This document shows positions 1-64,000 of a stretch of 64,000 nt of DNA, one piece after another. This DNA is from Halorhabdus sp. BNX81 (GTDB lineage Archaea; Halobacteriota; Halobacteria; Halobacteriales; Haloarculaceae): the NCBI RefSeq assembly GCF_029229925.1, contig NZ_CP107254.1, forward strand, positions 1,984,001 to 2,048,000, read 5' to 3'. Position 1 is the first letter of the stretch. Every line of letters begins with the position of its first letter. The translations under genes were made by a program, and so were the position numbers. The notes under the pieces were generated by a model. It ran no database searches, was not told the origin of the DNA, and saw nothing but the letters and a program-made list of their open reading frames with translations.

Positions 1-1502
1 GACTTGGCCCAGTCCGGTGCGTCGGTCGGCAGGAAGTCGGCCTCGTTGAACTCCGTGTCGATGGTCGTCGCGCCGTAGGCCCCCGCAGTGCCGAGCAGGA
101 GCGCCACGACGACGATCACCACCGGCGCGCGCATGGTGACCGAGCCGAGTTTCTCGAGGACTGCGTTCGCACTCCCGCCCCCGACGCCGAAGGCTGGTTT
201 GGCCCGGCTCCAGCCGAGCCGATGCTCGACGAAGCCGTCGACTTCGATCTTGAGCGCCGGGAGAAAGATACCGAAGGCGACGAACGTCGCGAAGATCCCG
301 CCGGCGCTGAGCACTGCGAAGTCTCGTATCGCCGGCAGTGGACTGACGACGTTCGAAAGGAAGCCGACACCGGTCGAGACAGTCGCCGCCGCGAGCGCCA
401 GGACGACGCTGCCGAGACCGACCGCCATCGCGGTCCGGATGGATCGGTTCCCGGCGTCAGCAGTCTCACTCGACGAACCGCCCTCAAGCGTCCCCGCGCG
501 GGCCTCCCGGTAGCGCATCACGACGTGCAGCGCGTAGTCGATGCTCAACCCGATCAACAGGAAGGGAACGGCGATCAGGATGACGTTCATCGGGATGGCG
601 AGCCAGCCCATCAGCCCCGCCAGCCACGCCATCACGACGCCGATCCCGACGAACGCAAGCAGGATGTCGAGGACATCGCGGTAGGTGATCCCCAGCACCA
701 GCACGATCAGCGCGAGCGCGAAGGGCGTGATGATGGTGAAGCTGTCCCCCGTCGCCCGCGTGGAGGCGTCGTCCTGGATGCCCTGGCCGAAGACGAACGC
801 GTCGGCGAATCGCTCTTCGACCAATCCGTCGATCGCCACCTGGGCGTCGTAGGCAGCCTGCGGATCGCTGTTCTCGCCACTCGCGTCGACCTGGCTGATC
901 AGCGTCAGCCGCGCCTCGGCGCGCGTCTCACCCGGCTCGTACTCACGGGGCAGGAACGCGTAGGGATCGCGCTCGGTCAGCGACGACCCGTCGGGGTCGA
1001 GGACGCGTGCGAGCAACCCCTCGACTTCCGCGTCGCTTTGCTCCTCGAGGGCCGCGATCTGGGCGGACAGCGACGGGGGTTCGGCCGGCGGCGGCCCCCC
1101 CTCGGCGGTGGCGTCGGCGTAGACGGCGGCCGTCCCGACGAGGTTCTCGATGCCGATCAGCCCCGGTTCGGCGAGCGTTCCGCTGATCGAGTCGTCGGTC
1201 CTGACGGTCTGCTGCAATCGAAGTCCCTCGAGCAACGAGTCTCTCGTGAGAACGTCCCCGCCCTCGTCGCGGACGACGAGCTGTGCAGCGATCCCCTCGC
1301 TACCCCCGTAGTTCTCCCGGACGAACTCGGCGGCGTCGGTCTCCGCGGTGTCGACCTGGAACTGGCCGACGCCGGCACTCCCCGTTTCGCCGACCGTCGC
1401 CCCGGCCGCGACGAGGATCGTCAGCGCCAGGACGGCGAGGACGACGAATTTGCTGTGGGTGGCGATCCAGTCCGCGTATCGGCGAGATATCGTTTCTGAC
1501 AT
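1..1502 (-). CDS. RND/MMPL-family exporter, N-terminal part (runs off left edge)
   Basis: This frame runs leftward from an ATG at 1500-1502 and stays open to base 1, so only about the first 500 residues are present. The N-terminus (MSETISRRYADW) leads into a hydrophobic helix (FVVLAVLALTILVAAG), followed by a large soluble loop. Around residues 290-330 come several membrane helices and the motif GLSIDYALHVVMRYREAR, the signature of RND/MMPL transporters and sterol-sensing-type domains. Such proteins are proton-driven exporters of lipids, drugs or other hydrophobic substrates in the cytoplasmic membrane; the substrate here is unknown. A TATA-like CTTAAGAG lies upstream near 1626-1633. The family call is firm, the substrate open. 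Confidence 0.85.
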   Translation of the reverse strand, partial: MSETISRRYADWIATHSKFVVLAVLALTILVAAGATVGETGSAGVGQFQVDTAETDAAEFVRENYGGSEGIAAQLVVRDEGGDVLTRDSLLEGLRLQQTVRTDDSISGTLAEPGLIGIENLVGTAAVYADATAEGGPPPAEPPSLSAQIAALEEQSDAEVEGLLARVLDPDGSSLTERDPYAFLPREYEPGETRAEARLTLISQVDASGENSDPQAAYDAQVAIDGLVEERFADAFVFGQGIQDDASTRATGDSFTIITPFALALIVLVLGITYRDVLDILLAFVGIGVVMAWLAGLMGWLAIPMNVILIAVPFLLIGLSIDYALHVVMRYREARAGTLEGGSSSETADAGNRSIRTAMAVGLGSVVLALAAATVSTGVGFLSNVVSPLPAIRDFAVLSAGGIFATFVAFGIFLPALKIEVDGFVEHRLGWSRAKPAFGVGGGSANAVLEKLGSVTMRAPVVIVVVALLLGTAGAYGATTIDTEFNEADFLPTDAPDWAK

Positions 1503-1737
1503 AGGTTCGTCCGTAATTCGTCGATCCGAGTGGCCGGCGGAGACGGCGATCCCGGAGAGCGGGAACTGACCTGGCCGGACCGCCACGCCACGTTCTCGGG
1601 TCGTTAGACGACGTTCGCGCCGCCCTCTTAAGTGTTTGTAGAATCCTACTATATTTTCTTCAAGGACGGCTGGCGATCCCCCCGCAAAGACGGATTCCGG
1701 AACGGACGGCGGCCGCTACCGGTCCGTGAGACAGGGC

Positions 1738-1744
1738 AAAAAAA
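1738..1744 (-). terminator. oligo-T terminator after pgk
   Basis: A run of seven A on the plus strand (T7 on the transcribed minus strand) lies about 40 nt past the pgk stop, preceded by a GC-rich stretch. Archaeal RNA polymerase terminates at such U-rich tracts. It is the only long T run between pgk and the exporter gene. Confidence 0.55.
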
Positions 1745-1781
1745 CCGCTCGCGCCGACGGAAACGACGTCGAGACGTTCGA

Positions 1782-3005
1782 TCAGTCTGCCTGCTCGATC
1801 AGCACTTCGGCGGCCTCGAGTTCCTGGCCGGTCAGGGCGTTGAGGTACGCGCCGCCGGCGATCGAGATGTGATCGTAGTCGTCCTCACTCAGTCCGTACA
1901 TCGAGAGCGTCCGGGCGGTGTCGCCGCCGCCGACCACCGAGAAGCAGTCGGTGCGACCGATGGCCTCGATGAGTTCGACCGTGCCGTCGGCGAAGCGCTC
2001 GTCCTCGAAGACGCCGACCGCGCCCTTCACGAAGACGGCCTCGCTGTCCTCGATGATCGGGACGTACGCCTCGATGGTGTCGTGACCAATGTCGAGGTAG
2101 CCGGTCTCCTTCTCCTCGATATCGTCGAGTGCGATCTCGGCCCGCTCGCCGTCGTCGTCCTCGTAGGCGAAGTCAGTGGGGAGTTCGAACTCGTCGCGAC
2201 GGTTCGCGACGAGGTCCTCGAGGGTGTCCTTGGTCTCGTCCCACTGGTCGTCCAGGAGGTCCATGTCGCCGACGTCCATGCCGACGGGGTAGCCCTCCGC
2301 CCGGAGGAACAGTTCGCCGGGCAGGCCGCCGATGAGGAACGTGTCGATGGCGTCGCCCAAATTGTTGACGACGCTGATGACGTCCTCGCTCTTGTTGCCA
2401 CCCAGGACCATCGTGACCTGGCCCTCGGTCTCGCGGGCGCGTTCGGCCACGCCGGTGTTGTACTCGTACTCGGCCTCCATCACGCGGCCCGCGTAGGCCG
2501 GCAGTTCGAGGGCGAACCCGACCGTCGAGGCGTGGGCGCGGTGGGCCGCCGAGTAGGCGTCGTTGACGAAGGCGTCGAAGTACGGCGACAGCGTCTGGAC
2601 GAAGTCGCTCTTGGCGTGTTCTTCGGGGGCCTTCTCGGGCAGTTCGTCGTCGGCCATCCGGGTGTTCTCGAGCAGGAGAATCTCCCCCGCTTCGAGGCCC
2701 TCGATCGCCGCGATAGCGTCGTCGCCGTAGATGTCCTCGACGAACTGGATCTCCTTGCCGACGTACTCTTCGAGGATCTCGGCGTGCTGGTCGAGCGAGA
2801 CGAAGTCGTCGCGGCCGGGCCGACCCTGGTGGGCCATCAGGACAACCTTGTTGTCCCGATCGGCGAGTTCCCGGACCGTTTCGGCGTAGCGGTCAAAGCG
2901 GTGATTGTCCTGGACGACGCCGTCCTCGACCGGCGAGTTGAGGTCGACGCGGACCAGGACGCGCTGTCCATCTGCGAGGTCATCAAGTGTGTTGAATGCA
3001 GCCAT
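1782..3005 (-). CDS. pgk: phosphoglycerate kinase
   Basis: Cytosolic glycolytic/gluconeogenic enzyme that moves a phosphate between 1,3-bisphosphoglycerate and ADP. The 407 residues match the usual length. Family motifs are in order: RVDLNSP at residues 19-25 (substrate-binding Arg and Asp), MAHQGRPG near 56, VLGGNKSEDV near 195 (nucleotide side), and a glycine-rich GGGDTARTLS near 360. The start ATG is the only sensible one, since the PGK fold begins within ten residues. It lies 65 nt downstream of gap on the same strand, so the two consecutive glycolytic steps are probably co-transcribed, an arrangement also known in Haloferax. The high Asp/Glu content is typical of salt-in halophiles. Confidence 0.97.
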   Translation of the reverse strand: MAAFNTLDDLADGQRVLVRVDLNSPVEDGVVQDNHRFDRYAETVRELADRDNKVVLMAHQGRPGRDDFVSLDQHAEILEEYVGKEIQFVEDIYGDDAIAAIEGLEAGEILLLENTRMADDELPEKAPEEHAKSDFVQTLSPYFDAFVNDAYSAAHRAHASTVGFALELPAYAGRVMEAEYEYNTGVAERARETEGQVTMVLGGNKSEDVISVVNNLGDAIDTFLIGGLPGELFLRAEGYPVGMDVGDMDLLDDQWDETKDTLEDLVANRRDEFELPTDFAYEDDDGERAEIALDDIEEKETGYLDIGHDTIEAYVPIIEDSEAVFVKGAVGVFEDERFADGTVELIEAIGRTDCFSVVGGGDTARTLSMYGLSEDDYDHISIAGGAYLNALTGQELEAAEVLIEQAD

Positions 3006-3070
3006 GATTGGTGCGTGTTGTATGCTGAAGAAATTGCGGCCCTGTACACGACGGAGGGTGGATCCGGTGA

Positions 3071-4081
3071 TCAGACGATGTCTTCGGCCAGCCGCATCAT
3101 CTGGGACGTGTAGCCCATCTCGTTGTCGTACCAGGCGAAGATCTTCGCGAGCTTGCCGCCCTGGACCGTCGAGGTCTTGCCCAGGTCGACGACCGAGCCG
3201 TACTGCTGGCCAACGATGTCACGCGAGACGATCGGGTCGTCGGTGACACCCATCGAGCCTTCGAGTTCGCCGGCCGCGTACTCCTCGAACGCGGCGTTGA
3301 TCTCCTCGACGTCTGGGTTGCCGGGCAGGTCGACGACGATCTCGGTGATCGAACCGCTCGGGACCGGGACGCGGATCGCCATCGCCTCGAACTTGCCCTG
3401 CAGTTCGGGCAGGATCTGCGGGGTCGCGGTCGAGGCCCCGGTCGTCGTCGGGACGATGTTCTCGGCGGCCGCGCGACCACGCCGGGTCTTGGACTTGGGG
3501 CCGTCGACGATGGCCTGGCTGCCCGTGTAGGCGTGGATCGTGGTCATCTCGGCGGCGTCGACGCCGAACTCCTCAAGCAGGACGTGCATCGGCGGCGAGA
3601 CGCTGTTAGTAGTACACGACGCGGCGGAGACGACGTCCTCGCCGTCGTACTCGTCGTCGTTGACGCCGTAGACGAACTGCGGGACGGGCTTGTCGCCCTT
3701 CGGCGGGGCGGAGATCAGCGCCTTCTCCGCGCCGGCGTCCAGGTGGGCACTGGCCTCGTCCTTCGTTCGGAAGATGCCGGTCGACTCGATCGCGACATCG
3801 ACATCGAGGTCGTCCCAGGGGAGTTCCTCGGGGTTCTGGATGTTGAGCAGATCGATCTCGTTACCGTCGACGACCAACGAGTCTCCCTCGAGAGAAACAT
3901 CGTAGGGGAGGGTGCCCAACGCGCTGTCGTATTTCGTGAGATACTCCATCTTCTCGAAGTCCATCACGTCGTTGATCCCGACGATCTGGACGTCGTCGTT
4001 CTCCAGGGCTGCACGAAGGGTACAACGGCCGATTCGACCGTAACCGTTGATCCCGATGCGGACCGGATCGCTTGCACTCAT
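3071..4081 (-). CDS. gap: glyceraldehyde-3-phosphate dehydrogenase, bacterial-type class I
   Basis: Oxidises glyceraldehyde-3-phosphate to 1,3-bisphosphoglycerate with NAD(P). The N-terminal Rossmann motif INGYGRIGR is at residues 11-19. The catalytic Cys156 lies in SAASCTTNS, and the catalytic His is in TTIHAYTGSQ near 183. The C-terminus has the WYDNEMGY substrate-binding motif. The SCTTNS signature and 336-aa length mark it as the bacterial-like class I enzyme rather than the archaeal class II GAPDH; haloarchaea acquired this form and use it mainly in glycolysis. The Asp of GINDVMD after the second strand suggests NAD preference (inference). It is upstream of pgk on the same strand. Confidence 0.96.
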   Translation of the reverse strand: MSASDPVRIGINGYGRIGRCTLRAALENDDVQIVGINDVMDFEKMEYLTKYDSALGTLPYDVSLEGDSLVVDGNEIDLLNIQNPEELPWDDLDVDVAIESTGIFRTKDEASAHLDAGAEKALISAPPKGDKPVPQFVYGVNDDEYDGEDVVSAASCTTNSVSPPMHVLLEEFGVDAAEMTTIHAYTGSQAIVDGPKSKTRRGRAAAENIVPTTTGASTATPQILPELQGKFEAMAIRVPVPSGSITEIVVDLPGNPDVEEINAAFEEYAAGELEGSMGVTDDPIVSRDIVGQQYGSVVDLGKTSTVQGGKLAKIFAWYDNEMGYTSQMMRLAEDIV

Positions 4082-4297
4082 AGTTATCTAGCTCCAATCG
4101 AAAGATGCGGCAGTATTGAGTAAATGTTTTTCGATATGCGGCTGTGAAGGACGACACTCTCACGATTGTCTGGCGTGAAGGCTGTATATATCACTATATT
4201 CGCGAACAAATATACGTACGTGCAGTCGGGTTGGCTCTCGGAGTGTCCGGTCGATATTTCGGTTGTCAGAAGGCTTTTGACGCGCTCTCTCCTACCT

Positions 4298-4702
4298 ATG
4301 AGTATGCGACGAGACGATCGTGACGACCCGTTTGATGATTTCTTCGCAGAGTTAGAGCGGATGATGAACGACATGATGAGCGGCGAGTTCGACATGCACG
4401 TCGAGCGCCGCGATCCGGACGCACCCGCTCAGTCGAATGCGATCCACTTCGATGTCTACGAGGAAGGCGACCGTCTCCGGGTCGTCGCGGACCTGCCCGG
4501 GGTGTCCAAGGACGCGATAGATCTCAAGTGCGACGGCGAACAGCTCACGATCGACGCAGCGGGTACCCAGCGGGAATATCACGATCGGGTCGACCTGCCC
4601 ACCCGCGTCGACGAACACACTGCCGACGCCAGCTACAACAACGGCATCCTCGAAGTCAGCTTCGAGACCAGCGGGGATTCGGCCGATATCGACCTGTCCT
4701 GA
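4298..4702 (+). CDS. small heat shock protein, Hsp20/alpha-crystallin family
   Basis: ATP-independent holdase chaperone of 134 residues. A short acidic, Met-rich N-terminus is followed by an alpha-crystallin domain at about residues 43-130, ending with the diagnostic NNGILEVSFE (G-x-L motif). I chose the ATG at 4298 because a TATA-like GCTTTTGAC sits at about 4273-4281, 20-25 nt upstream, fitting a leaderless transcript; the in-frame ATG further upstream would add 44 residues unrelated to the family. It is divergent from gap. The short C-terminus lacks the I-x-I oligomerisation motif, so assembly may be limited. Close Hsp20 paralogues are common in haloarchaea. Confidence 0.9.
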   Translation: MSMRRDDRDDPFDDFFAELERMMNDMMSGEFDMHVERRDPDAPAQSNAIHFDVYEEGDRLRVVADLPGVSKDAIDLKCDGEQLTIDAAGTQREYHDRVDLPTRVDEHTADASYNNGILEVSFETSGDSADIDLS

Positions 4703-4776
4703 CGGCGTCGCTGTTCGCTTTGTTCACACTCACGATCTGACGAACGAAGGGGGATCAATGGACTGACGCGGAGTGG

Positions 4777-4914
4777 CTATTCTCGCCACTCGTGTCCACA
4801 GGAGTCACACTCGTAGTATCGCCAGTCCGTGCCGCCGGGTACCGCCCGCTGTTCTACCTTCGTTCGATCCTCGCTCCCACATGCCGGACACCGGTACAGC
4901 TGTAACGCTGACAT
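4777..4914 (-). CDS. 45-aa zinc-ribbon protein
   Basis: A tiny protein with two CxxC knuckles, C9/C12 (YRCPACGSED) and C36/C39 (YYECDSCGHEW). This is the layout of the TFIIS/RpoM-type C-terminal zinc ribbon. I picked the ATG at 4914 because a TATA-like TATTATTAAT lies at 4936-4945, exactly the spacing for a leaderless mRNA, and because the longer upstream reading has no family resemblance. It probably binds zinc and a nucleic acid or a protein of the transcription machinery, but no specific function can be assigned. It stands alone between hsp20 and an ATP-grasp gene. Confidence 0.7.
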   Translation of the reverse strand: MSALQLYRCPACGSEDRTKVEQRAVPGGTDWRYYECDSCGHEWRE

Positions 4915-5105
4915 GGTAATGCAGTATTGTGCCTGATTAATAATAGTATTTTTGTATCGATGTGTTACCTGTTGTATGGGACACCAGTTTATCGGAAATA
5001 ACCAACGTCCCATCATGTTGTGGTTGTCAATGACACACACTGAAATATACGCCAATATATAATACTTTCAATACAATGGCGGTGGCCCGCCTACCGGCAG
5101 ACCGA

Positions 5106-5975
5106 TCAGCGTCGACCGCCCTGTCGGGCCGTCCGTCGAATCGTCGCCGCAAGCCGATCCCAGAACCCATCATCGTAGTGTTCGGCGTCGATCGTCGGGC
5201 GGGCGTTGGTTTCGGTCACCAGGACTCGGTCATCGGTCACGAGCAGATCGACACCGAGCAGCGGAATGGCCATCACGTCGGCGACGGATTCGGCCACCGC
5301 TCGGCATTCGTCGTCCAGATCGACCGGTGTCGGTGTCCCACCATTGTGGACGTTGTGCTTCCATCGGTTCGTCTCGGCCGCTTCGGGAAGCCGTCGCTCG
5401 ACCGCACCGACGTACTCCCCATCGAGCAACATCACGCGATAGTCGCGGGCGTCCGGGATGTACTCCTGAAGGAGAAACGAGCGGTCGTCGGTCGCGCGGT
5501 AGTCGTGGACCAGATCGAGGTAGTCGGCGATCCCCAGAAACGAGTCGAGATCGTGTGCCAGGGTGACGCCAGTGCCACGCGACGTCGAGTTCGGCTTGAC
5601 GACCACGGGCGGATCGAACCGGTCGAACGCCGCGACGAGTTCCTCGCGGTCGACCGGATTCGAGATCATCACCGTCCGGGGGACGGAGATACCGGCGTCG
5701 GCCAGTCGTTGTACCGTTCCGGCTTTGTTTCGCGAGCGGAGGACAGCAGCCCGATCGTTGAGCCAGGGGACCGAGAGTGCCGCCGCCGCGACGCCGCCTT
5801 CCATAAGTCGTGGCGGAAAGACGTAGCCGACGTCGACGTCCGGGAACGGGTCGCCCCCGAGGGAGACCGTCCGTTCGCTCGTCTGCAGCGCGAGGACCTC
5901 GATATCGCGGTCGGCAAGCGGCTCCTGGAGGCGTTCGTAGGATTCGGCCTGGGTCGGGACCGCGAGCCGGAGCAT
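5106..5975 (-). CDS. RimK-like ATP-grasp ligase
   Basis: 289 residues with the ATP-grasp fold. The N-terminal pre-ATP-grasp domain includes AAALSVPWLNDR and a lid-type segment RSRNKAGTVQRLADAG near residue 85. The central ATP-binding part has PPVVVKPNSTSRGTGV near 125, and the LLGVDLLV...VTETNARP segment near 245-265 carries the Mg-binding acidic/Asn residues. RimK-family enzymes join an amino acid to a carboxylate using ATP (ribosomal protein S6 modification, lysine or coenzyme F420 glutamylation). The substrate here is unknown and neighbours give no strong clue; L10e is 44 nt away on the same strand but upstream. Confident for the fold, not the reaction. Confidence 0.82.
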   Translation of the reverse strand: MLRLAVPTQAESYERLQEPLADRDIEVLALQTSERTVSLGGDPFPDVDVGYVFPPRLMEGGVAAAALSVPWLNDRAAVLRSRNKAGTVQRLADAGISVPRTVMISNPVDREELVAAFDRFDPPVVVKPNSTSRGTGVTLAHDLDSFLGIADYLDLVHDYRATDDRSFLLQEYIPDARDYRVMLLDGEYVGAVERRLPEAAETNRWKHNVHNGGTPTPVDLDDECRAVAESVADVMAIPLLGVDLLVTDDRVLVTETNARPTIDAEHYDDGFWDRLAATIRRTARQGGRR

Positions 5976-6019
5976 ACGCTCACTCGGGGGAGCAACCCGG
6001 AAAACTGTTCGGTCCGGCC

Positions 6020-6550
6020 TCAGGCGATCAGCAACTCTTCGCCGCGCTCGACCTTGATCCGGCAGGGCGGGGTGATCTTGTTGTACGCACGGCGGAACGC
6101 TTCCTTGACGGCCTCGGCCTGCTCGACGTCACAGTAGGCGGTGAAGAGTCGCTCGCCGGCCTGGACGCGGGCGGCCGTGCCGACGATCTTCCCGAAGGAC
6201 TGGCGCATGCCGTCGGACACACGGTCGGCTCCCGCACCGGTCGCCTGTTTGTTCTCCCGGATGACCTGGTGGGGGAACTTCCGCAGCGTCATCGTGTAGT
6301 TGCCCTCGCCGAGTTCCTTGATGAGGTGGCGGTTCGCCGAGAGGCGGGAGGCCTCCATCGAACCGTGACGAAGCTGGACGGTCTCCTCGACGACCAGCGA
6401 GATCTGGACAGGATAATCATCAGGATCGGCGTTCGTATCGCCCATCTGGTGCTGTGCGATCTTCGATCCGGGGATGCCGGTGATATATTCGCGCCGGGTA
6501 TACGACGGCTTGTCGATGTCGCGGTACATCGACGCAGGTTTCTCGGACAT
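6020..6550 (-). CDS. rpl10e: 50S ribosomal protein L10e (uL16)
   Basis: Large-subunit protein of the central protuberance/A-site region, the archaeal-eukaryotic counterpart of bacterial L16. The 176 residues begin [11 protein letters not shown] and carry the family segments [26 protein letters not shown] and [15 protein letters not shown]. The start at 6550 matches family N-termini; a longer in-frame reading upstream overlaps the divergent GST gene's promoter and is rejected. A separate transcription unit, not part of a ribosomal operon, as in other haloarchaea. Confidence 0.96.
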
Positions 6551-6692
6551 GAATTCTCTTGGTCGAAGAGAGGGAAAGCGTTCAAATAAGGGCTTCGAAG
6601 CCCGGCGGGGAGGCGTCGGCGTCTCACAACACAGCGGTAACATCGACGTCACTGCGACGTTTTTGTGTACAGCCCTCCAACAAGCGATTACC

Positions 6693-7685
6693 ATGAACAT
6701 GCTCGTCGAGGGCGAGTGGCGCACCGACGCCTACCAGACGACCAACGAGGACGGCGCGTTCGAACGCGGGACGACCGCGTTTCGGGATCGCATCGAGGAC
6801 GACCCGGACGCGCGGTTCCAGCCCGAAGCCGGCCGGTATCACCTCTACGTCTGCCGGGCCTGCCCGTGGGCCCACCGGACGCTGATCACGCGCAAACTCA
6901 AGGGGCTGGACGAGGCGATCACGGTCGACTACGTCGACCCCTACCGCGGCGAGGACGGCTGGCAGTTCACCCCCGAGAAGGACGGCTGCACGCCGGACAC
7001 GGTCAACGGGAGCGACTACCTCCGGGAGGTCTACGTCGAAGCCGACCCCGACATGACCGGCCGCGTGACGGTGCCGGTCCTCTGGGACAAACAGGAAGAT
7101 ACCATCGTCAACAACGAGTCCGCCGAGATCATGCGGATGCTCGATACGGCGTTCGACGGCACCGTTGGCGCCCACGACGTCGATCTCTACCCCGAGGGCT
7201 ATCAGGCGGAGGTCGACGAAATCATCGAGGCCATCTACGAGCCGATCAACAACGGCGTCTACAAGACGGGCTTTGCGGACTCCCAGGCGGCCTACGACGA
7301 GGCTGTCGAGGAGCTTTTCGACGCGCTTGATCACTGGGATTCGGTGCTGGCCGACCAGCGCTATCTGGCGGGCGATCGGCTGACCGAGGCGGACATCGCG
7401 ATGTTCACCACCCTCGTCCGATTCGACGAGGTCTATCACACGCACTTCATGTGCAACCACAAGCTGATCCGGGAATACGACAATCTCTGGCCATACCTGC
7501 GTGATCTCTACCAGACCCCGGGGGTGGCCGAGACCGTCAACATGGATCACATCAAAGAGCACTACTACACGACCCACCCGGACGTCAGCCCCAAACGGAT
7601 CGTTCCGAAAGGACCCGATCCCGACTTCACGGCATCGCACGACCGGGACGCGCTTCCCGGCGGCCCGCCCGCAGACCTGGACTGA
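6693..7685 (+). CDS. glutathionyl-hydroquinone reductase-like GST (Xi class)
   Basis: 330 residues, the usual length of the YqjG/ECM4/PcpF family. These enzymes reductively remove thiol adducts from quinones. The active-site Cys57 is in RACPWAHR, followed by the thioredoxin-like segment [10 protein letters not shown] near 130 and [14 protein letters not shown], typical of the Xi class. The C-terminal half is the helical GST domain with [12 protein letters not shown] chose the ATG at 6693 (a second Met two residues later is possible), because the family domain starts directly after it. Haloarchaea use gamma-glutamylcysteine instead of glutathione, so the physiological thiol is an inference. 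Divergent from rpl10e. Confidence 0.88.
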
Positions 7686-7849
7686 ACGACTCCGGGGCCA
7701 GGAACAGCATTATTTTACAATAACGTCCATGGTTCTGGACGAATACGAAGTTCCGTCGGAGCACCGTTGATGTCCGGTCACCATACATAAACGACCGGGG
7801 CGAACATCTTCGACCGCATTCCCGGACAACGGGGAGTTGCTGGATGGTG

Positions 7850-7855
7850 TTTATA
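7850..7855 (+). promoter_or_regulatory. TATA box of hcp
   Basis: TTTATA centred about 27 nt before the ATG at 7880. This spacing fits a leaderless transcript starting at or next to the ATG, and it excludes the longer in-frame start at 7844, which would lie upstream of the promoter. Confidence 0.65.
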
Positions 7856-7879
7856 GGTGGGACTGCCAGTTGCTCGTGT

Positions 7880-9187
7880 ATGATGGACTGCCTGCAGTGC
7901 GAGCAGACGTTAGACGGCGGGTGTACGACCGCCGGCGTATGCGGCAAGGACCCGAACCTGGACAGCGTTCAGGAGACGATGATCCTCGGCGCGAAAGGTG
8001 TCTCCGCCTACGCCCACCACGCCCGCGAAATGGGATACGTCGACGAAGGTGTCGACGCGACCGTCCACGAGACGTTGTTCCACACGTTGACGAACGTCAA
8101 CTTCGACATGGACGAGACCATCGGCCAGGCACTGGATCTGGGGTCGGCCGCCATCGACGCGATGGAACTGCTCGACGACGCCCACACCGAGACACTCGGG
8201 ACACCCGAACCCGCCGAAGTGCCCGAAAACCAGGTTGCGGGCAAGTCGATCGTCGTCACCGGCCATGATCTGTACGCCCTCAAGGAACTGCTCGAACAGT
8301 CCGAGGGCGAAGGGGTCAACGTCTACACCCACTCGGAGATGCTGCCGGCCCACGGCTACCCCGAACTCGCGAAGTACGACCACCTCAAGGGCAACGTCGG
8401 GGAAGCGTGGTTCGACCAGCAGGACCTCTTCCGTGAGTTCCCCGGGGCGATCGTCGGGACCTCGAACTGCCTGATGCCGCCGTCCGGCAGTTACGCCGAT
8501 CGGTTCTACACGACGACGGTCGCCGGGCTGGAAGGAGCGACCCACCTCGAAGACGGCGACTTCTCGCCGGTCATCGAACACGCCAAGGAACTCCCCGAGC
8601 CGGACGCTGGGGAGTGGAACAGCGACGAAACCCTCTCGACGGGCTTCTATCACGAGACCGTCCTCGACATGGCCCCCCAGATCGTCGAGGCCGTCGAGGA
8701 AGGCAAGCTCCGGCACTTCTTCGTCATCGCGGGCTGTGACGGCCCGACCGACGGCCGTGAGTACTACCGCGAACTCGCAAAGAGCGTGCCCGAGGACTGC
8801 GTCGTGCTCACCACCGGGTGTGGCAAGTTCCGGTTCAACGATCTGGAATACGGCACCGTCCCAGAGACGGAGATTCCTCGCTTTATCGACCTGGGGCAGT
8901 GTAACAACTCCATCTCGACGGTCAAGATCGCGGCGGCACTGGCGGAGGCCTTCGACTGTAGCGTCAACGATCTGCCAGTCAGCATCGTCCTCTCGTGGTT
9001 CGAGCAGAAGGCCGTCGCGGTCCTGCTCGGGCTGTTCGACCTGGGCATTCAGAACGTCCGGATCGGTCCGACGATCCCCGAGTGGCTCACCGACGACGTG
9101 GTCGAACTCCTCAACGACGAGTTCGGCCTGCAAGCCGTCGGCGATCCCGAAGACGACCTCGCCGAGATGCTCGGCGAACCAGTCTAA
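7880..9187 (+). CDS. hcp: hybrid cluster protein, class III (hydroxylamine/NO reductase)
   Basis: 435 residues. The N-terminal cysteine set C4-x2-C7-x7-C15-x5-C21 (MMDCLQCEQTL...VCGK) binds a cubane cluster. Hybrid-cluster ligands are visible in TSNCLMPPSGSYADR, VIAGCDGPTDGR, TTGCGKFRFND and DLGQCNNSIS. The protein is about 110 residues shorter than bacterial class I/II Hcp, which places it in class III, lacking one of the two three-helix bundles. Hcp reduces NO to N2O in nitrosative stress and can reduce hydroxylamine. It is an anaerobic, oxygen-sensitive enzyme, so the host likely lives at low oxygen at times. The TATA box places the start at 7880; the adjacent ATG at 7883 is an alternative. 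No hcr reductase gene is adjacent. Confidence 0.95.
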   Translation: MMDCLQCEQTLDGGCTTAGVCGKDPNLDSVQETMILGAKGVSAYAHHAREMGYVDEGVDATVHETLFHTLTNVNFDMDETIGQALDLGSAAIDAMELLDDAHTETLGTPEPAEVPENQVAGKSIVVTGHDLYALKELLEQSEGEGVNVYTHSEMLPAHGYPELAKYDHLKGNVGEAWFDQQDLFREFPGAIVGTSNCLMPPSGSYADRFYTTTVAGLEGATHLEDGDFSPVIEHAKELPEPDAGEWNSDETLSTGFYHETVLDMAPQIVEAVEEGKLRHFFVIAGCDGPTDGREYYRELAKSVPEDCVVLTTGCGKFRFNDLEYGTVPETEIPRFIDLGQCNNSISTVKIAAALAEAFDCSVNDLPVSIVLSWFEQKAVAVLLGLFDLGIQNVRIGPTIPEWLTDDVVELLNDEFGLQAVGDPEDDLAEMLGEPV

Positions 9188-9337
9188 CCGCTTCTGTTCG
9201 TCGGGAACGTACGGTTGACACTCGAAGGAAAGCGGCCTACGGCGGAACGGAAGGAGAGCAGCGGAACGATGATCGCAGGCGGGGCGGTTTCGACGAAGTA
9301 TCGAGCGGTTCGCGGCGTCGGACTGTTTTCTCGGAAC

Positions 9338-10477
9338 TCACCCGATGACCGAGGACAGCTGTTCGCGCCACTCGTTGAGTTCCTCGATCTCGCTTTCGAC
9401 GCTTTCGAGTCGATCGGCCAGGTCGCCGTCATCGCCGAGTTGCTCGGACATCGCTTCGACCTCCTCGCGCAACCCATCGACCTCCTCGTCGAGGCTGTCG
9501 ACCGTCTCGTCGATGGAGTCGACCTCCTCATCGAGTTCCGTGACTGTCTCCGCGTTGGACGTGACCGTGTCTTCGACCGATTCGACGTCACCGGACATCG
9601 ACTCGAGTTCGCCCCGAACGTTGTCGAGTTCACCCTGGAACTCGTCGAGTCGGCCCTGGAACTCGTCGATGAGTTCCTCGCCCTGGCCGTTCTCCTCTAG
9701 GAACTCTTCGAGTGCGGAGGTATAGGCCGCCAGATCACTCATCTCGTTTTGGAGATGCTGGATCCTGGCATCGACGGCGCTGCCGTCGGTATCGCCGCCA
9801 CCCCCGCCGAGATCGAGTTCCTGTTTGAGCACGCGAAGGGCGGCGTCGTCGACGGCATCCTGGCGGATCTCCGCGGCGAGTGTCTTGGCGACGGATCCGG
9901 GCTGCACCTGGCCGACTGCGTCGTCGCCGCCGTCGCCATCTGGGGACTCTGTATCACCCGTCTCGCCGGAATCGTTCGGATCGGCGAGGTTGAGCGTCTC
10001 GATCTCCTCGTCGTCGGTCTCTTCGAGGCCCGGGACGCTATCGCTGTCGCCGGCGATCACGTCACGGACGACGTCGCTGCTGGCGTCGTCGACCAGATCA
10101 CCCTCGTCGTCCAGTGGCGGATCGACGGACTCGATCACCGGCTCGGTCAGGAACTTCTCGACCTCGTCGGTCCCGGTGGCACGAATGCCGTAGACGGTCG
10201 TGTATTCCGAGTCGGCGTCGATCTCACGTTCGAACGTGATCTCGTCGTCGTCGATCGTCCAGTACTCGCTGCCGTACTCGGGATGGAACCCGAGGTCCTC
10301 GACGGCCACGTCCTCGGGCACGTCGTCGCTCAGCGTCACCGTGACGGGTTCGATGCGCTGGGACTGGATCCGAAACGCGATCGCCGGCACCGGAAACTCG
10401 TCGGCCTCGAACTGTTTGACCACCGTGACCCCCTCTCCCGACACCGTCACCGCCTCGTACGCCTGCGTGTTGCTCAT
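9338..10477 (-). CDS. two-part protein: conserved N-terminal domain plus long C-terminal coiled coil
   Basis: 379 residues, not recognised as a named family. Residues 1-115 form a beta-rich domain (VTVVKQFEADEFPVPAI, GFHPEYGSEYWTIDDD). Residues about 115-210 are a disordered Asp/Glu/Gly/Ser linker. Residues about 230-375 are a nearly uninterrupted heptad coiled coil (ELDEEVDSIDETVDSLDEEV and similar). There is no signal peptide or membrane helix, so it is probably cytoplasmic and oligomeric, perhaps a scaffold. The start at 10477 is chosen because a TATA-like ACTTTAATAC lies at 10501-10510, about 27 nt before it; two upstream ATGs at 10483 and 10498 would precede the expected transcript start. 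Monocistronic. Any function would be a guess. Confidence 0.75.
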   Translation of the reverse strand: MSNTQAYEAVTVSGEGVTVVKQFEADEFPVPAIAFRIQSQRIEPVTVTLSDDVPEDVAVEDLGFHPEYGSEYWTIDDDEITFEREIDADSEYTTVYGIRATGTDEVEKFLTEPVIESVDPPLDDEGDLVDDASSDVVRDVIAGDSDSVPGLEETDDEEIETLNLADPNDSGETGDTESPDGDGGDDAVGQVQPGSVAKTLAAEIRQDAVDDAALRVLKQELDLGGGGGDTDGSAVDARIQHLQNEMSDLAAYTSALEEFLEENGQGEELIDEFQGRLDEFQGELDNVRGELESMSGDVESVEDTVTSNAETVTELDEEVDSIDETVDSLDEEVDGLREEVEAMSEQLGDDGDLADRLESVESEIEELNEWREQLSSVIG

Positions 10478-10500
10478 ACCCATATGTGGGTTAACCATTC

Positions 10501-10510
10501 GTATTAAAGT
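10501..10510 (-). promoter_or_regulatory. TATA box of the coiled-coil gene
   Basis: ACTTTAATAC on the minus strand, centred about 28 nt upstream of the ATG at 10477, consistent with leaderless transcription and deciding the start codon. Confidence 0.55.
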
Positions 10511-10543
10511 TACTTCCGTCCTCCAGGATTGACGCCGCCCGGG

Positions 10544-11371
10544 TTAGAGATCGATCCGGTCGCCGATCTCGACAATATCCAGTCGCTTTGGATACGGAAA
10601 CGACCGGACGTGATCGTACAACGCCGTCGGATCCGCCGTCATCCCCTTCCACATGTCCCAGTGGCTCGGCAACAGCGCATCCAATTCGAGTTCGTTAGCC
10701 GCTTCGACGATCATGTTCTCGTCGTTGTACCACCGCGTGCGCGTGGGCGTCTCGCCGATGGCGTCGGGTACCATCCCGACGCTGCCGAACGCCAACACGC
10801 CCAGATCGATGTCGAATCGCTCGCCGATGGACTCGAAGGCACCCGGTCGAGCGTCCCCGCCGTGGAAGAACGTCCCCGCTTCGTGCTCGATGACGTACGA
10901 GACTGGTTCCTCGGCGTCCGGGTCGTTGGCATCCGCAACGTGAAGCGTGAACGCGCCGATCTCGATGGTCTCCCCGATCGAAACCGAGGATAGCTGGCCG
11001 TCGGCCACGTCCCACTCGTCGGTCCACCCCGCTTGCTCGGCGACAGCGAGGCTCGCGTCCGGTGCGTAGAAGGTCGCCCCCGTCTCCGCGAGGATCGGGG
11101 CCTGGCTCGGCCCGTGGACGTGATCGACGTGGTCATGAGTCACGACGATCGCGTCGGCCGCCGCCACATCCCGTGGATCGAACGGAACGGGGAGCATGCG
11201 GACTGTCCGCGGTGGATCGCCCGTCCCGAGATACGGGTCGATGAAGATGGTCGTCCCTGCCCCGTCTTTGAGAACGAATCCATTACAACCCAGATACCAG
11301 ATTGCGACCCCGTCGGGAGTCGTGTTCTCGATAGCAGCCGGCAGCCACTCGCCCCAGTCTGAGGTGACCAT
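10544..11371 (-). CDS. UlaG-like MBL-fold metallo-hydrolase
   Basis: 275-residue metallo-beta-lactamase-fold enzyme. The metal-binding motif THDHVDHVHG is near residue 78, a second histidine-containing segment (FFHGGDARPG) near 170, and a C-terminal LLPSHWDMWKGM near 240. The WYLGCNGFVLKDG start and overall layout resemble the UlaG (L-ascorbate-6-phosphate lactonase) group, which hydrolyses lactones or phosphodiesters. The actual substrate in haloarchaea is not known and there is no ascorbate pathway nearby. It is on the same strand as the coiled-coil gene, separated by 66 nt that contain the latter's own promoter. Confidence 0.85.
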   Translation of the reverse strand: MVTSDWGEWLPAAIENTTPDGVAIWYLGCNGFVLKDGAGTTIFIDPYLGTGDPPRTVRMLPVPFDPRDVAAADAIVVTHDHVDHVHGPSQAPILAETGATFYAPDASLAVAEQAGWTDEWDVADGQLSSVSIGETIEIGAFTLHVADANDPDAEEPVSYVIEHEAGTFFHGGDARPGAFESIGERFDIDLGVLAFGSVGMVPDAIGETPTRTRWYNDENMIVEAANELELDALLPSHWDMWKGMTADPTALYDHVRSFPYPKRLDIVEIGDRIDL

Positions 11372-11499
11372 ACGCTGGACTCGACGGCCGGCCGACTAAG
11401 CGTTTTGGAGCCAGCCGGCCCCGATCGATCCGGCACGACCAGCCGTCGAGCACCACCGGAAGCGACCCGACAGCCGGATAGTGCCACGCAACCGACGCA

Positions 11500-12624
11500 C
11501 TATCGATCGCCAAGCGGAACCCACTGGCGGTCGTGCTCGCCGACGAAGGTGCTCCGCGGGCGGATCAGCCGGTTGTCATCGAGTTGTTCCAGACAGTGCG
11601 CGCTCCAACCGGCGACCCGCGAGACCGCGAACGTCGGGGTGAACAGTTCCGGCGGGATCCCGACGCCGGACAACAACACGGCGGTGTAGAACTCGACGTT
11701 CGTATCGAGATCCAGGTCGGGGCGGTGTTCGGCCAGCACGCCCCTGGCTTCGGCCTCGACAGTTTTGGCGTGCGCGAAGAAGTCGTCTTCGCCCTCGTAG
11801 AACGCAGCGGCGGCGTCCTCCAGCACGGCCGCCCGCGGATCGCGCGCGCCGTAAACCCGATGCCCGAAGCCCATCAGTCGTTCGCCGGCCTCGAGTCGTC
11901 CCGCGAGTTCGGTCCGGATATCCTCGGTGTCTTCTAGCGCTTCGAGCATCTCCAAGACGAGATCCGGTGCACCGCCGTGGAGGTCCCCGCGGAGGGCACC
12001 GATCGCGCCGGTGATCGCCGAGACGAGTTCCGACTCCGTCGACACGATCGTCCGGGCGGTAAAGGTCGAGGCATTGAGGCCGTGATCGACGACCGTAGAG
12101 AGGTACGTCTCCAAGCCCGCAACCTGTGCCTCGGTGGGTTCCTCGCCGGTCAGCATGTAAAGGTAGTTGGCCGCGTGGCCGAGATCGAGTCTGGGCTCTA
12201 AGGGCTCCTGCCCCTGGAGCACCCGCCAGTAGGTCGCCGTGATCGTCGGCAATCGGGCGATCAATCGGAGCGCGTCGGCCTCGGGATCGTTGGGCTCGAC
12301 GGCCGTGGCAGTCGCCGCGCCCATCCGGAGGGCAGCCATCGGTCCAGCCCCGCGCTCGGCGGCCGCAACGACGGCGTTGTAGCAGGGTTCGGGCAGCGTC
12401 CGATACGAGCACAGTTCGTCTTCGAAGTCGGCGAGTTCGTCGGCGTCCGGCAGCCGGTCGTACAGAAGGAGGTAGACCGTCTCGGGGTAAGTCGCGTTCG
12501 CCGCGAGTTCCCCGACGGGGTAGCCCGCGATCCACAACTGGCCGGCCTCGCCGTCGATGTCGCTCAGCTGCGTCTCGGTGACTGTCACGTCCGCGAGTCC
12601 GCGGTGTATTTCCTCGTCACTCAT
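11500..12624 (-). CDS. citrate synthase family protein (possible paralogue; catalytic Asp replaced by Glu)
   Basis: Condenses acetyl-CoA (or propionyl-CoA) with oxaloacetate at the entry of the TCA or methylcitrate cycle. 374 residues, the normal archaeal length. Two active-site histidines are in place: VDHGLNASTF near residue 192 and MGFGHRVYGARDP near 265. The third catalytic residue, Asp in the usual NVDFY motif, is Glu here (NVEFYTAVLL near 320; codon GAG near 11694). The N-terminus is also more diverged than typical haloarchaeal CitZ. The ATG at 12624 is supported by GTTTTAC at 12650-12655, about 28 nt upstream. It could be a secondary citrate or 2-methylcitrate synthase rather than the main CitZ. 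Confidence 0.87.
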   Translation of the reverse strand: MSDEEIHRGLADVTVTETQLSDIDGEAGQLWIAGYPVGELAANATYPETVYLLLYDRLPDADELADFEDELCSYRTLPEPCYNAVVAAAERGAGPMAALRMGAATATAVEPNDPEADALRLIARLPTITATYWRVLQGQEPLEPRLDLGHAANYLYMLTGEEPTEAQVAGLETYLSTVVDHGLNASTFTARTIVSTESELVSAITGAIGALRGDLHGGAPDLVLEMLEALEDTEDIRTELAGRLEAGERLMGFGHRVYGARDPRAAVLEDAAAAFYEGEDDFFAHAKTVEAEARGVLAEHRPDLDLDTNVEFYTAVLLSGVGIPPELFTPTFAVSRVAGWSAHCLEQLDDNRLIRPRSTFVGEHDRQWVPLGDR

Positions 12625-12649
12625 TGCCCGCTTGTACTGGCTCGGAGGG

Positions 12650-12655
12650 TAAAAC
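12650..12655 (-). promoter_or_regulatory. TATA-like element of the citrate synthase gene
   Basis: TTTTAC on the minus strand, about 28 nt upstream of the ATG at 12624, in an otherwise GC-rich context. It supports the shorter start codon over the in-frame ATG at 12672. Confidence 0.45.
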
Positions 12656-12760
12656 TGTGGGCGACTCGGCACGCCAGGCCAGGTGGCCGCCTGATTCGAT
12701 CCGGACCCACTCGAAGCTGTCGATCCAGGGGCTAAAATAGCCGTTTGAGCCTCCCGACGT

Positions 12761-12770
12761 GTTTTACTAC
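12761..12770 (+). promoter_or_regulatory. TATA-like element of the membrane HTH gene
   Basis: GTTTTACTAC, centred about 24 nt upstream of the ATG at 12790, consistent with a leaderless or nearly leaderless transcript. The next upstream in-frame start (12745) would precede this element. Confidence 0.45.
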
Positions 12771-12789
12771 GCGAGGAGAAGGCGTGTGT

Positions 12790-13434
12790 ATGACGTCGCT
12801 GCTGCCATTGAAGTCTGCCACGCAGTCTAGAGATCGTGATCTCGACCCACAGCTTCTCGGTCTCACAGAGGAGTCCGCGGGCGACATCCTTTCGGCGATT
12901 TCGTCACTGACTGCACGACGGATCCTCGACATACTGTACGACGAGCCACGTCCCACATCCGAGATCGCGACGACACTCGACTCATCGGTCCAGAACGTCA
13001 GCTACCATCTCGAACGGCTGGAAGACGCCGATCTCGTCGAAGTCGTCGATACGTGGTATTCAGCCCAGGGTCGTGAGATGGATGTCTACGGGCCAACTAA
13101 TAGCGCCCTCGTCCTCTATACGGGTGCCGAGACGGTACCGCCATCGCTGAAGCGCGCGCTCGGCCGGAGTGTCGGTGGGATCGGTGCTATCGGTGTTATC
13201 AGCGCACTCGTCCATTTCCAATGGACAGAAACCGGTCCGTTCGCTCCGTCTCGTCGGGTCGCACCGATTGGGGCTCAACCACCGGAACCGACCATCCAAG
13301 AATCGATTATGAATTTCATCACGGGCCCGGGCGGAACACTCCTTACAGCCGGTCTGGTGGTCATTGCGGTGTGCCTCCTCTGGTGGTACTGGCGACGATA
13401 CCGGCCGGCCCGCCAGCAAGCGCAATCTATCTGA
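12790..13434 (+). CDS. membrane-anchored ArsR-like winged-helix regulator
   Basis: 214 residues. Residues about 30-105 form an ArsR-type winged helix: SLTARRILDILYDEPRPTSE, then the recognition helix SSVQNVSYHLERLEDADLVE and a wing ending GREMDVYGPT. This is followed by two hydrophobic segments (GGIGAIGVISALVHF near 130; LLTAGLVVIAVCLLWWYW near 190) that should fix it in the membrane, with a short loop between. One-component regulators of this layout sense membrane or external signals and bind DNA directly. It stands 121 nt upstream of, and parallel to, the duplicated lipoprotein gene, so the two may be functionally linked (inference). Confidence 0.82.
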   Translation: MTSLLPLKSATQSRDRDLDPQLLGLTEESAGDILSAISSLTARRILDILYDEPRPTSEIATTLDSSVQNVSYHLERLEDADLVEVVDTWYSAQGREMDVYGPTNSALVLYTGAETVPPSLKRALGRSVGGIGAIGVISALVHFQWTETGPFAPSRRVAPIGAQPPEPTIQESIMNFITGPGGTLLTAGLVVIAVCLLWWYWRRYRPARQQAQSI

Positions 13435-13555
13435 GAGCGCCCCTTCCATACCGTTTGGTTTTGCCATTCATGTGATCGATCAGTGCGTCCCAGGGACTCA
13501 AAGGCGTCTTTGAATCTGGGATACCACCATACGTACCCCTCCCGTGTAGTATTGT

Positions 13556-14560
13556 ATGCGACGCAGAACGTTCCTCACAACAGTTGGAGTCGGCATCACA
13601 ACCGCGGCAGCAGGTTGTAGCTCCCAGGCACAGTCAAACGAACCCTCGACAGAGACTGACGGATCGACTGACGATGCAGATGAACGGAGTACGAAGTTGG
13701 GGACAGACGAATCACCAGCCGAAGACACGACGACCACCGCCCACGAGCGGAGTCGTATCGAACGCGGTGAAACCACAGAACAGGTACTTGGAAACGACTC
13801 ACTCACAGAGAAGGGACTCCGCAGACCCCATCACGTCGCGCTGACGAACCAGACCGAGGAAGAGCGAACAATTTCGCTGTCCATTCAGGGGGCCGAGACG
13901 GCGTCGCTCGACGAGCAGTACATACTCGAACCGAACGCCACGGTCTCGATATCGCTGACTGATCTCGATACGTACACTGTCCGCGCGACCGCACTGCATT
14001 CAGAGGCCACCGAGTCGATGTCGATTGAACCGTCTCAGTTTACCTGCAACGTGACCCGAACGTCGATCAATCTCACGGCTGCAGGAGCGTTCGAGTCGAT
14101 GACCACGTCCACACGCATGGCCTGTCCGGGGGTCAGTACGGAAGACATCGCGGCCGACAGCACCGTTTCGAAAACGCTCGGCGATGGGGAGCCACCGGCG
14201 GACGGTGGAGATAACGCTCACAATATCGTGATAACGAACCCGAGCAGCGAGACCTGGACGGTTCGAGTCATCCTCCAATCCGAGACGACATCCCAGCTCG
14301 ACGGGATCTACACGATCGAACCTGCTGGGAAGAGTCGGTTGACGCTAACCGAAAGCGGTACCTACGATATTGACGTGTGCGTTCTCGAAACCGGTGTCAC
14401 AGAAACGATCAACCTCACCGCCGAAAACTTCGACTGTAACGTCTCCACAACGCAGGTCGGTGTCGATTCGGAGGGGACCCTCGACAGTACGACCCTCTCG
14501 ACGCTGATGGCCTGTGTCGGTGACAACGAGACGGACTCCGCGAACAATTCGTCCACATAA
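13556..14560 (+). CDS. twin-arginine lipoprotein with two tandem homologous domains
   Basis: 334 residues. The start MRRRTFLTT is a Tat signal, and the lipobox AAAGC puts the lipidated Cys at position 21. A Ser/Thr/Asp-rich linker follows. Two similar segments of about 100 residues then appear, roughly residues 90-190 and 220-318. Each begins with HHVALTN or HNIVITN, has SLDEQYILEPN or QLDGIYTIEPA, then FTCNVTRTS or FDCNVSTTQ, and ends MACP or MACV. Each repeat keeps two cysteines, which could form a disulfide outside the cell. The short beta-rich repeats look immunoglobulin-like (inference). It is extracellular and membrane-anchored; function unknown. It follows the membrane HTH gene. Confidence 0.8.
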   Translation: MRRRTFLTTVGVGITTAAAGCSSQAQSNEPSTETDGSTDDADERSTKLGTDESPAEDTTTTAHERSRIERGETTEQVLGNDSLTEKGLRRPHHVALTNQTEEERTISLSIQGAETASLDEQYILEPNATVSISLTDLDTYTVRATALHSEATESMSIEPSQFTCNVTRTSINLTAAGAFESMTTSTRMACPGVSTEDIAADSTVSKTLGDGEPPADGGDNAHNIVITNPSSETWTVRVILQSETTSQLDGIYTIEPAGKSRLTLTESGTYDIDVCVLETGVTETINLTAENFDCNVSTTQVGVDSEGTLDSTTLSTLMACVGDNETDSANNSST

Positions 14561-14653
14561 ACCCCCTCGAGTCGCCCTCCTCTCAGCACGTCCCAGCCTC
14601 GATCGTCTCGATCCATAGCAAGGATTATCGCCCCCGCGGCCCCGAAACCGTGT

Positions 14654-15775
14654 ATGACCCACTTTTCCGACCGTGTCGAACAGGTTTCGATTTCCGGCAT
14701 CCGCGAAGTCTTCGAGGCGGCGGACGAGGACGCGATCAACCTCGGACTCGGCCAGCCTGACTTCCCTGCGCCCGAAAATGCCCGCGAGGCGGCCGTCGAG
14801 GCGATCCGCGCCGGCGACGCTGACGGCTACACATCCAACAAGGGCACGCCGGAGCTCCGGGAAGCCATCGCCGCAAAACACGCCCGGGACAACGATCTGG
14901 ACGTCGATCCCGCGAACATCATTGCCACCTCGGGCGGCAGCGAAGCCCTCCACATCGCCCTGGAAGCCCACGTAGATGCCAACGAGGAAGTCATCTATCC
15001 CGATCCGGGCTTTGTCTCCTACGAGGCACTGACCCACCTCGCCGGGGGAACGCCCAGGCCAGTCGGCCTCCGTGAGGATCTGACACTCGATCCCGCCGCT
15101 GTCGAGGACGCGATCACCGACGACACTGCCGCCTTTGTGGTCAACAGCCCCGCCAACCCGACCGGGGCAGTCCAGTCACCCGACGACATGCGCGAGTTCG
15201 CCCGGATCGCCGACGAACACGACGTGCTCTGTATCTCCGATGAAGTCTACGAGCACATCGTCTTCGAGGGCGAGCACCGTTCGCCGCTTGAATTCGCCGA
15301 AAGCGACAACGTCGTCGTGATCAACGCCGCCTCGAAGGCCTACTCGATGACCGGCTGGCGACTCGGGTGGGTCACGGGCAGCAACGAGCGCATCGAGCGC
15401 ATGCTGCGGGTCCATCAGTACGGCCAGGCGTGTGCGAGCGCGCCGGCTCAGTACGCGGCCCAAGCGGCCCTCTCGGGGCCCCAGGATCGCGTCACGGAGA
15501 TGGTAGAGGCTTTCGAGGAGCGACGGAACGTCCTGCTCGATGGTCTCGCCGACATGGGACTGGAGACGCCAACACCGAAAGGTGCGTTCTACGCGATGCC
15601 GAACGTGCCCGACGGCTGGGTCGAAGAAGTGATCGACCGCGGTGTCGTCGTGGTGCCCGGCGAGGCCTTTGGCGAGGGCGGGGAGGGGTACGCACGGATT
15701 TCATACGCGACGGACATGGAACAGCTGACGGAAGCGATCGACGTGATGGCGGCGGCGACGGCAGCCGTTCGGTAA
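14654..15775 (+). CDS. pyridoxal-phosphate aminotransferase class I/II (AspC-like)
   Basis: 373 residues of fold-type I aminotransferase. Visible motifs are INLGLGQPDFPAPE near 30, ATSGGSEALHIALEA near 95, VVNSPANPTGAVQ near 160 (Asn contacting PLP), ISDEVYEHIVFEG near 195, and the PLP lysine in NAASKAYSMTGWRLGW near 225. It belongs with archaeal aspartate/aromatic aminotransferases that pass amino groups from glutamate or aspartate to 2-oxo acids. The exact donor cannot be read from sequence. The ATG at 14654 starts directly at the conserved domain. Monocistronic. Confidence 0.92.
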   Translation: MTHFSDRVEQVSISGIREVFEAADEDAINLGLGQPDFPAPENAREAAVEAIRAGDADGYTSNKGTPELREAIAAKHARDNDLDVDPANIIATSGGSEALHIALEAHVDANEEVIYPDPGFVSYEALTHLAGGTPRPVGLREDLTLDPAAVEDAITDDTAAFVVNSPANPTGAVQSPDDMREFARIADEHDVLCISDEVYEHIVFEGEHRSPLEFAESDNVVVINAASKAYSMTGWRLGWVTGSNERIERMLRVHQYGQACASAPAQYAAQAALSGPQDRVTEMVEAFEERRNVLLDGLADMGLETPTPKGAFYAMPNVPDGWVEEVIDRGVVVVPGEAFGEGGEGYARISYATDMEQLTEAIDVMAAATAAVR

Positions 15776-16059
15776 CGACTGGTGGCAGTAACGCCGACGG
15801 ACCCAGGGTCGGCAGTACTGCCCAAACTATCACAAAGGAATATCATCCAGTCGATACTCCGACCGTGACCCACAAGTACGCAACCCGCATATACAATCAC
15901 GTACAATCATGGGACGTGCTCACAGCCGTCGAGTGACTGGGATCGGACTCACCACGGGACCATCCCGCCGATGTTCGAACGTCGCCGCGGGCGAACCGAA
16001 CCACGCCCTATTCGCGAGACAGGACAGAACGGCTCGTGATCGAGTCGCTACCGCAATCA
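15776..16059. other. intergenic region without a recognisable gene
   Basis: 284 nt between the aminotransferase and moxR. It contains a short AT-richer patch with two ACAATCA copies 12 nt apart (about 15892-15909). No plausible open frame, tRNA or strong hairpin was seen. The moxR promoter should lie in the right half. Confidence 0.5.
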
Positions 16060-17022
16060 ATGACTGACATCGAATCGAGAGCAGCCGGGGCGGAGCGCGA
16101 ACTCGATATCGACGATGTCGGCGAGATCGCCGACAGTGTTGTCGAGAACGTCGAACGCGTCATCGTGGGGCATCGCGACGCGATCGAACACATTCTCACG
16201 GCGCTGTTCGGCCGCGGACACGTCCTCCTCGAAGACGTGCCCGGTGTTGGAAAGACGATGCTGTCACGCGCGATCGCGGAATCGTTCGACTGCTCGTTCA
16301 AGCGCGTCCAGTTCACCCCGGATTTGCTCCCCTCCGACGTGACGGGGGCGAACGTCTACAACCAGAAGACCCAGACCTTCGAGTTCCGGTCCGGGCCGAT
16401 CTTCGCCAACGTGGTCCTGGGCGACGAGATCAACCGCGCGCCACCGAAGACCCAGAGCGCGCTACTCGAAGCCATGGAGGAAGGCCAGGTGACGATCGAC
16501 GGCGAGACCCACGCCGTTCCCGACCCGTTCGGCGTCATTGCGACCCAGAACACCGTCGAGCGAGATCGTACATACGACCTGCCGATGGCCGAACTCGACC
16601 GGTTCATGAAGAAACTTGAACTGGGCTATCCGACGGCCGACGAGGAGTCCGCGATGCTGGAAAGCGTCGTCGGGACCCATCCGATCGAGACCGTCGAACC
16701 CGTCGCGACACTCGAAGATCTGGAACAGATCCGGGCAGTGACCGCAGACGTCACTGTCGAGGACCCGATCCGGACGTACGTGACGCGGTTGGCCCGGTAT
16801 ACGCGCAACCACGCCGAACTCGGTGCGAGTCCACGCGCCTCGGTGCTGTTGCTCCGGGCGGCCCAGGGACGGGCGGTCCTGAACGGCCGGGAGTACGTCG
16901 TGCCGGACGACATCCAGGCCGAGGCCAGCGTCGTGTTGCCCCATCGGATCCGGAGCGGGGCCGTCGAGAGAACCGCGGGTGACCTGGTCGCCGACGCAAT
17001 CGAAAGCATACCCGTCGAGTGA
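16060..17022 (+). CDS. MoxR-family AAA+ ATPase
   Basis: 320-residue chaperone-like ATPase. Walker A is in LEDVPGVGKTMLSRA near residue 62, Walker B in VVLGDEINRAPPKTQSAL near 125, and the MoxR-type EAMEEGQVTIDG follows. The C-terminal lid has the segment HAELGASPRASVLLLRAAQG. MoxR proteins help fold or metallate partners, commonly those with vWA/DUF58 domains encoded next door, as here. The ATG at 16060 is preferred over a GTG at 16036. One base separates its stop from the DUF58 start, so the three genes 16060-20328 form one operon. Confidence 0.93.
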   Translation: MTDIESRAAGAERELDIDDVGEIADSVVENVERVIVGHRDAIEHILTALFGRGHVLLEDVPGVGKTMLSRAIAESFDCSFKRVQFTPDLLPSDVTGANVYNQKTQTFEFRSGPIFANVVLGDEINRAPPKTQSALLEAMEEGQVTIDGETHAVPDPFGVIATQNTVERDRTYDLPMAELDRFMKKLELGYPTADEESAMLESVVGTHPIETVEPVATLEDLEQIRAVTADVTVEDPIRTYVTRLARYTRNHAELGASPRASVLLLRAAQGRAVLNGREYVVPDDIQAEASVVLPHRIRSGAVERTAGDLVADAIESIPVE

Positions 17023-17023
17023 G

Positions 17024-18045
17024 ATGAGACTGACAAACCGCGGTTGGGTGACCGTCGGCGTCGCCGTCGCCGCCTTTCTGATGGCGTGGCTGTTCGGTGC
17101 ACGATCGCTAAACGCCGTCGCAGTCCCGGCGGTAGTCGCCGTCGTCGCCGCGGCCGCCCAGCTCAAGCTGGCCGATCGGCCCGCAGTCAGCCGGTCGAAC
17201 CCACACGCTGGCTTCCCCGAAGAAACCAGGGCCGTCACCGTCGAGGTCACCGGTACCCGTGGGACGATCATCCACGCGAACGATACGCTGTCACGGGGGT
17301 TGTCTGCCACCGACAACGGATTCTCGGGAAGCGTTCCGGTCACACACACCTACGAGATGGCGCTGACGGAACGAGGACGGCACGCGATCGGTCCGCTTTC
17401 GGTTCACCTCCGGGACGTGTTTGGGTTGGTCAGCCACGAGATCGAAATCGGCGAGGCGACGGACGTGATCGTCTATCCCCAGATACACGACGTCACCGGG
17501 TCATCTGCCCTCGCTGCCGAGCTCGAACGAAATCGCCGACCGGAGCGCCAAGAGATCGACCAGTTGCGCGAGTACGTCCCGGGCGACCCGTTGCGGGACA
17601 TCGACTGGAAGTCCTCAGCCAAACGACTGCCCGATCTCGTCGTCACGGAGTTCATCGGCCGGGAGACCATGGGAACCATCGAGATCACCATCAGCACTGA
17701 CCGGGAGACGGCAGACAGGGCGGCCAGTGCGGCCGGCAGCGTCGCCCTGTTTTTTTCCCACGCCGGACTCGAAGTCGGTCTGACCGCGCCGGACGGTAAT
17801 CTCAAACCATCCCGGGGGGAGACACATCGAAGTGAGCTGTTGCAATTACTGGCCGAAACCGGACCGGGGACACTCAATGACCGGGTCCGGACTGACGCCG
17901 ACATCCGCGTCGTTGGAGACGACGGGGCGGTCACCGTCGATGTCAACGGCCAGGTGACCACCTACGAGGACATTCGCTCGACAGCGGCCCGGGATCGCAC
18001 GCCAGTCGATCGTCAGAGAGCCGGGACATCGGGGGTGACGGTCAC

Positions 18046-18049
<4 letters not shown>
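17024..18049 (+). CDS. DUF58 protein with two N-terminal membrane helices
   Basis: 341 residues. Two hydrophobic segments at the N-terminus (VTVGVAVAAFLMAWLFG and AVAVPAVVAVVAAAAQL) form a hairpin anchor. The DUF58 signature is at about 185-215 (REYVPGDPLRDIDWKSSAKR), followed by the vWA-like segment TIEITISTDRETADRAASA. The family occurs with MoxR and a transglutaminase in a conserved three-gene set, probably a MoxR-dependent assembly at the membrane. The ATG at 17024 overlaps no upstream codon. Its stop overlaps the next gene's GTG by four bases, indicating translational coupling. Confidence 0.92.
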
Positions 18050-20711
<2,662 letters not shown>

Positions 20712-20880
20712 TTGATCCTCGGTTCTACCGCGTTTCGCCGGTGACCAGTCGCGGCTTCTTCTCGGATGAAACGTGACGAGCAGCCTCTACTCCGCAGACC
20801 CGTAGCCGAGCCCACAGTCGGCCGCGTGAGGAGTATGTTTATCACGATTGCGGACATACGCTGACAGTGACGGACATCAC

Positions 20881-21237
20881 ATGCCGATTCAGCTCGATCC
20901 GGACGACGATACAGAGACACCACGGGTCAAGCCGGGGACGAACGCACAGGCACTCCTGGCCGCCCTTCTCGATCATCCGGACATGGGATTCACTCCGAAG
21001 GAACTCTCGGAACTCACGGACGTCCCACACGCAAGCGTCCACAAGACACTTTCGCGGATGCGAGAACGTGGACTCGTCCGGAAGATCGACTCATACTGGG
21101 CGGTCGCCGACGACGTGGCAGCTTCGGAAGTTGCCTCCGCCGTTAGTCTCCAGAGTATTCAGGAAACGTACGGCGACGACGCCTACGGTGACGATGAATG
21201 GGTAGCGGACGCCCCCGATCTCGGGGACAACGCGTAG
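20881..21237 (+). CDS. MarR/TrmB-like winged-helix protein
   Basis: 118 residues. A winged-helix DNA-binding domain spans about 22-72: ALLAALLDHPDMGFTPKELS, the recognition helix VPHASVHKTLSRMRERGLV, and the wing RKIDSYWAVADD. The C-terminal tail is acidic and probably disordered (YGDDAYGDDEW). Related small HTH proteins are numerous in haloarchaea and are presumed transcription regulators; no target is evident. The ATG at 20881 is preferred, since the longer reading adds an unrelated 11 residues. Confidence 0.8.
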   Translation: MPIQLDPDDDTETPRVKPGTNAQALLAALLDHPDMGFTPKELSELTDVPHASVHKTLSRMRERGLVRKIDSYWAVADDVAASEVASAVSLQSIQETYGDDAYGDDEWVADAPDLGDNA

Positions 21238-21264
21238 CAATGGCCTACGCCCAGGGAAGCCATC

Positions 21265-21269
21265 TTTTT
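21265..21269 (+). terminator. oligo-T after the small HTH gene
   Basis: T5 in CATCTTTTTCG, 28 nt past the stop at 21237. It is a plausible archaeal terminator at the border of the repeat-rich region. Confidence 0.4.
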
Positions 21270-21340
21270 CGTCGTCGGGTGTCCTCGCTCACTGCGTTCG
21301 CTACGGGCACCGCGTGGCGACTTCGTCGCCACGGCATTCA

Positions 21341-21364
21341 GTTGCGGGCCCATGGGCCCGCAAC
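21341..21364. repeat. 24-bp perfect palindrome
   Basis: A gap-free palindrome with arms GTTGCGGGCCCA and TGGGCCCGCAAC. It belongs to the hairpin array but lacks the usual loop. Confidence 0.8.
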
Positions 21365-21387
21365 CCTCTCCTTGAAAAACATGGGTG

Positions 21388-21425
21388 AAAAAGACCGCCT
21401 CCGCCGTCTTCGACGGCTCCGGCGG
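21388..21425 (-). terminator. hairpin followed by T5 on the minus strand
   Basis: Read on the minus strand, a GC-rich imperfect hairpin (arms CCGCC/GGCGG outside and CCGTC/GACGG inside, loop GAA) is followed at once by TCTTTTTC. It would stop transcripts coming from the tRNA-Gly direction, so the array between 22090 and 21388 may be transcribed as the tRNA trailer. Inference from structure only. Confidence 0.35.
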
Positions 21426-21432
21426 TGAAATC

Positions 21433-21487
21433 CCTCACTTCGCCCGTCTTTCGAGCCTCGCCTCACTTCGTTCGACAAGACGCCGGC
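21433..21487 (-). repeat. array unit 1 (tRNA-distal)
   Basis: Read on the plus strand: a TCACTTCG-type box, CGTCTTTCGAGCC, a hairpin with the TCACTTCGTTC loop, then GACGCCGGCCGGGAG. The same order of blocks recurs at 21676-21738 and, on the other side of the tRNA, at 22217-22275. Confidence 0.6.
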
Positions 21488-21675
21488 CGGGAGTTTCCCG
21501 AACGGAGTGAGGGAAACGTCGATAGACGAGCGAAGTGAGTCTATCGGGAGTGAGCAAACGCGAAGCGTTTGCGATCTACGGGCGGCGTCCCGCCGAGCAC
21601 ACGAGGCGGGACTCGGGAGCTGTGCTCCCGGCGCATCGAATGACGACTGAAAGGAGGAATGAGATGCGCCGAAAG

Positions 21676-21738
21676 ACTCACTTCATTCGTCTTTCGAGCC
21701 CTGGTTCACTCGCTTACGCTCGTTCACCAGGACGCCGG
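21676..21738 (-). repeat. array unit 2
   Basis: Second copy of the block order seen at 21433-21487. It carries CGTCTTTCGAGCC and GACGCCGGCCGGGAG unchanged, while the enclosed hairpin has a different stem (CCTGGT/ACCAGG at 21700-21705 and 21726-21731). Confidence 0.6.
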
Positions 21739-21793
21739 CCGGGAGTGAGCGGATTCTCCGAATCCGCGAACGCCGAACGACGCGAGCGTCGTT

Positions 21794-21808
21794 CGGAAAT
21801 TGAACCCG
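21794..21808 (-). repeat. tRNA-Gly T-arm fragment copy
   Basis: On the minus strand reads CGGGTTCAATTTCCG, a one-base variant of the T arm of the nearby tRNA-Gly. It is not followed by a CCGGCGC acceptor strand, so it is a fragment and not a gene. Confidence 0.55.
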
Positions 21809-21903
21809 ATGCCAGACGTGCTCGCTCCGCTGAGCGCGTCTGCCGTGATTCAATTCCCTCGTACCGCATACACGGCCCTCACGAATTGTTCGGGCCGAGA
21901 GAT

Positions 21904-21924
21904 GCGCCGGCCGGGAATTGAACC
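21904..21924 (-). repeat. tRNA-Gly 3'-end fragment copy
   Basis: On the minus strand, 21 nt identical to the T-arm and 3' acceptor strand of tRNA-Gly(TCC), from GGTTCAATT through CCGGCGC. No 5' half accompanies it. It pairs with an inverted GGGAATTGAGCC copy (21969-21980 region) around a hairpin, giving one long nested foldback. Confidence 0.75.
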
Positions 21925-22020
21925 AGAGCCAGACGGTCGCTCACTTCGTTCGCGCTGCGACTGGCAGGGCTCAATTCCCGCAAAACGCATTTGCGGCTCG
22001 CGGTTTGCTCGCCGCAAAAT

Positions 22021-22090
22021 GCGCCGGCCGGGAATTGAACCCGGGTCGAGAGCTTGGAAGGCTCTTGTCATACCACTAGACCACCGGCGC
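22021..22090 (-). tRNA. tRNA-Gly (anticodon TCC)
   Basis: 70 nt cloverleaf on the minus strand. The acceptor is GCGCCGG/CCGGCGC, the D arm GTC...GAC, the anticodon stem AGAGC/GCTCT with loop CTTCCAA (anticodon TCC), and the T arm CCGGG-TTCAATT-CCCGG. CCA is not encoded. The flanks are unusual: the 5' leader and 3' trailer consist of hairpins and partial copies of the tRNA ends. A TATA-like CCTTAACG on the minus strand lies about 260 nt upstream, near 22345-22352; nothing AT-rich is closer. Confidence 0.96.
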
Positions 22091-22216
22091 TCGTTCACTG
22101 CGTTCACTCGCGCCGAGCATCGACGGACTCCGTCCGTCTCAACACCGGCGCGCTCGTCACTTCGCTCCTCGCGCGCCGAGGATCGCAAATCCTCCGGATT
22201 TGCTCACCACCGGCAG

Positions 22217-22275
22217 ACTCGTTTTGCTCGTCTGCCGAGCCTTGCCTCACTTCGTTCGGCAAGACACCGGCGCTC
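22217..22275 (-). repeat. array unit 3 (on the 5' side of the tRNA)
   Basis: Same block order as at 21433-21487, slightly diverged: TCGTTTTGCTC loop, CGTCTGCCGAGCC, hairpin CTTGCC/GGCAAG (22241-22246 and 22258-22263) with loop TCACTTCGTTC, then GACACCGGCGC. The last block equals the start of the tRNA-Gly acceptor (GCGCCGGTG on the minus strand). Confidence 0.55.
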
Positions 22276-22363
22276 GACTGCAACGGGACGGGCACACTTC
22301 GGCCCGTGTCGAACCCGCGTTCGCATCCGGACGTTATCCAGCCCTCGTTAAGGGTGTTTCCTT

Positions 22364-23008
22364 TCAGCGTGACGCCGGACTGACGGTCCCATAGCAGTTC
22401 CCATTCGAGAGCTCGAACGCATCGAGCGAAAGCTGACTCGCTTCGACATCCGCCTGGAACTCTGCAGGCGCGTAGATATGATAGAATCGCGGGACGGTCT
22501 CGCCACCGGGCAGCGTCCACTCGACAGTCGTATCGAAGCCCATCTCGGCATCTGGCGGTGCGTCGAAATTGTCGTGGGTGATGCTCCAGGCGCTGACGAA
22601 CGCTTCCCCGTCGGGATCGAGCACCCGCGCGAGTTCGTCTAAGCTTTCGATCCGCGCTTCCCGGGATGGCAGGTGGTGCAGCGTCGCGATGTAGAGAGCC
22701 AGATCGACGCGATCGTTCGTGATCGGGAGGTTCGACGCATCACCAAGCAGGAAGCGACCATCCGGGACGCGCTCGGTCGCAGCATCGAGCAGCGATCGAC
22801 TCACGTCCACACCCACGACTCGATCGGCGCGCTGCTTCAGGATCTCGACGTGGCGGCCGTTGCCACAGCCGACGTCGAGACCCAGGTCCGCGTCGGCGGC
22901 GTCGGCGACGAACGCCTCGACTTCCGGCCACGGGTTCACCCGGGTCTTCGAGAAGTGCGTGCCGATGTGGTCGTACGTGTCTCGCACGTCCGCGCGGGAG
23001 CGATCCAT
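22364..23008 (-). CDS. class I SAM-dependent methyltransferase (Trm9-like)
   Basis: 214 residues. SAM motif I is LDVGCGNGRHVEIL near residue 43, motif II VVGVDVSRSLLDAA, and motif IV LALYIATLHHLPSREAR near 105. This LHH-type segment and the VSAWSITHDN stretch resemble the Trm9/ABH8 methyltransferases that modify wobble uridines of tRNA; small-molecule methylation remains possible. It begins 12 nt after tyrS ends on the same strand and may be co-transcribed with it, which suits a tRNA-related role (inference). It ends at the edge of the hairpin array. Confidence 0.82.
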   Translation of the reverse strand: MDRSRADVRDTYDHIGTHFSKTRVNPWPEVEAFVADAADADLGLDVGCGNGRHVEILKQRADRVVGVDVSRSLLDAATERVPDGRFLLGDASNLPITNDRVDLALYIATLHHLPSREARIESLDELARVLDPDGEAFVSAWSITHDNFDAPPDAEMGFDTTVEWTLPGGETVPRFYHIYAPAEFQADVEASQLSLDAFELSNGNCYGTVSPASR

Positions 23009-23020
23009 TTCGATCCTCGA

Positions 23021-24058
23021 TCAATCGTACTTCTCTGGGTATGCCTCGGCCAGTAGCTCCGGCTGGGATTCGAGACGCTCGCGGATCGGATCGACAATGT
23101 CTCCGATGTACTCGCCGGCGGCGTTCTTGAGATCCTGGGGGTGGAGTTCCTCGCTGACGAAGTCGTCTTCCAGTTGGGCGTAGGAGTCGTAGGTGAGGTT
23201 CCCGCCGTATTCTTCGGGGCGCTCGACGACGAAGGCCTCCTCGCGCTCATCGAGAATCGGGAACACGAGATAGCGAACGTACTCCAGAACGCCGTTACCT
23301 TCGACCTCGCCCATCGGGCAGTAGGCGTCGCCGATCTTCTCGACGACGGTGTCGGGATCGTCCGTGAGCGCGACCTTCGAGGACTCCTCGGAAGCGCTCA
23401 TCTTCCCGCCCGTCAGGCCGGAGAGTAGCGGCGCGAAGACGCAGGTCGGGGCCTCGCCGCCGTGTTCGGGCAGGATCTCGCGGGAGAGCATGTAGATCCC
23501 ACGCTGGTCGATCCCGCCGTAGGCCACGTCGGCGTCCAGGGCGTCGACGTCCAGGGTCTGCATCAGGGGATAGACCAATCCACCCAGGTTCGGCGAGTCC
23601 GATTCCCGGACGACCTCGCTCGCGGCCCGCTGGGCGCGGGCGATCGTCGTCTCGGCGGTCATCCGCAGGAGTTCCAGTGTGTACTCCGAATCGAGTTCGA
23701 ACTCGCGCCCGCGCACGAAGGTGATCTGCTCGGGATCGGCCCCGGCGGCCTCGACCATCGCTTCGATTGTTTCCTGGTAATAGGCAGTGCGGGCCTCCAG
23801 CAGGTCGAAGGGGCTCTTTGCGTCGTCGAGGTGGGCGTGCAGGTCGGCGATCAGCACCGTCACGTCCATCCCGGCGTGCAGGAAGTCGGCGAGTTTCCGG
23901 ATCGTCGTGAAGTGGCCGATGTGCATCTCGCCGGTCGGGGCGTAGCCGATGTAGACCGACGGCCCCTCGCGGTCCTCGAACAGCTCGCGTAACTCGTCCT
24001 CGGTGACGACCTCGGCGGTGTTGCGGGTCGCCAGGTCGACTCGCTCGTCCGTGTCCAT
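23021..24058 (-). CDS. tyrS: tyrosyl-tRNA synthetase, archaeal type
   Basis: Attaches tyrosine to tRNA-Tyr. 345 residues, the compact archaeal/eukaryotic-core length. The class I HIGH-type motif is in GEMHIGHFTTIRKLADF near residue 43, YGGIDQRGIYMLSRE near 185, and the KMSKS-type loop is GGKMSASEESSK near 230. The ATG at 24058 starts at the conserved N-terminus. A longer in-frame reading adds 38 residues with no family support. Upstream of the methyltransferase on the same strand. Confidence 0.96.
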   Translation of the reverse strand: MDTDERVDLATRNTAEVVTEDELRELFEDREGPSVYIGYAPTGEMHIGHFTTIRKLADFLHAGMDVTVLIADLHAHLDDAKSPFDLLEARTAYYQETIEAMVEAAGADPEQITFVRGREFELDSEYTLELLRMTAETTIARAQRAASEVVRESDSPNLGGLVYPLMQTLDVDALDADVAYGGIDQRGIYMLSREILPEHGGEAPTCVFAPLLSGLTGGKMSASEESSKVALTDDPDTVVEKIGDAYCPMGEVEGNGVLEYVRYLVFPILDEREEAFVVERPEEYGGNLTYDSYAQLEDDFVSEELHPQDLKNAAGEYIGDIVDPIRERLESQPELLAEAYPEKYD

Positions 24059-24173
24059 ACGCGTTCGTCCGGAGTCCGTCCCTAAAACGATTCGTTTCCC
24101 GCTCGAAGCGTGCTTGTCAGCCGTCACTGTTGTCTGTTCACCTCGATAGAGCGCTCCGACCGACGCATGCACG

Positions 24174-24626
24174 TCAGACTTCGCCAGTATCGACCGGGAC
24201 GCGAGTCAAACCGAGCGTCGCGAAGTCGTCGTCGAACGCGAAGATGTGAGAGATATCGTGCTCATCGGCAAGTGTCGCGTTCATGTGATCGATGAAGGAG
24301 ATCGATTGGTCGTCGTACTGTTCGAACTGCTGGACCGTCACGTCGAAACGGTGGGCATCGACATTGATCAGATTGATCGATGGCGTTTCCCTGACAGTCG
24401 CCAGTGCTTCGACCGCTTCGGCGTGGCCGACACCGTACAGCAACGTCGTCGCCGTCTCCGAGAGAACGTATCGACTCGTGTACAGCGGCCCGTAGGCGTA
24501 TTCGCCTGTCCCGATCCCATCCAGTAACTCAGTGGCCGCGTCGTGATGTGTATCGTCCTCATTGAATACCGCAACGAGTGCGTTCGTATCCACGAACAGC
24601 GGTGTCGACCGAGTGACCTGGGTCAT
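24174..24626 (-). CDS. PIN-domain ribonuclease, VapC-like toxin
   Basis: 150 residues with the PIN acidic cluster in order: Asp in FVDTNALVAVF near residue 13, Glu in VLSETATTLL near 57, Asp in SFIDHMNATLADEH near 112, and Asp in FAFDDDFATLG near 130. Such proteins cut tRNA or rRNA and are held inactive by a partner antitoxin. Its ATG overlaps the stop of the upstream HTH gene by four bases (ATGA), so the pair is translationally coupled as in toxin-antitoxin modules. Confidence 0.85.
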   Translation of the reverse strand: MTQVTRSTPLFVDTNALVAVFNEDDTHHDAATELLDGIGTGEYAYGPLYTSRYVLSETATTLLYGVGHAEAVEALATVRETPSINLINVDAHRFDVTVQQFEQYDDQSISFIDHMNATLADEHDISHIFAFDDDFATLGLTRVPVDTGEV

Positions 24627-24979
24627 GCCTCGTTACGGTACAACACGTCGTCCACATTCTCGGAGAGATCCTCGCGTCCCGACGCGAACGACGGCCTGTC
24701 GGCAAAGAGCGGGTCGTCTGGATCGACGGGTTCGGGTTCCACGCGATCATCTACAATCCACCACACGACAGTCCGTCCGCTCTTCCGACGATCGACGACG
24801 CCGTCCCGGTGGAGTTCTCTGAGTTTCCGCCGCGCCGTCTCGGTGGAGCAGTCCAGGTGCTCGGCCACGTCTGTAGAGGTGACAGCCGGTCCGTTCACGG
24901 AGCGAAAGACGTCCAATACGCGAGACTGTGAGACGGTCTCGACGAACTCCCCCGTGTCCGATCGTTCTCGGTTGCTCAT
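24623..24979 (-). CDS. winged-helix protein, probable antitoxin partner of the PIN gene
   Basis: 118 residues. An N-terminal winged helix spans about residues 15-75 (VLDVFRSVNGPAVTSTDVAE, recognition helix DCSTETARRKLRELHRDG, wing VVDRRKSGRTVVWWI). The acidic C-terminal tail (PDDPLFADRP ... ENVDDVLYRNE) is suited to wrap and block the toxin. The HTH type differs from classic AbrB- or RHH-type VapB antitoxins. A near-perfect inverted repeat at 25022-25043 upstream of its start could be its operator. The antitoxin role is inferred from position and overlap. Confidence 0.78.
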   Translation of the reverse strand: MSNRERSDTGEFVETVSQSRVLDVFRSVNGPAVTSTDVAEHLDCSTETARRKLRELHRDGVVDRRKSGRTVVWWIVDDRVEPEPVDPDDPLFADRPSFASGREDLSENVDDVLYRNEA

Positions 24980-25021
24980 ACATGTCTTTGCTCACCATCT
25001 GGCAAAAGTCTTGTTGATACA

Positions 25022-25043
25022 CCATGTTGGCACTCCAACGTGG
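25022..25043. promoter_or_regulatory. inverted repeat, candidate operator of the PIN/HTH pair
   Basis: Arms CCATGTTGG and CCAACGTGG (9 bp, one G-T) around CACT. It lies 43-64 nt upstream of the HTH start at 24979, just beyond where BRE/TATA should be. It could alternatively act in termination of mrp, whose stop is about 80 nt away. No T run follows, which favours an operator. Confidence 0.4.
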
Positions 25044-25120
25044 TCGTAGTCATTCGAATCACTCTCGAGATCAGTGGAGGAGTCAGTCCCGGACGCCTAA
25101 CAGAACGGCAAAACCCGTTG

Positions 25121-26167
25121 TCACTCGCCCTGCTCTGCAACTCGATTCCGGTGGACGATTCCCTGGTTGTTCGCCGTGTTGGCGACGAAGTTCCGGAAGG
25201 CATCGCTCACGTCGAGGTCATCAGCCAGCACCGCGGGTCGGCCCTCGTCGCCGCGTTCGCGGATCTCCGGATCGAGCGGGATCTCGCCCAGGAACGGCAT
25301 CTGGACCTGCTCGGCGAACTCCCGACCGCCGCCCTCGCCGAAGATGGCGTGTTCGCTGCCACAATCGGGGCATTTGAACGAGCTCATGTTTTCGACGATG
25401 CCCAGGACGGGCGTGTCGTGCTTGCCGAACATCTCCAGGCCCTTCTTGGCGTCGTCCAGCGCGACACCCTGGGGCGTCGTGACGATCACCGCGCCCGTGA
25501 CCGGGACAGTCTGGAGGAGTGTGAGCTGGGTGTCGCCGGTGCCCGGCGGGAGGTCGACGACGAGGTAGTCGAGTTCGCCCCACTGGACATCCTCGAACAG
25601 CTGAGTCAGCGTCTGGTGGACCATCGGCCCACGCCAGATCACGGGGTCGTCCTCGCCGAGCAGGAAGTCCATGCTCATGAGCTTCATCCCGTGTTTCTCC
25701 GGCGGGATGATCTTGTCGTCGTCCGTGGCTTCGGGGCGTTCGTGTGCGTCGAGCATCCGGGGGACGTTCGGTCCGTAGATGTCGGCGTCGAACACCCCGA
25801 CACGAGCACCGCGATCGGCGAGTCCCGCGGCGAGGTTGACCGAGGTCGTACTCTTCCCGACGCCGCCCTTCCCGCTCGCGACGGCGATGACGTTCTTGAC
25901 GCCCGGCAGGATGTCGCCCTCGGTGCCACGGTCGATCGTCGCCGAAAGCTCCACGGCCAGATCCGGTGCGGCGTCACCGATCACCTCACGGACGCGATCG
26001 GCGATGGTCGTCTCAGTCGGCGAGAACGGCGCACCCAGCGCAAGGTCGATGTGTGCGCTCCCATTCCGCAATTCGATGTCGTTGACCAGGCCCAACGAGA
26101 CGATGTCGCCGTCGAGATCCGGGTCCTCGACCGATGCCAGCAGTTCCCGCAGCTCGGCTTCGTCCAT
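25121..26167 (-). CDS. Mrp/NBP35-type P-loop ATPase, Fe-S carrier
   Basis: 348 residues. An N-terminal DUF59-type domain (SVEDPDLDGDIVSLGLVND, residues 10-30) is followed by the deviant Walker A SGKGGVGKSTTSVNLAAGL near 98, FDADIYGPNVP near 125, and the CxxC motif in SFKCPDCGSEHAIFGEGGG near 265. The CxxC bridges a 4Fe-4S cluster in the homodimer, which is delivered to apo-proteins in the cytosol. Fusion with DUF59 is common in archaea. Monocistronic, upstream of the PIN/HTH pair on the same strand. Confidence 0.93.
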   Translation of the reverse strand: MDEAELRELLASVEDPDLDGDIVSLGLVNDIELRNGSAHIDLALGAPFSPTETTIADRVREVIGDAAPDLAVELSATIDRGTEGDILPGVKNVIAVASGKGGVGKSTTSVNLAAGLADRGARVGVFDADIYGPNVPRMLDAHERPEATDDDKIIPPEKHGMKLMSMDFLLGEDDPVIWRGPMVHQTLTQLFEDVQWGELDYLVVDLPPGTGDTQLTLLQTVPVTGAVIVTTPQGVALDDAKKGLEMFGKHDTPVLGIVENMSSFKCPDCGSEHAIFGEGGGREFAEQVQMPFLGEIPLDPEIRERGDEGRPAVLADDLDVSDAFRNFVANTANNQGIVHRNRVAEQGE

Positions 26168-26257
26168 ACCCGCCGTAGGCTCCGAACGAGCGAAAAGACT
26201 TGTGACCCTGCCCGGACGCGTGAATATGACGCGAGCGGAGACCAGTCCGCACTCCGT

Positions 26258-26980
26258 TCAGTCCGTGACAGGCTCACCGACACCGATCGTGAACGTACAG
26301 TCGGCCGCCAGTCTGAAGATGGCTCGATCGCCCACGTCGATCGCGCTCAGTCGCCGACCGATCGGATGCTCGCCGAACGAGACCGACGCTCGCGAAGTGG
26401 CCGGCCAGGCACCCACGCGACCCCGTAATTTCGTCGGCTCCCGGAGCAATCGGTCGTCTTTCAGCGTGAAATTGTACCCGGTGAGTCGGGCAGGCAGCGT
26501 CGGCGGCCGCTGGATCGAAGTTGAAAGCAGCGGCTCCCCGTCGGCTCTGACAGTCGCGGTCCGTGTCTTTCCCTCGTCGGTCACGTCGATATCCGCGACG
26601 AGCTTTGGGTAGCCCCAGATGTCGACGCCGAAGGCCCGGGCGGGTTCCGTCGTCACCGGGAGCGTCTCGACGTAGCCGCTGACCGCTCGCCGGAGTAGGG
26701 AAGCCAGCGGTATCGTTCGCGTTCCCGCCTCGACTGCGGGAAAGAGGACGCCAACCTCGTCATAGGGCGGAATGGTCTCCTCGCCCACCCGGTCGTACCG
26801 GACGACGAGGACGGTCATCGCGGCACTGTCAGCCCGTATCCCAACGGGCGCTGTCCCGGCGGGGAGCCGTTGTTCGACGGCCGCCCGGTCGGCAGGGAAG
26901 ACGGCCCCTGCGATCGTCGCCGAGAGGGAGACCGGGAGTTCGAAGGTGTGGCCAGTCGAGACGGTGATCGAGTCGGTCAT
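26258..26980 (-). CDS. acetoacetate decarboxylase family protein
   Basis: 240 residues with the ADC fold signature: YDEVGVLFPAVEAG near residue 73, and FGVDIWGYPKLVADIDV near 118, whose Lys aligns with the Schiff-base lysine of acetoacetate decarboxylase. ADC-family members decarboxylate or condense beta-keto acids; many haloarchaeal members are uncharacterised. Its ATG overlaps the SDR stop by four bases, so the two are coupled. An SDR plus ADC-like pair suggests a small keto-compound pathway, substrate unknown. Confidence 0.8.
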   Translation of the reverse strand: MTDSITVSTGHTFELPVSLSATIAGAVFPADRAAVEQRLPAGTAPVGIRADSAAMTVLVVRYDRVGEETIPPYDEVGVLFPAVEAGTRTIPLASLLRRAVSGYVETLPVTTEPARAFGVDIWGYPKLVADIDVTDEGKTRTATVRADGEPLLSTSIQRPPTLPARLTGYNFTLKDDRLLREPTKLRGRVGAWPATSRASVSFGEHPIGRRLSAIDVGDRAIFRLAADCTFTIGVGEPVTD

Positions 26981-27819
26981 TCGTCGATCGCCTCCCGAAC
27001 GCGTTCGAGCGCCGCGAGCGCTCGGATCGTCACTCGTTGGCCCAGGTCCTGAACGGGCCGCGGGAGCCAGCGCGTCGCCAGCACCAGCCTGGCCGGCAGG
27101 CCGACGGGATACCGGGCAGCCGGATCATCCGCAGTCGCGGCGTCCTGGATGATTGACGCCACGCGTTCGGGTGAGACCGCCAGCGGACCACCGCCGAGCA
27201 ACGCGTCCCCCTCGACGGCGTCGTAGATGTCCGCATACCGGTCTGACCGCTCGAAGCCGGACAGGAGATGATCTGACTCGACACTGAAGCCGGTGTCCAC
27301 CCAGGCAGGTTCGACCAGCGTCACGTCGACGGGCCCATCGGCGACTTCGATCCGGAGGGCGTCGACCATTCCCTCTATTGCATGTTTTGATCCCGCGTAC
27401 GCGCCCATGCCGGGCGTGACCACGCGGCCGTGCGTGCTCGAAACGACGACGGCCGTCCCGTCTCGCTCCCGTAGCAACGGCAGTCCAGTGGTAATGGTCC
27501 GGAGTGTCCCGTGGACGTTGACGTCGAACTGCCGATCGAGGCGCTCCGCCGGCAGGTCCTCGAGCGGCCCCGGCTGGCAGTAGCCAGCGTTGGCGACCAC
27601 ACAATCGAGGCCGCCGACATCGGCGCTGATCCGATCGAACAGTCGGTCGACGGCTGCACCGTCGGTCACGTCCAGGGTGGCGGTCTCACAGCCCTCGAGC
27701 CCTTCGAGCCCGTCGGTGTCGACGTCGGCGGCGTAGACTCGCCAGCCGCTGTTCGCGAACCGGCGGGCTGTCGCCCGGCCGATCCCGGCGGCAGCGCCGG
27801 TAACGAGAACGGTTTGCAT
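26977..27819 (-). CDS. short-chain dehydrogenase/reductase
   Basis: 280 residues, classical SDR. The cofactor motif TGAAAGIGRATA is at the N-terminus, NAG in VVANAGYCQPG near 80, catalytic Ser in VVVSSTHGRV near 132, and Tyr/Lys in GAYAGSKHAIEG near 147-151. The Asp after the second strand (YAADVDTDG) suggests NAD(H) rather than NADP(H). The ATG at 27819 is preferred over a GTG at 27834 because the Rossmann fold starts at once. Coupled by ATGA overlap to the downstream ADC-like gene. Substrate unknown. Confidence 0.87.
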   Translation of the reverse strand: MQTVLVTGAAAGIGRATARRFANSGWRVYAADVDTDGLEGLEGCETATLDVTDGAAVDRLFDRISADVGGLDCVVANAGYCQPGPLEDLPAERLDRQFDVNVHGTLRTITTGLPLLRERDGTAVVVSSTHGRVVTPGMGAYAGSKHAIEGMVDALRIEVADGPVDVTLVEPAWVDTGFSVESDHLLSGFERSDRYADIYDAVEGDALLGGGPLAVSPERVASIIQDAATADDPAARYPVGLPARLVLATRWLPRPVQDLGQRVTIRALAALERVREAIDE

Positions 27820-27885
27820 CGAGACAGCGATCACAGCCCTGGCCGAAAGTCGTTCCGCTCGAGGCGAGGACAGGGGCTGACAAAA

Positions 27886-28770
27886 TCACGCTCCGTCACT
27901 TTGTTGTTGCCACATGCCGTGACGACCCTCCATTTCCCGCGGTATGCCTCCTCCCTGGCTGCCGGATTGACGCTGCTTCTTGGGGCAATGGATGACGTAT
28001 ATCCGGGTATACGCGAGGGTTACGACAGCGGTCACCACCCCAGCCCATACGGCGAGAACCATCGCAAGGACCGGCTCGGCAAGCGCCGGCGGGAGCAATC
28101 CGAGTGGCGCGTGTCCGAGAAAGAGCAGGGAAAGGAGTCCGACTGCAGAAAATCTGTCCTCAGCGAACGCCGTTCGTCCCTGTCTGACCGATCGATCGAG
28201 AACGACGGCGGGGACGACGACCGGGAACAACGCCAGCAGATAGCCACCGAGGATCACCCCAACGACGAGACCGACGATCGGAAAGAACGAGCTCGGGAGG
28301 AACACACCGAAGTACAGCGGAACAGCGAATATAGTGATCGTGACGAAGAGGGCCGGGAGCGAACCCAGGAAGGCGCCGAACTGTGCGACGACGGTCCGGT
28401 GGCGATCCTCGAGCGCATCCTCGGCCACGACTGCAGCAAGGGCCGCCACCAATGCAATGTCCAGAAACAACACACCCCATCGAAGCAGGTCACCACCTAC
28501 GACGAACAGCTCCAGCGAGCTCTGTAGCACGAACAGCTCCACGCTGCTGGCGACGAGCGCGACCACAACCAAGAATGGCGACTCACGGAGGATACGCACT
28601 GCCCACCGGAGCGTCGGTAGGAGGTGACGGCCGGGGAGCCGTTGCTGTTCCGGTTCCGTCTCGGATTCGTCGGCTGCCCACTCCACGTCGGTCTCGTGGG
28701 TTCCCCGCTCCGTTTCGGGCCTGTCGTCGGACCACCCACCGTCCGATTCGTCGGCGGACCAATCACTCAT
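27886..28770 (-). CDS. polytopic membrane protein of unknown function
   Basis: 294 residues. The first about 60 are acidic and Trp/Glu-rich (SDWSADESDGGW), probably cytoplasmic. About six membrane segments follow (FLVVVALVASSVELFVL, VLFLDIALVAALAAVVAE, LFVTITIFAVPLYFG, LVVGVILGGYLLALFPVVVPAVVL, then two in the last third), and the tail is polar and Gln-rich. The repeated long hydrophobic pairs resemble the haloarchaeal DUF7847-like group, but I cannot confirm this. It is divergent from the tRNA-Ser/ribosomal operon. The ATG at 28770 is chosen, since the upstream extension has no hydrophobic or family logic. Confidence 0.75.
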   Translation of the reverse strand: MSDWSADESDGGWSDDRPETERGTHETDVEWAADESETEPEQQRLPGRHLLPTLRWAVRILRESPFLVVVALVASSVELFVLQSSLELFVVGGDLLRWGVLFLDIALVAALAAVVAEDALEDRHRTVVAQFGAFLGSLPALFVTITIFAVPLYFGVFLPSSFFPIVGLVVGVILGGYLLALFPVVVPAVVLDRSVRQGRTAFAEDRFSAVGLLSLLFLGHAPLGLLPPALAEPVLAMVLAVWAGVVTAVVTLAYTRIYVIHCPKKQRQSGSQGGGIPREMEGRHGMWQQQSDGA

Positions 28771-28847
28771 ATAAGCAATCTTGGAGTCAGAATGAGCATA
28801 AGTGCTGTGATACGCGTTCACATCACGCTGACGACCCTTTCGTTGCG

Positions 28848-28856
28848 TTTATATAC
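28848..28856 (+). promoter_or_regulatory. TATA box of the tRNA-Ser/ribosomal operon
   Basis: TTTATATAC in a GC-rich setting, about 80 nt upstream of tRNA-Ser. The transcript should start near 28880, giving a leader of about 55 nt before the tRNA, with the ribosomal genes following in the same direction. Confidence 0.6.
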
Positions 28857-28935
28857 CGACGACAGGTACGGAAGAGTACGCATCGTGTAGGGGCATTGGC
28901 CCCGAGTCCGAGAGGGCGCGAGTACGTGACCGCGA

Positions 28936-29017
28936 GTCGTGGTAGCCAAGCGGCCCAAGGCGCATGGTTGCTAACCATGTGGCGTAAAGCCTCCGGGGTT
29001 CGAATCCCCGCCACGAC
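28936..29017 (+). tRNA. tRNA-Ser (anticodon GCT)
   Basis: 82 nt class II tRNA with acceptor GTCGTGG/CCACGAC, anticodon stem CATGG/CCATG enclosing loop TTGCTAA (anticodon GCT), a long variable arm, and T arm CGGGG-TTCGAAT-CCCCG. It reads serine AGC/AGU. It lies 20 nt before rps13 and after a strong TATA box, so the tRNA is probably the first element of the operon transcript. Confidence 0.97.
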
Positions 29018-29037
29018 GTTTCACGAGATCACCACAT

Positions 29038-29565
29038 ATGAGCGCAGAAGACCCAGACGCGGCCGAAGTGGAGGACGACGAGGACCTCCGCTATTTCGTC
29101 CGCATCGGACAGACGGACCTTGACGGCACGAAGTCCGTTGAACGTGCCCTGACAGACATGAACGGTATCGGCCAACGCGCGGCCCGCATCATCGCCAACG
29201 ACGTCGGCATCGACCGACGCGAGACCTTCGGCCGACTCGAAGACGATCAGATCGAAGCGATCGTCGACCGTGTCGAAGGCTTTGCCGACGACGTGCCCGA
29301 GTGGCTCGCGAACCACCGCAACGACTTCTTCGACGGCGAGACGACCCACGAGATCGGGACGGACCTGAATCTCACCCGCCGGCAGGACATCAACCGCATG
29401 AAGATGATCAACGCCTACAAGGGCGTCCGTCACAAGCGCGGCCAGAAGGTCCGCGGCCAGCGGACCAAATCCACCGGCCGGACCGAGGGGACCATCGGGG
29501 TCAACGTCGAGGCGATCAAAGAGGAGCAGGCCGAGGAAGCGGCCGCCGAGGAGGATGAGGAATAA
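29038..29565 (+). CDS. rps13: 30S ribosomal protein S13 (uS13)
   Basis: 175 residues of the small-subunit head, contacting tRNA and the 50S subunit. LRYFVRIGQTDLDG begins the core; GIGQRAARIIANDVG is the helix-two-turn-helix region; RHKRGQKVRGQRTKSTGR near 130-147 is the rRNA-binding basic stretch. Acidic extensions at both ends are halophile features. First protein gene after tRNA-Ser. Its stop overlaps the rps4 ATG by one base. Confidence 0.97.
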   Translation: MSAEDPDAAEVEDDEDLRYFVRIGQTDLDGTKSVERALTDMNGIGQRAARIIANDVGIDRRETFGRLEDDQIEAIVDRVEGFADDVPEWLANHRNDFFDGETTHEIGTDLNLTRRQDINRMKMINAYKGVRHKRGQKVRGQRTKSTGRTEGTIGVNVEAIKEEQAEEAAAEEDEE

Positions 29566-30074
29566 TGGCACTCGGTTCAAACACCAAGTTCTACGAGACG
29601 CCCAACCACCCCTTCCAGGGCGAACGGATCGCCGACGAGCAGAGCCTCATCGGCCAGTACGGCCTCAAGAACAAGGAGGAGCTCTGGCGCGCACAATCCG
29701 AGCTTCGTTCCTACCGGCGTGAGGCCCGGAAGCTGCTGGGTGGCGGTGGCACAGCAGAGGAAAGCGAGGAGTTCATCGCACGACTCAAGCGCTATGGCAT
29801 CCTCGACGAGGGGGACGCACTTGACGACATCCTTTCGCTGGATGTGACCGACGTTCTGGAGCGCCGTCTCCAGACGGTTGCCTACCGGAAAGGACTGGCA
29901 AACACGGCCGAGCAGGCTCGCCAGTTCATCACCCACGGCCACATCACCGTCGACGGTGAGCGTGTCTCGATCCCCTCGAAGACGATCGCCGTCGAGGAAG
30001 AGGGGGCCATCGAGTTCGACGAGAACAGCCCGCTCGCCGACGAACTTCATCCCGAGCGCGCGGAGGAACGATAA
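29565..30074 (+). CDS. rps4: 30S ribosomal protein S4 (uS4)
   Basis: 169 residues; a primary 16S-binding protein of the body. The N-terminal segment [17 protein letters not shown] is typical of archaeal S4. The S4 RNA-binding domain spans about 104-160: [17 protein letters not shown], then [18 protein letters not shown]. Overlaps rps13 by one base, and three bases separate it from rps11. Confidence 0.97.
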
Positions 30075-30077
30075 TCC

Positions 30078-30464
30078 ATGTCCGGAGAGCAATCCAAGTG
30101 GGGCATCGCCCACGTGCACGCATCGTTCAACAACACGGTCATCACGATCACCGACCAGACCGGTGCCGAGACTCTCGCAAAGAGTTCCGGCGGAACGGTC
30201 GTCAAGCAGAACCGGGACGAGGCCTCGCCGTACGCCGCGATGCAGATGGCCGAGACCGTCGCCGAGGACGTCATCCAGCAGGGCGTCGAAGGCGTTCACG
30301 TCCGCGTGCGTGGCCCCGGTGGGAATCAGCAGCAGAATCCCGGACCGGGCGCGCAGGCGACCATCCGGGCGCTGGCGCGAGCCGGCCTCGAAATCGGTCG
30401 TATCGAGGACGTCACTCCGATCCCACACGACGGCACCCGCAGCCCAAAATCCAGCGGATTCTAA
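30078..30464 (+). CDS. rps11: 30S ribosomal protein S11 (uS11)
   Basis: 128 residues; a platform protein near the mRNA exit. [20 protein letters not shown] at the N-terminus, [20 protein letters not shown], and the C-terminal [17 protein letters not shown] are near-invariant S11 segments. Two bases separate it from rpoD. Confidence 0.97.
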
Positions 30465-30465
30465 C

Positions 30466-31209
30466 ATGGCCGAATACGACGTCACGTTCATCGAGCGCGG
30501 GGACACTGAGGCCCGGTTTCTCGTCCGGGGAGTGACACCTGCGTTCGCGAACGGCGTCCGCCGGGCGATGATCGCTGACGTGCCGACCTTCAGCATCGAC
30601 ACCGTCCGCGTCATCGAGAACTCCAGCGTGATGTTCGACGAGCAGATCGGGCTCCGACTCGGGCTGGTGCCGCTGACGACGCCGGTGGGCGAGTTCGAGA
30701 TCGGTGACGAAGTCACGCTGGCGCTGGACGTCGAAGGCCCGGATACGGCCTATTCGGGCGACCTGGTGGCCAACGACGAGATGGTTGGACCAGCCGAACC
30801 CGACGTCCCGATCATCGAACTCAAGGACGATCAGCGACTGGAACTCGAAGCCGATGCGGTCCTCGATACGGGACGGGAACACGCCAAACACCAGGGCGGC
30901 GTGGCCGTCTCCTACCGGCACCTCCAGCGCGTCGAACCACAGGGAGAGCGCGAGGAGTTCGCCGACGACGACGCGGAGATCGTCCGCGGCGTCATCGAGG
31001 ACGACGGCGACCTGATCCCGACGGAGGAGTTCGATCACGATCTGACGAACCGATACCCCGACACGCAGGTCGAGATCGAAGACGTGACCGATGCCTTCGT
31101 CTTCCACGTCGAGACCGACGGTTCATTCGACGTGGACACGCTGGTAAAGGAGGGCGTCGGCACGTTGCGGCGGCGAGCCGAGGAACTGACCGAAACCATC
31201 CAGCTATAA
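30466..31209 (+). CDS. rpoD: DNA-directed RNA polymerase subunit D
   Basis: 247 residues; the archaeal homologue of Rpb3/bacterial alpha, nucleating polymerase assembly with subunits L, N and P. The dimerisation domain carries [21 protein letters not shown] at residues 15-35 and the segment [19 protein letters not shown]. The insertion domain lacks the four-cysteine Fe-S motif present in some archaea, as usual in haloarchaea. The C-terminus has [17 protein letters not shown]. The ATG at 30466 follows the rps11 stop directly; longer frames overlap rps4/rps11 and are shadows. Confidence 0.97.
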
Positions 31210-31294
31210 CGATGACCAGGCCCCGAATCCCCACACCGACGTCGCCTGCCCTTCGTGGTGCGAGCGCGGCGTCCATCGGTTCGACCGAAAGGGG

Positions 31295-31300
31295 TTTTAC
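31295..31300 (+). promoter_or_regulatory. possible internal promoter before tRNA-Leu
   Basis: TTTTAC about 30 nt before the tRNA 5' end, in the 117-nt gap between rpoD and tRNA-Leu. The spacing fits an initiation site near 31321-31325. It would let the second half of the operon be transcribed separately. Confidence 0.4.
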
Positions 31301-31326
31301 GGGCCAGACAGAATCGAATCATGTTC

Positions 31327-31410
31327 GCAGGGATAGCCAAGTTTGGCCAACGGCGCAGCGTTCAGGGCGCTGTCCCGTAGGGGTCCGCAGGTTCAAATCC
31401 TGCTCCCTGC
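31327..31410 (+). tRNA. tRNA-Leu (anticodon CAG)
   Basis: 84 nt class II tRNA with acceptor GCAGGGA/TCCCTGC, anticodon stem CAGCG/CGCTG enclosing TTCAGGG (anticodon CAG), a long variable arm, and T arm GCAGG-TTCAAAT-CCTGC. It reads leucine CUG. It lies between rpoD and rpl18e, a position known for the enolase-S2 operon of Haloarcula. Confidence 0.97.
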
Positions 31411-31429
31411 ACTTTTCAGGAGGGACGTC

Positions 31430-31780
31430 ATGAGTAAAACAAATCCGAGACTGCGTAGTCTCATTGCCGACTTGAAGTCGGTCGCCCGCGACGGCGGCGG
31501 TGACGTCTGGAGCGACGTCGCCGAGCGCTTAGAGAAACCCCGACGGACCCACGCGGAGGTCAACCTGGGTCGCATCGAGCGATACGCCCAGGAGGACGAA
31601 ACCGTGGTCGTTCCCGGGAAGGTTCTCGGCAGCGGCGTCCTGCAGAAGGACGTTACCGTCGCCGCCGTCGACTTTTCGTCGACGGCCGAGCGGAAGATCG
31701 ACCAGGTCGGCGAGACACTGAGAGTCGAACAGGCACTCGAAGACAATCCGGACGGTTCGAACGTACGGGTGATCCGATGA
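31430..31780 (+). CDS. rpl18e: 50S ribosomal protein L18e (eL18)
   Basis: 116 residues; an archaeal/eukaryote-specific large-subunit protein. [20 protein letters not shown] is the typical start; [20 protein letters not shown] and [20 protein letters not shown] follow. The ATG at 31430 is 20 nt past tRNA-Leu. Its end overlaps rpl13 by four bases (ATGA). Confidence 0.96.
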
Positions 31781-32241
31781 GTATCGCAACCATCGACGCG
31801 GACGTCGTCGTCGATGCCCGCGATTGTATCATGGGTCGCGTCGCGAGCCAGGTGGCCGAGCGCGCACTCGACGGTGAGACGGTCGCCGTCGTCAACGCCG
31901 AGCGAGCGGTCATCACCGGCAGCGACGAGGATGTCTACGAGACGTACAAGACCCGGACCGATCTTACCTCCGACCGTGGGCCAGCCTATCCCACGCGCCC
32001 GGACGGCATCTTCAAGCGGTCTATTCGCGGGATGCTTCCCTACAAGAAGCCCCGCGGTCGCGAGGCCTTCGAGAACGTCCGTGTGTACCTGGGCAACCCC
32101 TACGAGGGGAGCCAGGACAGAAACGGCGACCCAGTCGAGACGGAGGTCCTCGAGGGCACGTCACTGGATCGGCTGTCGAACATCAAGTTCGTCCAGCTGG
32201 GCGAACTGGCAGAAGACCTCGGAGCGAACGTAACATGGTAA
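31777..32241 (+). CDS. rpl13: 50S ribosomal protein L13 (uL13)
   Basis: 154 residues; an early-assembly large-subunit protein. [20 protein letters not shown] near residue 12, and [20 protein letters not shown] near 87 are the family hallmarks. Overlaps rpl18e by four bases and rps9 by seven. Confidence 0.97.
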
Positions 32242-32633
32242 CGAACACGTCAGGCAAGAAGAAGACGGCAGTCGCCCGCGCGACAGTGTCGGACGGCGAC
32301 GGGCGGATTCGGATCGATTCCCGCCCGGTCGAACTCGTCGACCCGGAACTGGCGAAGCTCAAGATGCTCGAACCGTTCCGCATCGCGGAGGACGAACTCC
32401 GCGAGAACGTCGATATCGAAATTTCCGTCGAGGGTGGCGGCGTCATGGGGCAGGCAGACGCCGCCCGGACGGCCATCGCCCGTGGACTCGTCCAGCATAC
32501 CAACGACGCGGAACTCCGGGACGCCTACATGGCGTTCGATCGCTCGCTTTTGGTCAACGACGTGCGCCAGAGCGAGCCCAAGAAGTGGGGCGGTCCGGGT
32601 GCCCGCGCCCGATACCAAAAATCTTACCGCTGA
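32235..32633 (+). CDS. rps9: 30S ribosomal protein S9 (uS9)
   Basis: 132 residues; its C-terminal tail reaches the P-site t[23 protein letters not shown] at the N-terminus and the C-terminal [19 protein letters not shown] with the terminal Arg are conserved. Starts inside the end of rpl13, so translation is coupled. Confidence 0.97.
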
Positions 32634-32647
32634 GGTGATCACACGTT

Positions 32648-32842
32648 ATGATGATACCGGTCCGATGTTTCACCTGTGGCACTGTGATCGGCAGCGAGTG
32701 GGAGGAATTCAAAGAACGGGCCCGCGAGGGCGAGGAGAATCCCGAGGCAGTGCTCGACGAACTCGGCGTCGACCGACACTGCTGTCGCCGGATGCTCGTC
32801 TCCCACGAGGACCTGGTCGATGTCGTTTCCCCCTACCAATAA
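32648..32842 (+). CDS. rpoN: DNA-directed RNA polymerase subunit N
   Basis: 64-residue zinc-binding subunit (Rpb10 homologue). The CX2C...CC zinc site is visible: [10 protein letters not shown] (C7 and C10) and DRHCCRRML (C45 and C46). [20 protein letters not shown] lies between. The stop TAA shares its last base with the rpoK ATG. Confidence 0.97.
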
Positions 32843-33018
32843 TGCCGAACGAACAATACAACCGCTACGAAAAGGCCCGGATTCTCGGTGCCAGAGCGCT
32901 GCAGGTGGCATACGGAGCACCGGTACTGATCGACACCGATCAGACCCAGCCGATCCTCATCGCGGCCGAGGAGTACGACGCTGGTGTCCTGCCGTTTACG
33001 GTCAATCGAGGTAACTAA
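32842..33018 (+). CDS. rpoK: DNA-directed RNA polymerase subunit K
   Basis: 58 residues; archaeal counterpart of Rpb6/omega, needed for polymerase stability. [20 protein letters not shown] is the diagnostic N-terminal motif, and [20 protein letters not shown] follows. The start overlaps rpoN by one base. It is the complete archaeal-size protein, without the long N-terminal tail of eukaryotic Rpb6. Confidence 0.97.
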
Positions 33019-33020
33019 CG

Positions 33021-34220
33021 ATGACGCTAATCACGAACGTAACACTCCGACGCGTACTGGACTCACGAGGAAACCCGACTGTCGAAGCCGACGTCACCAC
33101 CGAGAGTGGTGGGTTCGGCCGTGCCGCCGCACCGAGTGGCGCGAGCACGGGCGAACACGAAGCGATCGAACTCCCGCCGAGCGAGGCGATCGCGAACGCC
33201 CGCGACCTGGCCGTCCCGCGACTCGAGGGCGAGGTCTACGCCGGCGACCAGCGCTCCGTCGACGCGGCACTGCACGCCGCCGACGGGACCGACAACTTCT
33301 CGGAAATCGGTGCCAACTCCGCGGTCGCCATTTCGATGGCCGCCGCGAAAGCTGGCGCTGACGTCCTGGGTGCCCCGCTGTATCAGCACCTCGGCGGCAC
33401 CTTCCGCGGCGATCAGTTCCCGACCCCGCTGGGCAACGTCGTCGGCGGCGGCGAGCACGCCGAAGAGGCGACCAACATCCAGGAGTTCCTCTCGGCACCC
33501 GTCGGCGCGCCGAGCGTGACGGAGGCCATCTTCGCCAACGCCGAGGTCCACGCCGAGATCAGTTCGATCCTCGAGGAGCGCGGCGTGCCCGTCAACAAGG
33601 GCGACGAGGGCGCGTGGGCCCCGCCGATCGGTGACGACGAGGCCTTCGAGGTCGTCGCCGAGGCGACCGACCGCATCAGCGACGAGCGCGGCTTCGAGAT
33701 CAGCTTCGGGCTGGACATGGCCGCCGCCGAGATGTACGACGGCGAGGAGTACGTCTACGAGGGCGAACCCAACCGCTCGACCCAAGAGCAGATCGACTAC
33801 GTCGTCGAGATGGTCGAGGAGTACGACCTCGCGTACGTCGAGGATCCCCTCGACGAGAACGACTTCGAGGCCTTCGCCGAACTGACCGAACGCGTCGGCG
33901 ATCAGACGCTCATCTGTGGCGACGACCTCTACGTGACCAACGTCGAGCGCCTCCAGGAAGGGATCGACCTGGGCTCGTCGAACTCCATCCTCATCAAGCC
34001 CAACCAGATCGGCACGCTGACCGACGCGGTCGACGCGATCGAACTCGGCTCGAAGAACGGCATCGAGTCGGTCGTCTCCCACCGCTCGGGTGAGACCGAG
34101 GATACGACGATTGCCCATCTGGCCGTCGGCGCGGCCGCCCCCTACATCAAGACGGGGACGGTGGCCGGCGAGCGGACGGCCAAGCTGAACGAACTCATCA
34201 GGATCGAAGAGAACGCATGA
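33021..34220 (+). CDS. eno: enolase
   Basis: Converts 2-phosphoglycerate to phosphoenolpyruvate in glycolysis. 399 residues. [20 protein letters not shown] at the N-terminus, the mobile loop [14 protein letters not shown] near 137, metal ligands in [13 protein letters not shown] (Asp) and [14 protein letters not shown] (Glu-Asp), catalytic Lys in [14 protein letters not shown] near 320, and [14 protein letters not shown] near 353. It sits in the ribosomal operon, an arrangement conserved in haloarchaea. Its stop overlaps rps2 by four bases. Confidence 0.97.
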
Positions 34221-35020
34221 GCGACGACGACGCTGACATCGAAGCAGACGAGACCGAGGCCGCCTCGGAACCCGCCGGTGAGGCCGGCGCGGTGGCCGAG
34301 GAAAGCGCGCCCGAGGCGGACGGCGAAGAGCCGTCGGGCGACGACGAGGTTGGGGAACAGGACGACGCTGGCACGGACGATGCGGCCGAAGAGAGTCCGG
34401 CCCAGCTCGACGAGAACGTCATGCCGGATGAGCAGTCGGAGGCGGACCTGCTGATTCCGGTCGACGATTACCTCTCGGCCGGCGCCCACATCGGGACCCA
34501 GCAGAAGACCAGCGACATGGACCGGTTCATCCACCGCGTCCGGACTGACGGGCTGTACGTGCTCGACGTGAGCATGACCGACCAGCGCATCCGCACCGCC
34601 GCGGATTTCCTGGCCAACTACGAGCCCGAGCAGATCCTGGTCGCCTCCTCCCGGCAGTACGGCCGCTTCCCGGCCGAGAAGTTCGCCGACGCCGTCGGCG
34701 CTCGCGCCCGGACCGGCCGGTTCATCCCGGGGACGCTCACCAACCCGGATTACGACGGCTACATCGAGCCGGATGTCGTGGTCGTGACCGACCCGATCGG
34801 CGACGCCCAGGCCGTCAAGGAGGCCATCACGGTCGGCATCCCGGTCATCGCGATGTGTGACTCCAACAACACGACCGGGAACGTCGATCTGGTCGTCCCG
34901 ACCAACAACAAGGGTCGAAAGGCACTGAGCGTCGTCTACTGGCTGCTCGCCAACGAGACGCTCGACCGCCGCGGTGCGGAACCGGCCTACTCGCTCGCCG
35001 ACTTCGAGAGCGACCTGTAG
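34217..35020 (+). CDS. rps2: 30S ribosomal protein S2 (uS2) with long acidic N-terminal extension
   Basis: 267 residues. About the first 70 are Asp/Glu/Ala-rich and likely disordered; the S2 fold starts at [19 protein letters not shown]. Family segments are [60 protein letters not shown] and [20 protein letters not shown]. Last gene of the ribosomal/enolase operon. The acidic extension is larger than in non-halophiles. The overlap with eno supports the chosen ATG. Confidence 0.95.
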
Positions 35021-35159
35021 GACGACAGCGCAGTCTCGGATCCGATTCGCGGGCGGAACTCGTTTTGACAGTGCTGAACTCTCCCCGTTGAGAGGCCCTA
35101 TCAGCCGACGATATCGCCGGTTACCCAAGGTATTCGGTCACCTAGCATAGTGCCAACGT

Positions 35160-36746
35160 ATGGCACGGGACACGACAGGCGAGTTCGCGTGGACTGCCGG
35201 AGCCACCGCATGGGTGGTAGCGACACTGGTGGCACGGCCGCTTGTTGGCTCGGACCCGCTGCTCGTCGCCGCCCAGGCGATCATCGAGACGGCCCCGGGC
35301 TGGCTCGCGACGTGGGCGATCGAAACCTTCGGAGTGGCTGCCCGGACAGTACTCGTCGCTGGTGTCGCAACCGGACTCGTCATCACCGCGGGCACACTCG
35401 GCGCGATCGGCGACCGAGTGACGCTTCGGCGAGCACGACGGAGCCAGGTCCTGTGGCTCACCACGACCGGCGTGGTGATCGGGACCGCTGTCGGCTTCTA
35501 TTTGGCAGCGGGCGGCGTCTCGTTCCGATGGCTGCTTGCCACGGTCATCGCGCTCACGGGCCCGGGTATCGTCTGGTGGATATACGCTGGAGTGCACGAG
35601 CCGATCGGGCGACGACAGGCGCTGGGCCGGATCGGCGGCGGGGTCGGCGCGTTGGTCGCGGGCGGCGCGATCGCCCGGATACTGGGGCAGCCACCGGCTG
35701 CAGACGGTCCACAGCCGGGTGAGCCATTCGACGCCGCGGAGAAAACGGAAGTCGGGACGACCACGCCGACTCCAAGACAGGCGACCGGTGAGGAAACCAT
35801 CGAACGCCAGCGATCGACCGACGGTGTCGTCGTGTCGGTTGCGAACGACGAGCGGGACTTCACGTTCGATTTCGAGGGGATGCCACCACGGAGACACACG
35901 GCCGAGGAGCACTTCGTGGTCGATAAGAACATTACCGCACCGAACGTCGCGGCCGAGGGGTGGTCGCTGTCAATCAGGGGGGCCGTCGATAGCGAGAAGG
36001 ACATCGCCTACGAGACGCTGCTGGATCATCCCGACCGGCGGGAGATGACGGTCACGACACTCTGTATTTCGAATACGGTTGGCGGAGACCTGATCGGGAC
36101 CACCGATTGGATTGGAATTCCGGTCCGGATGCTACTTGCGGACGCGGGCATCACTGACGACGCGGTCGACGTCGTCACACACGCCAGAGACGGCTACTCC
36201 GAGGCGATCCCGTGGTCGGTCGTGCGTGATCGTGACGACATCATCCTGGCGATCGGCATGGACGGCAAGACGCTGCCGGCCGAACACGGCTTTCCGGCGC
36301 GGTTGCTCGTCCCGGGCCGATATGGGATGAAGTCGACGAAGTGGATCACGGAGATCGAACTCGCGGACAGCGACCACACCGCATACTGGGATCAGCGTGG
36401 GTGGGACGAGGAGGCGGTCGTCAACACGCTATCGTACGTCCGCGCGATCCAGCGACGCAACGAGCGAATCGCGGTCGGCGGCATCGCCTACGCCGGCACG
36501 CGTGGGGTCGAACGGGTGGAGGTGAGTCTCGACGGCGGCCAGACCTGGAACGAGGCGGCTCTCGAAGACCCTATTTCACCACACGCCAGGCGACGGTGGC
36601 AACTGGTGGTCGAGCGGCCGGACACGGGACCACTCGACGTGATCGTGCGGGCGACAGACGGTGCTGGGAACCGCCAGACCAGCAAGAGAGCGCCGCCCCA
36701 CCCCAGCGGCTCGGCCGGGTGGCATTCGATCACCGTGTCGCTGTGA
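35160..36746 (+). CDS. sulfite-oxidase-family molybdoenzyme with N-terminal membrane domain
   Basis: 528 residues. Residues about 1-180 contain four or five membrane helices (LVTLVARPLVG region, LVAGVATGLVITAGTL, TGVVIGTAVGFYLAAGG, WLLATVIALTGPGIVWWIY, then GGGVGALVAGGAIARI). The rest is an extracellular oxidoreductase molybdopterin-binding domain. Its Mo-ligating Cys is in TTLCISNTVGG near 305, with VDVVTHARDGYSEAIPW and LVPGRYGMKSTKWITEIEL following. The C-terminal dimerisation (Mo-co) domain has VEVSLDGGQTWNEA. It oxidises or reduces an S- or N-containing substrate, unknown. The start at 35160 follows a TATA-like patch near 35140. Confidence 0.88.
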   Translation: MARDTTGEFAWTAGATAWVVATLVARPLVGSDPLLVAAQAIIETAPGWLATWAIETFGVAARTVLVAGVATGLVITAGTLGAIGDRVTLRRARRSQVLWLTTTGVVIGTAVGFYLAAGGVSFRWLLATVIALTGPGIVWWIYAGVHEPIGRRQALGRIGGGVGALVAGGAIARILGQPPAADGPQPGEPFDAAEKTEVGTTTPTPRQATGEETIERQRSTDGVVVSVANDERDFTFDFEGMPPRRHTAEEHFVVDKNITAPNVAAEGWSLSIRGAVDSEKDIAYETLLDHPDRREMTVTTLCISNTVGGDLIGTTDWIGIPVRMLLADAGITDDAVDVVTHARDGYSEAIPWSVVRDRDDIILAIGMDGKTLPAEHGFPARLLVPGRYGMKSTKWITEIELADSDHTAYWDQRGWDEEAVVNTLSYVRAIQRRNERIAVGGIAYAGTRGVERVEVSLDGGQTWNEAALEDPISPHARRRWQLVVERPDTGPLDVIVRATDGAGNRQTSKRAPPHPSGSAGWHSITVSL

Positions 36747-36773
36747 TGCCGGTCCGGCTGTCGACGCCGAAGC

Positions 36774-37754
36774 CTACGTCCAGTCTTCGAGCCCGGTCTG
36801 GACCACGGAGGATTCGATCCGTTCGAACCCGCGGGCAACTTCGTCGGCGTCGACCTCCCATTGGTCAGTGACGAACTCACGGGCGGCTGCCAGATCGGGT
36901 TCGATCGCCGTCTCGATGGAATACTCGTCAGTGACCGCCGGGTCGAGAAACAGCTCGCGGATCCGATCGGCATTCTCGACGTAGACATCCTCGTTCTCGC
37001 TGACGCCCCAGAGATCGCCGTACTCGCGGACGGCTTTCACCGCCGTTTTGGGGCCGTACCCACGGACGCCCTCGTTGAAATCCGTCCCACAGAGCAGGGC
37101 GACGTCAACGAGTTGCTCCCAGGAGAGGCCGTGTTCGTCAAGCGTCGCCTCGAAGTCCATCAGTTCGGGGTCGCCCGAACTGGTGAGTTGCCGGAGCGTG
37201 TACGGCGCGCCAAAGAGCAAGGCATCATAGTCCTCGGTACCGACGTATCCGACGTCACCCTTTCTGGCCATGTAGGCAGCCTGGCCCTCGCCCTCCGCCG
37301 GGGCGTCAACGACCGGGACGTCGAGCAGCGCGAGGAGTTCCCGGGTGGTCTCTACGATGACGTCAGTCAGGCGCTGGGTACGGGATTCGAGGCGAGCAAC
37401 CTTGACGGGGTCGTCCTCCTTGCGGGCTTGCGCCAGTTCGTCCTCGTATTGCTCGCGCTGTTCGCGTCGGCGCTTTACTTCGTCGTCTTTGAGGTCGGTA
37501 ACCGCACCGTCAAAGACGAACACGGGCGTGACGTCGGCCTCGAAGAACTTCGGCAGACCCTGGACGACGCCGACCAGGTTTGCCACCTCCGTGCCGTCGT
37601 CAGTGGTATATACCTCATCGTTCGTCCACTTGACCGTCGTCGTGAGGTAGCGATACAGCCAGTTGTGCGCGTCGACAGCAACGACCGAGCCGTCGAGTTC
37701 GTCGAAGCTAACGTCCTCGATGACGGCGATGTCCCGGAGATCAGCGTTTCCCAT
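36774..37754 (-). CDS. fen: flap endonuclease FEN1
   Basis: 326 residues; a structure-specific 5' nuclease that removes RNA primers and flaps in replication and base-excision repair. The N-region is [17 protein letters not shown] with the first catalytic Asp. [20 protein letters not shown] near 78, the I-region acidic residues [18 protein letters not shown] near 148 and [13 protein letters not shown], and helix-hairpin-helix [20 protein letters not shown] near 225 follow. The last residues QTGLEDWT form a degenerate PCNA-interaction box. The ATG at 37754 is chosen because [10 protein letters not shown] is the family N-terminus. Convergent with the molybdoenzyme gene. Confidence 0.96.
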
Positions 37755-37826
37755 TGTCGGCGAGTACATCCCAGACGGGTTTGAATCTCCCGCCTCAGCC
37801 CGGTCCAACTGGTAACGATCCCACCG

Positions 37827-38360
37827 TCAGGACTCGGCCGGGCTATCGACGACCGGCGGCGGATCGCAATCCTCGCAAGCATCGAGGAATGAGCGCAGAG
37901 AATCAGTCAGATCGCGCTCGCGAAACGCCCCAAGACCGGCCTGGTAGCGCTCGCGCGTTCGAGTCGAGGCAGTGCTACAGACGAGTTCGGCAAGGCCGGT
38001 GGTTTCGCCGGTGTAAGCCAGCCCAGCCCGGTAGAAGGCCTCGTAGGCGAGCGGGTTGTTGACCCCGGCTTTCACTTCGTCGTAGCCCCGGTCGTGGGCC
38101 CGATCGACGACGAATCGAAGCAATCGCGATCCGATCCCCTCGTCACGTCGGTCGTCGCGAACAGTCACATACCGGATGCGGAGACAGTCGTCGTCGGTTC
38201 GATCGGCGTCGAACGCCGCCGCCGCGACGACGACACCGTCCTCCCGCGCGACAGCCTTGCCGGTACGCGGGATGACGAACTTCCCGGCATAGGCGAAGTG
38301 CTCATGATCGAGAGATAGCGTCGGTCCGTCGGAAGGCCAGCCGAGTAGAGAGTACTCCAC
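37827..38360 (-). CDS. GNAT-family N-acetyltransferase
   Basis: 177 residues. The acetyl-CoA-binding motif A is visible near residues 62-92: LRIRYVTVRDDRRDEGIGSR followed by LLRFVVDRAHDRGYD, with the R-x-x-G-x-G/S signature. Motif B-like NNPLAYEAFYRAGLAYTGE lies near 105. The substrate (protein N-terminus, small amine) is not deducible. It stands alone between fen1 and a small conserved-looking gene, 72 nt upstream of fen1 on the same strand. Confidence 0.87.
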   Translation of the reverse strand: MEYSLLGWPSDGPTLSLDHEHFAYAGKFVIPRTGKAVAREDGVVVAAAAFDADRTDDDCLRIRYVTVRDDRRDEGIGSRLLRFVVDRAHDRGYDEVKAGVNNPLAYEAFYRAGLAYTGETTGLAELVCSTASTRTRERYQAGLGAFRERDLTDSLRSFLDACEDCDPPPVVDSPAES

Positions 38361-38526
38361 ACCGGACGCTTTGAGATGGAGAGAGAAGTGATTGACCCCC
38401 GATCAACGCCGGACTAAGCAGGCCGTCGCCAGCCGTCGATCATCCGTGTGATCTCGAGCGCTGGGCTGTTGGCCATCGAGAGCCGACCGGCACAGGATCG
38501 GAGTGTGACAGTGAGAACGCGACGCG

Positions 38527-38694
38527 TTAGCGAAAGTCCTCGGGGGACACCGTCACAGACGACTGTACCCAGGCTGTGTAATTCTCCCGGTCGTAGATGA
38601 TGAACTTCTCGTCGCTGAGGATCAGCTGGGCGTAACGGTCATCCGGCTGTCGGTGTTGCCGGTCGGCCATGTCGTCCGTTGGCGGTGCGCTCAT
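38527..38694 (-). CDS. 55-aa small protein
   Basis: A short frame on the minus strand: MSAPPTDDMADRQHRQPDDR, then YAQLILSDEKFIIYDREN, then YTAWVQSSVTVSPEDFR. The hydrophobic pattern of the second half looks like a folded beta-strand peptide, and similar small proteins occur in other haloarchaea (recalled as a DUF7331-like group, not checked). A TATA-like TTTATG near 38757-38762 sits about 65 nt upstream. A shorter start at an internal ATG (38670) is possible. Function unknown. Confidence 0.65.
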   Translation of the reverse strand: MSAPPTDDMADRQHRQPDDRYAQLILSDEKFIIYDRENYTAWVQSSVTVSPEDFR

Positions 38695-38797
38695 AGTGGG
38701 TCACAGTGGCTTGGATGCCACGTTTTCCTCCTGGGCAAAGTTGGTCACGCCATCGGCATAAACGCTCGTACCGGATTATCATATCGAATAACAACTG

Positions 38798-39076
38798 ACG
38801 GGGGCCGGGTGACGGAAAGTAATGCCTCAAAGCGCCGCCGAATCGCGGGCGTAGCTCAGGCCAGTGGCGAGTGAACTCGCCAGGACGACGTTGTGATACT
38901 CGGCAAGGGCAAAAATACTGGAAGGGATCTCGGTCGTCGAGGAAACCGAAAGCGCCCTGCGGCGAGTCAAACACCGCCCCCACGGCGGACGAACAGACAT
39001 TCAATAGTCGATGGGTTCGTCGCTGGCCCATAGAACCCGGCGGTCGAAACGGGAACGCCCAAGTCCCCGGCCCCGT
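38798..39076 (+). ncRNA. candidate structured RNA, or structured leader of the DUF3054 gene
   Basis: About 280 nt without a credible protein frame. The two ends are complementary: ACGGGG(G)CCGGG at 38798-38809 pairs with CCCGGCCCCGT at 39066-39076, about 11 bp with one bulged G. Inside are local hairpins: GGCGAG-TGAA-CTCGCC at 38866-38881, TCGGT/ACCGA at 38930-38949, CCGCC/GGCGG at 38974-38988, GACGAAC/GTTCGTC at 38988-39021, and ATGGG/CCCAT at 39011-39031. An AT-rich TATA-like patch (ATTATCATAT) precedes the 5' end by about 20 nt. The order of some motifs recalls RNase P RNA, but its conserved P4 core is missing. Strand and family are uncertain. Confidence 0.4.
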
Positions 39077-39087
39077 TCTCCCCGGAT

Positions 39088-39522
39088 ATGGGTGCTGTGA
39101 CCTCCATGCTCCGAAAGCGGGTCGACCTGTCGGCCACGACAGCGATCCTGGCCGCGGGTGACCTGGTCGCGATCGCCGCATTCGTGCTTATCGGCGCGGT
39201 ATACGGCCACGGCGAATCAGTCTCGAACGTCGGGAGACACGTCGGAACCTTCCTCCCCTTTCTGATCGGCTGGCTGCTCGCGACACTGCTGGGAAGCCTC
39301 TATACCACCGACGCACGGCGGTCGATTCTACGGGCGGTCTCCTGGACGATTCCGGCCTGGATCACCGCAGCACTGATCGGCCAGGTACTCCGCGCATCGT
39401 CGCTGTTTCACGGCTCGTTCTCGCCGATCTTTCTGCTTATCTCCATACTGGTTGGACTGGCGCTGTTGGTCCCCTGGCGGGCGGCCGTCGCCTACTGGCT
39501 CGGCGGCGGCACGCTGACCTGA
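39088..39522 (+). CDS. DUF3054 membrane protein
   Basis: 144 residues with four membrane helices: ATTAILAAGDLVAIAAFVLIG near residue 18, FLPFLIGWLLATLLGSLY near 55, a third around AVSWTIPAWITAALIG, and FLLISILVGLALLVPWR near 115. The D-x-x-A start of the first helix and LIGWLLA are typical of DUF3054, a family of unknown function in archaea and actinobacteria. An alternative ATG lies at 39106. Its start lies 11 nt after the 3' arm of the candidate structured RNA. Confidence 0.8.
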   Translation: MGAVTSMLRKRVDLSATTAILAAGDLVAIAAFVLIGAVYGHGESVSNVGRHVGTFLPFLIGWLLATLLGSLYTTDARRSILRAVSWTIPAWITAALIGQVLRASSLFHGSFSPIFLLISILVGLALLVPWRAAVAYWLGGGTLT

Positions 39523-39780
39523 GGTCACAGACGAATCGCCATCCCGACTACAGTGTCGACTGTTTCAGGTTCTTTCATCGGCCACGATTCGAAGTAGTCT
39601 CACAGGCCCGGTACCAGTCCGTCGGCTATTTCGAGCACCGAAATAGCCGACATAAGTTATGTAAATATTTTCCTGAACCATAGGAAATAAGTTGAACGGA
39701 ATCAACATGAGTTATAACGGGTTATACGAATGAATATGAGAAATGTTTTTGTAGCCACAGTTTGTATATTATAATAGACC
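39523..39780. other. AT-rich intergenic region with inverted repeats
   Basis: 258 nt, strongly AT-rich in its right half. It holds a 13-bp perfect hairpin (39621-39651), an imperfect TTCCT/AGGAA repeat (39670-39686), GTTGA/TCAAC (39691-39706) and TATAAC/GTTATA (39713-39726). A TATA-like GTTTTTGTAG (about 39745-39754) precedes the small membrane protein gene. No gene was seen in it. Confidence 0.6.
39621..39651. repeat. 13-bp perfect inverted repeat
   Basis: Arms GTCGGCTATTTCG and CGAAATAGCCGAC with a 5-nt loop AGCAC, about 100 nt past the DUF3054 stop. No T run follows, so it may be a regulatory hairpin or a DNA-binding site more than a terminator. Confidence 0.7.
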
Positions 39781-39993
39781 ATGATGGAATACTACGACCT
39801 GGTCCTCGGACTCATTCCGCTCGTCCTGGTCAGCGGCGCGGGAGTGCTCACCAGCATCGGCGTTGCCCCCATCGCTGCGATGTCGATCGCCTCGCTGGTG
39901 GCAGTTGGCCTCATCGTCCACGGGCTGTTCGTCCGCAATCCGATCGAGACAACGCGAGAGGCCAAGCAGGGGGCATCGCGTTTCGCCGACTGA
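39781..39993 (+). CDS. small two-helix membrane protein
   Basis: 70 residues. Two hydrophobic segments, YYDLVLGLIPLVLVSGAGVL and APIAAMSIASLVAVGLIVHG, followed by a short charged tail. ATGs at 39781 and 39784 are both possible. A TATA-like GTTTTTGTAG about 30 nt upstream suggests leaderless transcription. Similar tiny membrane proteins are recurrent in haloarchaea; function unknown. Confidence 0.65.
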   Translation: MMEYYDLVLGLIPLVLVSGAGVLTSIGVAPIAAMSIASLVAVGLIVHGLFVRNPIETTREAKQGASRFAD

Positions 39994-40100
39994 GTGGCCG
40001 CATAGCGCACCGAACGATGTCGTCCCGTGATCTCTGTCGCCTTCCCGTTCCTCCGGTCGCTTCCAGTACTCCTTGTTGATCAACTCCGCACGGCTATCAG

Positions 40101-41159
40101 TCAGAAGTACGGCCCGAGCCCGAGCGTCTCGACCAGCGACATCCCGGTAGCGAGCGCACCGACAAGATACCCGGCGATCGCCCCGCCGTTCAAAAGCGGG
40201 AGGGCGGCGTGTGCGCGCCCGGCAAGGACCATCCGTAACAGCACGGCCAGCCCGAGAAATGTCCCGACCACGGCGGTAGCCGCGGGCACGGCGATCGAGA
40301 ACGCGCCGATATCGACGGTCGGAACGGACGCGTCCGCGAAAAAGGCGACGGAGGCGACCAGCACCGTCGGAATGATCGCGTCGCCGAGTCCGATGAACAG
40401 TGCCTCACGATCCTCGAGTGGATCGTCGTCTTCGTCCTCGATGTCATCGGAGTCAGCTTCGACATCCTCGTCGGTCGTCTCTCCCTCGCTCCCGTCGGTT
40501 GAGCCGTCGTCGCCACTCTCAGAGCCATCCGCGACCGCCGCTGAATCCGCCCGAAAGGAATAGCCAAGCGACATCGGCGCGACCAGCACGACGGGGACTT
40601 TCAAATCCATCACGCCGGAGGCGATTGTCAGCATATGCTCGGTGCCGTACACGCTGATGACATCGTAGACAGCCAGCACGGAGAGCAAGACCAGGGCAGG
40701 AAACACGCCGAAGGTGATGCCGAACAGGCCGGCCGCCCCCGCACCCATGACGGCCCCCGTGGCGTCGATGACATACCACTCCGGATAGACGTACAGCGCG
40801 ATTCCGAGCGCGAGCGCGCCGAGCAACGCGGCACCATGGAGGCCGTCCCCGATCGGCAGCGTAACGACGGGCGGAAGCAGCATCGAGAGGACGATGAAGG
40901 CGATGTACGCCCCGGTCGCGACGATCATGCCGCGGATCGCCCACTGGACCTCGTACTTGAACGCGGCGAGCAACACGCCGGTCATCACGAGGACCGCACC
41001 GATGTACAACAGGCTATTGACCGGGTTCTGTGGGTCCTCGACCGCCTGGAGTCCCGCCGTTTTGAACGGGTCGACCAGCGCGAGCGCGCCGAGTTGGACG
41101 AACAGGAAAATCGAAACGATCACCGAAATCGAAAGCGCGAGTCCACGGTACCGAGCCAT
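40101..41159 (-). CDS. presenilin-like intramembrane aspartyl protease
   Basis: 352 residues with about nine membrane helices. The two catalytic aspartates of the GxGD family are present: LAVYDVISVYGTEHM near residue 165 (YD motif) and LFIGLGDAIIPTVLV near 258 (GLGD motif). The third motif PAL is seen as AALPLLNGGAIAG near 325. A Ser/Asp/Glu-rich insert of about 45 residues lies between helices 6 and 7, where the cytoplasmic loop belongs. Archaeal PSH proteins cut membrane-bound substrates such as signal peptides. The ATG at 41159 fits the first helix. Confidence 0.92.
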   Translation of the reverse strand: MARYRGLALSISVIVSIFLFVQLGALALVDPFKTAGLQAVEDPQNPVNSLLYIGAVLVMTGVLLAAFKYEVQWAIRGMIVATGAYIAFIVLSMLLPPVVTLPIGDGLHGAALLGALALGIALYVYPEWYVIDATGAVMGAGAAGLFGITFGVFPALVLLSVLAVYDVISVYGTEHMLTIASGVMDLKVPVVLVAPMSLGYSFRADSAAVADGSESGDDGSTDGSEGETTDEDVEADSDDIEDEDDDPLEDREALFIGLGDAIIPTVLVASVAFFADASVPTVDIGAFSIAVPAATAVVGTFLGLAVLLRMVLAGRAHAALPLLNGGAIAGYLVGALATGMSLVETLGLGPYF

Positions 41160-41222
41160 ACAGTATCCCTCGGGACGGCGTCGGGAAAAGTGATTTCGGT
41201 CCGGCGACAACCGGGAGTCGGC

Positions 41223-41450
41223 TCACCGATAATACAGCGGCTGGCCGACAAGCGCTGGCGGGTGAACACTGTCGACCGGCGAGACCGCGAGATACGGCCG
41301 CTCGACCGGCCCGAACACGTCGACGACGCGGCCGACCGTCGCCAGGGAGTCGTCGATGACGCTCGTTCCGATATCAGGATGGGTTTCGTCGGGACACTGC
41401 ACGACGGCCACACTTTGAGCGATCCCCCGAACCTCCCCGGCTCGGCGCAT
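41223..41450 (-). CDS. gar1: H/ACA RNP subunit Gar1
   Basis: 75 residues; a partner of Cbf5 in guide-RNA-directed pseudouridylation. The beta-barrel core has EVRGIAQSVAVVQCPDETHP, GTSVIDDSLATVGRVVDVFG, then PVERPYLAVSPVD. The ATG at 41450 overlaps the srp19 stop by one base (TGATG), which favours it over the GTG at 41453. Operon srp19-gar1, both small RNP proteins, is a known archaeal pairing. Confidence 0.93.
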   Translation of the reverse strand: MRRAGEVRGIAQSVAVVQCPDETHPDIGTSVIDDSLATVGRVVDVFGPVERPYLAVSPVDSVHPPALVGQPLYYR

Positions 41451-41728
41451 CACTCGCGGAGCGCGGCGACGTAGGCCGCCACGGCTCCCAGGAGGTCACT
41501 CTTCGTTGCGTCGTCGGCATCCTTCACGAGGACGCGGCCACGGGTCTCGTACTCCCGCGGATAGGTTTTCTCGCGTTCGATCACTGCGTCGTAGCCAACC
41601 TGCTGGACCGCCTTGGCGATCTCCTCGACCGTCGGCTCCTCGACAGCAAGATCTTTCGAGACGCGTCGGCCCTCGCTTCGCGTGCGCTCGGCATCGAGGG
41701 CCGCCGGCCAGATGACGTTCTCGACCAT
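41450..41728 (-). CDS. srp19: signal recognition particle protein SRP19
   Basis: 92 residues; binds 7S RNA helices 6 and 8 to allow SRP54 loading. [20 protein letters not shown] at the N-terminus is the hallmark (W-P-x-Y/A-x-D), followed by [20 protein letters not shown] and RGRVLVKD. Coupled to gar1 by a one-base overlap. Confidence 0.95.
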
Positions 41729-41760
41729 GTGTCCCGGTCGTCGGCCCAGGGGTAAACCCC

Positions 41761-43323
41761 TTACTGGTCACGTCCACTCGTCTCCGCGACTGACGGAACC
41801 ACCGCCGTGAGGTCGATGGGTTCGACCAGCTCGGCAGCGCGATCGAACGGATCGCCCTGGGGTGCCATGCGATCGGGACGCTCCACGCCGGCCTGCTCGA
41901 AGACGTTCTCGACGAACGCGTCCCGGAGTCTCCGGTTCTCGAAGCAGCCGTGGAGATACGTCCCGAGTACCTGCTGGTTCGCGACGCTCTCCGGGCCGAT
42001 AGGTCGGGCCACACCGTCCGGAACTGTCGTCTCGCCCATGTGGATCTCGTACCCGGAGACGTCCCCCGTCGCGCCCGCGACCGGGCCGACACACGTCACC
42101 TCGTAGGTCGCCGCAGTTACACGCTTCTCGGTCGAAAAATGGGTCTCGACGGGAAGCAACTCAAGGCCAGCGACCGTCCCGGTCGCCGTCGTGCTCTCGA
42201 CGCCGACGTTCCGGAGCCGCTCGCCGAGTAACTGATAGCCGCCACAGATCCCCACGATCGGCCCGTCGAACGAACCGATCGCGTCACCGAGTCGCGAGTC
42301 CCGTACTGCGAGCAGGTCGTCGACGGTATTCTTCGTCCCCGGCAGAGCGAGCGCGTCAGCGGTCGCGGCCCCACTGTCGAGTGGCAGGAACTCGACGCGG
42401 ACGCCTGGTTCACGGGCCAGCGGTGCCACGTCGGCCACGTTCGAGAGGTGTGGAAGTCGCGGGATGCCGACCGTGACGCAGTCGTCCGGCGGGACACCGT
42501 CGTCATCGCCCCACGTGCCGCGCTCGCCCGCCGACGGGAGCGAGAGGCTATCTTCTGCGGGCAATCCGGGATCGTCGTGAGGCAGGACGGCAACGACCGG
42601 GACGCCCGTCCGTTCTTCGATCGCCGCAAGGCCGGGTTCGAGCAGTGAACGATCGCCCCGGAACTTGTTGATCACGAGCCCGACCACTCGGTCACGGAGA
42701 TCCTCGGGGAGCAGTTCGAGCGTGCCATAGAGACTGGCGAAGACGCCACCGCGTTCGATGTCGCCGACCAGCAGGATCGACGCGTCGGCGAAGCGCGCGG
42801 TCTCGACGTTCGCCAGATCCCGGTCCTGGAGATTGATCTCGGCGATCGAGCCCGCGCCTTCGGCGACGATCACGTCGTGGCGGGCGGCGAGCCGATTGTA
42901 GGCCTCGCGGGCGGCCCGACGGGCGCGGTCCCAGTGGTCCTCGTAGTACGTCCCCGCGGCGAAGTGACCCACGGACTCGCCGTCGATGACCAGTTGACTC
43001 TCGCCGTCGCCTCGCGGTTTGAGCAGGACGGGATTGTGATCGGTCGTCGGTACCACGCCGGCGGCCCGGGCCTGGACATACTGTGCAATGCCGATCTCGC
43101 CGTAGGCGTCAGGATCGCCGTCCGCGAGTTCGCTGTCATCCCCCTCGCCGACGGTCCCGACCGCACCCGGTTTGAATCCCACCCGGGCGTTGTTGGACAT
43201 GTTCTGGGCCTTGAACGGCGCGACGGAGACGCCCCGGTCGGCCAGCCGCCGGCAGAGCCCGGCGACGATCGTACTCTTCCCGACGTGACTGGCCGTCCCG
43301 GCGACCAGAACAGTTCGTCCCAT
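41761..43323 (-). CDS. cbiP: adenosylcobyric acid synthase (glutamine-hydrolysing)
   Basis: Amidates four side chains of adenosylcobyrinic acid diamide to cobyric acid. 520 residues. The N-terminal P-loop-like synthetase domain has [20 protein letters not shown], then [13 protein letters not shown] and [13 protein letters not shown]. The C-terminal class I-type glutaminase domain carries the nucleophile in [15 protein letters not shown] near 340 and [13 protein letters not shown]. The ATG at 43323 is at the family start; longer frames cross the regulatory region. It faces away from satD, with the shared promoter between them. Confidence 0.95.
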
Positions 43324-43430
43324 CTGCTGGCCATTTCTGGGAGTCGGGGAGACACGTGTCTTTCGACCGGTCCTGCGGTCAGTGACAGCGTCGAGGGGAG
43401 AAGAGAGGTGAGGGGTTCCCGCCACTCGAA

Positions 43431-43539
43431 TCAACCATATATAGTTGAACTCCACGCAAACAACTTTTTTCAGTTGAATCTTTGACGATGATGAGACTAT
43501 ATCGGTTGAACCAAAGCGCATAAACCAGAAGTGGTTGAA
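43431..43539. promoter_or_regulatory. shared cbiP/satD promoter with repeated GTTGAA boxes
   Basis: Between the two divergent genes. GTTGAA occurs at 43444-43449, 43473-43478, 43505-43510 and 43534-43539, spaced 29, 32 and 29 nt. Two boxes form inverted repeats: TCAAC...GTTGA at 43431-43448 around CATATATA, and CAACT...AGTTG at 43460-43476. The TATATA inside the first is the likely TATA box for cbiP. GCATAAACC (43518-43526) is the likely TATA box for satD, 23-31 nt before its ATG. The arrangement suggests a regulator that covers both promoters. Confidence 0.5.
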
Positions 43540-43548
43540 TACTCACGC

Positions 43549-44199
43549 ATGACCACCCGACGCTGTGTCGTCATCGGCGACGTGATCGGGTCCCGCGAGG
43601 TGGACGATCGCACGGCGTTGCGGGATCGTCTCGAAACCGGGCTCGAAGCGGTCAACGACGCGCTTGCTGATCGGCTCGTCGCCCCCTTCGCGACGCTGAA
43701 AGGCGTCGACGAGGTCGGCGGCGTCCTGGAATCCCCGGAGGGAGCCTACCGTGCACTTCAGTTGTTGACCGAGGCGATCCATCCGACCACGATGCGGGTG
43801 GCGATCGTTCATGGGTCGGTCGACATCGGTGCAAACACTGGTGACGTCGCCGAGATGGATGGCCCGGCGTTTCACACGGCCGACGACGCGCTCGGACGAC
43901 TCGACGAACGCGAACGCCTCGTTGCCCTGTCCTTCGAGGAGGCCCATTCGTGGCAGGTCGGCTTGATCGAAGCGCAGATGGAACTGCTCTCGATGTGGAA
44001 GGAAGCGTGGACGCCACGGCAGGCAGAGGTCGTCCGGACCTACCGCGACGCGGCGACGATGGGAGCCGCAGCGAAACGGCTTGGTGTCTCAGTGCAATCA
44101 GTCTCGAAGACGCTCAAGCGTGCGCGGGCCGTGACGATCATCGAGATAGAGGAGACACTCGAGACGGCACTGTCTCACCTCGCGGAGGGGACGCCATGA
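43549..44199 (+). CDS. SatD-family protein with C-terminal helix-turn-helix
   Basis: 216 residues. The N-terminal half (CCVVIGDV-like CVVIGDVIGSREVDDRTALR, residues 5-25, and MRVAIVHGSVDIG near 84) resembles the SatD/nucleotidyl-cyclase-like fold. The C-terminal part is a sigma-70-region-4-like HTH: TPRQAEVVRTYRDAATMGAA, then KRLGVSVQSVSKTLKRARA. It is therefore a likely DNA-binding sensor. It sits in the cobalamin locus and is preceded by the GTTGAA boxes, so autoregulation and control of cbiP are possible (inference). Coupled by ATGA overlap to a membrane protein gene. Confidence 0.82.
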   Translation: MTTRRCVVIGDVIGSREVDDRTALRDRLETGLEAVNDALADRLVAPFATLKGVDEVGGVLESPEGAYRALQLLTEAIHPTTMRVAIVHGSVDIGANTGDVAEMDGPAFHTADDALGRLDERERLVALSFEEAHSWQVGLIEAQMELLSMWKEAWTPRQAEVVRTYRDAATMGAAAKRLGVSVQSVSKTLKRARAVTIIEIEETLETALSHLAEGTP

Positions 44200-44642
44200 A
44201 TCGCTGGACTGCAGCGTCGCTGGTCCTGGCGGGAGTCTCTATCGCCCTGCTGATCGCGTCCGCGCCGGCGACCGTCACGAGCGACGTCGAACTCGAGTGG
44301 ATCGGCACGGTCCTCGGCGGCTACGGCCTCCTCGTGGCAACAAGTGGCTACGTCGTCGACGGCACGCTCCGGTTTGCGGGCGCGGAAGTCAGCGGCGAAG
44401 AGGCGGACACCGGCCGGGCAGTCGGCAAGGTCGAGAACGTTCTCATCCTCACACTGACCCTGCTCTCGGCGTACACCGCCCTCGGCCTCGTCTTCACCGC
44501 GAAGTCGATCGTTCGCTGGCAGGATATCACGAGCGGCAACACGACGTACTATCTGACCGGAAGCGTCGCCAATGTCACCTACTCACTCGTCTACGGCGTC
44601 GTGATGGCTGCGTTGATACCCGGTCTGTCGGTGTCCCTCTGA
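44196..44642 (+). CDS. small membrane protein coupled to the SatD-like gene
   Basis: 148 residues, four hydrophobic segments: WTAASLVLAGVSIALLIASA, TVLGGYGLLVATSGYVV, VLILTLTLLSAYTALGLVF and TYSLVYGVVMAALIPGLSV. Its ATG overlaps the satD stop. In bacteria SatD is paired with a membrane protein SatE; the layout here is similar, though sequence identity with SatE was not testable. Likely a membrane partner or sensor. Convergent with cobA. Confidence 0.72.
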   Translation: MNRWTAASLVLAGVSIALLIASAPATVTSDVELEWIGTVLGGYGLLVATSGYVVDGTLRFAGAEVSGEEADTGRAVGKVENVLILTLTLLSAYTALGLVFTAKSIVRWQDITSGNTTYYLTGSVANVTYSLVYGVVMAALIPGLSVSL

Positions 44643-44660
44643 TGAGTGGTCCCGGCCTCC

Positions 44661-45380
44661 TCAGTACTCGGTCCCCTTCCGCGCCGGGTGCCCCGTCTCC
44701 AGCGGGTGGGCCTGTTTCTCGACGTGGCTGAGCAGGTCCGCCTCTCCTTCGAGGTATGCCGGATGCTCGTGGCCGCCGGTCAAAACGAGTTCGAGGCCGT
44801 CCGGCTTCACGGCGATCAGATCGAGCACGTCGTCGGGGTCGATCAACCCGCGGTTGGCCGCATACAGCACTTCGTCCAGAATCAGCATGTGGACACCGTC
44901 AGTCGGCGCACCGTCGAGCGCGAATGGCGTCGTTGGATCACGCTCGCCAGTGGCGTCGACGATCGCCCGGGCACGTTCCAGTGCTGCCCGTGCCCTGGCG
45001 GCGTGTTCGTCGTCCGCGGTGTCGTCCATGAAGCCGTGCCAGCCAACGTGGCCAGTGTTCTCGATGGTGTAGCCCGAGACGTGCTCGATCGCGTTGTACT
45101 CCCCGCGGACACCCTCGACCGAGGGTGTGCCACCTTTCATGAACTGGAGGACGTGCACGCGATAGCCGTGCCCGGCCGCACGCAAGCCCATCCCGAGGGC
45201 AGCCGTCGTCTTGCCCTTCCCGTCGCCCCACCACGCCTGGACGAGGCCGGATGCGTCGGGCGCGGCGGGGGCGATCACTTCGACATCCGGAACGGCCTCG
45301 GTCTCCGGCCCGCCGGTCGTCGCTGAAGAGTTACACTCGGTCGCCGATTCCACGCTGTCGTCGGTTGGATTTCGTGTCAT
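44661..45380 (-). CDS. cobA: cob(I)yrinic acid a,c-diamide adenosyltransferase
   Basis: Attaches the 5'-deoxyadenosyl group of ATP to the cobalt of corrinoids. 239 residues. The N-terminal about 45 are acidic and non-conserved. The inverted P-loop is QAWWGDGKGKTTAALGMGLR near 48, and HVLQFMKGGTPSVEGVRGEY near 75. Near 170 comes MLILDEVLYAANRGLIDPDD, followed by LVLTGGHEHPAYL and ADLLSHVEKQAHP. The ATG at 45380 is the first sensible start. Start of a run of minus-strand cobalamin genes up to btuF. Confidence 0.95.
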   Translation of the reverse strand: MTRNPTDDSVESATECNSSATTGGPETEAVPDVEVIAPAAPDASGLVQAWWGDGKGKTTAALGMGLRAAGHGYRVHVLQFMKGGTPSVEGVRGEYNAIEHVSGYTIENTGHVGWHGFMDDTADDEHAARARAALERARAIVDATGERDPTTPFALDGAPTDGVHMLILDEVLYAANRGLIDPDDVLDLIAVKPDGLELVLTGGHEHPAYLEGEADLLSHVEKQAHPLETGHPARKGTEY

Positions 45381-45474
45381 CGTGTTTGCTCCAGTGGTTC
45401 CGGCAGTAGTCCTCGATGGCCGGTCACGGATGGGGTGCCGGGGGAGCGCGCTGTCCACGCGGCGGTTCGGCCCG

Positions 45475-46206
45475 TCACGGCTCGAACACCATTGCTCGCT
45501 GGGTCGTTTCCTCGCCGTGTTCGGCGTCGGCGACGCTATCAGGTGACTCACGCTCTGCGTACCGCGAGCGGTAACTCGCCGTGATCGCCTCCCGGACGCA
45601 CGCTCTCGCCGCGCGGCCGACCGGCGTGGCACTGCCCGTGTACCGCGCGAGCTCCCCGCCAGGATCGCTGGCGACGACGATCGCATCGCTGGTCGTCCCG
45701 GTGAAGCCGGCGAGTTCGAGCAACGTGGCCGTCCGCGCCTCGGCGGCGATCGCGACGAGATTGGCCATCCCCGCCTCCGTCAGCGACCGTGTCGTGCCGA
45801 CAAAGAGGTTGACCGTCCCTGGGCCGGGCGGTCCACCCGTCTCCGCACCGGTGGCCGCCCTCGTATCGGCCGGTTGCTGGGCCGGGTCGACGGGGAGCGT
45901 CGCCGGATTCGAGAGCCCGACGGTCCCAAAGACAGTGACGGGACCGAGCCGCGCGCCCCACGCGTGACGCTGGTCGACGCCGGTCAACAGCACCGGACCG
46001 TCGCCCCGATCGAACCCGGCATCGTCGAGCCGCTGAGTAACGTCCGCCCGGATATCATCCGGGTTCCAGCCCGCCGGAACCGTACAGTTGTAGGCTGCCC
46101 CCGCCCGGCAGAACCCACCATTCCAGCCAGTCGAGAGCCAGCGAGTGTCCGAGCGTTCGAGCCGGAGTACACCACCCCGTCGCGTCGTCTCGAAGCATTC
46201 AGACAT
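45475..46206 (-). CDS. cbiZ: adenosylcobinamide amidohydrolase
   Basis: Removes the aminopropanol arm from imported (pseudo)cobamides to give adenosylcobyric acid, the salvage entry used by archaea. 243 residues. WLSTGWNGGFCRAGAAYNCT near 26, PVLLTGVDQRHAWGARLGPV near 73, and VNLFVGTTRSLTEAGMANLV near 135 are typical, with a C-terminal TGTTSDAIVVASDPGG segment. Its start overlaps the downstream end of the cobD-like gene by 8 bases. Presence with btuFCD indicates uptake and remodelling of environmental corrinoids. Confidence 0.92.
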   Translation of the reverse strand: MSECFETTRRGGVLRLERSDTRWLSTGWNGGFCRAGAAYNCTVPAGWNPDDIRADVTQRLDDAGFDRGDGPVLLTGVDQRHAWGARLGPVTVFGTVGLSNPATLPVDPAQQPADTRAATGAETGGPPGPGTVNLFVGTTRSLTEAGMANLVAIAAEARTATLLELAGFTGTTSDAIVVASDPGGELARYTGSATPVGRAARACVREAITASYRSRYAERESPDSVADAEHGEETTQRAMVFEP

Positions 46207-47209
46207 CCGCGAACACCTCCACGGTCCGATCGGTCGCCGCACTGTCCCGCACAGCGACCCTGACGTGATTGTCCAGCCCCCGGAACGTTCGCGCGTCACG
46301 GACCGCAACGCTATGGTCGGCCGCCGTCTCCAGTACCCGCTCGACGCCGGGACCTCCCGCATCGATCAGCACGAACGGCGCGTCCGAAGGCCGAATCGCG
46401 AATCGATCGTCCAGTCCATGCCGGAGGCGTGCTCGCTCCTCGCGGACGCGGTCTCGAGTCGTCTCCACGAACCCTGTTTGGCGCATGCAGTGTCGCCCGG
46501 TCGCGAGCGCCGGCACGCTCACGTTCCACGGGCGGCGAGCGGCGACCATCGCCTCGCGCATCTCGCCAGTCGCCACTGCAAAGCCCGCACGGATGCCGGG
46601 CAGGCCAAAGAGCTTCGTCAGCGACCGGGCCACGGTCACGCCTGGCGTCCCGGCCAGCGACGCCTGCTCGGTGAACCCGAGAAAGGCCTCGTCGACCAGG
46701 AGGTGGGTGTCCGTCTCGCGACAGCGCCTGGCGAACGTGCGGAGGTCCTCGCGCGGGTACAGCGTCCCGGTCGGATTGTTCGGGTTGCAAACGATCGCCA
46801 GCGAGTGGGCGGCCGGGTCGGCGGCCAGGATCTCCTCATGGGAGACAAACGATGGCTCGGCCCCCTGGAGCCGGACCTCCCGCGCGTAGGAACTGAAACT
46901 CGGCGAGGGAATGAGGACGGACTCGCCGGGTTCGACGGCGAGGTCGATCGCCAGTCTGATCGCTGCCAGCCCGCCGGGCGTCGGAACCACGGCTTCCGGA
47001 TCGCAGTCGACGTACCCGGCGGCCGCCTCCCGGTAGGCGTCCGGCGGTTCGGCCGGATACCGTCGGGCGTCTTCGAGCGCGTTCCGGTAGACCTCCTCGA
47101 CCCCCATCGGCGTCCGTGGGTTGATGTTCGCGCTCAGGTCCAGCACGTCGGGATCGTCGCTGCCGCCGTGTTCGACGCGACCGACCTCGCGTCCACGATC
47201 ACGATCCAT
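46199..47209 (-). CDS. cobD: threonine-phosphate decarboxylase-like aminotransferase (CobD)
   Basis: Makes (R)-1-amino-2-propanol phosphate, the arm joined by CbiB. 336 residues of fold-type I PLP enzyme: LDLSANINPRTPMGVEEVYR near 24, TPGGLAAIRLAIDLA near 78, IVCNPNNPTGTLYPREDL near 140, LLVDEAFLGFTEQASLAG, and the PLP Lys in ARSLTKLFGLPGIRAG near 195. The SANI/NP start separates CobD from HisC, but a histidinol-phosphate aminotransferase activity cannot be excluded by eye. Context favours CobD. Overlaps cobT by one base and cbiZ by eight. Confidence 0.88.
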   Translation of the reverse strand: MDRDRGREVGRVEHGGSDDPDVLDLSANINPRTPMGVEEVYRNALEDARRYPAEPPDAYREAAAGYVDCDPEAVVPTPGGLAAIRLAIDLAVEPGESVLIPSPSFSSYAREVRLQGAEPSFVSHEEILAADPAAHSLAIVCNPNNPTGTLYPREDLRTFARRCRETDTHLLVDEAFLGFTEQASLAGTPGVTVARSLTKLFGLPGIRAGFAVATGEMREAMVAARRPWNVSVPALATGRHCMRQTGFVETTRDRVREERARLRHGLDDRFAIRPSDAPFVLIDAGGPGVERVLETAADHSVAVRDARTFRGLDNHVRVAVRDSAATDRTVEVFADV

Positions 47210-48210
47210 CAGGGATCCCCCAGCAGTCGATCATACAGCGTCGTTGTCCGATCCCGAACCGCCGACAGCTCGATCCCGCAGCGTTTCCCTAACGCGAGCG
47301 CGCCGCCCATCCCGACGCCCTCCTTGCCTTCGCCCGTCCCAAACCGTTCCAGGCCGGCGTGCCCACAGCCCGCGAAGCCCGGATCAGTGATCGTGCGTGA
47401 TAGATCCAGGGCGTCGGCGGTCACCTCGACGCTCGCCGTCGGATCGTCCGCGACGTAGCTGGTCGTCGCGAGTTCGAACGAAGCCTCGATCCCGGCATGT
47501 CGAACTAACGCGGCAGCCGCGAGCAGTTGGGTCCCGCCGGCAAGCGTCACTGCCCCCCCGGCGGAGAGTGCGCCCTCGACCAGCCCCGCGACGCCAGCCA
47601 GGACCGGATCGCCCTGTCGTCGGAGCGCCTGCCGCGGCTCCCCAGCCAGCTCACCCGGCTCGATTCCGCTCGCACTGAATCCCTCTCGAATCGCGGCTCG
47701 CTTTCGCTCGATCGGATTGTCGGGCAACGACGACGAGACCGACAGGTCCACACCGAGGGCTTGGGCGACCCCGAAGGCGGTCGTCGTCCCGCCGGGAATC
47801 GTCTCGCCGATGTAGACCCGCTCGTCGGACTGCCCGGCCAATTTCTCGCCGATCTCCCTGGCACGCTCCCAGAGTGAAGCGGCGTCCGGTACTGACTCCC
47901 TCGTCCGCACGTCGCCACCCGGATCCGAGGCGACGGGTCGCGTCGTGATCCCCGGCTCGACCGCGAGTCCGGCATCGATGACTTCGACGTCGAACCCGCC
48001 GAGTTCGCGGACGGCCCGGGTGACGAGCGCCGGCGTGGGACAGCCGGTCGGACTGACGGGCACCGCCGGTGCGTTCACCGGCCGACCCTTCTGGAGGATC
48101 TCCGCGTCGGCCGTCGGGGTCATCGCCATCGCCGCGGGATCGGCCCCCGCGGCGCTGATCCCCTCGATCCGCGCCGTCTCGGTCGTCCCGGCGACCAGGA
48201 CGAACGTCAC
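47209..48210 (-). CDS. cobT: archaeal CobT (nicotinate-nucleotide-DMB phosphoribosyltransferase-like)
   Basis: Activates the lower-ligand base of cobamides as its alpha-ribotide. 333 residues, archaeal form. LVAGTTETARIEGISAAGAD at the N-terminus, GETIPGGTTTAFGVAQALG near 135, AGGTQLLAAAALVRHAGIEA near 220, and GTGEGKEGVGMGGALAL near 300. Starts with GTG at 48210, overlapping the cobY stop by four bases (GTGA). No bza/blu genes for making the base are in the window, so the lower ligand must come from elsewhere. Confidence 0.9.
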   Translation of the reverse strand: MTFVLVAGTTETARIEGISAAGADPAAMAMTPTADAEILQKGRPVNAPAVPVSPTGCPTPALVTRAVRELGGFDVEVIDAGLAVEPGITTRPVASDPGGDVRTRESVPDAASLWERAREIGEKLAGQSDERVYIGETIPGGTTTAFGVAQALGVDLSVSSSLPDNPIERKRAAIREGFSASGIEPGELAGEPRQALRRQGDPVLAGVAGLVEGALSAGGAVTLAGGTQLLAAAALVRHAGIEASFELATTSYVADDPTASVEVTADALDLSRTITDPGFAGCGHAGLERFGTGEGKEGVGMGGALALGKRCGIELSAVRDRTTTLYDRLLGDP

Positions 48211-48776
48211 CGGACCACCCCCGAGCGAAGCAGCCCCTCAGCGACGAGTGCATCCCGCGGGTAGTTCACGTTCACTGCCAGTCGAGGGTCCTCGAAAACG
48301 ACCTGGCGATCGCCATCACCCGCCACAATCACGTTGACGCCGGTCGGGGCAAGTTGCTGCCCGTCACCGGGCATCGTCGTATCGACGCGAACTCCGAGCC
48401 GTCGTTTCAGTGCCGCTGGAACACAGGCTGTCATTGAATTACCTTCAAAGGAATCGACTACAGCGTCGATCGTTGCACCCGTCAACAGGGGCAGATCCGC
48501 AGTGACTGTCACCACTGGCGAATCGATGCGTTCGAGTGCATACTGGAGGTCGGACACATATCCATCGCCGGGGGCGTCGATCGTCGGGAGGGAAACGTGT
48601 TTTCGCGTTTCCGGGGCGTGGGGCGATGTGACGGCGTAGCTCCGGTCGATCGAACTCGCCGCCAGCGCCTTCGCGACGCGATCGACCAGCGGTCGCCCGT
48701 CGATCTCGACAAGCGGTTTCTCCCTGTCGAGGCCGAGTCGAGTCCCGCGGCCGCCACACATCAAAAGAGCGTCCAC
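48207..48776 (-). CDS. cobY: GTP:adenosylcobinamide-phosphate guanylyltransferase
   Basis: Archaeal replacement for the CobU guanylyltransferase; makes adenosylcobinamide-GDP. 189 residues of nucleotidyltransferase fold: LLMCGGRGTRLGLDREKPLV at 4-23, VTVTADLPLLTGATIDAVVD near 90. The start is a GTG at 48776, six codons before the glycine-rich loop; it lies 16 bases inside the end of cobS. Longer frames upstream are shadows of cobS. Confidence 0.9.
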   Translation of the reverse strand: MDALLMCGGRGTRLGLDREKPLVEIDGRPLVDRVAKALAASSIDRSYAVTSPHAPETRKHVSLPTIDAPGDGYVSDLQYALERIDSPVVTVTADLPLLTGATIDAVVDSFEGNSMTACVPAALKRRLGVRVDTTMPGDGQQLAPTGVNVIVAGDGDRQVVFEDPRLAVNVNYPRDALVAEGLLRSGVVR

Positions 48777-49501
48777 GCGATCACCCCCGCGTGTAGCCCG
48801 ACGACGCGGGCGAGTTCCGCAGTCGCGCCGAGGACGTCGCCGTCGACGCCGCCGAGCGTCCGGCGAGCCCAGACGACCATGCCCACGCCACACATACCCG
48901 CCGCGGCGACAGCCACGAGCGCCGAGGGATCAGGCCAGGTCAGGGCGACAGCGGGCACAGTGACGACCAGTGGAGCGATCGCGTGACGGTAGTGAAGCCG
49001 GTCCGTGAACTGCGCACCCAGGCCGTCGTGCGTCGCCGTGCCGAGACAGGCCGCGAGTGCGACAGCAGTCTTCGCGCCGACCTCACCCGCGACGACGAGC
49101 AAAGCGGCACGTTCCGGCAACTCCGCGAGTGTGTATCCAGCGGTCGCGAGTCCGACAAACACGATGCCGACCGCGGCGACCGCGCCGACGCCGACGGTCG
49201 TATCGGCCAGCACCTCCTGGCGGCGCTCGCGGTCGCCGTGGACGACCGCCGCGTCGCCCAGATCCGCCACGCCGTCCAAATGATTGATGCCAGTGAGGAT
49301 ATACAACCAGGCGAGAAAGCCAACGGCCGCCGTGGCGGGCGGGACCGGCGCGAGCAACGGAAGCGCCGCCAGCGCGCCGATCCCGTAGCCGACCAGCGGG
49401 AACGCTGCTGGCTGCGATCGGAACGCCTCCCAGGCCGCCTCGTCGTGGCCCACCGGGAGCCGCGTCAGGAATCCCACTGCACCGCGGAGCACATTCAACA
49501 T
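48761..49501 (-). CDS. cobS: cobalamin-5-phosphate synthase
   Basis: Integral membrane enzyme that joins adenosylcobinamide-GDP to the alpha-ribazole moiety. 246 residues with about six membrane helices. GAVGFLTRLPVGHDEAAWEA at the N-terminus, GINHLDGVADLGDAAVVHGD near 73 (Asp-rich metal site), and REVLADTTVGVGAVAAVGI-like sequence (RRQEVLADTTVGVGAVAAVG) follow. The ATG at 49501 overlaps cbiB by seven bases. Confidence 0.93.
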   Translation of the reverse strand: MLNVLRGAVGFLTRLPVGHDEAAWEAFRSQPAAFPLVGYGIGALAALPLLAPVPPATAAVGFLAWLYILTGINHLDGVADLGDAAVVHGDRERRQEVLADTTVGVGAVAAVGIVFVGLATAGYTLAELPERAALLVVAGEVGAKTAVALAACLGTATHDGLGAQFTDRLHYRHAIAPLVVTVPAVALTWPDPSALVAVAAAGMCGVGMVVWARRTLGGVDGDVLGATAELARVVGLHAGVIAWTLF

Positions 49502-50481
49502 GACCCCACCCCCACGGCGACGAACCCGAGTGAGCCAGGACTGAGCTGAACGGACGCGATGACGAGTGACAACGCGCCGGAGATGGCACCCGCGATCGCC
49601 ACAATCCGAATCGCTCGCGTCGCCGTCGCTTCGTCGGGCAGCGTCGCGTCCGGGTTGAGGACGTAGACGCCAGGCTTCTCCAGACGGGCGTCCAGAGCGG
49701 CAGCAAGCGTCGCCATCGGCCACCCGGAGTTGGGCGACGGGGGCGCGCCACGCCATCGACGGGCGCGCCTGAGTGCCCCGAAATCCCGTGCCGCCAGCGC
49801 GATCAAAACAGCCGTCGTCCGCGCCGGCAGCCACATCACGAGATCGTCGAGTCGCGCGCTGGCCCACCCGACCGGCTTCTCACGATAGCCGAGCATCGAG
49901 TCCAGCGTGTTGACCGCCTTTACCCAGACTGCAGCGGCGATACCGATCGACAACGAGAGTTGCGATCCCAGGGCGAACGCCAGTAGCGGCGCGACGAACC
50001 CGTCTGCCAGGTTCTCCGCCAGGCTCTCGACGCTCGCACTCCGGATCAGCCCCGGCGAGAGTTCGGTCGGATCACGACCCACGAGGGCGGGAAGGCGCTC
50101 CCGGGATTTGTCCGGATCGGTTTCGCTGGCGGCGATCACGTCTCGGGCCCGCGTGAGCAGCCGGCGGAGGCTTAGCGTACTGAAAAGAACGGAGCCGGCG
50201 ACGATCGAGCTGAGGACCGGGACAGTTGTGGCAAACTCGACGAGCCACCCCGCGAGGAAAGCGACGGCGAGTGGAGCAACCAGCGCGATCGACGCGCCCA
50301 CGGCCCGCGAAAACGGCCACACGCGATCAAGGGGAGCGATCATTCGACCGAACAGCGCGACGGGATGGATCGTTTCGGGCGGTTCACCGACAATCGCGTC
50401 CAGCGAAAGGGCGAGTGCGCCGCAGATCGCTGGCTGGACGCAAAGCGTGAACCCGCCGAGGGCCGCCACGGGGTTGGTCAC
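49495..50481 (-). CDS. cbiB: adenosylcobinamide-phosphate synthase
   Basis: Membrane amide synthase joining cobyric acid to aminopropanol phosphate. 328 residues. AICGALALSLDAIVGEPPET near 19, HPVALFGRMIAPLDRVWPFS near 39, SVESLAENLADGFVAPLLAF near 150, and VNTLDSMLGYREKPVGWASA near 190 are family signatures. The start is a GTG at 50481, separated by one base from the btuF stop. Six to seven membrane helices. Confidence 0.92.
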   Translation of the reverse strand: MTNPVAALGGFTLCVQPAICGALALSLDAIVGEPPETIHPVALFGRMIAPLDRVWPFSRAVGASIALVAPLAVAFLAGWLVEFATTVPVLSSIVAGSVLFSTLSLRRLLTRARDVIAASETDPDKSRERLPALVGRDPTELSPGLIRSASVESLAENLADGFVAPLLAFALGSQLSLSIGIAAAVWVKAVNTLDSMLGYREKPVGWASARLDDLVMWLPARTTAVLIALAARDFGALRRARRWRGAPPSPNSGWPMATLAAALDARLEKPGVYVLNPDATLPDEATATRAIRIVAIAGAISGALSLVIASVQLSPGSLGFVAVGVGSC

Positions 50482-50482
50482 G

Positions 50483-51700
50483 TCACCGACGCCGGGCGAT
50501 GGTTCCCGCACCGAGCAAAGCGACGATCGCCGCCACGATCCCAAAGCCAGGACCGGTCGCGGTCGTGGTCTGGGTGGTCGTATCCGTCGTCTGGTTCGTG
50601 TTGAGCGTGACCGTCTCAACCGTCGTGGTCGATTCAGTCGTCTCAGTGGCTGAGTCAGTCGTCGTCTCGGTCATGGGTTCGGTCGTCGTCTCCGGTGGTG
50701 ACTCAGTTGTCGGCTCCGTGGCGTCGACTGCACAGATCGGGGCCGACACCGTTGAGGAATCGACGGTCACGTCGGCGGCTGCGTCGGGGTGGAACGTCGT
50801 CGCCAGCGTCCGCAGTGGTTCGGTCACCCGCGGCCCGGGCTGGCTGATGAAGTTGGCGTCGACGCGGACGGTCTGGTTTTCCTGTATCGCGGTCGTATTC
50901 GACAGCGCCGGATCGGACGGGATGGGTGACTCTCCCGAGACGACGATCCAGTCGGGGTTTTCGTTGACGACGACTTCGGTATTGATCGTCCCGTACCCGC
51001 TGATGTTCGCGGCGCTGGCGACGTTGTCCCCGCCGGCAGCGTCGATCACGTCGCCGATGAAGGTCTGACGACCGGCGGTATAGCCGCCGCCCATGGCGTA
51101 GAAGACTGTGGGGCGATCCTCGCCTGCGGTGGCGTTCCGGTAAGCCTCGGTCGTCGCCAGGGTTCGAGCACTCACGTTCCGGGCTGTCTCGGAGGAACCC
51201 AGGAGCCGACCGGTGAGTCGGGTCTTCTCGACGACGGCACTGACCGAACTCGCACTTTCGAAGCGATAGACCGTCACGCCTGCGTCCCGCAGTTGCTCGA
51301 CCGCATCGGCGCTGATGATGTTGGGCGCGAGCACGAGGTCCGGGTTCTGGCTGAGAATGACTTCTACTCGTGGCTGACCCTCCTCGCCGACGACGTTCGT
51401 CTTCGTTTCCGACCCGTTTAGGTAGCTCGTGTACTGGTTGACGGGCATCCCGACGACCCTGTCCTGAGCACCGAGTGCCCAGACGACCTGGGAGGCACTC
51501 GGTGCGAGGGTGACGATTCGTTCCGGTCGCTCATCCACCGTCACGTTCGCCCCGTTGGCGTCGGTGACGGTGATCGGGAACGAACAGTTGACGGTCGGTT
51601 CGTGGTCGGCGACCTGACCGGCGGCGGGCGACAGCGCCACACCGGCCACACCGCTGACGACCAGCAACACGGCAAACACTCCGGCGATGGTCCGTGACAT
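50483..51700 (-). CDS. btuF: cobalamin ABC transporter substrate-binding protein, PGF-CTERM anchored
   Basis: 405 residues. A signal peptide covers about 1-28 (TIAGVFAVLLVVSGVAGVAL). The periplasmic-binding fold spans about 40-320: RPERIVTLAPSASQVVWALG, DLVLAPNIISADAVEQLRD, FIGDVIDAAGGDNVAS and NPDWIVVSGESPI. A Thr/Glu/Ser-rich linker (likely glycosylated) follows, and the C-terminus is GPGFGIVAAIVALLGAGTIA then basic residues. That is the PGF-CTERM signal cut by archaeosortase A and replaced by a lipid anchor. It captures B12/corrinoids for BtuCD. The minus-strand TATA box (TATTTAT) 27-33 nt upstream suggests leaderless transcription. Confidence 0.93.
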   Translation of the reverse strand: MSRTIAGVFAVLLVVSGVAGVALSPAAGQVADHEPTVNCSFPITVTDANGANVTVDERPERIVTLAPSASQVVWALGAQDRVVGMPVNQYTSYLNGSETKTNVVGEEGQPRVEVILSQNPDLVLAPNIISADAVEQLRDAGVTVYRFESASSVSAVVEKTRLTGRLLGSSETARNVSARTLATTEAYRNATAGEDRPTVFYAMGGGYTAGRQTFIGDVIDAAGGDNVASAANISGYGTINTEVVVNENPDWIVVSGESPIPSDPALSNTTAIQENQTVRVDANFISQPGPRVTEPLRTLATTFHPDAAADVTVDSSTVSAPICAVDATEPTTESPPETTTEPMTETTTDSATETTESTTTVETVTLNTNQTTDTTTQTTTATGPGFGIVAAIVALLGAGTIARRR

Positions 51701-51721
51701 GTACTCCGGGCTGTGGGCTTA

Positions 51722-51733
51722 TCCAATAAATAC
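51722..51733. promoter_or_regulatory. divergent AT-rich promoter between btuF and btuC
   Basis: TCCAATAAATAC, readable as TATA box in both directions: TATTTATTGG for btuF (27-33 nt to its ATG at 51700) and AATAAATAC for btuC. The whole spacer is only 40-61 nt, so binding at this site would affect both transporter parts. No B12 riboswitch-like structure is present. Confidence 0.5.
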
Positions 51734-51740
51734 TTATCTA

Positions 51741-52862
51741 ATGCAACTCAACTTGTCATCGATGCGGATGGGGTTGCGGATCGGCGTCTGGACAGCCGGG
51801 TTGACGATGACGTTGGCCGTCATCACAGTTACGAGTGCAGCGATCGGCCCAGTCGCCCTGGACGTGCCGACCGTCGCGAAAGCGTCGCTCAATGCCGTCG
51901 GGATCCCGGCTGGCCTCGATGTCGGGATCGGCGAGACGCCGACCCTCGGGCGTTCGATACCGATCCCCACTGTCGACGTACGCTATGCGTACCCGTTCTC
52001 GTTTTCCGTTCCCGAGACCGCTGAGACGATCGTCCGAGACGTTCGGCTCCCACGAATCGCGCTCGGGGCTGTCGTGGGCTTCGCGTTGGCGAGTGCCGGT
52101 GCGGTCATGCAGGGCTTTTTCAGAAACCCGATGGCCGACCCCTCGATCATCGGCGTCTCCTCGGGCGCGGCGGTCGGTGCTGTGGCGACGATCGCGTTTC
52201 CAGTTGCGTTCCCGCTTGGACTCCAGGCGGCCGCGTTCGTCGGCGCGCTGGTCGCGGCCTTTGTGGTCTATGCGATCGCCACCGAGAACGGTCGGACACC
52301 GGTCGCGACGCTGTTGCTCGCCGGTGTCGCCGTCCAGACCTTCCTGGGCGCGGTGATCTCCTATCTCCTCTTGCACGCCGGCGAAAGCCTCGAACGGGCC
52401 GTCTTCTGGCTGATGGGACACCTTCACAGTAGCTCCTGGGCCGAAGTCGAGGTGACGCTGCCAGTAGTGGTGGTGACGTTCTTCGGTCTGCTCGCCTACG
52501 CTCGGGACCTCAACGCCCTCATGCTCGGCGAGGAGGACGCCCAGACTGTCGGGATCGCCGTCGAGCGGACCAAACGGATCTTGCTCGCGCTTTCGAGTAT
52601 CGTGACCGCCGCCGCGGTCGCCGTCGCGGGCGTCATCGGCTTCGTCGGATTGATCGTCCCCCACGTCATGCGATTGCTCGTCGGCCCCGACCACCGGATT
52701 CTCCTCCCGACGAGCGCGCTGGCCGGGGCAGCCTTCCTTGTCGCGACCGACACCGTCGCCCGCTCTAACCCCGCAACGTTGCCCGTCGGGATCGTCACGT
52801 CCGCGCTCGGGGCCCCCTTCTTCCTCTATCTGCTGCGTCGCCGGGAGGTGCACGAACTATGA
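51741..52862 (+). CDS. btuC: cobalamin ABC transporter permease
   Basis: FecCD/BtuC-type permease with about ten membrane helices. ETIVRDVRLPRIALGAVVGF near residue 95, MQGFFRNPMADPSIIGVSSG near 125 (EAA-like and coupling segment), GRTPVATLLLAGVAVQTFLG near 190, LMLGEEDAQTVGIAVERTKR near 255, and IGFVGLIVPHVMRLLVGPDH near 300. 373 residues from the ATG at 51741; the ATG at 51762 is also plausible, given the TATA position. Overlaps btuD by four bases. Divergent from btuF. Confidence 0.93.
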   Translation: MQLNLSSMRMGLRIGVWTAGLTMTLAVITVTSAAIGPVALDVPTVAKASLNAVGIPAGLDVGIGETPTLGRSIPIPTVDVRYAYPFSFSVPETAETIVRDVRLPRIALGAVVGFALASAGAVMQGFFRNPMADPSIIGVSSGAAVGAVATIAFPVAFPLGLQAAAFVGALVAAFVVYAIATENGRTPVATLLLAGVAVQTFLGAVISYLLLHAGESLERAVFWLMGHLHSSSWAEVEVTLPVVVVTFFGLLAYARDLNALMLGEEDAQTVGIAVERTKRILLALSSIVTAAAVAVAGVIGFVGLIVPHVMRLLVGPDHRILLPTSALAGAAFLVATDTVARSNPATLPVGIVTSALGAPFFLYLLRRREVHEL

Positions 52863-54118
52863 ACCACCACACGATCGAACTGGACGACGTCTCGGTCTCA
52901 CTCGGCGAGGTCGACGCACTACGTGACGTCTCACTGTCGGTCGATGCCGGGGAGTTCCTGGGACTGGTCGGGCCGAACGGGGCCGGCAAAACGACGCTCC
53001 TGCGAACGGTAAACGGCGTCATCACACCCGACACCGGAACGGTCCGTCTCGACGGCACGGCGGTAACTGAACTCGGACCGCGGGGCGTGAGTCGACACGT
53101 CGCCACGGTGCCCCAGGACACGTCCGTCTCCTTTGAGTTTACCGTCGAGGACGTCGTCAGGATGGGCCGGACGCCTTACCGGGCGCGGACGGACCTCACG
53201 GCCGATGAGGCCGACCGGGACGCCGTCGATGAAGCGCTCGAACGGACGGAGATGACCGCGCTCCGTGACCGACCGATCACGGCCGTCAGCGGCGGCGAGC
53301 GCCAGCGGGCGTTCGTGGCCCGCGCGCTCGCTCAGGACACGCCGGCGCTCGTCCTGGACGAACCGACTGCCAGCCTCGACATCAACCACCAGGTCGGCGT
53401 CCTGGAACTGGTGGGTAACCTGGTCGCCGACGGGAGAGGGGCAGTCGCGGCGATCCACGACCTGGATCTGGCGGCCCGCTACTGCGATCGACTCGCGTTG
53501 CTCGCCGACGGGGAGCTCCAGGCCGTCGGCGATCCGGAGACGGTCCTCGCCGACGAACACCTCCGGCCGGCCTTCGACACCCGGACGGCCGTCACGCCCG
53601 ATGCCGTCACCGGGACGCCGAGTGTGACGGCCATCGCCGAACCGCGGCGGGATCGAAACGCGCACGTCCACGTCCTTGGCAGCGGCGCGACCGCCGCCCG
53701 CGCCCTGACGAAGCTCTGGCAGGCCGGCTTCGAGGTGACTGCCGGCCCGTTACCCAGCGGGGACGCCGCGCTGTCGGTCGCCGACGAACTCGACGCCGAG
53801 GCGATCACTGCGCCGCCACTTTCCGGCCCCGACGAGGCAGCGCTCCGGAAGGCACGCGAGTACTGCCGGACAGCCACAGCGACGGTGCTGGCCGATCCGG
53901 AGATCGGCCCGGCTGCTACCGTCCTCGATCTGGCCGAGTCGAGCGGGCGGCCGATTCTAGTCGAAACGCGTCCGCTTGCGGAGCGAAACCACGCGAGCGA
54001 CGGGGCAGAAGCACGCTACCGGAAATTCGAATCGCGGGCGCTCACGGCGTCGATCCACGGACTCGTCCCGGCGATCACCGAGGCGACAACTGCCAAGGCC
54101 GTGCCGGCCGACGACTGA
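52859..54118 (+). CDS. btuD: cobalamin ABC transporter ATPase with C-terminal extra domain
   Basis: 419 residues. Residues about 1-250 are a complete ABC ATPase: Walker A VGPNGAGKTTLL near 39, Q-loop VPQDTSVSFEF, signature VSGGERQRAFVARAL near 143, Walker B ALVLDEPTASLDINHQ, H-loop AAIHDLDLAARYC. Residues about 255-419 form a second Rossmann-like domain (HVHVLGSGATAARALTKLWQ, DAEAITAPPLSGPDEAALRK) not needed for transport. Such tails are seen in other haloarchaeal BtuD-type proteins and might bind corrinoid or nucleotide (inference). Coupled to btuC by ATGA. Confidence 0.92.
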   Translation: MNHHTIELDDVSVSLGEVDALRDVSLSVDAGEFLGLVGPNGAGKTTLLRTVNGVITPDTGTVRLDGTAVTELGPRGVSRHVATVPQDTSVSFEFTVEDVVRMGRTPYRARTDLTADEADRDAVDEALERTEMTALRDRPITAVSGGERQRAFVARALAQDTPALVLDEPTASLDINHQVGVLELVGNLVADGRGAVAAIHDLDLAARYCDRLALLADGELQAVGDPETVLADEHLRPAFDTRTAVTPDAVTGTPSVTAIAEPRRDRNAHVHVLGSGATAARALTKLWQAGFEVTAGPLPSGDAALSVADELDAEAITAPPLSGPDEAALRKAREYCRTATATVLADPEIGPAATVLDLAESSGRPILVETRPLAERNHASDGAEARYRKFESRALTASIHGLVPAITEATTAKAVPADD

Positions 54119-54133
54119 CCGGCAGTGCAATTG

Positions 54134-54580
54134 TTACTGCTGGTCGTCCCGCCGCGCGAACAATCCCTTGACGACCATCGAGAGCACTTCCTGGTCGTCC
54201 TGAGTCGTCGTTCGGACGGCGAAGTCGATCTGCCCACGATCGTCGTCGAACGCGCTCGTCTCGATCACCTCGACGTCGACGGTGAGTTCGTCACCCGGTC
54301 GAAGCGGCGTCCGCCACTCCAGGTCGTCGACGCCCAGGCCGCCACGGCCGGCCGCGTCCTCAAAGAGTCCATCGACGAGGAGCCGCATCGAGAGGGCGGC
54401 AGTGTGCCACCCGCTGCCGATCAGCCCGTCGAAAGGGCCCTCGGCGGCGGCCTCACTGTCGACGTGCATCGGCTGTGGATCGTATTCGCGAGCGAATTCC
54501 TGGATCTCGTCGGCGGTGACTTCTCGTGTTCCGAACGTCCAGGACTCACCGACGGCAAAGTCCTCGTAGTACCGAACCAT
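54134..54580 (-). CDS. MaoC-like hydratase/dehydratase (hot-dog fold)
   Basis: 148 residues, single hot-dog domain. The hydratase-2 motif is visible: EIQEFAREYDPQPMHVDSEA near 27-46 with catalytic Asp and His, and DGLIGSGWHTAALSMRLLVD near 53. GDELTVDVEVIETSAF follows. Acts on enoyl-CoA or similar thioesters; the partner pathway is unclear. The ATG at 54580 is preferred to the GTG one codon earlier. Convergent with btuD. Confidence 0.88.
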   Translation of the reverse strand: MVRYYEDFAVGESWTFGTREVTADEIQEFAREYDPQPMHVDSEAAAEGPFDGLIGSGWHTAALSMRLLVDGLFEDAAGRGGLGVDDLEWRTPLRPGDELTVDVEVIETSAFDDDRGQIDFAVRTTTQDDQEVLSMVVKGLFARRDDQQ

Positions 54581-54683
54581 CACCGGAGCGTAGCGGCCGA
54601 GCGGACAAAAACAACCGCGTGTCGAGCCCGAAAAGAGAGGGCGTCAATCCCCGCCGAGATCAAGGTCGCCGCCAACCGGCTAT

Positions 54684-55388
54684 TCACTCGGATTGGCTAT
54701 CGAGCCAGTCCTGAAAGCCGTCCTGACTCATGACCTCGACCGTCCCGAGCATGCTCGAATGACCCACGCCACAGTACTCCGCACAGTACAGTTGGTAGGA
54801 GCCAGTTCTGGTCGGCTCCGTGGTCAGGTAGTTCGACTTCCCGGGGAAGGCGTCCTGCTTCAGCCCGAGCCCGGAAACGTGAAAGGAATGAATCCAGTCC
54901 GTGGAGGTGACGTTCAGGCGCACCTTCTGGTCGACCGGCAAGACGAGCGTTTCGCCCGTGGTAACGTTCTGTTCGGGATAGTTGAACGTCCAGGCGTATC
55001 GTTCGGCAACCACGTCGACCTCCAGGGCGTCTTCGGACGGCCCCGTGTCCGTGATGGGTTCCTGGCCGAGGACACCGTGGGAGGCAACGCCGACGAACAG
55101 CAGGACGATCGCCGTGGTGACCGTCCAGGTGATTTCGAGCCGGCGGTTTTCCTGGGTTGGCTTTGCCGCCTCGCTTTTGCCGGCCCGGTATCGCCAGACG
55201 GTGTAGAGCAGGATCGCCTCGACGAGCAGCGTGATCGGGATCGCAACCCACAGCAACTCGTTCATCAGCCCCCAGATCAGGTCGTTCGTCGTCGAGGTTC
55301 CCTCGGACTGGGCGGCCACAGTGGAGACGAACGTCGCGAGTCCCCCCACCGAGAGTGCTGCCACCAGGCCGTTTCGCGTCTTCGTCAT
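54684..55388 (-). CDS. coxB: cytochrome c oxidase subunit II
   Basis: 234 residues. Signal-like N-terminus, two membrane helices (LLWVAIPITLLVEAILLYTV and WTVTTAIVLLFVGVASHGV). Then a cupredoxin domain with the CuA site: DWIHSFHVSGLGLKQDAFPG near 172 and YCAEYCGVGHSSMLG near 205, giving two Cys, two His, Met and Glu. It takes electrons from halocyanin or cytochrome and passes them to subunit I, which lies outside the window. The ATG at 55388 is chosen as the signal start. Divergent from the heme synthesis gene. Confidence 0.95.
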   Translation of the reverse strand: MTKTRNGLVAALSVGGLATFVSTVAAQSEGTSTTNDLIWGLMNELLWVAIPITLLVEAILLYTVWRYRAGKSEAAKPTQENRRLEITWTVTTAIVLLFVGVASHGVLGQEPITDTGPSEDALEVDVVAERYAWTFNYPEQNVTTGETLVLPVDQKVRLNVTSTDWIHSFHVSGLGLKQDAFPGKSNYLTTEPTRTGSYQLYCAEYCGVGHSSMLGTVEVMSQDGFQDWLDSQSE

Positions 55389-55564
55389 GGGCGAGACTTT
55401 GAGACAGGCAGTCATAAAGAGCGTTCATCCGGCGAATTTCGGCGATTCTTTGGGCATAGTCGAGCAAGTCAACTGGAGACACAGTCCCCAGACGACAAAC
55501 GCGACAAGTGTTGCATGGTGGGGAAGCCTAAGTATCGCCCGTCCCGGAGATACAGCGAGAAACA

Positions 55565-56992
55565 GTGTTAGAGAATCGAATCGACGACGTTCCATTGCGG
55601 TTCTCGACGCTTCTAGCCGGGACGATCGTCGGCGTCTATCTGCTGGTGATCGCCGGGGCGACGGCCGCGATCACCGACGCGGCTGCCGCGTGTTCGACCT
55701 GGCCGACCTGTCGGCTGCCGACCGCCGGCTCACCGGATCTGGTAATCGCCTGGGGCCACCGCCTGCTGGCGGCCATCGTCGGGCTGGCGGTTCTCGTGAC
55801 CGCAGCGGTCGGGATGGCGCGAGTCGCTGATCGCCGCGTCCGGGCGGCATTGGCGTTCGCCGTCGTCCTCTTCGCGGTCCAGGTCGGACTCGGGGCCGTC
55901 GTGACAGTCTCCGGCGCGGCCGGCATCGCGCCGACCGTCCATCTGGGCGTGGCGATGGCACTCTTTACGACCCTCATACTGGCGCTCGCCTGGACCCTCG
56001 AAACGGAATACGGCGACCCAACCGAGGAGCCGAATACGGGCGTCACCACGCCGGCCGAGCCGGTCGAACCGGCCGCCGATGGCGAACAGCCGCCGACCCG
56101 GCGTGACCGCGGACCGGCGGGGGAGGTACTGGCGACGCTACGGGCCTATATCCGGTTGACCAAGCCACGCCTGATGTGGTTGCTGTGTCTCGTCGCCTCG
56201 GCTGGCATGGCCCTGGCGACGACGGGCGGACGGACGCTGACGGTCGAGACGATCCTGGCGACGCTGTCCGGCGGTGTGCTGGCGATCGGTGCCAGCGGCA
56301 CCTTCAATCACGTCCTCGAACGCGACGTCGACAAGCGGATGCAGCGCACGTCCGACCGACCGGTGGTGACTGACCGCATCCCGATCCGGAACGCAGTCGC
56401 GTTCGGATTCCTCCTGTCGGCGCTCTCGCTTGCCATCTTCGCGACGATCAATCTGCTCGCCGCCGCGCTAGGTCTCTCGGCGATCCTCTTTTACAGCGTC
56501 GTCTACACCCTGTTGCTCAAGCCCAACACCGTCCAGAACACCGTCATCGGCGGGTTCGCCGGCGCGCTGCCGGCACTCATCGGGTGGGTCGCCGTCACCG
56601 GGACGTTCGGCGTTCCAGGCCTCGCGCTGGCGGGAATCGTCTTCCTGTGGACGCCGGCGCACTTCTACAACCTGGCGCTGGCCTACCAGGACGACTACGC
56701 CCGCGGAGGCTTCCCGATGATGCCAGTCGTCCGCGGCGAGACGGTGACGCGCAAGCACATCCTGCTGTATCTGGGCGCGACGCTGTTGGCCGCAAGCGGA
56801 CTGGCGACGCTGGCGAACCTGGGCGTCCTCTATGGAGCCACGGTCGCGACTGTCGGGGCCATCTTCCTGTGGGCTGTTCTGGTACTGCACCGTGAGCGAA
56901 CGACGGCCGCGGCCTTCAGGGCCTTCCACGCCTCGAACGCCTTCCTCGGGGCACTGCTGGTCGCAGTCGTGATCGACGCGATGGCCGTATGA
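55565..56992 (+). CDS. fused heme A synthase-like / heme O synthase (CtaA-CtaB)
   Basis: 475 residues. Residues about 1-145 hold four membrane helices resembling half of CtaA (FSTLLAGTIVGVYLLVIAGA, VIAWGHRLLAAIVGLAVLVT, GIAPTVHLGVAMALF) with two histidines and a Cys pair (CSTWPTC). A hydrophilic Glu/Pro/Thr linker follows. Residues about 190-475 are UbiA-type protoheme farnesyltransferase with GTFNHVLERDVDKRMQRTSD near 245 and the second Asp-rich site AYQDDYARGGFPMMPVV near 375. Starts at GTG 55565. It supplies heme O/A for the terminal oxidase next to it. Overlaps the next gene by four bases. Confidence 0.9.
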   Translation: MLENRIDDVPLRFSTLLAGTIVGVYLLVIAGATAAITDAAAACSTWPTCRLPTAGSPDLVIAWGHRLLAAIVGLAVLVTAAVGMARVADRRVRAALAFAVVLFAVQVGLGAVVTVSGAAGIAPTVHLGVAMALFTTLILALAWTLETEYGDPTEEPNTGVTTPAEPVEPAADGEQPPTRRDRGPAGEVLATLRAYIRLTKPRLMWLLCLVASAGMALATTGGRTLTVETILATLSGGVLAIGASGTFNHVLERDVDKRMQRTSDRPVVTDRIPIRNAVAFGFLLSALSLAIFATINLLAAALGLSAILFYSVVYTLLLKPNTVQNTVIGGFAGALPALIGWVAVTGTFGVPGLALAGIVFLWTPAHFYNLALAYQDDYARGGFPMMPVVRGETVTRKHILLYLGATLLAASGLATLANLGVLYGATVATVGAIFLWAVLVLHRERTTAAAFRAFHASNAFLGALLVAVVIDAMAV

Positions 56993-57690
56993 GCACCGCG
57001 AGACGCTTCGGACCGATCCCGACGCCGTCGAAAAGTCACCTCCTCTGGGGCGCGTTACTGGTCAACACTGAAGTACTCCTCCTCTTCGGGTATCTTTCGG
57101 TCAGCGATTCACAGCTGTTCGATCTGGCGTCGCTCAGACTGTACGTCTACCCCTTCGTCTGGATCAACGTCTCACTGTGGGCGCTCGCGACGGTCCGACC
57201 GCCGGCTGCCCCGCGTCGCCGGAAACTGTTCGGGGGCGCGGTCGCTACCGGCTACGCCCTCGTCCTCGCATATCTCGGTGGCCTGGTCTCGACGGCCATG
57301 ACCGACGGAATCGCCTTCTCGATCCGACCGCTGGTGTTTCCGCCCGGGTGGGGCCCGGTCGTCTCGGCCGATATCGCCGGGCTCTCGCTGACACTGCTTC
57401 CGTACAAGGTTCTGGGATATATTACGTTGTCATACCTCGTATACGCGCTAGTCGTCGAGGCCGCTGGCGTGTTGCCGGCGATCCTGGGGCTGTTCTCGTG
57501 TGTGTCCTGTGTCTGGGCCGCCGTGGTCGTCCCGCTGGCCGGGACAGTCGGCGGCTCGACGGCACTCGCGAGCCTCGTCTTCGGCGGCGGCTACGACCTC
57601 TCGACGGCGATCTTCGTCGTCTCGGTCGTCCTGCTGGCGTGGCGACCGACCGTCGGAAACCGAATCGACTTAGGTGGAGGTCGGCGGTGA
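56989..57690 (+). CDS. membrane protein in the oxidase cluster
   Basis: 233 residues, about six membrane helices (WGALLVNTEVLLLFGYLSVS, YPFVWINVSLWALATV, TGYALVLAYLGGLVSTAM and others), GIAFSIRPLVFPPGWGPVVS in a loop, and paired cysteines in LGLFSCVSCVWAAVVVPLAG. Recalled as a DUF7546-like haloarchaeal family next to ctaB and an ABC exporter (not verified). Coupled to the gene before by ATGA. Function unknown, perhaps copper or heme handling for the oxidase given the Cys pair in a membrane helix (inference). Confidence 0.75.
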   Translation: MSTARRFGPIPTPSKSHLLWGALLVNTEVLLLFGYLSVSDSQLFDLASLRLYVYPFVWINVSLWALATVRPPAAPRRRKLFGGAVATGYALVLAYLGGLVSTAMTDGIAFSIRPLVFPPGWGPVVSADIAGLSLTLLPYKVLGYITLSYLVYALVVEAAGVLPAILGLFSCVSCVWAAVVVPLAGTVGGSTALASLVFGGGYDLSTAIFVVSVVLLAWRPTVGNRIDLGGGRR

Positions 57691-57697
57691 TCGAAGC

Positions 57698-58672
57698 GTG
57701 ACTGCCATCGCCATCGAGGACGTCCGGCGAACCTACGGCGACACTGTCGCGCTGGATGCCGTCTCGTTATCGGTCGACCCCGGCGAAATTTTCGGGCTGG
57801 TCGGGCCCAACGGCGCGGGCAAGACCACACTCGCCCGGGCGATCACTGGGACGACCGACTACGATGGGACGGTCGCGCTGTTCGGCGAGCAACCGCGGGC
57901 GATCGACCGCTCCCGGCTCGGCTCGCTCCCCCAGTCCTTCTCGCCTCACGACCGATTGACCGCCCGTGAGCTACTCGAGTACTACGCGGGCCTGTACGAC
58001 GACGCCCTCACGCCAGGGCGCGTGCTCGACGACGTCGGCCTGATCGACAGTGCCGACACCTACTACGAGAATCTCTCGGGCGGCCAGCAACGCCGGGTCT
58101 GTGTCGGAAGTGCGCTCGTCAACGACCCCGATCTGCTCGTCCTCGACGAGCCGACCACCGGGATCGACCCCGTGGGGCGACGACAGCTCTGGGACCTCCT
58201 CGAAGGGCTGGCCGCAGACGGCACGACGATCTTTCTGACGACTCACGACATGCACGAGGCCGAACGACTGGCCGACCGCGTGGGACTGCTCGCCGACGGC
58301 GAGTTGGTCGCCGTAGACACGCCCCGTGCCCTGATCGACACCCACGGTGGCGAGAGCCGACTGACCGTCGAGACGGCGTCGCCACTCGCCGAAGGAGACG
58401 CGACCGGCCTCGACTACCGAACCGCTATCGTCGACAATGACCTGCGGGTGTTCGACGTCGCGCCGACGGCGATCGGCACCGTCGTCGACAGTCTCACAGA
58501 TGCGGGCGTCCAGGTCGAATCGCTGAGTTGGGCCGAGCCGACGCTCGAAGATGTCTACCTGGAACTGACGGGGACCGCCGTCGGGCGCGGCGGGCAGCGG
58601 CTCGACGACGGGGCCGCGAGCGCGGCCGAGGAACCGAACGCGCCGACACCCCCCACGGAGGGATCGTCGTGA
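57698..58672 (+). CDS. ABC transporter ATP-binding protein (ABC-2 exporter type)
   Basis: 324 residues. Walker A VGPNGAGKTTLARAI near 38, Q-loop SLPQSFSPHDRLT, signature NLSGGQQRRVCVGSAL near 128, Walker B LLVLDEPTTGIDPVGRRQ, H-loop TTHDMHEAERLADR. The C-terminal about 80 residues are the regulatory extension usual in drug/Nat-type ABC-2 ATPases. The start is a GTG at 57698. Paired with the permease through a GTGA overlap. The oxidase-gene context suggests a role near cytochrome assembly, but drug or lipid export is possible. Confidence 0.9.
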   Translation: MTAIAIEDVRRTYGDTVALDAVSLSVDPGEIFGLVGPNGAGKTTLARAITGTTDYDGTVALFGEQPRAIDRSRLGSLPQSFSPHDRLTARELLEYYAGLYDDALTPGRVLDDVGLIDSADTYYENLSGGQQRRVCVGSALVNDPDLLVLDEPTTGIDPVGRRQLWDLLEGLAADGTTIFLTTHDMHEAERLADRVGLLADGELVAVDTPRALIDTHGGESRLTVETASPLAEGDATGLDYRTAIVDNDLRVFDVAPTAIGTVVDSLTDAGVQVESLSWAEPTLEDVYLELTGTAVGRGGQRLDDGAASAAEEPNAPTPPTEGSS

Positions 58673-59460
58673 GCCGACTGGGCCGAATCACGAGCGAGAC
58701 GCGCGCCGCGACGCGAGCGTTCCTTCGTCGCCGGACCGCGGTCTTCTTCACGTTCCTGTTTCCGCTCCTGATCGTTCTCATCTTCGGCGCGCTCGTCCAG
58801 ACCCAGCCCACCGGCGGCGGTCTCTTTACGGAGCCCCCAGCCTACTATGTCCCGGGCTATCTCGCGGTCGTCGTCCTCTTTACCCCGCTCTCTCGGGTCG
58901 GCAGCGAGGTCGCGCGCCACCGCGACGATCGGCGATTCGAGAAGTTGGCAACCACGCCGCTGTCGCGGGCCGAATGGCTGCTGTCCCAGACGCTCGTCAA
59001 CGTCGCCATCATCGGCGTCGCGGCCGTGCTGGTGCTCGCGGTGATGGTGGCCGTCACCGGCGCGACGATCGCCCCGTCACCGTGGCTGGTGCCGTTCCTC
59101 GCGATCGGCGTCGCACTGTTCTGTGGTATCGGCGCGCTACTCGGGAGTTTCACGGACTCCCAGGACGGCGTGATCGCCGCCTCGAACACGCTTGCCCTCC
59201 CGCTGCTGTTCCTCTCGGAGACGTTCGTCCCGCCTGAACTCCTCCCGGAATGGTTCCGCCCGCTGATCGAGCTCTCGCCGCTGACATACTTCTCGCGGGG
59301 CGTCCGAGCGGTCGTGACCGATCCCGGCGCGGGCGTCGAGGGGACAGTCGTCGCCGTCTGGCCCGCCGGCCCCGATCCAGCGATCAACCTCGCGATCCTG
59401 TCGATGCTGGCGCTCGTCACGTTCGGACTCGGAGCACTCACGTTACCCCGGACGGACTGA
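58669..59460 (+). CDS. ABC-2 type permease
   Basis: 263 residues with six membrane helices: VFFTFLFPLLIVLIFGALVQ, GYLAVVVLFTPLSRVGSEVA, NVAIIGVAAVLVLAVMVAVT, WLVPFLAIGVALFCGIGALL and two more. LLFLSETFVPPELLPEWFRP and LIELSPLTYFSRGVRAV form the typical ABC-2 C-terminal motif. The start is the GTG in the GTGA overlap with the ATPase gene. Last gene of the ctaAB-ABC operon. Confidence 0.9.
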   Translation: MSRLGRITSETRAATRAFLRRRTAVFFTFLFPLLIVLIFGALVQTQPTGGGLFTEPPAYYVPGYLAVVVLFTPLSRVGSEVARHRDDRRFEKLATTPLSRAEWLLSQTLVNVAIIGVAAVLVLAVMVAVTGATIAPSPWLVPFLAIGVALFCGIGALLGSFTDSQDGVIAASNTLALPLLFLSETFVPPELLPEWFRPLIELSPLTYFSRGVRAVVTDPGAGVEGTVVAVWPAGPDPAINLAILSMLALVTFGLGALTLPRTD

Positions 59461-59486
59461 GGGGAGACTGTCGGCCGACCCGCTGG

Positions 59487-60365
59487 TCACTCGTAACACG
59501 AGCGCTCGACGCGCCGATCGTAGAGTCGGGAGAGCAGCCGCGTGATCGGGCCGCCGCCGATCGACTCGCCGTCGACGGCCCCGACCGGGCGGAGCTCCCA
59601 GGTCGTGTTCGTCAGGAAGGCCTCGTCGGCAGCCAGTAGATCCTCGCGCTCGTAACGGCCGGTCTCGACGGGGAGCCCTTCCTCGCGAGCGAGATCCAGC
59701 ACGATCGAGCGGGTCACGCCCGGAAGGATCGACAGGTCGGTCGACGGCGTGTAGACGACACCGTCCGTGACGAAGAAGAGGTTGCTCGTCGCCCCTTCCG
59801 CGAGATAGTCGTCGGTGTCGAGCAGGAGTGCTTCGTCTGCCGGGTCGCCACTGGCCCCCCGCTGGAGTTCGAGTCGGGCGAGAATCCCGTTGAGGTAGTT
59901 GTGCGTCTTGGTATCCGCCGGCAGGGCGGCGTCGGGGATCTTCCGGGTCTGGGCCGTCCGAACAGCTGCCGGGCTGTCCCAGACCGGGTCACCGTCGATG
60001 CCGCCCCGGGAAAGCGAGTCGACCATCACGACGATCGTCGGGTCGACGGCGGGATCAGGGGTGAGCTTGCCGGCCTGGACGCCACGTGAGATCGAGAGCT
60101 TGACGTAGGCGTCGGTGAGGTCGTTGGCCGCGAGCGTCTCCGCGATTCGCTCGTGGAGGTCGTCCCGTGGCGGGATCGCCTTGGCGAACCCCAGGGTCTC
60201 ACAGGTACGTTCGAACCGGTCGGCGTGGGCATCCCAGGCGAAAACCTCGCCGCCGTAGGCCCGGAGCGTCTCGAAGGCCGCGTCGCCGTACATGAAGCCG
60301 CGATCGCGCACGTTGACGCTGGCTTCCTCGGCCGGGACGAGTTGGCCGTCGACGTGATACTCCAT
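59487..60365 (-). CDS. pabC: class IV aminotransferase, likely aminodeoxychorismate lyase
   Basis: 292 residues of fold-type IV PLP enzyme. ASVNVRDRGFMYGDAAFETL near 14, the PLP Lys in TKTHNYLNGILARLELQRG near 157, and LAEGATSNLFFVTDGVVYTP near 188. This family includes branched-chain aminotransferases and aminodeoxychorismate lyase; proximity to pabA and pabB makes release of p-aminobenzoate the best guess, for folate or methanopterin-like cofactors. The ATG at 60365 is at the family start. Confidence 0.85.
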   Translation of the reverse strand: MEYHVDGQLVPAEEASVNVRDRGFMYGDAAFETLRAYGGEVFAWDAHADRFERTCETLGFAKAIPPRDDLHERIAETLAANDLTDAYVKLSISRGVQAGKLTPDPAVDPTIVVMVDSLSRGGIDGDPVWDSPAAVRTAQTRKIPDAALPADTKTHNYLNGILARLELQRGASGDPADEALLLDTDDYLAEGATSNLFFVTDGVVYTPSTDLSILPGVTRSIVLDLAREEGLPVETGRYEREDLLAADEAFLTNTTWELRPVGAVDGESIGGGPITRLLSRLYDRRVERSCYE

Positions 60366-60409
60366 CGCGTCGGCCAACGGGGGCCCGGGGCTTGTGTGTT
60401 GGCGTTCGA

Positions 60410-60988
60410 TCACTCGGCCAGGGCGGGGTACTCGAGTCGGAGTTCGCCGTCGAGTTCGTAATCGGTTCCCAGCATCCCGCCGCCGGCGAGTGTCATCGTC
60501 ACGTCGAAGGCGACCGTCGTGGCCGTCTCCGACCACGGGCGGACGATGCACTCGAGCGTGCTGATGGTCTCGTCGGCCAGGTCGTCGAGGTCGGACAGTT
60601 CGATCACCGTTCCGGGTCTCCGGTCGGGCGAATACAGCCTGACCTCGGGCGGCGGCGAGCTGTCGCCCTCGACCGGCGAGACGACCGCCACGTCCGCAGG
60701 CGTCTCGGCGTCGGGCATCCAGACGCGCAGCCGGACGGACTCGACAGTCGTCCCCTCGCGGTGCCAGATCTCGGTCGACATCGGGACCACGCCGTCGGCG
60801 ACGCCGCCGTTGACGCCGAAGTGGCCGACCTCCTCGCCGTCCTCGCTGAAGTGGATGCTGGCTACCCCCTGGGCGTCGGAGTGACGGGTCGGGTCCGAAA
60901 GCGTCGTCTCGGATCTGAGCGCACCACAGCCCGCGCTCGCGCCGGCAGCGGCAACACCCGCCGCCGCGAGAAAGCGCCGTCTACGCAT
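60410..60988 (-). CDS. twin-arginine lipoprotein in the pab locus
   Basis: 192 residues. The MRRRRFLAAAGVAAAG Tat signal and the lipobox ASAGC give a lipid-anchored Cys at position 21. The mature part is beta-rich (HFGVNGGVADGVVPMSTEIW, SVRLRVWMPDAETPADVAVV, VAFDVTMTLAGGGMLGTDYE) with one further Cys in TLECIVRPW. No family recognised. It lies between pabC and pabA on the same strand, 166 nt from pabA, so it may have its own promoter. Extracellular; function unknown. Confidence 0.75.
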   Translation of the reverse strand: MRRRRFLAAAGVAAAGASAGCGALRSETTLSDPTRHSDAQGVASIHFSEDGEEVGHFGVNGGVADGVVPMSTEIWHREGTTVESVRLRVWMPDAETPADVAVVSPVEGDSSPPPEVRLYSPDRRPGTVIELSDLDDLADETISTLECIVRPWSETATTVAFDVTMTLAGGGMLGTDYELDGELRLEYPALAE

Positions 60989-61154
60989 CTCGACACCCGA
61001 CCTGTTGATCGGGGCGACTGTTGGGTGGAAGGGCGGGCGATATAGCCGAACGCGCGAGAGACGTGTCCCTGAGCATATCCATGCCGATGTACCCGGAGCC
61101 GAAAAGCCCTGCTCACGGTCAAACGTCCATTTGACCGGGAGCACGTCGCCTGCG

Positions 61155-61769
61155 TCAAACGACGTGCTGCTCGAGGAACGCGGCGATCATGGCCTTGCCG
61201 TGCTCGGTCAGGATCGACTCGGGATGGAACTGGACGCCGACGTGGGGCTTCGAGCGGTGGCGCACCCCCATGACGACCGACCGTTCGTCGTCGGTGTGGG
61301 CCGTCTCTTCCAGACAGTCGGGCAGGGCGTCGCGTTCGACAGCCAGGGAGTGATACCGGCCGACCGGAAACTCCTGTGGGAGGGCGGCGAAGACGCCCCG
61401 CCCGTCGTGGGTGATCGCCGAGGACTTGCCGTGGACCACCGCCGGGGCGTGGCCGACTGACGCGCCGTGTGCGGCACACAGCGCCTGGTGACCGAGGCAG
61501 ACCCCCAGTGCGGGTGTCGACAGTGACTCGAAAACGGGCATCGAAACGCCGGCATCCTGCGGGGTGCCCGGGCCGGGCGAGACGACGATCGCGTCCGGGT
61601 CCAGCGTCCGAATGTCCGCGAGGTCGACCGCGTCGTTGCGCCGGACCAGGACCTCGCCGTCGACGCCGGGGAGCCACGCGTCCGTCGTGACCACCTCACC
61701 CACGTACTGCACGAGATTGTAGGCGAACGAATCGTAGTTGTCGACGACGAGGACCGTCGGCTCAGCCAT
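61155..61769 (-). CDS. pabA: aminodeoxychorismate/anthranilate synthase glutaminase subunit
   Basis: 204 residues of class I glutamine amidotransferase. [18 protein letters not shown] at the N-terminus, [15 protein letters not shown] near 62, nucleophile Cys in [16 protein letters not shown] near 88, and His/Glu in [15 protein letters not shown] near 180. Supplies ammonia to PabB. The same fold serves tryptophan synthesis (TrpG); the choice here rests on pabB and pabC context. Overlaps pabB by eight bases. Confidence 0.88.
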
Positions 61770-63300
61770 CCTCGCCCTCCTCCGGCCGCCCGGACGCCCC
61801 CTCTTCGCCCGCGTCCAGTCGCCCGGCACCTCTCGCGCGGGAGGGCTCGACGACCGAGAGGTCCGTCCCGTCCGCGAGCGCGTCGTCGACGGCGGTCACC
61901 AGTGCCCGGGCCTTGTCGAGGGTCTCGTCGTACTCCCGGTCGGGCACCGAGTCCTCGACGATCCCCGCGCCGACGCGAAGGTGGTACTGCTCGCCGTGCC
62001 GGACGAGCGTCCGGATGACGATGTTCATCGTCGCCCGGTCGTCGAAGCCGAAGATCCCGATGCTGCCCGTGTAGGGCCCTCTTCGAGTGGCCTCGAGTTC
62101 GTCGATGATCGCCATCGTCCGTGGCTTGGGCGCGCCAGTGATCGTCCCGCCCGGGAACACCGCGCGGATCGCGTCGGCCAGGTCCTGATCGTCCCTGAGT
62201 TGCCCCTCGACCAGCGAGACGAGATGCATCACCTCGGAGTAGCGATCCACCCGGCGGTACTCTTCGACATCGACGCTCCCGTACTCGCTGACCTTGCCCA
62301 GGTCGTTGCGTTCGAGGTCGACCAGCATCGCGTGTTCGGCGCGTTCCTTCTCGTCGTCCCGGAGTTCCCTCTCCAGCCCGGCATCGGCGTCGGCCGTTCG
62401 GCCGCGCGGCCGCGTCCCCGCGATCGGTTCGGTGACCAGCCGGTCGGCCTCGCGATGGAGGAGGAGTTCGGGACTGGCACTCACCAGGTCGGCGGCCGGG
62501 AATTCCAGCAGCGCCGAGTACGGGGCCGGGTTGCCGATCCGGAGCGACTGGAAGGCCTCGACCGGGTGGACCGCCGCCGGCGCGGCCAACCGGTGGGAAA
62601 TGTTCGCCTGAAAGGTGTCGCCCTCGTGAACGTACTCCTTGACGCGTTCGACGCGGTCGGTGAAGGCCTCCCGACCGGTGTCGCTCTCGAAGCGAACCGG
62701 CCCCGTCGCCGACGGCTCTTCGACGCCGGGGTCGCCGTCGATGGCGCGGCCAGCCAGCTCCAGCGCGCGCTCGCGCCCACGCTCGAAAGCCGCGTCGGGA
62801 TCGCCGTCGACCGTCGGACACGCCGTCACGCGGAGCGTCACCGGAGCCTGGGCGGGTTCCTCCCAGGCGACCAGCGTGTCGTAAACGGCCACCTGCAGGC
62901 GTGGCAGGTCCCGGTCGCGCTCGGCCGAGCCGGGGAGCGCCTCGATCTCCCGGGCGATGTCGTAGGAGAGCCACCCGATGGCACCGCACGGATAGGGAAC
63001 GTCCGTCCCGGCGCGATGAAGGTGCTCCTCGCCGAGTCGATCGACGAGCCGTCCGATCGTGTCCTCGCCCGGGTCGACAGTCAGCCACTCGATGGGCTCG
63101 ACCCCGAAGTAACTCCAGCCCTCGGTGCCGCCGGTAGTTTCCAGCACACAGCCGCCGGTCGACCGGCGCGCGCGCCGGTAGGCTTCGTAGGGATCCGTGA
63201 CCGTGACGCGAGCCTCGACCGGGACGCGGTCGCCAGAATCCGCCCCGGCCGCACGTGCGCGGAACGTCGCCAGGTCGGTCACGAGTTCCGGGTCCGTCAT
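61762..63300 (-). CDS. pabB: aminodeoxychorismate synthase component I
   Basis: 512 residues of chorismate-utilising enzyme. [20 protein letters not shown] near 107, [15 protein letters not shown] near 240, [20 protein letters not shown] near 280, [20 protein letters not shown] near 335, [20 protein letters not shown] near 395, and [19 protein letters not shown] near 455. Anthranilate synthase TrpE is very similar; the pab assignment is by context with a lyase. The C-terminal 30 residues are Glu/Gly-rich. The ATG at 63300 is preferred to a GTG three codons upstream. Confidence 0.88.
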
Positions 63301-63377
63301 TACACTCACACAGACGGAGGACTACTAATCGTGTTACGATCGGGGCACAACTCGCAAGACCGACTGCTGGCGAGTGC

Positions 63378-64000
63378 TCACTCGCCGGCCTGGTCGATCC
63401 AGCCCTCGACGCGCGAGAGCGCGATGCCCGTCGTCTCGGCGACGGCGTCGGCGTCCGCGGCAGCGAGTTCCCCCACGGTCTCGATGTCCGCCTCCGCGAG
63501 TCGCTCGGCGTAGGCCGGCCCGATCCCGTTGATCGACTGGACGTCTTCGGTACTCGCTGGCCCCGATGGTTCAGATGCCGACGCCACGGTGGCTTCATCC
63601 GAGTCGTCGTCCGTCGTCTCCGTCATCTCGTGCTCATCGGACGCTCCCGACTCGACAGACGTTTCGGATGTATCTGTTCCCACGTCACCGGGTTCGTCGG
63701 CGTCCGTCTGGACGGACTCGGCAGATTCAGCAGCGTCCACCTCGGCTGCTCCGTCCGGTTCGTCCGCATCCGACTCGACCGACGCATCGGATCCCTCGGC
63801 GTCCGACTCGGCGGAACGATCCGGCTCGTCTCCGTCCGCCTCGGCGTTGGTCGTGTCCACGCGCGACTCGCTGGTTGCGACCGCTCTGGTTCCCTTGACT
63901 GCATCCTCACTTTCGGTATCCGGTTCGTGCTCGACCGTGACGGCCACGTTCTCGGTTTCCCCCGCGTTCTGGCTTGGCATCTCGGTATCAGACTCCCCCG
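63378..64000 (-). CDS. acidic protein with C-terminal helix-hairpin-helix domain (runs off right edge)
   Basis: The frame is open through base 64000, so the true start may lie outside; an internal ATG at 63980 gives 200 residues. The first 130 or so are a low-complexity Asp/Glu/Ser/Thr tract. The last 55 hold tandem helix-hairpin-helix motifs of the kind that bind DNA: DVQSINGIGPAYAERLAEAD, then ETVGELAAADADAVAETTGI. Very similar HhH tails occur in haloarchaeal proteins of unknown role. Upstream of pabB on the same strand, 77 nt away. Function unknown. Confidence 0.7.
   Translation of the reverse strand, partial: GESDTEMPSQNAGETENVAVTVEHEPDTESEDAVKGTRAVATSESRVDTTNAEADGDEPDRSAESDAEGSDASVESDADEPDGAAEVDAAESAESVQTDADEPGDVGTDTSETSVESGASDEHEMTETTDDDSDEATVASASEPSGPASTEDVQSINGIGPAYAERLAEADIETVGELAAADADAVAETTGIALSRVEGWIDQAGE

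Follow-up and report, generated by a model that had tools for sequence, protein, structure and literature searches.

The hairpin array around the tRNA-Gly(TCC) gene in the window, which is the whole 64,000-nucleotide stretch analyzed, may consist of stacked units from a single haloarchaeal element family located at tRNA 3' ends. On our favored reading, to which we assign a probability of roughly 0.5 with insertion included, these units are small non-autonomous elements that would insert at, or be lost from, tRNA 3' ends, duplicate 22 nt of the target, and be recognized in the form of DNA hairpins. The units have a regular anatomy, a strict association with tRNA genes, and arms cognate to the local tRNA. 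They are spread across the class, they are exactly present or absent at certain sites, and near-identical cores occur at different tRNAs with rewritten arms.

The crowding of hairpins reported in the preliminary description is real. At positions 21260-22290, we found 18 non-overlapping perfect hairpins with a stem of at least 6 bp, compared with 4.5 on average and at most 8 in dinucleotide shuffles. Stems of at least 7 bp were found in 14 hairpins (shuffle mean 1.3, maximum 5) and stems of at least 8 bp in 11 (0.38 and 3), and the window averages 5.6, 1.8, and 0.6 hairpins at these cutoffs per stretch of equal length. The motif GARCGRAGTGA occurs six times in the window, always within the array, whereas 0.23 copies would be expected in the whole window and no more than 2 were seen in any of 100 shuffles. 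The motif positions listed earlier hold in part: the one at 21678-21688 is a one-base variant (GAATGAAGTGA), and three exact copies with imperfect stems (21463-21473, 21941-21951, and 22157-22167) had been omitted. The tRNA-Gly(TCC) gene was called correctly, and among Rfam 15 families at the gathering score, the tRNA alone matches within the array. We rejected known RNA families as the identity of the modules, as these gave chance matches only. The preliminary description missed that the hairpins belong to larger modules at tRNA 3' ends, which contain inverted and direct copies of the cognate tRNA. The array comprises one intact and one degenerate module, several short-copy units, and 5'-side units that bear the tRNA 5' end instead, as follows (R1 is our covariance model of hairpin B):

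22020..22090, minus strand: tRNA-Gly(TCC) gene, the array anchor (ARAGORN and Rfam RF00005, 70.2 bits)
21903..22019, minus strand: module 1, intact (hairpin A, inverted T-arm copy, hairpin B, direct 3'-end copy), with a 22/22 cognate copy at +95 and an R1 score of 80.1 bits
21990..22018, minus strand: hairpin A of module 1, with an 8-bp stem and the GA-type cap GAGC-AAACC-GCGA (DNA fold -10.1 kcal/mol, z -2.9)
21970..21981, minus strand: inverted copy of tRNA nt 54-65 (anti-T) of module 1, assigned by position and the cognate rule at variable nucleotides
21914..21980, minus strand: hairpin B of module 1, with a GA cap at 21941-21951 (covariation; R1 80.1 bits, E 1e-18, this sequence being one of the 26 used to build R1)
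21903..21924, minus strand: direct copy of the last 22 nt of the tRNA, module 1 (22/22 identical)
21785..21902, minus strand: module 2, degenerate (R1 32.5 bits), with hairpin A at 21873-21897, hairpin B at 21796-21859, and a terminal copy of 17/22
21731..21767, minus strand: short-copy unit, with a C(GGA)G triloop hairpin at 21749-21767 and a T-stem/acceptor-only copy at 21731-21745
21479..21612, no single strand: further short-copy units, with a partial acceptor copy at 21479-21493 (minus strand) and plus-strand capped hairpins at 21493-21517, 21520-21546, 21554-21572, and 21587-21612
22122..22271, minus strand: upstream units, in which GCCGGTG copies (tRNA 5' end) at 22143, 22208, and 22265 alternate with hairpins at 22122-22138, 22185-22203, 22211-22237, and 22241-22263
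21261..21417, no single strand: recurrent element of another kind (CTTTTT..GAAAAA plus triloop hairpins) at the left edge of the array, with similar stretches after other tRNAs

Both tRNA-Gly genes examined have hairpin units on the 5' side too, joined via copies of the tRNA 5' end (GCGCCGGTG), at 22122-22271 of the window and in the 5' flank of L035.

We read the flanks of all 41 tRNA genes and found a recurring order: tRNA end, hairpin A, inverted copy of the T loop and T stem, hairpin B, and direct copy of the last ~22 nt. These units are mostly 98-160 bp in length and contain no genes. The direct copy is at least 21/22 identical for 19 of the 41 tRNAs, while this occurs in 4 of 1640 non-cognate pairs. 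Across five genomes from three families, a cognate copy was found within 300 nt 3' of 19/41, 10/30, 11/30, 8/30, and 14/30 tRNAs, with non-cognate copies in ~1% of pairs and 0-1 cognate copies upstream. The inverted copy (12 nt, tRNA nt ~54-65) tracks the variable positions of the tRNA, namely nt 57 (12/12), nt 59 (10/10), and nt 62 (14/16), and its match to the tRNA fades past about nt 65. In a shorter class of units, a hairpin is followed by a copy of the last 12-14 nt only (cognate 20/191 versus 10/5958). One apparent pattern, in which the inverted copy tracked the tRNA and not the neighboring direct copy (34 versus 12), was discarded as it shrank to 2 versus 1 once indel-bearing copies were excluded. 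Many direct copies carry a one-base T-loop insertion (TTCACAATCC or TTCAACATCC for TTCAAATCC) that recurs across tRNAs and genera (L173, L182, L185, L190, and L060).

The 11-nt sequence that had been described as a loop is itself base-paired, as seen from its covarying inner R-Y positions. In 62 strict caps from modules, 3 of the 11 positions vary and the rest, which the strict pattern fixes, have zero entropy; stem positions carry 1.2-1.9 bits each. Two of the variable positions covary (G-C 34, A-T 23, G-T 3, A-C 2), and the third, the N of a GNA triloop, is unconstrained (GAA 29, GGA 17, GTA 10, GCA 6). A looser pattern that leaves the loop free is still dominated by GNA, and its inner R-Y pair is A-T in 50 caps, G-C in 47, G-T in 7, and A-C in 4. 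Given the R-Y covariation and the GNA variation, the 11-nt loop therefore reads as a structured cap, whose architecture is a stem, a tandem G.A mismatch (GA/GA), two base pairs, and a GNA triloop. That stems differ around a constant sequence is generally true, with the 62 caps flanked by 50 different 6-mers, and it is indeed pairing rather than stem sequence that is conserved: stems shift from one Watson-Crick pair to another with almost no G-U steps.

The second class of hairpins proposed earlier does have 3-nt loops, and most of these are the C(GNA)G triloop already seen in the cap, here carried by full stems. Of the three-base-loop hairpins with a stem of at least 8 bp near tRNA genes, 45/73 have C(GNA)G on one strand, compared with 3/27 in background DNA, and RNA-type UUCG and GNRA tetraloops showed no enrichment near tRNA genes. 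The RNA version of the GNA mini-hairpin is probably much weaker than the DNA version. On G-C stems, GNA and GNNA loops form DNA mini-hairpins of known extraordinary stability, such as d(GCGAAGC), and the module cap contains a C-G-closed GNA that is often exactly GCGAAGC (PMC4686876). The C(GNA)G mini-hairpin is a physical motif and not an element, whereas in modules it closes stems of variable sequence and follows a tandem G.A.

In the whole 2.83-Mb genome, GARCGRAGTGA occurs 52 times and the reversed pattern 7 times. The motif clusters by tRNA genes, with 22 of the 52 copies within 600 nt of one (1.0 expected). A scan of haloarchaeal genomes identified CGARCGRAGTGAG in 290 of 292 genomes of the class, commonly in 10-40 copies (0-3 for the reversed control); genome G268 contains masked stretches. 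With R1 (E < 1e-3), we found matches 3' of 26 of the 41 tRNA genes in this genome. In a background sample of 464 kb, made of 20 × 20 kb of the genome plus the window, the only matches at this threshold were two in the window array and one at 1783726-1783781, after the tRNA at 1783483-1783557. A 24-mer core gave 25 matches in 84,980 prokaryote species, in Halobacteria only, in genera including Haloarcula, Halorientalis, Natronomonas, Halorubrum, Natrinema, and Halobacterium. Of these, 24 are located immediately 3' of a tRNA gene, and 17 are accompanied by a cognate copy of at least 19/22. The sole core without an intact tRNA behind it (L188 at 2227) adjoins a decayed tRNA-Phe end. We discarded a REP/MITE-like dispersed repeat or transposon because the stems differ and confident hairpin B matches in the 464-kb sample are found only 3' of tRNAs, and the earlier view that ordinary dispersed repeats do not explain the array thus stands.

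Next, we compared modules between sister species. In 39 tRNAs orthologous between two congeners, 14 had no module in either, 15 had a module in one only, and 10 had modules in both, of which six reach a best identity of at least 85%. At one exact empty site with intact flanks, G079 has the tRNA followed by CTATACCACC and G000 has the tRNA, the module and copy, and then CTATACCACC. A second exact empty site, in which the tRNA is followed by TACCACCTTT, is found in G050. At the tRNA-Gly array, one whole upstream unit is without a counterpart in the congener G050; between G000 and G050, this unit and most downstream units were gained or lost. These presence/absence events with a duplicated tRNA end are unpolarised, as insertion and loss look alike. 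About 100 nt downstream of tRNA-Gly in G050 (L131), an A+T-rich stretch of ~0.9 kb replaces the downstream array seen in G000.

Cores with at least 85% identity were found at different tRNAs in 44 pairs, 20 of them inside one genome. In these near-identical cores, the direct copies match their own tRNA at 21.2/22 and the partner's at 14.4/22; the inverted copy is weaker (10.1/12 versus 8.8/12). As to stem swaps between close strains, for which the preliminary description proposed to look, some shared hairpins keep their stems between sister species, and the diversity lies mostly between modules rather than within one hairpin over time. For example, in the hairpin GACGGAC-gga/gca-GTCCGTC, only the middle base of the GNA differs between sister species. 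The module of the tRNA at 2268706-2268776 (L045) is 100% identical in three congeners (G050 L154, G079 L298), which suggests a recent transfer or conversion.

In the mechanism that we propose, a unit would insert exactly at the tRNA 3' end, either duplicating ~22 nt of the target or recombining through such a duplication. The cap (tandem G.A, R-Y, C-G, GNA) would be retained since the tRNA-sense strand would have to fold as single-stranded DNA or as a cruciform, while stems would be free to vary, with pairing alone counting. Arms would follow the local tRNA by target duplication and hairpin-templated copying, and the first candidate for the enzyme would be a tRNA-specific tyrosine integrase supplied in trans. 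Four points are our inference: which way the events ran, that cores moved from one tRNA to another, that DNA is the form involved, and which enzyme acts. Recombination between the 22-nt repeats could just as well have produced the exact absences by loss, and the strong sense bias of the caps would also fit a role of the transcript. More tentatively, and at somewhat less than even odds, the modules may represent a new class of genetic element, in which a mobile structured core gains inverted and direct copies of the host tRNA 3' end as arms via a hairpin intermediate of single-stranded DNA that the GA/GNA cap marks.

We also considered the possibility, which we judge unlikely, that the modules are functional 3' trailers, where the tRNA transcript enters them, RNA hairpins with the GA cap terminate transcription, prevent read-through, or direct 3' processing, and selection keeps the pairing and the cap. 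In favor of this reading, module caps lie on the tRNA-sense strand in 108 cases and on the antisense strand in 1, and as this holds for tRNAs of both chromosome strands, the tRNA sets the direction. Sense folds are also more stable than antisense folds as RNA (p = 5e-9 and 6e-4), though the G.A caps alone can cause this difference. Elsewhere in the genome, some caps precede T-runs (GAAGCC-cap-GGCTTCAGCCTTTTT), and hairpins in Haloferax volcanii are found upstream of 503 RNA 3' ends, and one of these hairpins terminated transcription at 59% (PMC7237163). However, trailers would not be expected to be gained or lost at 15 of 39 orthologous tRNAs between two congeners, with 14 lacking any in either; termination has no need of cognate arms, and a tetraloop preference is absent.

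Covariation in hairpin B also argues against trailers. In alignment A1, 93.1% of cells are paired, 13/25 pairs changed on both sides, and 50 cells have double-sided changes versus 11 in shuffles; in helices 2-4 there are 38 double changes and 1 one-sided change, though 16 of the 26 rows were picked by the exact core, and the covariation is to that extent weaker evidence for helix 2. In the same genomes, the G-U share is 2.2% in tRNA acceptor stems and 4.6% in T stems; the low G-U content of hairpin B is less telling, as G-C-rich RNAs carry few G-U pairs anyway. The fixed anti-T/copy columns contain 69 G-U and 37 A-C, with edge positions mixed in. An RNA-only reading based on G-U bias was set aside: MFE-based G-U counts ran the opposite way (4.1% in sense and 6.5% in antisense), with the caps as a confounder. 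Tandem G.A pairs are stable in RNA as well, which counts against a DNA-only reading. With modest numbers and a partly preselected alignment, the evidence leans towards complementarity being kept at the DNA level, via copying or via selection on folded single-stranded DNA; folding of the sense-strand RNA and a transcript role are possible.

It is improbable that the modules are a purely mutational product, in which replication template switching and repeat-mediated duplication and deletion act at palindromic tRNA 3' ends and hairpins persist as palindromes self-correct. The direct-inverted-direct order of the tRNA copies is a possible output of template switching, stems change from Watson-Crick to Watson-Crick pairs, and repeat-mediated deletion is known in Haloquadratum (PMC3119063). 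This process would not account for a hairpin B core and internal-loop motif that are conserved class-wide (AG..GCAGC invariant, GACCGTCT near-invariant) and found only by tRNAs, for cores that recur at different tRNAs, or for constant bases in the GNA cap that exceed what pairing alone requires. For copying or template switching seeded at the loop, as first suggested, nothing shows such seeding. Very improbable are scars of larger integrated viruses or plasmids, with internal deletion at att sites leaving short remnants and a tRNA 3'-end duplication: a 22-nt tRNA duplication does bound a Haloquadratum prophage (PMC3119063) and partial tRNA copies 2.2 kb away exist (G160), but such remnants would share neither a ~50-nt core across the class nor a cognate inverted copy, and we rejected carriage by viruses or plasmids as the viral, phage, and plasmid collections searched gave no match to module sequence. 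The G160 copy, which comprises 43 nt of tRNA-Gly at this 2.2-kb distance (G160:C1:3981359-3981401), is probably the far end of an integrated element.

We found no description of tRNA-copying modules in searches of the open-access literature. Integron attC cassette arrays keep their structure while stem sequence varies, fold in a strand-specific manner, and form arrays. By analogy, the modules may be likened to them in all three respects, though modules have a tRNA anchor and no cassette genes. Integration of the casposon/Cas1 type would be expected to give a target duplication at the tRNA 3' end together with terminal inverted repeats; modules have the duplication, their inverted copy is internal rather than terminal, and there is one cas1 gene per congener genome. 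Intrinsic RNA terminators would have a sense-strand hairpin followed by a T-run at a transcript 3' end, and the module hairpins are oriented in the sense of the tRNA. The Y1 (TnpA) transposase PF01797 is absent from G000 and G144 and present in 5 other congeners. IS200/IS605-derived PATEs were discarded, as G000 has no Y1 transposase and modules have 22-nt direct repeats where no target duplication is expected. Integrative viruses and plasmids with tyrosine integrases target tRNA 3' ends precisely and duplicate ~22 nt of the tRNA there (PMC3119063, PMC8371274); modules share this site and duplication, with insertion and loss indistinguishable. In contrast to these elements, modules are 100-160 bp with no gene, form tandem stacks, and carry an inverted cognate T-arm copy, with one core serving many tRNAs. 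An integrase gene of their own is absent, the units of ~100-160 bp being too short for a gene. Haloferax RNA-3'-end hairpins also lie downstream of genes in a haloarchaeon, but the accessible sections of their description contain no loop motif, tRNA copies, or modules (PMC7237163). Finally, Haloquadratum MITEs, SMRs, and PATEs are likewise short, palindromic, and non-coding, with species-specific insertions, but as portrayed in the available text of PMC3119063 they show no link to tRNA 3' ends and lack cognate arms.

Between 27 and 47% of the tRNA genes examined in five haloarchaeal genomes precede a unit with a near-exact cognate copy. Each genome offers dozens of orthologous sites, and at many of them one sister species has a unit that the other lacks; this is a replicated system in which one can ask how an element rewrites its arms to match a target and whether the stability of DNA hairpins is selected in a chromosome. 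The modules are also relevant to archaeal tRNA 3'-end maturation, integration hot spots, and mis-annotated tRNA fragments. Beyond the modules of several tRNAs, we observed a second recurrent element, CCACCTTTTTACTTCGTCGGG-hairpin-CCACTCCTCGCAAAAATCTGGACCAAAAACG (3' flanks of L037, L039, L060, and L071; G281 L271), and a variant of it is located at the left end of the window array, at 21261-21400.
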